This document shows positions 1-64,000 of a stretch of DNA of 64,000 nt, one piece after another. The position numbers were made by a program, and so were the translations under genes. The stretch's first letter is position 1; each line of letters begins with the position of its first letter. The notes under the pieces were generated by a model. That model ran no database searches, had not been told where the DNA came from, and saw only the letters and a list, made by a program, of their open reading frames with translations. This DNA is from Struthio camelus (taxonomy: Eukaryota; Chordata; Aves; Struthioniformes; Struthionidae), in contig NC_090943.1 of the NCBI RefSeq assembly GCF_040807025.1, forward strand, positions 121,409,900 to 121,473,899. Direction: 5' to 3'.

Positions 1-3000
1 GGCACAATATATTTGTTACTGAAGACTACACATATAATTAGATACATTTACGTGTATATAGAGGAGTATAGAGAGACAAATCCTTCACAAACGCATCTAG
101 TCTGTGAAGTGGCTATATGCGCAAATGAAAAATGCTGGAAAATTGGAGGGAAACTCCAAAGCAGGTCAGCAGGAAGGATAAGAAGTTTAAAAGTCACGGC
201 CTGTTTGTAAAAAGCCAAAGCAACTGCGTTGCTATTTGTTCTAAAAAGTGAAAGACTGATAGGGCGCCAGTCAAGATCCAGTGTTAAAACAAGGGTATCG
301 TGTGAGACAAAACACATTTCTAGTCCAAAACTTTGGGCAAGACAGCCTACATCGCTCTCCCGTAAGCAAACCACTGAGCTCACCCATTTGTAGTTACTGT
401 TACACTTCCGCAACAAAGACGACAATCAACTGTTTTCACTAGTCACTGGAGCAAGAACAGGAGGGAAATTGAATTTGCATATGAGAAAATCATTTGGCCA
501 AAGATCTGTCTGGAATGACCCAGATGAACTTCGTTCTGACTCACTAGTTAGGACTGGACTAGAACTAGGTGATTTCTAGCAACCACTTTGTCCTTTGCAT
601 TTCACGCTGTCTGGCAATACAGTTTGGTTCAGAAGGTATTTTTACAACCAAATGTAGATTTAAATTCTGCATGAAGTCATTCCTCCAGAAGTAGAACATT
701 TTAAATTGGCTTTTAAAAATACAAACAGGATAATTTGTGTGTGTGGAAGTTTTCCCAATTAATTTTCATGAAACAGGCCAGCATGTGGTGGCTGCCTGAA
801 CAGAGCAGCTGTTAGTATTTAATACTTTTGTATTCCTTTGTTTTCTCTGGAATTGGGTGCATATGTCTGGCCAATAGCAAATCCTGAAGAAAAAAAAAAA
901 ACAGCAAAATGCTCTGCCATTTAGCACACTTTATATAGCAAAAATTACACACCTTCATATGCTTCAGTAAAAATAGCTCTGTGTGACTGCACATGGATTT
1001 ATACCATTACATGACTGATTAAATAGTGGATCCAGAGCAGCAATGTGCGGATAAAAATAAACGTTGTTACCAAATATAATCAACACATGAAATGAGAGCC
1101 ATCAGAAGAGGTCAACTTTATTTAAGAACGGTCAGACTGCTTAGAAGTACTTGCTCTGTCTCCTCTTTTACTTCTCTTTTTGACTTTCCAAGAACGCTAC
1201 CTGCTCTGACCCGCCATCTCTGGGGCTTCTCCGTGCTGAAATGCTGTTGTAACAGACCAGAAATTTGGAGGCGACAGAAGAGAGCAGCCATGAATGAAGG
1301 AGCGCCCACGGGAAAAGAACAGGGGGGGTCGCCTGCTTCCCATCCAACGGCTAGGGATACAGGGCCAGCCTCTGGGAAGAAATAGGCAGGGAAAAGAGGG
1401 AGCCTGTGAGGGGAAGAGGTACTTATTTCTGGAAAAGAACTCTGCAAGCAGGGGTTATTCTTCTAATTGTTATTACCCTAACACTATTTAATCAGAAGGA
1501 AGGGTCATAAGACTCGATATCAGTCTCCTTGGCATGCTTTGAATGAAGAGGTTCACGAAGCCTGTTTTGAGAGTTGTCTATCGACAGAGCAGAACAGTCA
1601 CGTCAGTAGTCATTTCGTGTGTATGTCCTCAGGCGGGGTTTAGCCCTTAAAATGACAATATATTCTAAGAGGAAAACGCGGAGTGCCAACTCTGAAGATT
1701 AGCTTGGCTTTGTAGTATTGCATAGTGTCTGTGTTGCATGGAAAACGCAGGATGATAACGGATGTAGAGCTCACCACTCATAAATATTTAAGCGATAAGA
1801 CACAATAGGCAGACACCTTCATTGTTGCAAGACTCAGTGGTACAGTATGAGACACAAAGCCCAAGAACAAAGGCCCCTAGCTACTTACAAAGTGCAGTGT
1901 TTCCTTAGAAATGTACTTGTGACTGTAGTCATTTTTTCCTTACAAAAATACAATATATACAAAAAGGGAAAATACTCACATTTATGTATTCACTAGCTGT
2001 TATTGGCAGTTACTGACGAAGATAAGACCTCTCTGACAGCTGGTCTGGAGAAGATAGCTATATCCTGGATGCTTACACCCCTTCATAATTAACAGTGGGA
2101 CCACATCTGCCATTTAACTAGAATGGCAAATCCCTGAGAGGAATTTAAAATTATAGCCGCTGATTCTGCAGCCTTGCATCTGAGGTCGAAAAAGTGTTGG
2201 AGATGTCTTTATGATTTTAACTAATATTTTCAAAACTTTATACAGTCATGCTTTCGGCAACACAGAGGAAAAAAGTTAATTCAATTCGGAAGGATTTTAC
2301 TTCTCTACTCGAATGAGCAGTGACTCTAACTCAATTGCTGATGAACAAATATTCTAAATCCACTCCTGAAATTTCATCTCCAGGTTAATAGCATAAATTG
2401 TACTAGGCTTACTGAGGTTTTCCAGGACTGAGGTGGACTTTTGGAAGAAAACAAGTAAAAGGAAACCCAGGAAAATCAGATTTAGGGGCACTCTGAGACA
2501 GAAACAAGGGCTTGGGTTGTCTCATCCAGACACAATGGAGAAGGGCCCTGGCACAGGTGAGACCTAATTTAGATTGCACAGAAATGACACTCAAGGAAGA
2601 AAATAGGAATATAGGTCTTTTATTATTTTTAACTCTTTCCTCTCTGATATTTCCAGTAAATCAGCAATGCTTTTAATTAATAATTTATTCCCTGTGACTA
2701 CATTTTTTGACACTGTGTGTAAATCACAGTTTATAGTAGGGCTAAATTCCAATTAGTCTTACAGAGGAAAAACACTGATGAAACAGAATTTTTGATTCAG
2801 GAACCAGGGTGTGAACATGAGGACTTGCAGGACCTCCTCCTGTCAGAAGTACAAACACAGGGCAAAAACTTGGAAAGCTCGTCAAAGGAAAGAGCAACTG
2901 AGTATTCAATGGCTATCTTGAACTGTAACAGCAGTCCCCTACAAAGGAGCTGTAAAAAACCCCAGCATTCTGTATCTCTTACAGGAGATGAATACTTTAA

Positions 3001-5219
3001 CCACTTTGCCTTTTCCTTTCCTTTTTTTAAAATAGTTTCTGGGAAACCAGAGTAAAAGTATTGTAAATTTTAGGCCAGTTAATTTACTGAAAGTATGATT
3101 CTTGCTCACCATCAATAACTTTATTGCCCGTGAGAAATTACAAACGGGTCACCTCAATCTTTGTCCGTAACAAAGGGACATAGGCTGCAGTGGCACAGGT
3201 TCTTCACTACTGCACTGCAGGGAGCTGCGGGGTGTAAGTGAAAAATTGAATACGGTCACTGACTGGCCCCTCTGCTGAAATTATTGCCTGTGATTCTAGT
3301 GAGTGCCTATCAAGCTGAAGACTGTGGAATTAAAAAAAAAAAAAAAAAAGATTATTTAGAGGGATGGTGGACTAGAAAGTACACGCTTGCTTAGATTAGC
3401 CAGTACAAGCCATCCCTGTTGCTCCGTTAACTTGGGTTTCCTCATTACCCTGGACGTTTTTAGTAAACTGAATCAGCAGTACCACATCCTCCGTGTGAAT
3501 CAGACTAACGTTAACCCATCACAAAACCTCATCTGGCATTATATGGCAGACAGCGAAACTCAGAGCACTGCTGATTTCAAATCCAGTTCTACAGAAAAAG
3601 GTTGAAATGCAGTTCATAACATTATAGGCACTATAAAACTGCTGCGGCTAAGCTGTTAAAAATCACACTGCAGATGTCATATGGCTTCAGGATTGGTGTT
3701 TAAACGTGTTACTTTTCTCCTTGAGCTGTTGAAATGCGGTTTTATTCTGCCAAGTCTTTCTATAGACTTACAGTCATGTTTCTGGAGGGTTGATTTTGCT
3801 ATTCATTTCTTGAGTTTCAAAATTAATAGCCAGCTACTAACTAATTATTAAACCGTTTGTTTTAGAAAACAGATTCTCAGTGCAAGCCCTGAAAAAGGCC
3901 TGGAGCAACTGGGGCCTAGAAAGAAAATCTCACAGACTTCCAGCTCCTAATGCACAGGGCCAAAAACTAGAGAGGGGACAGAGCCCCACGACACTGATTA
4001 TTCAGATGCAGAGACTAAGAAATAGGAGTCCAGCTTTGGAAAAACAGAATAGGTGCTTCAAAAATGACTTGGCTCTTTGCTGCTCCTTACAAATGGTACT
4101 AGGAGGCAGGAGTTACTCTTTTCTATCCCTTGTTCTTAGAGCATCCGTACAAAAGTTCATTGCTTCTTGATCAAACTGATTCCATGCGACAAAGAGAAAG
4201 CAACAAATAAACCACTCCACCACAAACCTCTGCTCACTGAATCTCCCATTAGAGACAATTTCCTGATTTTTTATCTACATGCAGTATCTCGCCCTCAACC
4301 GAAGCAGAGAGTAAAGGCAGTGATCCTGCAACCTGCAACTGCCTTTCAGTGAGGCTGTTTGAATTTCACAAATTACCTGTGAATGCATGGGAGAACATAC
4401 ACTTGCTCATTCACGCTGTACTGACTTTGCTCTTCCTGCAAGCTTTTGAAGGTTTCTAGAGTTTGTAGACAATCATGCCATTTTGGAGACGTCACTGTAA
4501 CTGAAGGCAGACACTAAACACCTGGCTGAGCATCTAGCCCCACTCTGTAAGGCAACAAGGCACAGGGGCAGGGAGTCAGCTAAAGGGCCTGATTCACAAC
4601 AGGCAGATCTCAGAGGGCTCCCAGCTTTAGTCAATCCTGGCCTTTCAAGAAGCCTCTCTAGAAGGACTAGGTATAGAGTATTTCCTTAGGTTGCGGTGCC
4701 TACTCCCCTAGGACACATACAGTAATATTGCAGCTGGACTCCCAGGATGACAGACATTTTTATTGACAGGGAATTGGGGTTGCTGCTACAATAAAGCATG
4801 GTCCTGTTCTTTAGTATGATGGGAGAAGGGAAAAAAAAAAAAAGCCTACTTCTTAATTTTCACCAGAGCAGCTGTAGCAGCATCCTAGCTGGCAGGAACC
4901 AAGACCAGATTGCAAGCAGTAGCCCTTGTCTTTACCCAAATCAAAGCACAGAAATGAAAGGGGAAAATGCTGAGAATGTATTTTCAGTGCCCAGATACTT
5001 GGCTGTTTTGAGTTGGAATTGGTGCATTTATGAAGGTGTATTTCCTATCTATCTTTTTTTTTTTTTTTTTGAAGCTGTCTGCATGACTGGGCTTCATCTG
5101 AAGGGGCTGCCTCAGATTTCACAGTCAGCTTCACGGGTAAGTTCACGTTACCGCTCACAGCAGAGGTGCTGAGGGGTAAGGAGTAAATTCCTATGAAACC
5201 TTACCGTCAGGCCAGCACA
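1..5219. other. Intergenic DNA upstream of TTC39C
   Basis: I found no exon with a recognisable product and good splice sites. The stretch is AT-rich with scattered oligo(A)/(T) runs (for example around 889-901, 3332-3349 and 5056-5070). In mammals LAMA3 lies upstream of TTC39C in the same orientation, so an extended LAMA3 3' UTR could reach here, but no laminin G-domain coding sequence was seen. The short open frames present look random. Confidence 0.5.
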
Positions 5220-5831
5220 GGGGAGGTCACCAAGTCACTCGCTCTAGCAACAAACAAAGCCCTTCAGCCTCTGCGCTAGCGAACGCGGCGGCCACCGGCT
5301 GAAACCACTTTCAAAACAAAATCAAGAAAGCGCTGAAAGGGGAAAGCTGCGTTGCAGCGAGAGGTGCCTGCCTGAGACTTCGCACTGAAGGCCGCGGCTG
5401 CTGCAGCCCCCGCTACCACGTCCCACCCGAGGAAAAACCCAGCGCGTCTGGCAAAAAACGACTCCCGACGCCCAAGAGCTGCAGCGGCGGGAGGCGGCCG
5501 GCCAGGCAGGAAACCGCCCAGATTGAGGGGGGGGAAAAAAAACGAAGCGCCGGGGTGGGCGCCCTCCCACCAACTACCACCCTGAGCACCGCCGCGCCCC
5601 CGGGGCCAGCGGGCGGCGGCAGGACGAGCAGGGCGGGCGAGCTTTCTCCGTGGAGGAAAACCGCCGTCCTCCTCCTCAGCGGACCGTTACCGGACTCACC
5701 GCAGGGGACAGCCCGCCTACCTTCCCCCCCCAGCAACGCTCCCTCACCGCCTCCCAACCGCCCTCTCAGAGCCGCCCGCGACCGTTGCGCCCCGCGGCTC
5801 GGCGCGCCTTTCTCACCCCCCCCCCCGCGCC

Positions 5832-5843
5832 CGCGCATGCGCG
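5832..5843. promoter_or_regulatory. NRF1-type palindrome CGCGCATGCGCG
   Basis: This perfect 12-base palindrome matches the NRF1 core GCGCATGCGC. It lies about 240 bases upstream of the TTC39C start codon inside the CpG island, where NRF1 sites usually act close to the transcription start. Binding is inferred from the motif only. Confidence 0.5.
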
Positions 5844-6027
5844 GCGGCCGCGGCGCGTGCGCGCTGGGCAGCGAGGCGGGCGCCGCCGCTTTTGGAGGGC
5901 TCGCGGGTGCGAGGCGGCTGCCGCGGCGCCGCGCGGGCGGCGAGGCGAGGTGAGGCGGGCACGGCCGCGGGCACCGCTGTCGCGCCTCCGCCTCCCTCCG
6001 CGCACCCCGGGGAGCGGCGGCGGGTAG

Positions 6028-39886
<33,859 letters not shown>

Positions 39887-40085
39887 TGGACAGGAAGTCT
39901 TGTTATCCTTTCCCACAGTTTCTGCACTTTAAGATAAAGCAGAGGATTAAGCTGTTGGGAAGACCAGCTTTTCTTCTGAAAACCATTTGTGCCAGAGACA
40001 CTTTGCTAGTATGTTCAGAGTTGTTATGGCTTAGTAAAATATTATAATTTTAATTTAAAAATAAACCAACCAGGATGAGGGTTAA
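39887..40085 (+). other. TTC39C: TTC39C proximal 3' UTR
   Basis: Runs from the stop codon to an AATAAA signal at 40060-40065 and a likely cleavage point about 15-25 bases later. The GT-rich sequence around 40088-40100 (gtgaccttgtgttttt) is a good downstream element. Longer forms cannot be ruled out: AATAAA also occurs at 42792-42797 and 43512-43517. Confidence 0.6.
40060..40065 (+). terminator. TTC39C: Polyadenylation signal AATAAA, TTC39C proximal
   Basis: A canonical hexamer 174 bases after the stop codon, followed by GT-rich sequence. It is the best 3' end candidate in the region, though actual use cannot be read from DNA. Confidence 0.6.
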
Positions 40086-43000
40086 GTGACCTTGTGTTTT
40101 TAACTCTTCAGCTATTATTTTGTTTAAACAAAGCTGAACACAATTACTTGTAACTCTGCAGGTGAGCCTAAATAAGCACACATGTGATTTACTTCAATAT
40201 TGGCAGGAATTTTTTTTTTTTTTTTACTTTTAAAATACATATAAAATATGCTCTCTAAGGGGAACAATCTTCTGTTTGATTAGAATAATGCAATATAAGT
40301 TGTTGGTGTAAATGTTGACACTGGAAATGGGCAGAACGCTTTTTCTTTGAGAATTAGCCAGTACGGCAGGAGGAAGGAAGGAAGAGGAGGAAGACTGTTC
40401 AGCTACACAAAGCAGATCTTACTAAATTTTAGGAGGTTATTTTGGTGACTTCACAAAGATGTGTGAATTTCAAACCTCATATTCCTTCCATTCTTCATCT
40501 TCCCCTCCCCACCCAACCCATATTTGTGATATAAATTATGTCATTATTTAGGATCTCTGCTTCCGGTACATTCCAGCCAAATACTTATTTTGTTTGACAT
40601 GCAATTATTGTGTGGGCAGTTCTTGTTTCTGCTCTTAATATTCTGAATAGTGCATTAAATTACATGGCCAGATATTTAAAATTTAACTAACTTCCTATTC
40701 AGGCTGCTGAATCTTTGTGGCAGTGACCTTTGAAGGTGTTAAATAGGCTTTTGGTTTGCTTGTTTCAGTAGTCATACCAATAGTACAATAACTTAATCTC
40801 TAAATGACATTCCAAACCTGTGGTGTTAAGATACTGAAATACCTCAGACAGCTTAAATCTTTATCATGACCATATAATGTTTAATACTTGGCCATATGTG
40901 TGCTCATGTAATTTTGTTTACTTTTGTCTGTAACAGGAGTCTCCTTACCTTGTACATTCAGTTAGTATTCTAGGAAAGTAAGTATTTTTTTAAAAAAACT
41001 TATGAATGGAAATCTGGCCAGAAAGTTAGTTGACTTACGTTACTTTGCAAAGCTAAGAAAACTGGATTTCCTTGGAAATAGTTATCGAGAAGCCTTATCT
41101 TTACTTTGGTCAGGTTGCCTTAAACAGTTCCTTAGCTTAAACTGTTTTTCTTTTCTTACCTTTTTGCAGAATATGTTGCCAAAGTTTTAGACCTTACCCA
41201 TACCTAACCTTCATTGATTTGCTTTTGAGATTACATCTAAAGCAAGACTGATATGGAGGAGGAAAGTAATATCCTGTTTGGTAGGCCAAATGAAAAGATT
41301 GAGACTTTTATTTCCCTCTAGAAAAACACAATTCCTGCTATGAAAGGCATTCCTAGAGCAGTTAAACACTTCTTTTGCAGTCCGTGAAGGAGTGGAGCGA
41401 CTAACTCTTTTTAAAAAAAAAAAAAAAAATCTATGATCTAGGTATGTTACTGGTAGTAAACCGATTTGTCATTCAACTTTATCAGTGATGCTGAGTCACA
41501 AATGAGTCTTCAATCTTATTTGAAGTGGCCCATCCAAATGAGGTACTGAATAGGAAACAATATACTGTATATATATAGTGACTACTTAGAATTCTGATCA
41601 TAATTTTAGAAATGGACGTGAAATCTTATTTTGTCCTATCTGACTTTTGTATTCCGCAGTCAGAGACATAGTCCAGTCTGGATAAATAGCTAGGAACAGT
41701 TACTGACAAAATTGTTTAAATACACTGCTTAAATGTAATGTGAGACTAGGCTATTCAGGACACGAAGCACCTGCATGCAATTCATGTTGGGATGTCTAGG
41801 GTCTACATACTTGGAGGTAGTTAGCAAGCTGTAGTAAATCTACAAAATGGCCTGCTCTCATCAGGCCTGGAGTGGGTGTGGAAAGACACTATGTATTCAT
41901 ACAACAGTTCAGCTCTGTGCAAGTTGCAGCTTTTCTGTGGGTTTAGAGAATCATCGCTGAAATGGAACTATCTGTTCTGTATCTTTTCCCCTCATAGGAG
42001 AGTCTCCTAATTCGTAAATGTTAATTATTTTTTATGTTAGATTGTGCCTGTGATGAGGAAAATTTCAGCTGTGTTTTGCATAAACTTATAAGTTGGGTTT
42101 TTTTTTGTTTGTTTGTTTTTAATACTTTGGAACTCGGAGGCATGGTCTAATAGCAATAATGGAATATGCATCTTGCTAGTTAATATATTAAGACTATCTT
42201 TACTGGGTCAGGTATTTTTGTTGATGTTGATGAAGTTTTTATCTCAATATGACTCATTTCAAATAACTAGAATTTTTAGATGTCACAATGTGGCATATTT
42301 ATTGTGATGTACTGTAAATGTTGTTAATTTACAGAACTTGCACTTTTATATTTCTGAGTAAAATTAAAAGAAACGTGGACATGCGTTTTGTTCCCTTGTT
42401 CCTCGAATTTGCCTTTAATTGGTGGCCTCCTGAACAAGATGATACCAAGGATAGGGAAAACTTCTGGGGTGTCAAGTGACTCTGTAACAAAGTTTTCTAG
42501 TCAGCAATTACCTCAGCCTTTGTTCTTCCAGCATAATTATAGTCTTCTGGTTTAGAAAGTGAGTTACATGTGTCATGTTGAGATCAACTGTAGAATGAAC
42601 AAGATTGAACATGTGTTCTTAAGACATCAAATGTTCTTGTTTCTCATTTTAAAAAAAGGGAAAAAAAAATGTACTCTCTGTATTCATACACCTTTAAAAA
42701 TGTTTCTGATTTACTCTAAAGCAAGCACTTTAGTTTCTCCTGTCGCTGACTTTGGATGCTTGTTTCATATTCTAGTTATGCTTTATTCTTAAATAAAATT
42801 CCCCAAATCTTATATTGAATTGCTTTTCAATTTACAACAATCTGATTCTTTCTATAACAATTGATCATACTTGTTTAAAAATTGCTCTGTAACTGTTTGA
42901 AATTTGAATGGGGGAAAGTGTTATATTGGTAAAGCTATACATGGTGTTGCAAGGATGTTAATACAACCTATCAATGGAGTGAAATGAGGGCAGTCTACGA

Positions 43001-44744
43001 GACACTCAAATTCTCTTTCCACTCACAATTACAAGGTATTCTCATTAACAGTGGTAGCAATCACTTGCATGAAAAAAATATGCAATCACAAAAAAAAGTA
43101 TTATTAAAGCTAATGATGAGAAGTAAATTTACATTTAGCTGGCTTTTAAGGCCATTGGGCAGTCAGTGACATCAGACCAGCGTGCCTCTGCTTAGATCAG
43201 CAGGCGTTCTAGAGGCTGTCTAGAACATAAGGGAACTCCACTGAACTTTAACAAGGAGGAATGTAGATACAGATATATTGCCCCTAATTCTTCAACCTGA
43301 GGTAATTGTGCAACAAACGTTTTACATAAATTCAGAGTTCTAAAATAAGAAAGGCGGGATGGGAAATTGTTACTCTACTAATTGTAATTTAAGTAGATGT
43401 TTATGCCATACTGTTGCATTTGAATGTTTTGAGTGAGCTGGAAAATGCTTCGAAGATTGCTTTTCTGTATCACCATCTCTTAGTGTTCTTTTCTGTAAGT
43501 TAGCCTTTCAAAATAAAATGGGAATTCTCTCTACTAGTAAGCAAATCCTGATTCTGGTTCATTGTGACCAGAGAACAATTAAAATACAGTAAAGCTTAAA
43601 TAATCTTTACAGAGACTTAGAAGGAGACTTACTTGCTGAATTACACTGAATTATCCATATCCGTATATGATGCTCTTAATTTATGCCAAAGCAAATTCTT
43701 GTGTGCAATTAGCCTGTATAGAAGGTACCCTGGAAAAAAAGGCCAAATTTTTGTCACTGTGTTGCAAATTTGTATTCTCTCTGAGCTTTATAACTTGTTC
43801 AGTAGTGCTATTATTAGTAGATGGCAAAAAGTGATTTTTCTCAGACCCTTGAGTGTACTCAAGGTTGTCTCCTTTGATTGGATTATATTTAAATCTCTTG
43901 CTGTTTAGCATCCCTTCCACCTCTGTAGTTTGTTGCTGGCATGGCATATGTCTCCAGAGTGCTCACAGAGGTGACCATGTACCAGTAGGGAGGGTGAAGA
44001 AAGTCATTCTGTGTTGGAGAACTGCACCTGAAAGGATTCATTGCTTCCACTATTCTAAACCTGGAGCTGTCTAGCTTTGGTTTCCAGACGCTGTATCTTC
44101 TTGTAGATTTTTTGCTGCTATATTAAAAGCTCTCTTCCTTGCTATGTCTCTCTGTAGGCATTATAAAGAACGTTCAAAAGAATGTTCTTTTGCATAAACA
44201 GTATAAACAAGACCATAAAGAAGTTCAGCTTGAGGCAGGCTTTCCACAGTTAAATAATGAAAGGTTTCTGTTTTTCACTATCTTTTTTTAAATCTAAGCT
44301 TGGACCCCCAAAACCCTGTACTGCAGTATAGGTTACCAGTGCAGGTGGCATTACAATTGCATATTACTGTCATACTTCTGCTCAGAGCTTCTTTGCTTAT
44401 TCACCCAGGACTTACACGACGTATTTTAGACACTCTATCACATTGTGAGTTCATGTTCAGTTGGCTTATTACCCCTAATTATTTCAGTTGTTACTTTTTC
44501 CCAAATGCTGTTTATCTAGTGACATGACTTCTTTCAAGATGGTATTCCAGTGTACCATTTATTCAAGTAACCCATGAGGCTCACCAGAACTGAACTGTCC
44601 TTGATGTTTTTCAGTCATTTGGCAGGCTGTGTTTGAAAGGCTCCCAGATGAAGAGGTTAAAAGGAAAAGCTTTGAGTTGAATACTCAAGGGAGAGAAAGA
44701 GAACATTAAGAACAATATATTGTACTGAAAAAAGATAATTGCAC
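40086..44744. other. Intergenic DNA or extended TTC39C 3' UTR
   Basis: AT-rich sequence without recognisable coding exons. It holds an A17 run near 41414-41430, two further + strand AATAAA hexamers (42792, 43512) and a short hairpin at 44165-44190. An alternative long TTC39C 3' UTR is possible but not demonstrable. Confidence 0.5.
44165..44190. repeat. 11-bp inverted repeat, 4-base loop
   Basis: The arms AAAGAACGTTC (44165-44175) and GAATGTTCTTT (44180-44190) pair over 11 positions with one G-T pair around an AAAA loop. No function is known. Confidence 0.6.
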
Positions 44745-44745
44745 T

Positions 44746-45825
44746 CACAGAATCACAGAATGGTTGAGGTTGGAAGGGACCCCTGGAGATCATCTAGTCC
44801 AACCTCCCTGCTCCAGCAGGGTCCTCTAGAGCACATTGCCCAGCATCACATCCAGGCGGGTTTTGAATCTCTCCAGGGAAGGAGACTCCACAGCCTCTCT
44901 GGGCAACCTGTGCCAGTGCTCACTCACCCTCACAGGAAAGAAGTTTTTCCTCAGGTTCAGGCAGAACTTCCTGTGGTTCAGTTTATGCTTGTTGCCTCTC
45001 ATCCTATCGCTGGGCACCATGGAGAAGAGTCTGGGCCCATCTTCTTGATACCCTCCCTTCAGACACTTATACACATTGATCAGATTCTCCCCCTCAGTCT
45101 TCTCTTCTCCGGGCTCAACAGACCCAGCTCCCTCAGCCTTTCTTCAGAGGAGAGATGCTCCAGTCCCCTCATCATCTTTGTAGCCCTCCGCTGGACTCTC
45201 TCCGGGCGTGCCATGTCTCTCTTGTAGTGGGGAGCACAGAACTGGACACAGTACTTCAGGTACCTCCCCAGGGCTGAGCAGAGGAGGAGAATCACCTCCC
45301 TCCACCTGCTGGCAACACTCTGCCTAATGCACCCCAGGATCCCATTGGCCTTCTTGGCCACAAGGGCACGTTGCTGGCTCATGCTTAACTTGTTGTCCAC
45401 CAGCACTCCCAGGTCCTTCTCTGCTGAGCTGCTTTCCAGCAGGTCAAGCCCCAGCCTGTCCTGCTGCATGGGGTTATCCTTCCCTAGGTGCAGGACCCTG
45501 CGCTTGCCTTTGTTGAATTTCACGTGGTTCCTCTCTGTCCAGGTCCCTCTGAATGGCAGCACAGCTCTTGGGTGTATCAGCCACTCCTTCCAGTTTTGGA
45601 TCATCAGCAAACTTGCTGAGGAGGCACTCTGTGCCTTCATCCAAGTCACTGATGAATACATTGAACAATACTGGACCCAGTATTGACCCCTGGCGGACAC
45701 CGCTAGCTACAGGCCTCCAACTAGACTCTGTGCCACTGACCACAACCCTCTGAGCTCTGCCATCCAGCCAGTTCTCGATCCACCTCACTGTCCACTCATC
45801 CAACCCACACTACCTGAGTTTAGCT
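44746..45825 (-). mobile_element. CR1 non-LTR retrotransposon, 5'-truncated, copy 2
   Basis: Antisense insertion about 4.9 kb beyond the TTC39C stop. Its 3' end has two CACAGAAT units in tandem (44746-44761) followed by the same tail as copy 1, with which it is nearly identical over about 800 bases. On the minus strand it encodes the RT palm and thumb: [20 protein letters not shown] is not fully retained at the 5' edge, but [20 protein letters not shown] is. The catalytic box appears as [10 protein letters not shown], and the C-terminal CR1 sequence follows ([20 protein letters not shown]). Frames 45803-45474 and 45700-45080 overlap in different phases, showing a frameshift, so the copy is not functional. 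It is truncated within RT, about 800 bases shorter on the 5' side than copy 1. Confidence 0.93.
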
Positions 45826-47799
45826 GAGGATGAAAATTGTACTCCTGATAATTGTACTCCTGTAGAAAAAAGCTTCACCCGCAGGTGTCACCTGTAGTAA
45901 AGATAGGAACTAGTGGAAGACACAGACATGCACCTTAAGTAAAAACAGTATTTTGTTTCCTTTGCTTCCTTGGTAGGAAAAGCCAGAAAGCTTTCTTGGA
46001 CTAGGAGAAACTCCTAGTTAGGATTCCGTTAAAGTTTCTGGGAGGTAGAAATAGAAAGGTGATGCTTCAATCTCTTCTCTTACCCATTTAACTGGAGCTA
46101 ACCAGTGTGATTCATTTACCTCTTATAAATTCTCTTTAATGAAGAATTTGTCACATTAAATGTTTGATTACTATTGTGCAACTGCTTAGTATAATGAAAG
46201 CTGATCCTTTCTTGGACAGAGTCGCATGGCTGGTTCATTGAAATTCTGTTACGGTGATCTCTGTCTCATCAGAGTTTCGCGTTGTCTAGAAGCTGCTATT
46301 TCTGCAGATGGGGCAAAGGAGGTAGGACAAGGTGATTTTTTTTTTTTTTCCTAAGGCAAGCTACTCTTAGGCTGATAGTCTCTTCAATTTGGGGGCAAAG
46401 CGGCGATATGTTTTTAGCAGACCAACTGATACAATTCTTGTAATGGTAGGACAGGTTTCCTCCAGATGGCTTCCAGAAAAGGCATTCACGTTCCAGGGCA
46501 GTGAGTAAATTTAGGCAATCTTTTTCCTCTTTACTGTATGCTGCACTTAAGTTTCAGACAGCCAGGCTTCTTTGTTAGGGGCTGAAGCCTTTTTAAAATC
46601 CTTAAGAATGTTTATGCTATGTTCAGTTAGCTCTAAGAAATTTACCTGTGTTTTATGACATCCACGTTTAAGTAAGTTTTTGAAGCTTTTCTTGCATAGA
46701 ACTTTGCAGACCTAGAATTCTGAAAGCTTTCCGAAGAGGCAAGTTCACAAGGTATCTTCTGATCTGTCTGTATTCCTGGATGGTTTCAAGGTAGCTACAT
46801 GACTGTCTTTCTTTGTATACAGGTATGTTTAATGCATTTATTAAGTCCTGTTGCTTCAATATGCACTACAGACAGAAATCCACACTTAAGATTACTAGCC
46901 TATGATACGTTTTCTAGTCCTCATGTATATTTTCAAAGTACATTTTATCCTTCTGTGCAAAAGTTAGTCTTCCTAATTTTGTAAAAGTCATAGCATATTC
47001 TTATTTAACTTTGTTCTTTTTATAGTGTGATCTGTATTGTTATTGACCAAAACTGAAGAGCTGTTCTGGGAGGTTTTCTTAATGAGAAATTATTTTTCTA
47101 GGCTTCTTTCCAAGAAGAGACATGTCACGGTGAGTTTACCATTTGCATACTTTCCAGTGAACTAACTTGTGAGTCTCGTGATATTCTGATTAACTTTGAA
47201 TAAACTGTTAGGAATATAATGCTACTTAATCTTATTAAAGAAAGAGATTGTAGATAGTATAGATGTTTTAATAGTAAAGACAGACATGTGTGTCTTAGAT
47301 CTTCAGTGCTACAGGAATTCCTCTCAGGTTTTTGTACAAATACAGACTGGCGGGAATGCGACAGCAGGAAGGTAAGTAGTAGTTTTCCAGCTTTCATGAA
47401 GAATATTCTGTCACGTGGATGTTTTGTGCAACAGATCTCATCCCACAGGGATCTCCTGTGATTGCCTCCCCCCATGCCTTCATGATCTTCACAAACCCAG
47501 TTAGTATTAAACTAAACAGAAACCCAGGAGCCTTGGCAATAAGGCACTTTACAATTACCTTTTTCTGCTTGTTTTACTGGGACGTGAAACGATGGTGTCT
47601 GTATCTATCTGCTGCTAATACATACTTGAAAGAAAATGAGGCTCAATGAGGCTGTTAAATTTTAGCTGTAGGTTTCAAAGTCTGCCCTTGCAAGTGTGAG
47701 GTCTTGCCGTAGGAACAGAGGCACGTTAAGGACTAAAATTCCTCTTGGGTTAAGCTGTAGTGGCTGAAGAGGTTACAGTCCCCAGCTGTTTGCTCTGAA
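45826..47799. other. Intergenic DNA between CR1 copy 2 and CABYR promoter
   Basis: AT-rich sequence with a T14 run near 46337-46349. No exon, RNA gene or transposon was recognised. Base composition changes abruptly to GC-rich at about 47.8 kb. Confidence 0.5.
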
Positions 47800-48382
47800 C
47801 TTCTGCCACAGAGGACTGGGGAGCGCCCCGCCCCCCCCCCCCAGGTGCTTTATTCTGCGGTCAGGTGTGTCCCTATAACTCCCTCGGGAAGTGTCCGTGA
47901 GCTACCTGAAAAGGCCAGGCGCTGGAGGGGTGGCGGCATGCGCCCACCCGTTCCACCACCGCTGGCAGGCGTGGGCCAGACGTGGCAGCCAGTTAGCGAG
48001 CCAGATCGTGTAAAATCATCATAAGCCACAAAATGGCGTGGCCGGGGGGGGGGGGGGGACCGAAAAGTCTTCCGGTGCCAGGCAAAAAATGCCTGTTATC
48101 CAGCCAGCTGCTGCGAATAAGGGAAACCCATGATCGCGCCCGCAGTGCTGAAGTCTTTTCTCAGCAAGGCCCTGCCTTGTGCTAGAGAAGTAGCCAACGA
48201 TATGCGCTCGAAAGCACGTCCGGAGCAGGAAGCCGGAGCAGCTTGTCGGGGCAAGGGCGCCGCCACCACGGCCGCCGCCACCACGCGTGAAAAGCCGCCC
48301 CTTCCCCGCGCGCGCCCCGCGGCCCGGCCCGGCCCGGCGCGGCGCCCGCTCCCATTGGCTGCCGCGGCGCGGCCCGCCCTCC

Positions 48383-48416
48383 CTTTGTGACGCCTGGGCA
48401 CTGTGGCGTCACAAAG
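48383..48416. promoter_or_regulatory. CABYR: Palindromic CRE-like element in CABYR promoter
   Basis: CTTTGTGACGCC (48383-48394) and GGCGTCACAAAG (48405-48416) are exact reverse complements separated by 10 bases, so the two TGACG half-sites face away from each other. Half-sites of this kind bind CREB/CREM/ATF factors. The repeat centre is about 50 bases upstream of the TATA box, a normal proximal promoter position. Confidence 0.65.
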
Positions 48417-48449
48417 CGGCCGCGCCCCCGCCCCCGCCCCCTCCCCAGC

Positions 48450-48457
48450 TATAAAAG
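48450..48457 (+). promoter_or_regulatory. CABYR: TATA box TATAAAAG, CABYR
   Basis: A perfect TATA consensus directly downstream of a GC-box cluster. It predicts transcription start at about 48478-48483 on the + strand. Confidence 0.8.
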
Positions 48458-48479
48458 GGCCTTCGGGGGCCTCCGCGCC

Positions 48480-48520
48480 CGGGAGGCTGCGGGCGAGGAG
48501 CGGAGGCAGAGACCGAGCAA
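48480..48520 (+). other. CABYR: CABYR 5' UTR exon 1 (predicted)
   Basis: The expected start, about 30 bases after the TATA box, opens a short GC-rich exon ending at GAGCAA|GTACTG. The next acceptor, TTGTTACAG at 48840-48848, leads into the coding exon. The start position is approximate, and the donor is acceptable but not strong. Confidence 0.5.
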
Positions 48521-48876
48521 GTACTGGCCGGGGTGGGGGGGGAAAGCTCTTGAATTTGAAGTTCTTGCGGGGTTTTGCGTTAGAAGCATGGTTTCCTAGT
48601 TGGTTGGTCGTTTCCTCGTGCTGCCTAAGATTGCAAAAGGGGGATAAAAGACGTAGCTGCCTTAAATGGTACATGCTCCTTTACGTTAAAGGCGTATGAG
48701 GAAAGGCCTGGCAAAGGATTACTGCTGGCAAAAGGCGAGAGGAGCAGCTGAGGTCGTGTTCTCGTAGTTGGACGCTTCACGCTGGGACAGGGTGGATGCT
48801 CACCTTAGGGTGTTTCTTTTTGTTTGTTTGTTTTTTTAATTGTTACAGTTGAGAAACCATAATCTGACTTCAGTGG

Positions 48877-49030
48877 ATGAAGATGCTGTCTGCAAGGGCC
48901 AGGTTTGTGGTTCCCTATGGCCTCAAGACGCTGCTGGAGGGTGTGAGCAGAGCTGTTTTCCAGACCAACCCAAACAACATCACTGGCTTTGCAGCGCTCT
49001 ACTTCCAAGAGCTTGTTGACTTCAGAGAAG
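48877..49030 (+). CDS. CABYR: CABYR coding exon 2 (start, RIIa domain)
   Basis: The acceptor is TTACAG at 48843-48848; 28 bases of 5' UTR precede ATG AAG ATG. The exon encodes the RIIa dimerisation/docking fold and ends at AGAGAAG|GTTTGT with one base left over. The RIIa helix pattern fits AKAP binding. Confidence 0.92.
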
Positions 49031-52000
49031 GTTTGTGCCGCCTGCTGAGCTATCGCCAGAGCTGAGCTAGGCCCAAGTGCTGCTGGGCCCCTGGTTAATT
49101 TGTGCTTCTGTTTTCAGGGAATCCCAGTCTGGATTTAACAGAGCTGGTTGGAGAATTTAAATTTATTAGCGGTAAGACCATTCTTTGTTTTCTTAAGACG
49201 TTTTTGAGATAAAGTTCCAACTTGAGTGGATGCAAATAGTGTGTATTTGCCACGGGCTTAACCCCAGCTCTCTCTGGTCCTCTGGAAGAAGCACATAGGC
49301 TGTGCGCTACAAGAAGCAGCAAGCATCTTCAGAAAGCACTTCTTCCATTGAATGTGGGAAGAACCAGTCTCCTGGGATGCTGTACTGTCCCCTTGAACAG
49401 AGGCAAGGGTATATACGTTTGGGCATTTTAGCTTTAACAGCTTAAGTGGGATTCAGCCCACCCTGAGCAGATAGTGACATTACATTTATATAATACCGGT
49501 TTGCAAAGAACAGAGCTCTTGGCTTATAAAAGCACAGACCTCATTCTGCATGCTGCTGATCCCTTTGGGACATGCTTGGTGCTTTCAGCAGCTCCCTGGG
49601 TTTGGCTGTAAAGGCTTGAATTTATGGTGGCATGCAGTAAATGCACAAGAAGGTTGTGTGGGAGCCGTGATGGGTGCCATGTCTGGCCTCACTCAGCACA
49701 CACAGCTTGTTTATATCATCTCCCCCAGGGAGTTCGGCCTCTGTCATTTGGTTTTCATGACTGTCAGCAGCTTCAAACCCACCTGTTATTCAGAAAGGCC
49801 ACTTAAACTGGCTTCCTAGTAACCCTGGAACTAGCCAGCATTGAGAGAGACTTGGTCTATTGACCAAGATTACACACTGCAGTAATTACTGCAATGAAAA
49901 GAAGCCCCAGATACTGCTATAATCTTGTAGGATTTCCAAATGAGGTTCTCCTCTAAAAGAGCCAATGATCACTGCTTTCAGCACTTGAGGGAGGTAGCTT
50001 TCTTCCTCTGCTGGATATTGATATTGCAGCAGGACTTAAAATTTATCACCAGAGGCCAAATTTTAGTGCATTGGCAATTGTTGCATTAAGGATGTCACAT
50101 GGCTGAAATTATTCTCTCTCCAAATGCCTGTTAGTGATGGTGCAGCCTTATGTGATGGTGCACTGACCCCTGCACCAAGCTCCAGTGCAAGCCAGTCTGT
50201 CTCACCTTTTCCCGTACTGGTTGGTCACTTAGTCCTTCTCTTTCCCTGGTCTCCTCCTGCTATGGTGTGATCACATAACCCTAGAGGCATAACAGGGATG
50301 ACCCAAGAGGAATTCCTTAGTTAACTTGAGCAAGGTTTCCTCTGGAGTGTCCCTCTGTGTTGCTAGCATGGTTTTGGGGCTGCCTATGAGCCACTAAGTC
50401 ACTAGTTAAAATTGCTGAAGCTGCAAGGGAGCTCTTCCCCTTCCCCGCTTCTCCCCCTGTTGGCTTGGGATGGCAATCAGAAGAATGTTTTGTGAGAGAG
50501 TCACTCATCCTTTGAGTTCCTGCTGTTACCTTTCTCTGAAATTCCCTGAGCTCATCCAGTCATGACTTCACAAATCAGCTCAGTGCTAAGCTGTGATCAT
50601 TTATCAAAGATTTACCCGCTCTTCAGTTCGGTGCTACATCTACCAGTGTGTTGCTTTGTTACCTATTGGCCAACACTTGGTAATCTTAGGAGAAACCAGA
50701 CGTCTTCCTTGGCTTTTCCAAGGCTGAGGATTTATATATATATCACTAGTCCAGCAGCAAATCTCCTTTGTAAATTCTTCCATCTCTGCAACCTGGGAAA
50801 GCCTTGTAAAAGCACCCTAGAGTATCCAGTGGAGTTGACACTAAAATTGCTCTTGATTTTTTATTTAAATGGAGTAATTTGATTTAAAATATTGCCGTTG
50901 TCTGCTTTTGCTATGCAGAAGACTGGAACGAGAGACTGCCACAGAAATTAGACGTGCAAGACACTTCAGTTCCTGGGGAGCCCAAACAAAAGGAAAAGTG
51001 TACTGACACAGAGGAAGACCAAATCCTTGAAGGCCCTGATACTGAATATACCTCCAAAATGACTCAATACCCATCGACTCACAATGACGTTTTAGAAAAC
51101 AAATCCCCCACCGGACTTGATGAAGCTTCGTCCCCGAAGGGACCGGAACTTGCATACGTCCCCGCTGACCCTGCCCAGCTTGCTACCCAGATGCTAGGTA
51201 ACACTGATTCTGTTCATGCTGTGAAGGATGTGGCAACAAGTGTGCAGACTCTTCCTGAAGTCTCTCTGAGCTCAGAGAACTTATTTGTACCAGTAGAAGG
51301 TGCTGCTGAAGATGTTTCTGCTGTCCCAGCAGCTGAGGGGTCGGCAGAGGCTGTTAGGGCACAACTGTGAGTGCAAAGGCAGCCCTCCGTGGCAGAAGTA
51401 GGTCCCTCAGACAGCCAGGCTGAAGTCTCAACAAATGACGTAAATCAAGTTTCCTCAGCCCCCTTGCAGGAAGAACCATCACCACCACCACCACCACCAG
51501 CACCACCTCCTAAAGCTCCATTGCAGGCCGTGCCTCCCCACAACGAAAGTGAGGTTACCTTAACCACTGAGGTTAACGCTGATGAGCTGGTTATGGATGC
51601 AGAGATTCCACCTTAAATAGAGCAGTTTCCACAGAAAAGAATCATTCTTTCTCTAGACCAAATAGCTTATCTGTTAAAGATTGAGCCGCTATTAAATGCA
51701 GGCCAGTTCTCATGTGCTAAAATCTTAGGTCCATCTGCCGATGACGCAGTGTGTGACCCTGAGAAAATGGAATCCACAGCACAAATGGCATCTGCTGAAC
51801 AAGGTAATGCCATGTCAGGTAAGAAAGTCTGGGTTTTCTGACAACTTCCTGATAGCACCCTACAGTCTGGTCCGTGGTCATTAAATGGAAAAGCACCTAT
51901 GTCAGTGCAGCAAAGGGTGGAGATGACTGGTAAGAAACACCTGTACCCACACCATCTGCCTGGCCCCAATGCGCATGTGTTAGATCTCTCTGCAATCTGT

Positions 52001-53542
52001 TCCAAGGGATGGGGCTGGCTCTGAGCAGGACTCCTGCACTGCTGTGCATTGTGCAGATAAGAGTGATGGGAAGGGGCTCCTTGAACCCAAATGGTCTTGC
52101 TCAAAACAAGCCACATGTTCTGAAGCAGGTATCAGAGATCTAAGATGTAACATGTGTGCCCTGCGGCTAAGGACAGGTGACTGGTGGGAGCCTGAGTTTT
52201 GCATCTCCTCCCCTTGAAAGATTTCGTATTCCAGCACTAACATAGGGGGTTTTGCATTTAAAAGAAATGGTGGTGGTGTCCTGCCTGTGCTGTCTTGTTG
52301 GGTTTGGTGAGTTTCTGCAGCTGGGCTGGGTGGCCAAGCATTGATCATCAGATAGTGGCAGATTTTTTTCTGCAAACCAGAAGAGATCGTGCTCATCTCT
52401 CATGGTGAGATCCGCACTGAACAAGCACTTACCCAGAATTTCTTCACTTTGGTGATGTGTCTGGCTCGTTCCTTGCCCAGCTGGAAAAACCCTCCAGGGT
52501 AGAGGTCCCCCATGAGTCTCCCTAGCGCTACAGAATCCTTTTGCGTCTGTAGAAGCGTGAGGTCCCAGCCAAGCATTTTGTAGAGGAGAGCTGCGTTAGG
52601 CAAACTTGTGAAGTGACAATATTGGCTCTTAAAAAAAAAATTAAATTAAAACCTCAGTTTCAGCAACGCCAGTCAAATGGGACAGTTCTCAAAGGCTTAG
52701 CCAGACATACCTCTGGGCATTAAGGAGTTTCACTTTTCTAGGCTGCAGGTGTTCCTCAGCCATATGCCCAGCTGCGTTTGCTATGCCAGCTCTTCTCTAA
52801 CATGCTTGCTTTAACAAGTGTAGGTTATGTTTTAGATATAAGGATTTACAATATGACTGCAATGCACTGCTCCTGACACCGGCACTCTTACATTTTTATC
52901 TTTGTAGCCATGGCAGCAAGCGAAGCAGGACAGCCACCACCATATTCTAATGTGTGGACCCTCTATTGTCTAACTGACTTGAGCCAAGGTCAAAAATCAC
53001 CACCATCCCTTCCTCCTGCTGGAACTGGCATTCCTTATCCCCAAGCGACCCTCTTTCTATCTGGGGGGAAGGATCAACAACAGTTCCTCCAACCAATACC
53101 ACTACAAGGTCAACCACCACAACTATCCTCTCCAACTTACGTGATGCCAGAAGAAAGCAAGAGGGGAAATGTTCCACCTTTCATTTTAGTGGGCTCTACT
53201 GTTCAGAACACACAGGACTGGAAACTTATTCCTGGCCAGGCTGTCTTTGCACAGCAAGACACTGGTGCTAGGAGATTCACTACAATCCCGGTACCAGTTG
53301 TCAGGCCAGCCGATCAGCAAACAGCTACGCCAATCCCCAATCCTAATGCTGCACAGGAGACTGCTAGGCCACCAACCCCGGTTTTGCTCTCAGTTGCCAT
53401 CCCTCTGGATGATGTAATGGCTGCAAAGAAAGGCTCACTAGCTGGTGATAATCGAACAGCTGTGCACCCCCTTGCAGGAAGTTATGGTTTTACAGGACAG
53501 ATTGCTGTTACACCTGGCACAATCCACAGAGCAGGTTCATGA
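48877..53542 (+). CDS. CABYR: CABYR, calcium-binding tyrosine phosphorylation-regulated protein (short isoform model)
   Basis: The productive model joins 48877-49030, 49118-49171, 50919-51197 and 52908-53542: 1,122 nt, or 373 residues plus stop, against about 379 residues for the short mammalian isoform. The N-terminus holds an RIIa-type dimerisation/docking domain (VPYGLKTLLEGVSRAVFQTN and then FAALYFQELVDF). A middle segment keeps YVPADPAQLATQML, and the second coding region begins SNVWTLYCLTDLSQ with later PPFILVGSTVQN. In mammals CABYR is a sperm fibrous-sheath protein that is tyrosine-phosphorylated in capacitation, binds calcium through its first coding region, and partners AKAP and ropporin proteins by its RIIa domain. 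Two start codons occur (48877 and 48883); the second aligns better with mammals and has A at -3. The long form is disrupted (see the exon 4 entries). Confidence 0.92.
49118..49171 (+). CDS. CABYR: CABYR coding exon 3
   Basis: 54 bases with acceptor CTGTTTTCAG and donor TTAGCG|GTAAGA. It encodes GNPSLDLTELVGEFKFIS, matching the mammalian segment that follows the RIIa domain. Phase 1 on both sides, so it can be skipped in frame. The 1.75 kb intron after it showed nothing recognisable. Confidence 0.88.
50919..51370 (+). CDS. CABYR: CABYR coding exon 4, first coding region up to TGA
   Basis: The acceptor is GCTATGCAG. The exon encodes EDWNERLPQKLDVQD onward, an acidic low-complexity stretch, and the conserved AYVPADPAQLATQML. 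Read without splicing it stops at TGA 51368-51370, giving a 219-residue protein with exons 2-3. An internal donor, CTAG|GTAACA at 51197/51198, joins exon 5 in phase and gives the short isoform. In mammals the frame runs on for roughly 270 more residues. Confidence 0.85.
51197..51203 (+). promoter_or_regulatory. CABYR: Internal 5' splice site producing the short CABYR isoform
   Basis: ATGCTAG|GTAACA leaves one base of a codon. Joined to the acceptor before 52908 it reads AQLATQML-A-MAASEAGQPPPYSN, the same junction design as the mammalian short isoform. The intron would be 51198-52907 and would remove both nonsense codons. Confidence 0.75.
51371..51818 (+). pseudogene. CABYR: CABYR exon 4 distal part, same frame beyond two stop codons
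   Basis: After TGA at 51368-51370 the same frame stays open to TAA at 51614-51616, then stays open again past 51818. The text resembles mammalian CABYR on both sides of each stop: SSAPLQEE and a proline run from (CCA)6 at 51482-51499 in the first part, then IEQFPQKRIILSLDQIAYLL in the second. Two donors, CAAG|GTAATG (after 51803) and TCAG|GTAAGA (after 51818), both leave phase 1 and fit the exon at 52908. So the ancestral exon probably ran 50919-51818 and continued in frame into exon 5. In this genome the segment is a relic, an untranslated part of a long transcript, or reached by readthrough. Confidence 0.7.
51819..52907 (+). other. CABYR: CABYR intron 4
   Basis: Begins GTAAGA and ends TATCTTTGTAG. 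No repeat or RNA gene was recognised in it. When the internal donor at 51198 is used, the removed segment extends back to that point. Confidence 0.7.
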
Positions 53543-53546
53543 GAAG
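52908..53546 (+). CDS. CABYR: CABYR coding exon 5 (second coding region)
   Basis: The acceptor is CTTTGTAG, and the frame is set by the two bases before ATG 52910. It encodes 210 residues: SNVWTLYCLTDLSQ, PQATLFLSGGKDQQ, PTYVMPEE, PPFILVGSTVQN, PVLLSVAIPLDDV and a glycine-containing end (SYGFTGQIAVTPGT). These match the second coding region of mammalian CABYR in order. The stop TGA is at 53540-53542, four bases before a perfect donor GAGAAG|GTAAGT. The mammalian basic C-terminal tail (KRRK-type) is absent. Confidence 0.9.
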
Positions 53547-53928
53547 GTAAGTTTGAGTCTTGCGTACGGAGATGCTAGTATGTGGATTCTGCACCACTTG
53601 TATACAGTTCTGTGCTATCTGAATCATAGCTTGACCCTGTTTCTGTACAATGAGGTTCAAGGCGAGTGGCTAAAGTACTTGTCATACTTGAACCCAGGCT
53701 CTCCTCTGCTGCTTGCTCTAGCTTCAGTCTATGTAACCAAGTTGCAGTCTCTCTTTTGCTAATACATCTTGAATATATCACAACAGTATAAAAGTTCAGG
53801 CTGCAAGAGTAGTGTAACATTCAGAGTGTGGCAAAATACTCTCAATTAAGAGTTCGTTCAAGTAACGTGCTCCAAAAGGTAGTTGTTATTGTATACTATC
53901 TACTGAATTCATGCTATTTCTTAAACAG

Positions 53929-54040
53929 GTTGAGAAGAGAGGCTGTTTGGACTTCATCAGGAGTGGAATTTACATCTTAAGAAATCAAATAACTTAAAGC
54001 AAGTGCTCAAAATTAAATGCCAGCAATCAGAACCAAATCC
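53929..54040 (+). other. CABYR: CABYR 3' UTR terminal exon (predicted)
   Basis: The acceptor is TTTCTTAAACAG; no coding frame continues because the stop lies in the previous exon. An ATTAAA signal at 54012-54017 is followed by T/GT-rich sequence (54037-54057). The final intron is 53547-53928. Confidence 0.6.
54012..54017 (+). terminator. CABYR: Polyadenylation signal ATTAAA, CABYR
   Basis: The second most common polyadenylation hexamer, placed 84 bases into the terminal exon. The sequence ccttttgtgttttcc about 25 bases later is a suitable downstream element. Confidence 0.55.
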
Positions 54041-55164
54041 CATGCCTTTTGTGTTTTCCTAGCATAATGAAGGTTAACTTTCAGGTTCCAGGGAGTGTAA
54101 TACGACTAGAGATACCTGCTGCAGCTGTTCCATTGAAGAGTGAGCCCAGCCTCTTCACTGTGCTCCCATGGTGTACGCATAACCCAACAAACAATTAAGA
54201 GATTACACAGCCATTCACAGCCAAATTAGTTCAGTGTAATCAGATGTAGTCTATGCTGCTGGATTATACTCTAGAAAGGAGCCCAAGTTTCAGGAGCAAG
54301 GAGACAGTCACACTTTTAACTGGAGGAATTACTCTTAGTCTAAACTATAGGCTTGTCAATGAGGACAGTTGAGGCTATGTTTCAAGGAAGGGGTAAGAGA
54401 AATTATCCTCATTTTGCTTTAGAGGTTTCAGAACTACGGCATGCTCACTTATGTATGCCGGGCCCTTGAACTATGAATAGCTCTGAAAATAATCCCATGT
54501 TTTCCTGAAGTAGAAGTCCTTCAGAATGAAAATAAGAAAACCTTAGGTTGTGCAGCAGTTTCCCTCTTGAACCTAGGGGAGATGAAAAGCTTCCTTTTCC
54601 CTAGCATTGAATGTTCAATGCTGTATGACCTGCTGAAGCATTGACCCAACACAGCTAGACTGCTCTCACAGATCAGAATCAACCTTAAGTTACACAGGAA
54701 AAAGTAAGTAAGTGGACAGACATTAGAGACCAGTAAGACTTCAAGAAGTGACAGCCAGAGGCTCGAAGGCAGGAGCGAGGAGGTGAATACCAGTGCAGGT
54801 ATTCAATTTCTGCTTTGTACAGTCTAAGAGCTGGGCCCTCACATCAAACACATTGGCAAAGAAAATGCTTCCCTTATCTATGCAAATAGGGCTCTTATCA
54901 CTACCTAGGTAATTCTAGCAGAGCACAGAATAAAAATAGAAAGCAGCTCATTGCCTTAGTAGTTTCCCCAGTCCACCTCCAAGGCTCGAGCTGCAGGGTC
55001 ATTCAGAAAAAAAGCACCATTCCCCCATCCCCTGCCCCCATAAACAGACAGTTCCTGCTCAGGGGCATGAGGTCATGCCATAGTAGAGCCATACAACTTC
55101 AGTGCAGCTGCTTTTGGAGCTGCTCAGAAAGGGTCAGCACCATCAAACAACCAGTTTACACTAG
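54041..55164. other. Spacer between convergent CABYR and OSBPL1A
   Basis: About 1.1 kb separates the two predicted 3' ends. I saw no exon, transposon or RNA gene in it. Confidence 0.5.
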
Positions 55165-56275
55165 ATGCGAGAAGTTTTGAAGCCTTTATTTAGTAGCCAT
55201 TAAATTATTCAATTAGCACTAACCTCCAGACATCAGTTAAAATATTGTACAAAGAGCAGCTCGCCCTCTAGAAGCTCTGTACACAGTTCAATATAAACTT
55301 ACACTTCCAAGATGAACACACCCCAATGAAAAGGGGTAAAGCAGCTGTGCACAGGAGGCCTCACTGAGGTGCCTTACTACCTTTGAAATGCACAAGATTT
55401 CCTCCCAAGAAGTTTGTACAGTGCATACACAGGTCCTATTCCTCTCCCCCCCCCCCGCCCCCCCACCATGATCCACTGGGTCCTGGCCTGAATCCGTTCT
55501 TGCCTTTTTGCAGCAGTGCTGGGCACCAGAACTTCTAGTGCATTAAACAGATTCTTTAAAAACCTGTTACTAGTGTGCAGTTCAAATCAAACTTGCAGAT
55601 ATTTAAATGGCTCTTAATTCCTTAAAACCGTTAAGGTCGGTAACAAAACAGGAGAGCAAAATTTGAAACACACTGCACAAAACATTGAATAAATACCTTT
55701 GAGTAATGTTACCAGCTTAAACAACTGCATGAATGCTCCAGAGATGGGAACACTTCTGGAATCTCTCTGACCAGAGCTCCAGATTCCAGGTAGGTAGTTA
55801 CTTCAGTAAAAGAAAAGTCACTTTATGAAAAATTACATCTTTACAAAAGTGACGCACCTTTCTTTGCTTTAAGCACAGAATACTGCAATTAGTGTGTGTG
55901 CTTTCAAACATTCGCATGTCACAATAAATAAAACCAGTTTTACTTGTGCCAGTGTTATCTATGAAAGAAAGTATTCACAGAACAGCTGAAGGTGTTCTAT
56001 TCCTCATACACCACAACCTAATATAGGTGTATTCAGCAAACAGGGCGGCACTAAACCACGGCGACTTAATTTTGTCCGCACAGGACCCACCATCAGCCAG
56101 AAACATTATTCCCCTCCCTAAGGGGCTGCAGCTCATGTACCACCAGGTTTACTGTGGAGATGCTTAATATTCTGTTTGATAACTTGTCATTTGTTTCAGG
56201 AGATAAGTAAAACAAGGGAAAACATTAAAACAGATTAAGACTTATGTTTATCAGCCACAGGCTCCTTATTGCATT
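55165..56275 (-). other. OSBPL1A: OSBPL1A 3' UTR
   Basis: Follows the OSBPL1A stop on the minus strand and ends near an AATAAA signal (55190-55185). It contains a C-rich tract (+ strand 55445-55470) and many A/T-rich stretches. No long frame continues. Confidence 0.7.
55185..55190 (-). terminator. OSBPL1A: Polyadenylation signal AATAAA, OSBPL1A
   Basis: The + strand TTTATT reads AATAAA on the minus strand, about 1.09 kb after the stop. Beyond it the minus strand has a TGGTTGTTTGATGGTG downstream element. It is the best 3' end candidate for this gene. Confidence 0.6.
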
Positions 56276-56378
56276 TTAATAAATATCAGGCAAGTTAAAG
56301 TAGTTTCTGTCCCAGTAGTTGCCAGAATAAAGCCAGTCCTGTGTACCAGTGTAGGGATTGGGGCCTTGATGGAACCAT
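56276..56378 (-). CDS. OSBPL1A: OSBPL1A terminal coding exon
   Basis: The minus-strand acceptor is TTTCTTACAG. It encodes [20 protein letters not shown], then [13 protein letters not shown] and TAA. The match to the end of mammalian ORP1 is nearly complete. Confidence 0.95.
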
Positions 56379-59300
56379 CTGTAAGAAAAAAAAAAAAAAA
56401 TACAGCACGTTAGTGAAGTAACTACCACTCATTTTATAGAAGTTCAGAACTGCTTTGCTCTATCTTCACTGGTTACTGTTCAAACTAATTATTGCGAGTG
56501 CAGGAACTCTCTTGGTTTTAAATTTCTAAGTGAATTTAAAGCCATCTTCAGTGGTTAGATTTTTCCCCTTCCTCCCTACCCCTTAAACGTCTCCTAGGTG
56601 AAGTTACTGACACCAGTATATTGTCACTTGAAGCAGCCAAGACCATCACATAGAAAGGACAGCTACAGTTTTACTTCAAAGCAGTTGTGAACAATCATTT
56701 TGGCATGCATAAGCAATAATGTTTTTTGCAAGACATGTGAACACCACAAGCACCAGAGTCCTGAAAACAGAGGAACATTATTTCCCCAGGATCTAGATTT
56801 CCCCTTGGTTGCAAAGTGCTAACCCAGAACAAGGGTGTCAGCTAGCTTCGGGGTAGGTGAAACATCACCCACAGGCCACAGGAAAGGTTCTTCCTCATTA
56901 CAACCTGACTACGTCGTATTACACTGTCACACTGTGGGGCTATTTTAACGCCCAGAAGGTTGCTTCCATCTCCATTGAGTTTCTTGCAAACTTCTGCTCA
57001 GCTGGTTGTTGCTAGAAATACTGAAGTTTAGCACCCTCTTTCTTTCCTTCCCTCTCCCCTTCTCCCTAATCTGGAAGCACTGTGCGTACACACTCGGTAT
57101 GCCTGCAGTATATAGCACTTACTAGATACAGCCTTCTGTTTGGACCCAGTTACTTCTGCCTTACAACAATAACATTTTGCACAACACTGACCCTCTGTAG
57201 CAGTTTTAACTTTCTGCTGCATTTTGCCAAGCTGTGCTCATGGGACAAGTCAGCTTGCTGTATGCTCTTTCTGTGGTTAATACGCTCCACAGCTTCCTTT
57301 CAGCTCTTCACTGGCTGCAGGAGCCAGTTCTTGCTTTGTACACCTTGCGGCAGTGAACAACAGGCTCACTTAAGTCATCCTTATGCAAGACTGTCCATTT
57401 TAACTTCCCCTCCAGGATACCATAATGTTTCAGCACAGAAACTACAGCACATCAGAACCAAATCTGACTTGGCTGGTTCAAAATATTTGAGATGCGTATC
57501 ACGAGTCATGCCTTGTACTATCTTCACTATGATAAACTGAACGGTCAAACACCTCAGCAGTTCAGCTGGCCACGTTACCTGGGTCGAAGTGAACCCGTTG
57601 TGTTGTACGTGGTACACTACTACCGTACCACCACCAGAGAGGATGCAAATCTACAATGTGTCACATTCAGAAGCAACTGCTCTGTGTGTGTTTTCTAGTA
57701 CACGTCCTAGTTCACAGGTAACAGCGGTTTACTCTAGAGCAAGAGCCAAGCCGTCCTGCATTTGCTGAGAGGTAAGGGTATACAGATACCTCATCTCTCA
57801 GGTAAAGCACTTCTACCCCTTGTAACTCACTGGCATGTCTTTAGCACGCTTACAGGGCAGGAGAATGTTCCCCTCCTCCAGAGAAGCTACTACTTCTACA
57901 GGAAAGGGAAAGGCGACAGAAGAATTGAGCGAGTGACCCAGGAGACCCAAGCAATCAAATAAGCACCCAGGTAAGCAAGGGGGAGAAAGACGACTGCTGT
58001 TCGTCCCAAACGCCAGACTGCTGCTGTGTTTCAGAACAGGCTCTTACTCAAAAGAGCCTCTGAGACTACTGCTCAGTCTCACTGAAACACATCAAATGCA
58101 CAACATGAACCACTTCAGAAATACCAAGATCCCACTTCTGAAGTGCCTAAAAATCTAGATTTCAAAATAAACAAACAAATAAACAAATTACTAGGCACTT
58201 TTGAGAATTGCATCTTGTGAGGGAGGAACACTACTAGAGAGTAAGGCGCATGCTTTTCTACGTCAAGGAAATCTAAGAGTTTACATCAGAGATTATATCA
58301 CAGCAGATTAAGAACTCAGCTGAAGAGTTCCCCTTCCAAGTATGGATTTTTTTCAAGCACAATTCTTTATGCTTAAATGGAAAGGAACCTTTTCTATATT
58401 CTCTACTTCATCCTTCAGAAGCAGTCAGACTTGGCATTGCTATTAAGGACATGAGATACTAGGAAGTTTCTGTCACAGCTTTAGAAAGACACTGGAAAAG
58501 AAGGAGTTCTTCAAGGATGCTGGTATGCGGTAGGCAGGTCTGCAGTTCATGAACAGACTATTTATGTAGTAACTATACTATTAATACCAACTGAAGAACC
58601 TTATAAGTGGTGTTTTAACTAGTTATAGCCCCTGTAGCCATTGCTCCAAATTGCCCTCTGGAAGTTCCCCCAATTCCCTTTAATACAGCACTCATGCATA
58701 CTTTTCACTAGCTTTGAACTATACCTTAAGGGCTTCAGACACATGGAAGAACATAGTATGACTATCCCTTGCTTTGAAAGTACTTGATGAGAGCTAGGAA
58801 CAAAGTACATAGGCCTCTGAATTAAGGCAAGGAAAAGCGAGGGGCAAGGCTGCTCAGTACTTAACGTGTTTACCCAAAATTACTGAAAGTGTTATTTTGT
58901 GCCAGTCTCAGGGCAAACAAACCCAAACACTTCAGGAGGGCAAGCACAGGAAAAGACACAAAGTCAGACACATCCAAACCTGGGACTCTGGCCTGATGGG
59001 TGACTTCGTTTGAAAAAAAGAAAAAAGTGATTTATAGTTACAAATAGACATTATAAAGACATTTAATCCACAGCGTCTGGGTGTACTAATAACAAGTTCA
59101 TAGGGAAGAGAAAGTTTCTGTAAAGAGACTGCTAATTGCTATGCAGTTAAACAGACTGTGTCCGGTCAAACCAGATGCATTTTGTAACATATTGCAAGGA
59201 TTCTATTTAGCTTGTTGTTTTTAAGTGCCTCCAACTTTCTTCCCCCATCTTTTAAATAAAATAAATAAAAGTCCTGGCAAAACTCTTGCAAGCTAATTTT

Positions 59301-62300
59301 TCCCTTAGCTTTTCTTATTTTTTGTAGTTAGTTTCTCCTCTCAGGGAAAGGAGAAAACTGCTTGGCTATCTAGGCAATAAAGCCATTTCACCAACTTTGA
59401 AAGTAACCACGTGCAACGGGAATACAGTATTACCAGCACACACGCACACACTGACCTGGGAAGTCATGGGCAATAACCTATCAATTTCCCTGGAGGAATC
59501 ATTTCCTCCTCCCCTTTGGCCAGGTATATAAATTTAGGTCTGTCATAAATTAATCACCAGCAATAAGAGTCCTTGCAAGCAGTTATCAGTGGCAACATCT
59601 TTTTCTGGATGGAACTGAGAGGTGCTCAGCAGAGACAACACAGCTCGTGTTTGAACACGGGCGTGCAAACAGCGAGAGGGAAGGAACAGACTTACTGAGC
59701 CTAATCCTTCTCTCTGGAAGTGCTACAGCCTGCACTGACCAAGTCTGCAAATACAACAGCAGCACCACCAAATCTGCTGATGTTTTCAGCTTTTCATGCT
59801 GACACGATAGTGCGTATCACTTAGGTGGACTGACAATTAACCTGAATGTTCAAAGTCTTTTGAATATATAACTACATACACCTACAGGCAGATACACTAA
59901 CCTCGTCTTCCAGTCTTCCTCTGACTTGGAACGATTTTTGCGAGCAGTTCTCTGTTTTTCTTCTAGCCTCTTCTTTTCTTCACTAGCTAGATCTTAAAGG
60001 GATAAAAAAAAAAAAAAAGGCCTTAAGGGTAATATAGGACAGAGATATCTACTTCATCTGACCCAGCAAATAAACAAGGGAAGCAGTGAAAGTTGTTCAA
60101 AGTTGTTCATTTAAAGAGGGTCTCCCACATAACATAAAAGCACTTCTATTTTAGTCTAAAAGCCAATCCAGCTGCAGCACAACAGCCAAGGAAATTCTAA
60201 CTTCTAAATGCGTTTAGCCATGGCCTGAGGACCCTGAAAACATGTTTTCTTCACAGCAAACGTGAGTTAGGGGACATGACACATCTAGGATTTCTTTCAA
60301 CAGGGAAACTGATTAAGACATGACGCTGGATTCAATTCAAGAGTTAGGCCATCAACTTCTTTTTAAGTCTTGGGTAAGGTCTTACTAGTGACTAGTTTCT
60401 CATCTAGAGGGATTTGGAATATTCAATTCCAAATCATAAAGAACTGTCTTTTTGCAACATCTCTACATTTTCGTTTTTTTGTTAAGCCACTAAGATAGCA
60501 TGGGCCATTGTCCGTAACACGCAGAACAGTCGCTTATGTTTGGCAGAAAGGACACTCTCATTCTTCAGATGTTCTGAAGGAAAAGGCAAGTCATACCAAG
60601 AAGCAAGTTAGATTAAGGACAGCATCTTTCATGCTTGAATTCTGAATCGTGAATGGCTTAGGAAGAAGTAGTTGGGAGAATCATTTTTGGAAGACTATCA
60701 GCTGTTCCCACTTATCCTACTAGCTACTGACATGCCACATATGTACCAGTGTATCTGCTAGACAGTATCTATGCTGCTATTACAGTTATGGAATATAGTC
60801 TGCTGCTAAAGGCATAGTTACTGCACTCCAAGTTTAGACACGCAAGTCACTGAGAATGCCATCAACCAAGTACGTCCATCCCACTGGCCACAAAACAATC
60901 CTATATACAGGAGACACTGGTTGGGTGAATTCATCTGCTTTATTTTATTTTTTTCAGTCTTAGGGAAGTGGTCGTCAGCTTTTGTAAAAAAAAAAAAAAA
61001 AAAACAAAAAACCCAAATCCTTCACAAGCACGACTACATGCTATTATGCCTGCACCTGTGTTTTATATCTAGATCTCAGACTATTTATCAGACATAGTCA
61101 GAAATCACAGAAATTGGTGAAATAGAATCAGAGGTTTCCTGACTTACACAGATCACTTAAGTAAACCAGAGAAACTAACAGCCTCCATGCTTTTGGTCTA
61201 CAAACAAGGCCATCCTGTTTTATAAGCAAAATGCCAACAAGAAATAGAGGAGCAAAAAAAAAATGGCCAGGGCAGGGGTGTTCCACACAATTGTTCATAA
61301 AACTTTACTGCTCTCAAGTCAGCTGCTACATATCAAAGCATTCAACAGTAAGTTCATACCAAAAGGCTCTAGAAGGCACTTTTACTCTACGGAATCTACT
61401 GTAACAATGCCTACAGGGTTTCTAAACAGCATACAATTTCTACTCATTTAAAGTCTCACAGTGCTTTCTAATTCGCTATTCTAGGACAACAGAAATATTC
61501 AGCTGCCAGTGAAAAATAAATTTGCATCAGGCATCTTTTGTCACTGCAGTTCCACTTAGTTTTGACAGAACTAGCACATCAAAACACTTTTGCATTGGCT
61601 GGTGGAAACAGAAAAATGAGAAGTTCACAAACACTTTCGATACTCAGAGCTTGCTGTCTCCTTAGATAAGCTTCCAATTATAAGGCTTGACTACGCAGCA
61701 CAGCAAAGGGGCTTAAAAGCAAGTAAAAATCACATCCTCTTGAAGTTTTAAAGATTCTTGCTTACATGGAGAACAGAAGTAGGCAGGTAATATACCTTTC
61801 ACTAGAAGCATACCATAACATGTGAAGGCTGTGTTTAGGTTACTGTCTGGTAGTACGAAGGAACACATCTTTATAGGTTGCTTACTCACTCTAACATTCC
61901 TCCAGCAATTTGAGAGTGGAATTTTTTAATTTCCATTTTTCCAGTTCCTCAGCTTGGAAAAATAAAACACCTTTGCATATAACTGAAATTACCTATTTCA
62001 CCATTCTCCATGGCTCTGATATCTGGTCGTAGCCGGCAGTCAGTTTTGGGAATGATACTCTCCATTTCTTTGTCTAACTCATTCAAAGCCATAGCAAAGC
62101 TAGTAAAATTGTACATCTGAAAGAGACAAAGGTAAAGGGTGACTTTATAAGAAAGTCTTTAGCTGCTAGTTTTAATATACAGCCAAGCAGCATTCTAAAA
62201 ACAAATATCCAGGTGCTTTTATGGTTATTTTTAATCACTCAAGATAGGAATACTAAAGAAGCAGGCAAAACTGCAGCAGGACAGCGTAGGTGATCCTTAG

Positions 62301-63028
62301 TGTTTCTGTTTAATCGGGACAGCATCCAATTACTCAGTGCAGTATTTCTATCTTTTTTTTTCCAGTCCTACTAGCATTTTCCCTACCATTCCTACTGAGG
62401 CATTTCCCCCTTGAGGAACCTGCTGAAGGCACTTTTTCTTGTTCCAGTTCTAGGTCTTTCCAGCTGCACAAGCATCCTTGCACTCTGCCCAATGGCTCCC
62501 CAGCTCCATGGCCCTTCACAGACCAACTTATGCTATGCAGGTTTTGCGAGCTCTGTAAGAGCTCACACCTCCTAGGAAGTGTCTGTCCTAAAATAAAGCC
62601 CTTCAAAAGGGATTTCTCACACAGCAAGTGCTTCAGTTGGGGGAGGAGGGTGAGGAGGCAGCGAAATCCCCTGCACCACTAGCTACATGAAGCATTCAAT
62701 TTTGCAGAGAAATTCAGCTAATTAGAAAGAGGTCATGCTCGTCCATTATTTCTACAACTCCACCTTACCTGGTTACAATAGAAAGTTTGTTGCAGTACAC
62801 CGGTAAATCCAGATTTGTCAACGAAAAGGAAGACAAAGGGATTTGCTTTGTGTTGAACACGCAAACTGACAGGATAGCATGCATTTTCAAGAAGCAGAAG
62901 CAATAGCTGACCTGAGCTGAATTTGGAGGTCTTGGCGTTATCCTCCAGAGCAAAATACTTCCAGGAATAACATACACGCTCTCAGAATCTGGCAACGGCA
63001 TCTCATCTGGTTCCTCAGTATTGCCCAC
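56276..63028 (-). CDS. OSBPL1A: OSBPL1A (ORP1), last four coding exons, partial gene
   Basis: Exons 63028-62912, 62116-61993, 59992-59902 and 56378-56276 join in phase into the C-terminus of oxysterol-binding protein-related protein 1. The chain begins [20 protein letters not shown] and ends [12 protein letters not shown]. This is the end of the OSBP-related lipid-binding domain. The conserved helix [13 protein letters not shown] carries the acidic and basic residues that contact the PI4P head-group in structurally known ORPs. ORP1 long form sits on late endosomes through Rab7 and senses cholesterol. The ankyrin repeats, PH domain, FFAT motif and HHPP signature lie in exons beyond the right edge. 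No frame break was seen. Confidence 0.95.
56379..59901 (-). other. OSBPL1A: OSBPL1A last intron
   Basis: 3.5 kb with an oligo(A) run near 56385-56400 and a short (AAAC/AAAT) stretch at 58166-58190. No exon was recognised. Confidence 0.6.
59902..59992 (-). CDS. OSBPL1A: OSBPL1A penultimate coding exon
   Basis: 91 bases with acceptor TCCCTTTAAG and donor GACGAG|GTTAGT. It encodes [20 protein letters not shown] followed by [10 protein letters not shown] and part of R. This basic amphipathic helix is conserved across ORPs. Confidence 0.94.
59993..61992 (-). other. OSBPL1A: OSBPL1A intron with hairpin
   Basis: 2.0 kb containing a perfect 10-base inverted repeat at 60411-60435 and an A19 run at 60986-61004. 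No exon or transposon was recognised. Confidence 0.6.
60411..60435. repeat. Perfect 10-bp inverted repeat, 5-base loop
   Basis: GATTTGGAAT (60411-60420) and ATTCCAAATC (60426-60435) are exact reverse complements around ATTCA. The stem could form in OSBPL1A pre-mRNA; no role is known. Confidence 0.75.
61993..62116 (-). CDS. OSBPL1A: OSBPL1A coding exon, third from last
   Basis: 124 bases with acceptor TGTCTCTTTCAG and donor GAAATAG|GTAATT. It encodes [20 protein letters not shown] followed by [20 protein letters not shown] and I. The motif TDCRLRPD is highly conserved in ORP lipid-binding domains. Confidence 0.95.
62912..63028 (-). CDS. OSBPL1A: OSBPL1A coding exon, fourth from last
   Basis: 117 bases, 39 whole codons, with acceptor CTGCTTTTAG and donor GCTCAG|GTCAGC. 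It encodes [20 protein letters not shown], then [19 protein letters not shown]. The remainder of the window (63029-64000) is intron; the next upstream exon was not found. Confidence 0.94.
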
Positions 63029-64000
63029 CTAAAAGCAGAACACGCCAAATGGAAAGAGTTATTTGGATTCGTAAGCCATTTGAATCCATTCACTCCAATG
63101 CCGAGACTTCAGTAAAATTACTTCCATGACCAAAGTAAATAATTTCAGTAGCACAGGAACTTTTCTACGTGCTCATCAAGATTAAAATATAGTCCCCAAA
63201 TCCCTCCCAAGGGAAGTCTACCAGTTTCTTGCATCAGTGTCTTCGTAGATAAAAAGAGATGTCCTAGAGTTAAGAAATGGGCAATTTTCCCATCACATAA
63301 GGATCTCCTCAAACATACACATACTCCTGCCTCATATTTAACTCCACTACTGCTTGATGTAAGCTGAAGAATTCCTTTTCCTTCCACATTAAAGAAAAAA
63401 TGGCACATAAAGCAGGTGCTGTCATCAGCTTGTGCAAGGTGAAAGGGACTATCCTACTGCTCTTTGCTCAGAGGAATCTTCATTTCCACTGACCACTACA
63501 TTACTGAAATGGCAAACTGCAAATGTGTTAAATGGATACTCTAAATCTGCCACTTCTTCTGGGAAGAGTATCCTGTAAGGGCTGAAATACATTGCCTGAG
63601 GCAACCATAAACTGTTGAATGGCTTTCCCAGAAAGGGAGCAACTCCTTCAGCCAGGATTACTACAGCAGGAGAGAATAACTGGTGGCCACAGTGTGGAAG
63701 TGACTGAAGCTAGATCTAAACTATTATGCTTTTAACAAACTCCTCTGGAACAACCGAGGTCCAAAACTGCTGATTTTAGATCAGCCACAAAGAGTTTGTT
63801 ACAATGCTGAACTAAGGCCAGCTAAACAATGAGTAAGACCTCTCTCAAGAAAATCTGGTATCATTATCATAGTTAAACAGCAGCACATTTAGAGACTGTT
63901 GGAGAGCAGAGCTGAATTTAAAGGCCACTAATGAACCCAATTGCTTTAAATAGTTTGGCTACATGCCAGCAGCTTTAACCACGCTGCTAATAAGCTTTGC
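63029..64000 (-). other. OSBPL1A: OSBPL1A intron, cut by window edge
   Basis: No exon with ORP1 similarity was seen on the minus strand. The region shows no recognisable repeat. Confidence 0.6.

Follow-up and report, generated by a model that had tools for sequence, protein, structure and literature searches.

Two in-frame stop codons in exon 4 of ostrich CABYR lie within a putative optional tail of the exon

Is a gene dead when one of its coding exons carries two stop codons in an otherwise preserved reading frame? This question is raised by CABYR of the ostrich, Struthio camelus, whose long isoform was originally predicted to be interrupted within exon 4. The locus lies in a window of 64,000 nucleotides (assembly GCF_040807025.1, contig NC_090943.1, positions 121,409,900 to 121,473,899 of the forward strand), to which all coordinates below refer unless a contig is named. 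The features of the gene are collected in Table 1.

Judged by its sequence and its neighbours, the gene is the CABYR orthologue, in agreement with the original prediction. Exon 2 (acceptor at 48847-48, read by eye; donor at 49031) encodes an RIIa domain recognized by Pfam (PF02197, 2.7e-8), and in a comparison of this exon with solved structures the best three of the 16 matches were chains of Sp17, a related RIIa protein. The start of exon 5 (52910-52936) matches the mouse region B primer ATGGCAACAAGCGAAGCAGGACAACCA at 25 of 27 bases, and exon 4 is homologous to region A of the human protein, as described below. TTC39-family exons (PF10300) are located upstream on the + strand (24701-30913) and OSBP-family exons (PF01237) downstream on the − strand (61994-62119 and past the window end), both assigned at the family level. 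At this level, the order is the same as in the human genome, which we take to be TTC39C-CABYR-OSBPL1A. No protein relatives of region B were confirmed among 10 pattern stretches in viral contigs and 52 in genome contigs, and Rfam gave no gathering matches within the window.

Upstream (5′) of exon 2, a perfect 12-nt inverted repeat, CTTTGTGACGCC...GGCGTCACAAAG, occupies positions 48383-48416 (+) and bears two CRE-like half sites, TGACGCC and GGCGTCA. A TATAAA sequence is found at 48450, between the repeat and exon 2. The repeat and this sequence may have a promoter role, and such a combination is reminiscent of the CRE-type promoters of spermatid genes.

Table 1. Features of the CABYR gene in the window (a slash marks the exon-intron boundary)
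Feature	Position	Strand	Basis and remarks
Exon 2, coding part, RIIa dimerisation/docking domain	48877-49030	+	first ATG 48877; PF02197
Exon 3	49118-49171	+	54 nt, phase 1-1; splice sites; joins in frame
Exon 4 portion retained in a putative c-like isoform (last letters ...AYVPADPAQLATQML)	50919-51197	+	alignment, joins, human CABYR-c primer, amplicon arithmetic
Candidate internal donor CTAG/GTAACA	51198-51199	+	same codon and phase as the exon 4-5 junction in human CABYR-c; 1.54 bits, weak
Putative optional a/b-type exon 4 tail	51198-51818	+	621 nt, both stops inside; stops, joins, composition
First in-frame stop, TGA	51368-51370	+	frame reading, ORF list
Second in-frame stop, TAA	51614-51616	+	frame reading, ORF list
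Main exon 4 donor CAG/GTAAGA	51819-51820	+	7.24 bits
Exon 5, coding region B	52908-53546	+	mouse CR-B primer match at start; stop TGA 53540-53542, donor 53547

Exon 4 comprises 900 nt (50919-51818, +), is in phase 1 at both ends, and is bordered by an acceptor AG at 50917-18 and a donor GT at 51819-20. Its coding frame is open from 50888 to the TGA, again from 51371 to 51613, and, past the TAA, from 51617 to 51838, the next stop (51839-51841) being intronic. Both stops are real and in frame, at the positions originally given. The accompanying statement, two stops in about 200 codons with no frameshift, holds for the absence of a frameshift, while its codon count is loose, the distance from the TGA to the exon end being 149 codons. 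The coding frame contains 2 stops in 299 codons, and the other two forward frames contain 16 in 300 and 29 in 299. When the coding frame was dinucleotide-shuffled 5000 times, it acquired 14.9 stops on average and never two or fewer. Downstream of the TGA, one stop is observed in 149 codons, with 6.7 expected from dinucleotide shuffles (P 0.0074).

Faulty assembly, or a rare null allele carried by the sequenced individual, might create such a picture, all the more as a single assembly was searched. However, there are two separate stops, both outside long homopolymers, the blocks flanking them share one frame with no net frame shift, and the assembly consists of 262 contigs of up to 225 Mb, all of which makes this explanation improbable. 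A search of the 1.45-Gb assembly with the exon 4 DNA returned one full-length match, while the other seven of the eight matches were 33-38 nt long and fell in the CAC/CCA repeat of the exon.

The stops should be considered against the layout of the mammalian gene. If human region A is 493 aa long and the a/b and c transcripts have a common 5′ end, the CABYR-c amplicon arithmetic described below places its stop some 110 nt ahead of region B, so a stop well ahead of the last junction would not be unique to this bird. In mouse CABYR, region A codes for 453 aa and region B for 199 aa, with two TGA codons and six further nucleotides between them; an 80-kDa form with region A only is predominant in the sheath, and a 50-kDa form carries both regions (PMC3398308). 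Since stops between A and B are the normal, published arrangement in mouse, the ostrich TGA appears to be a terminator moved further upstream rather than a break in one long protein, and the description of the long isoform as interrupted should be replaced by that of an earlier terminator. At the same time, the predominance of the A-only form in mouse means that loss of the tail is not obviously harmless. The bird gene shares with mammalian CABYR (human a/b and c, mouse I and III) the RIIa N-terminus, the start of region B, termination codons separating A from B, and a GT at the codon of the CABYR-c junction. It differs from the mouse gene in that the A/B stop precedes the end of exon 4 by 450 nt and is followed by a second stop. 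No stop interrupts its exon 4/5 junction; in mouse, by contrast, the two TGA codons and six nucleotides stand immediately ahead of region B (PMC3398308). In kind, the ostrich case is mostly ordinary, namely, a presumably alternatively spliced tail in which the stop comes earlier, a variant of a known gene layout.

What, then, is the sequence past the TGA? The pieces of exon 4 were aligned with a sequence taken to be region A of the human CABYR protein and compared with shuffles. The segment 50921-51367 scored 185, a value reached in none of 1000 shuffles; the piece between the stops scored 64 (P 0.022, best shuffle 79), its background being inflated by its richness in proline, and the piece past the TAA scored 43 (P 0.024, best shuffle 51). 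Homology to this human sequence thus extends over exon 4, becoming weaker past the stops. The pieces are collinear with the human protein, and the alternative frames of the last two score 18 to 30. The codon-position composition points in the same direction: GC1/GC2/GC3 values are 0.71/0.46/0.32, 0.72/0.49/0.41, and 0.54/0.39/0.34 in the three tail pieces, nominally nearer to those of exon 5 (0.62/0.53/0.35) than to those of intron 4 (0.51/0.44/0.48), though the pieces are short. Pfam detected in the exon 4 pieces nothing but weak, sub-cut-off proline-rich matches of the middle piece (best PRIMA1, E 0.006), and neither 50921-51367 nor 52910-53539 had a match among solved structures (E up to 10). 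Taken together, the collinear alignment scores and the depletion of stops after the TGA support the view that this sequence is former coding sequence, and the matching stretches originally recognized past each stop are probably homologous coding sequence, the alignment scores being modest. By a rough neutral model with an assumed indel rate and transition bias, the two stops alone correspond to a divergence of 0.105 (0.013-0.380) substitutions per site, and the stops combined with the lack of any net frame shift to 0.055 (0.013-0.148); either value would place the loss of the tail well after the bird-mammal split.

These estimates bear on the possibility that selection maintains the TGA at 51368 as a functional terminus of region A, producing an A-only protein of 219 residues and leaving the rest of the exon effectively 3′ untranslated, perhaps in many birds. 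It is normal for this gene to have stops between its two coding regions, and the length of region A varies, with 453 aa in mouse (PMC3398308) compared with the longer human region; moreover, the part of the tail ahead of the TGA (51200-51367) is open and coding-like. However, the depletion of stops after the TGA is not expected to persist in an old untranslated region, and both divergence values point to a loss well after birds and mammals separated, so that we regard an established early end as rather unlikely.

The frame stays in register past both stops, as it would if programmed readthrough yielded a full region A. Against this, the stops are of different kinds, with the contexts TGA-GTG and TAA-ATA, neither of which is the strong readthrough context TGA-CTA. 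Each readthrough would be rare, and two in succession would leave very little protein. Genes with readthrough possess a single leaky stop in a readthrough context followed by a coding extension, and what is found here is TGA-G and TAA-A. The tolerated readthrough that had been proposed for this exon is therefore hardly credible.

A clue to how the stops may be avoided comes from the human isoform CABYR-c. Its reverse primer over exons 4-5, the reverse complement of which is TTAGCAATGGCAACAAGTGAAC, spans TTAG/CAATGGCAACAAGTGAAC, i.e., a donor located within exon 4 directly after ...QML, and the c product is 431 nt long (PMC7939523). When the amplicon was recomputed with the junction placed after QML180 of the sequence taken for the human protein, it was again 431 nt, equal to the published size (PMC7939523), indicating that human CABYR-c splices from within exon 4. 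In the ostrich exon, the GT past ...AYVPADPAQLATQML shares codon and phase with the human CABYR-c junction, and the join of 51197 to 52908 reads L-A-M-A-A-S-E, with L-A-M-A-T-S-E in the human primer. By a textbook donor matrix, this weak candidate site is only slightly above the undisputed exon 2 donor (1.49 bits) and far below the main exon 4 donor; the window has 3755 GTs on the + strand, 5.1% of which reach at least 1.5 bits. Of the phase-1 GTs of exon 4 upstream of the TGA, three score above zero (1.54, 0.36, and 0.02), 51198 being the best. Aligned to the bird sequence, the human c primer scores 14 at the c junction and 13 at the full exon 4/5 junction, so base similarity alone cannot single out 51198, and the argument is that of codon position. 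Another donor-like sequence, ACT/GTGAGT over the TGA (51367), was rejected, being in phase 2 and shifting the frame on joining exon 5.

Four exon joins were made. The c-like product is 373 residues long, its version without exon 3 is 355, and the product skipping exon 4 is 280, all three being open to the same final TGA; the join with the full exon 4, tail included, stops after 219 residues and is the only one of the four with an early stop. Both stops are therefore confined to 51198-51818, and since this tail could be removed, the gene need not be broken. It had been proposed that the short isoform bypasses the stops by skipping the whole segment, so that its loss may be tolerated. The loss could indeed be tolerated, but whole-exon skipping need not be the sole route, as the candidate donor at 51198 would bypass the stops as well; being in the human CABYR-c junction codon, it could allow about one third of exon 4 (50919-51197) to remain in a full product. 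A unitary pseudogene of the whole gene would permit no intact product, and here three products stay open, as do the frames encoding the RIIa domain and region B; CABYR in this bird is probably not a dead gene.

A further cryptic intron in exon 4 might also remove both stops, for instance, from the donor at 51198 to a phase-1 acceptor ending at 51665, which keeps the frame and scores 3.18 on a rough scale (5.40 and 4.78 for the exon 4 and exon 5 acceptors). However, no isoform of that shape was found in the published CABYR descriptions consulted, and the donor-like sequence at 51367 would shift the frame onto exon 5; an intron of this kind is very improbable.

The most probable explanation, in our opinion, is a relaxation of selection that lets the a/b-type tail decay, with retention of the c-type isoform and the RIIa domain. 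Exon 4 would then be composite, consisting of a kept 5′ part and an optional 3′ tail that is included when the internal donor is unused. Splicing of the pre-mRNA from 51197, or from upstream of a skipped exon 4, to exon 5 would give an RIIa-containing protein fused to region B. Those mRNAs that keep the tail would stop at 51368 to produce an RIIa protein of at most 219 residues, and they may be degraded, given that the TGA precedes the exon 4/5 junction by 450 nt. With selection on the tail relaxed, two stops could have arisen and perhaps been fixed before the frame was erased.

The decay of a region encoding a sperm-tail protein might be sought in changes of the fibrous sheath. Neognaths are described as lacking sheath ribs and columns, which emu and tinamou retain, the ostrich appearing there in the reference list only (PMC11276731). 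In passerines, a prominent, uniform fibrous sheath has been reported (PMC8812575), so the two sources are not fully in agreement. A neognath-type loss of the sheath was dropped as the cause of tail decay, since the ostrich is a palaeognath, and emu and tinamou keep the ribs and columns. The haemoglobin of the assembly agrees with this placement: its alphaA-globin, joined by hand from three exons, scores 305.6 bits against the ostrich structures PDB 3a59/3fs4, 277.6 against the next single chain, and 271.2 against 3wtg of emu, and a similar gap is seen with exon 2 by itself (144.4 compared with 131.9). In both comparisons, six fused double-alpha chains, which rank higher because two stretches are summed, were set aside; beta exon 2 is not discriminating, with 3a59 and 3eok tied at 160.2. 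The kinase STK33, which phosphorylates the sheath proteins AKAP3 and AKAP4 (PMC11276731), is functional in ostrich, emu, and tinamou and dead in 28 of the 28 neognaths studied (PMC4509753). CABYR resembles this unitary pseudogene as a testis-expressed gene decaying in birds via premature stops, but in neognath STK33 the whole gene has been lost, with deletions (PMC4509753), whereas here the decay concerns the tail of one isoform, and in a palaeognath. The same genome contains an AKAP_110 gene with an open main exon of 781 aa, to whose product the RIIa domain of CABYR may dock. It is possible, although we would put it forward only tentatively, that the ostrich relies on the c-type fusion and has given up full-length A-only CABYR while probably still building a ribbed fibrous sheath. 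If so, this would be a natural isoform-specific knock-out of the form predominant in mouse sperm.

On the reading of a decaying tail, an apparent gene death is recast as a change at the isoform level, and its confirmation would reveal a part of CABYR dispensable for the bird sperm tail. It also serves as a warning that annotation pipelines may mistake such genes for pseudogenes or introduce a spurious gap where the stops lie. In titles and abstract beginnings of the literature on CABYR in chicken and other birds, nothing was found about this exon, and searches with CABYR peptide strings gave no match.

Several observations were made elsewhere in the genome and in the window. There are seven AKAP_110 matches in the ostrich genome; one of them (contig C9, 27974967-27975644) contains five internal TAA codons, and four, on contig C3 (27740378-27749760), make up an opposite-strand pair with frames of 381-382 aa, one stretch containing an internal TGA. 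These matches on C9 and C3 are possibly decayed and duplicated AKAP-type genes. For the FSIP2 family (PF15783), 340 first-look candidates yielded 52 scored matches, 49 on contig C32, two on C34, and one on C11. Those on C32 are situated at 1.23 and 2.18-3.96 Mb, many of them spaced by about 8.9 kb, and their frames, 673-731 aa long, are free of internal stops; one unit that was checked has a frame of 675 aa, with FSIP2 recognized at 3.1e-19 over residues 518-619. It seems that an FSIP2-related gene has been amplified in tandem on a large scale here, about which a literature search on FSIP2 returned nothing. Finally, the window contains two 1.08-kb copies, at 17972-19049 and 44750-45822, which are 91.6% identical and whose frames resemble the reverse transcriptase of LINEs, presumably of the CR1 type.
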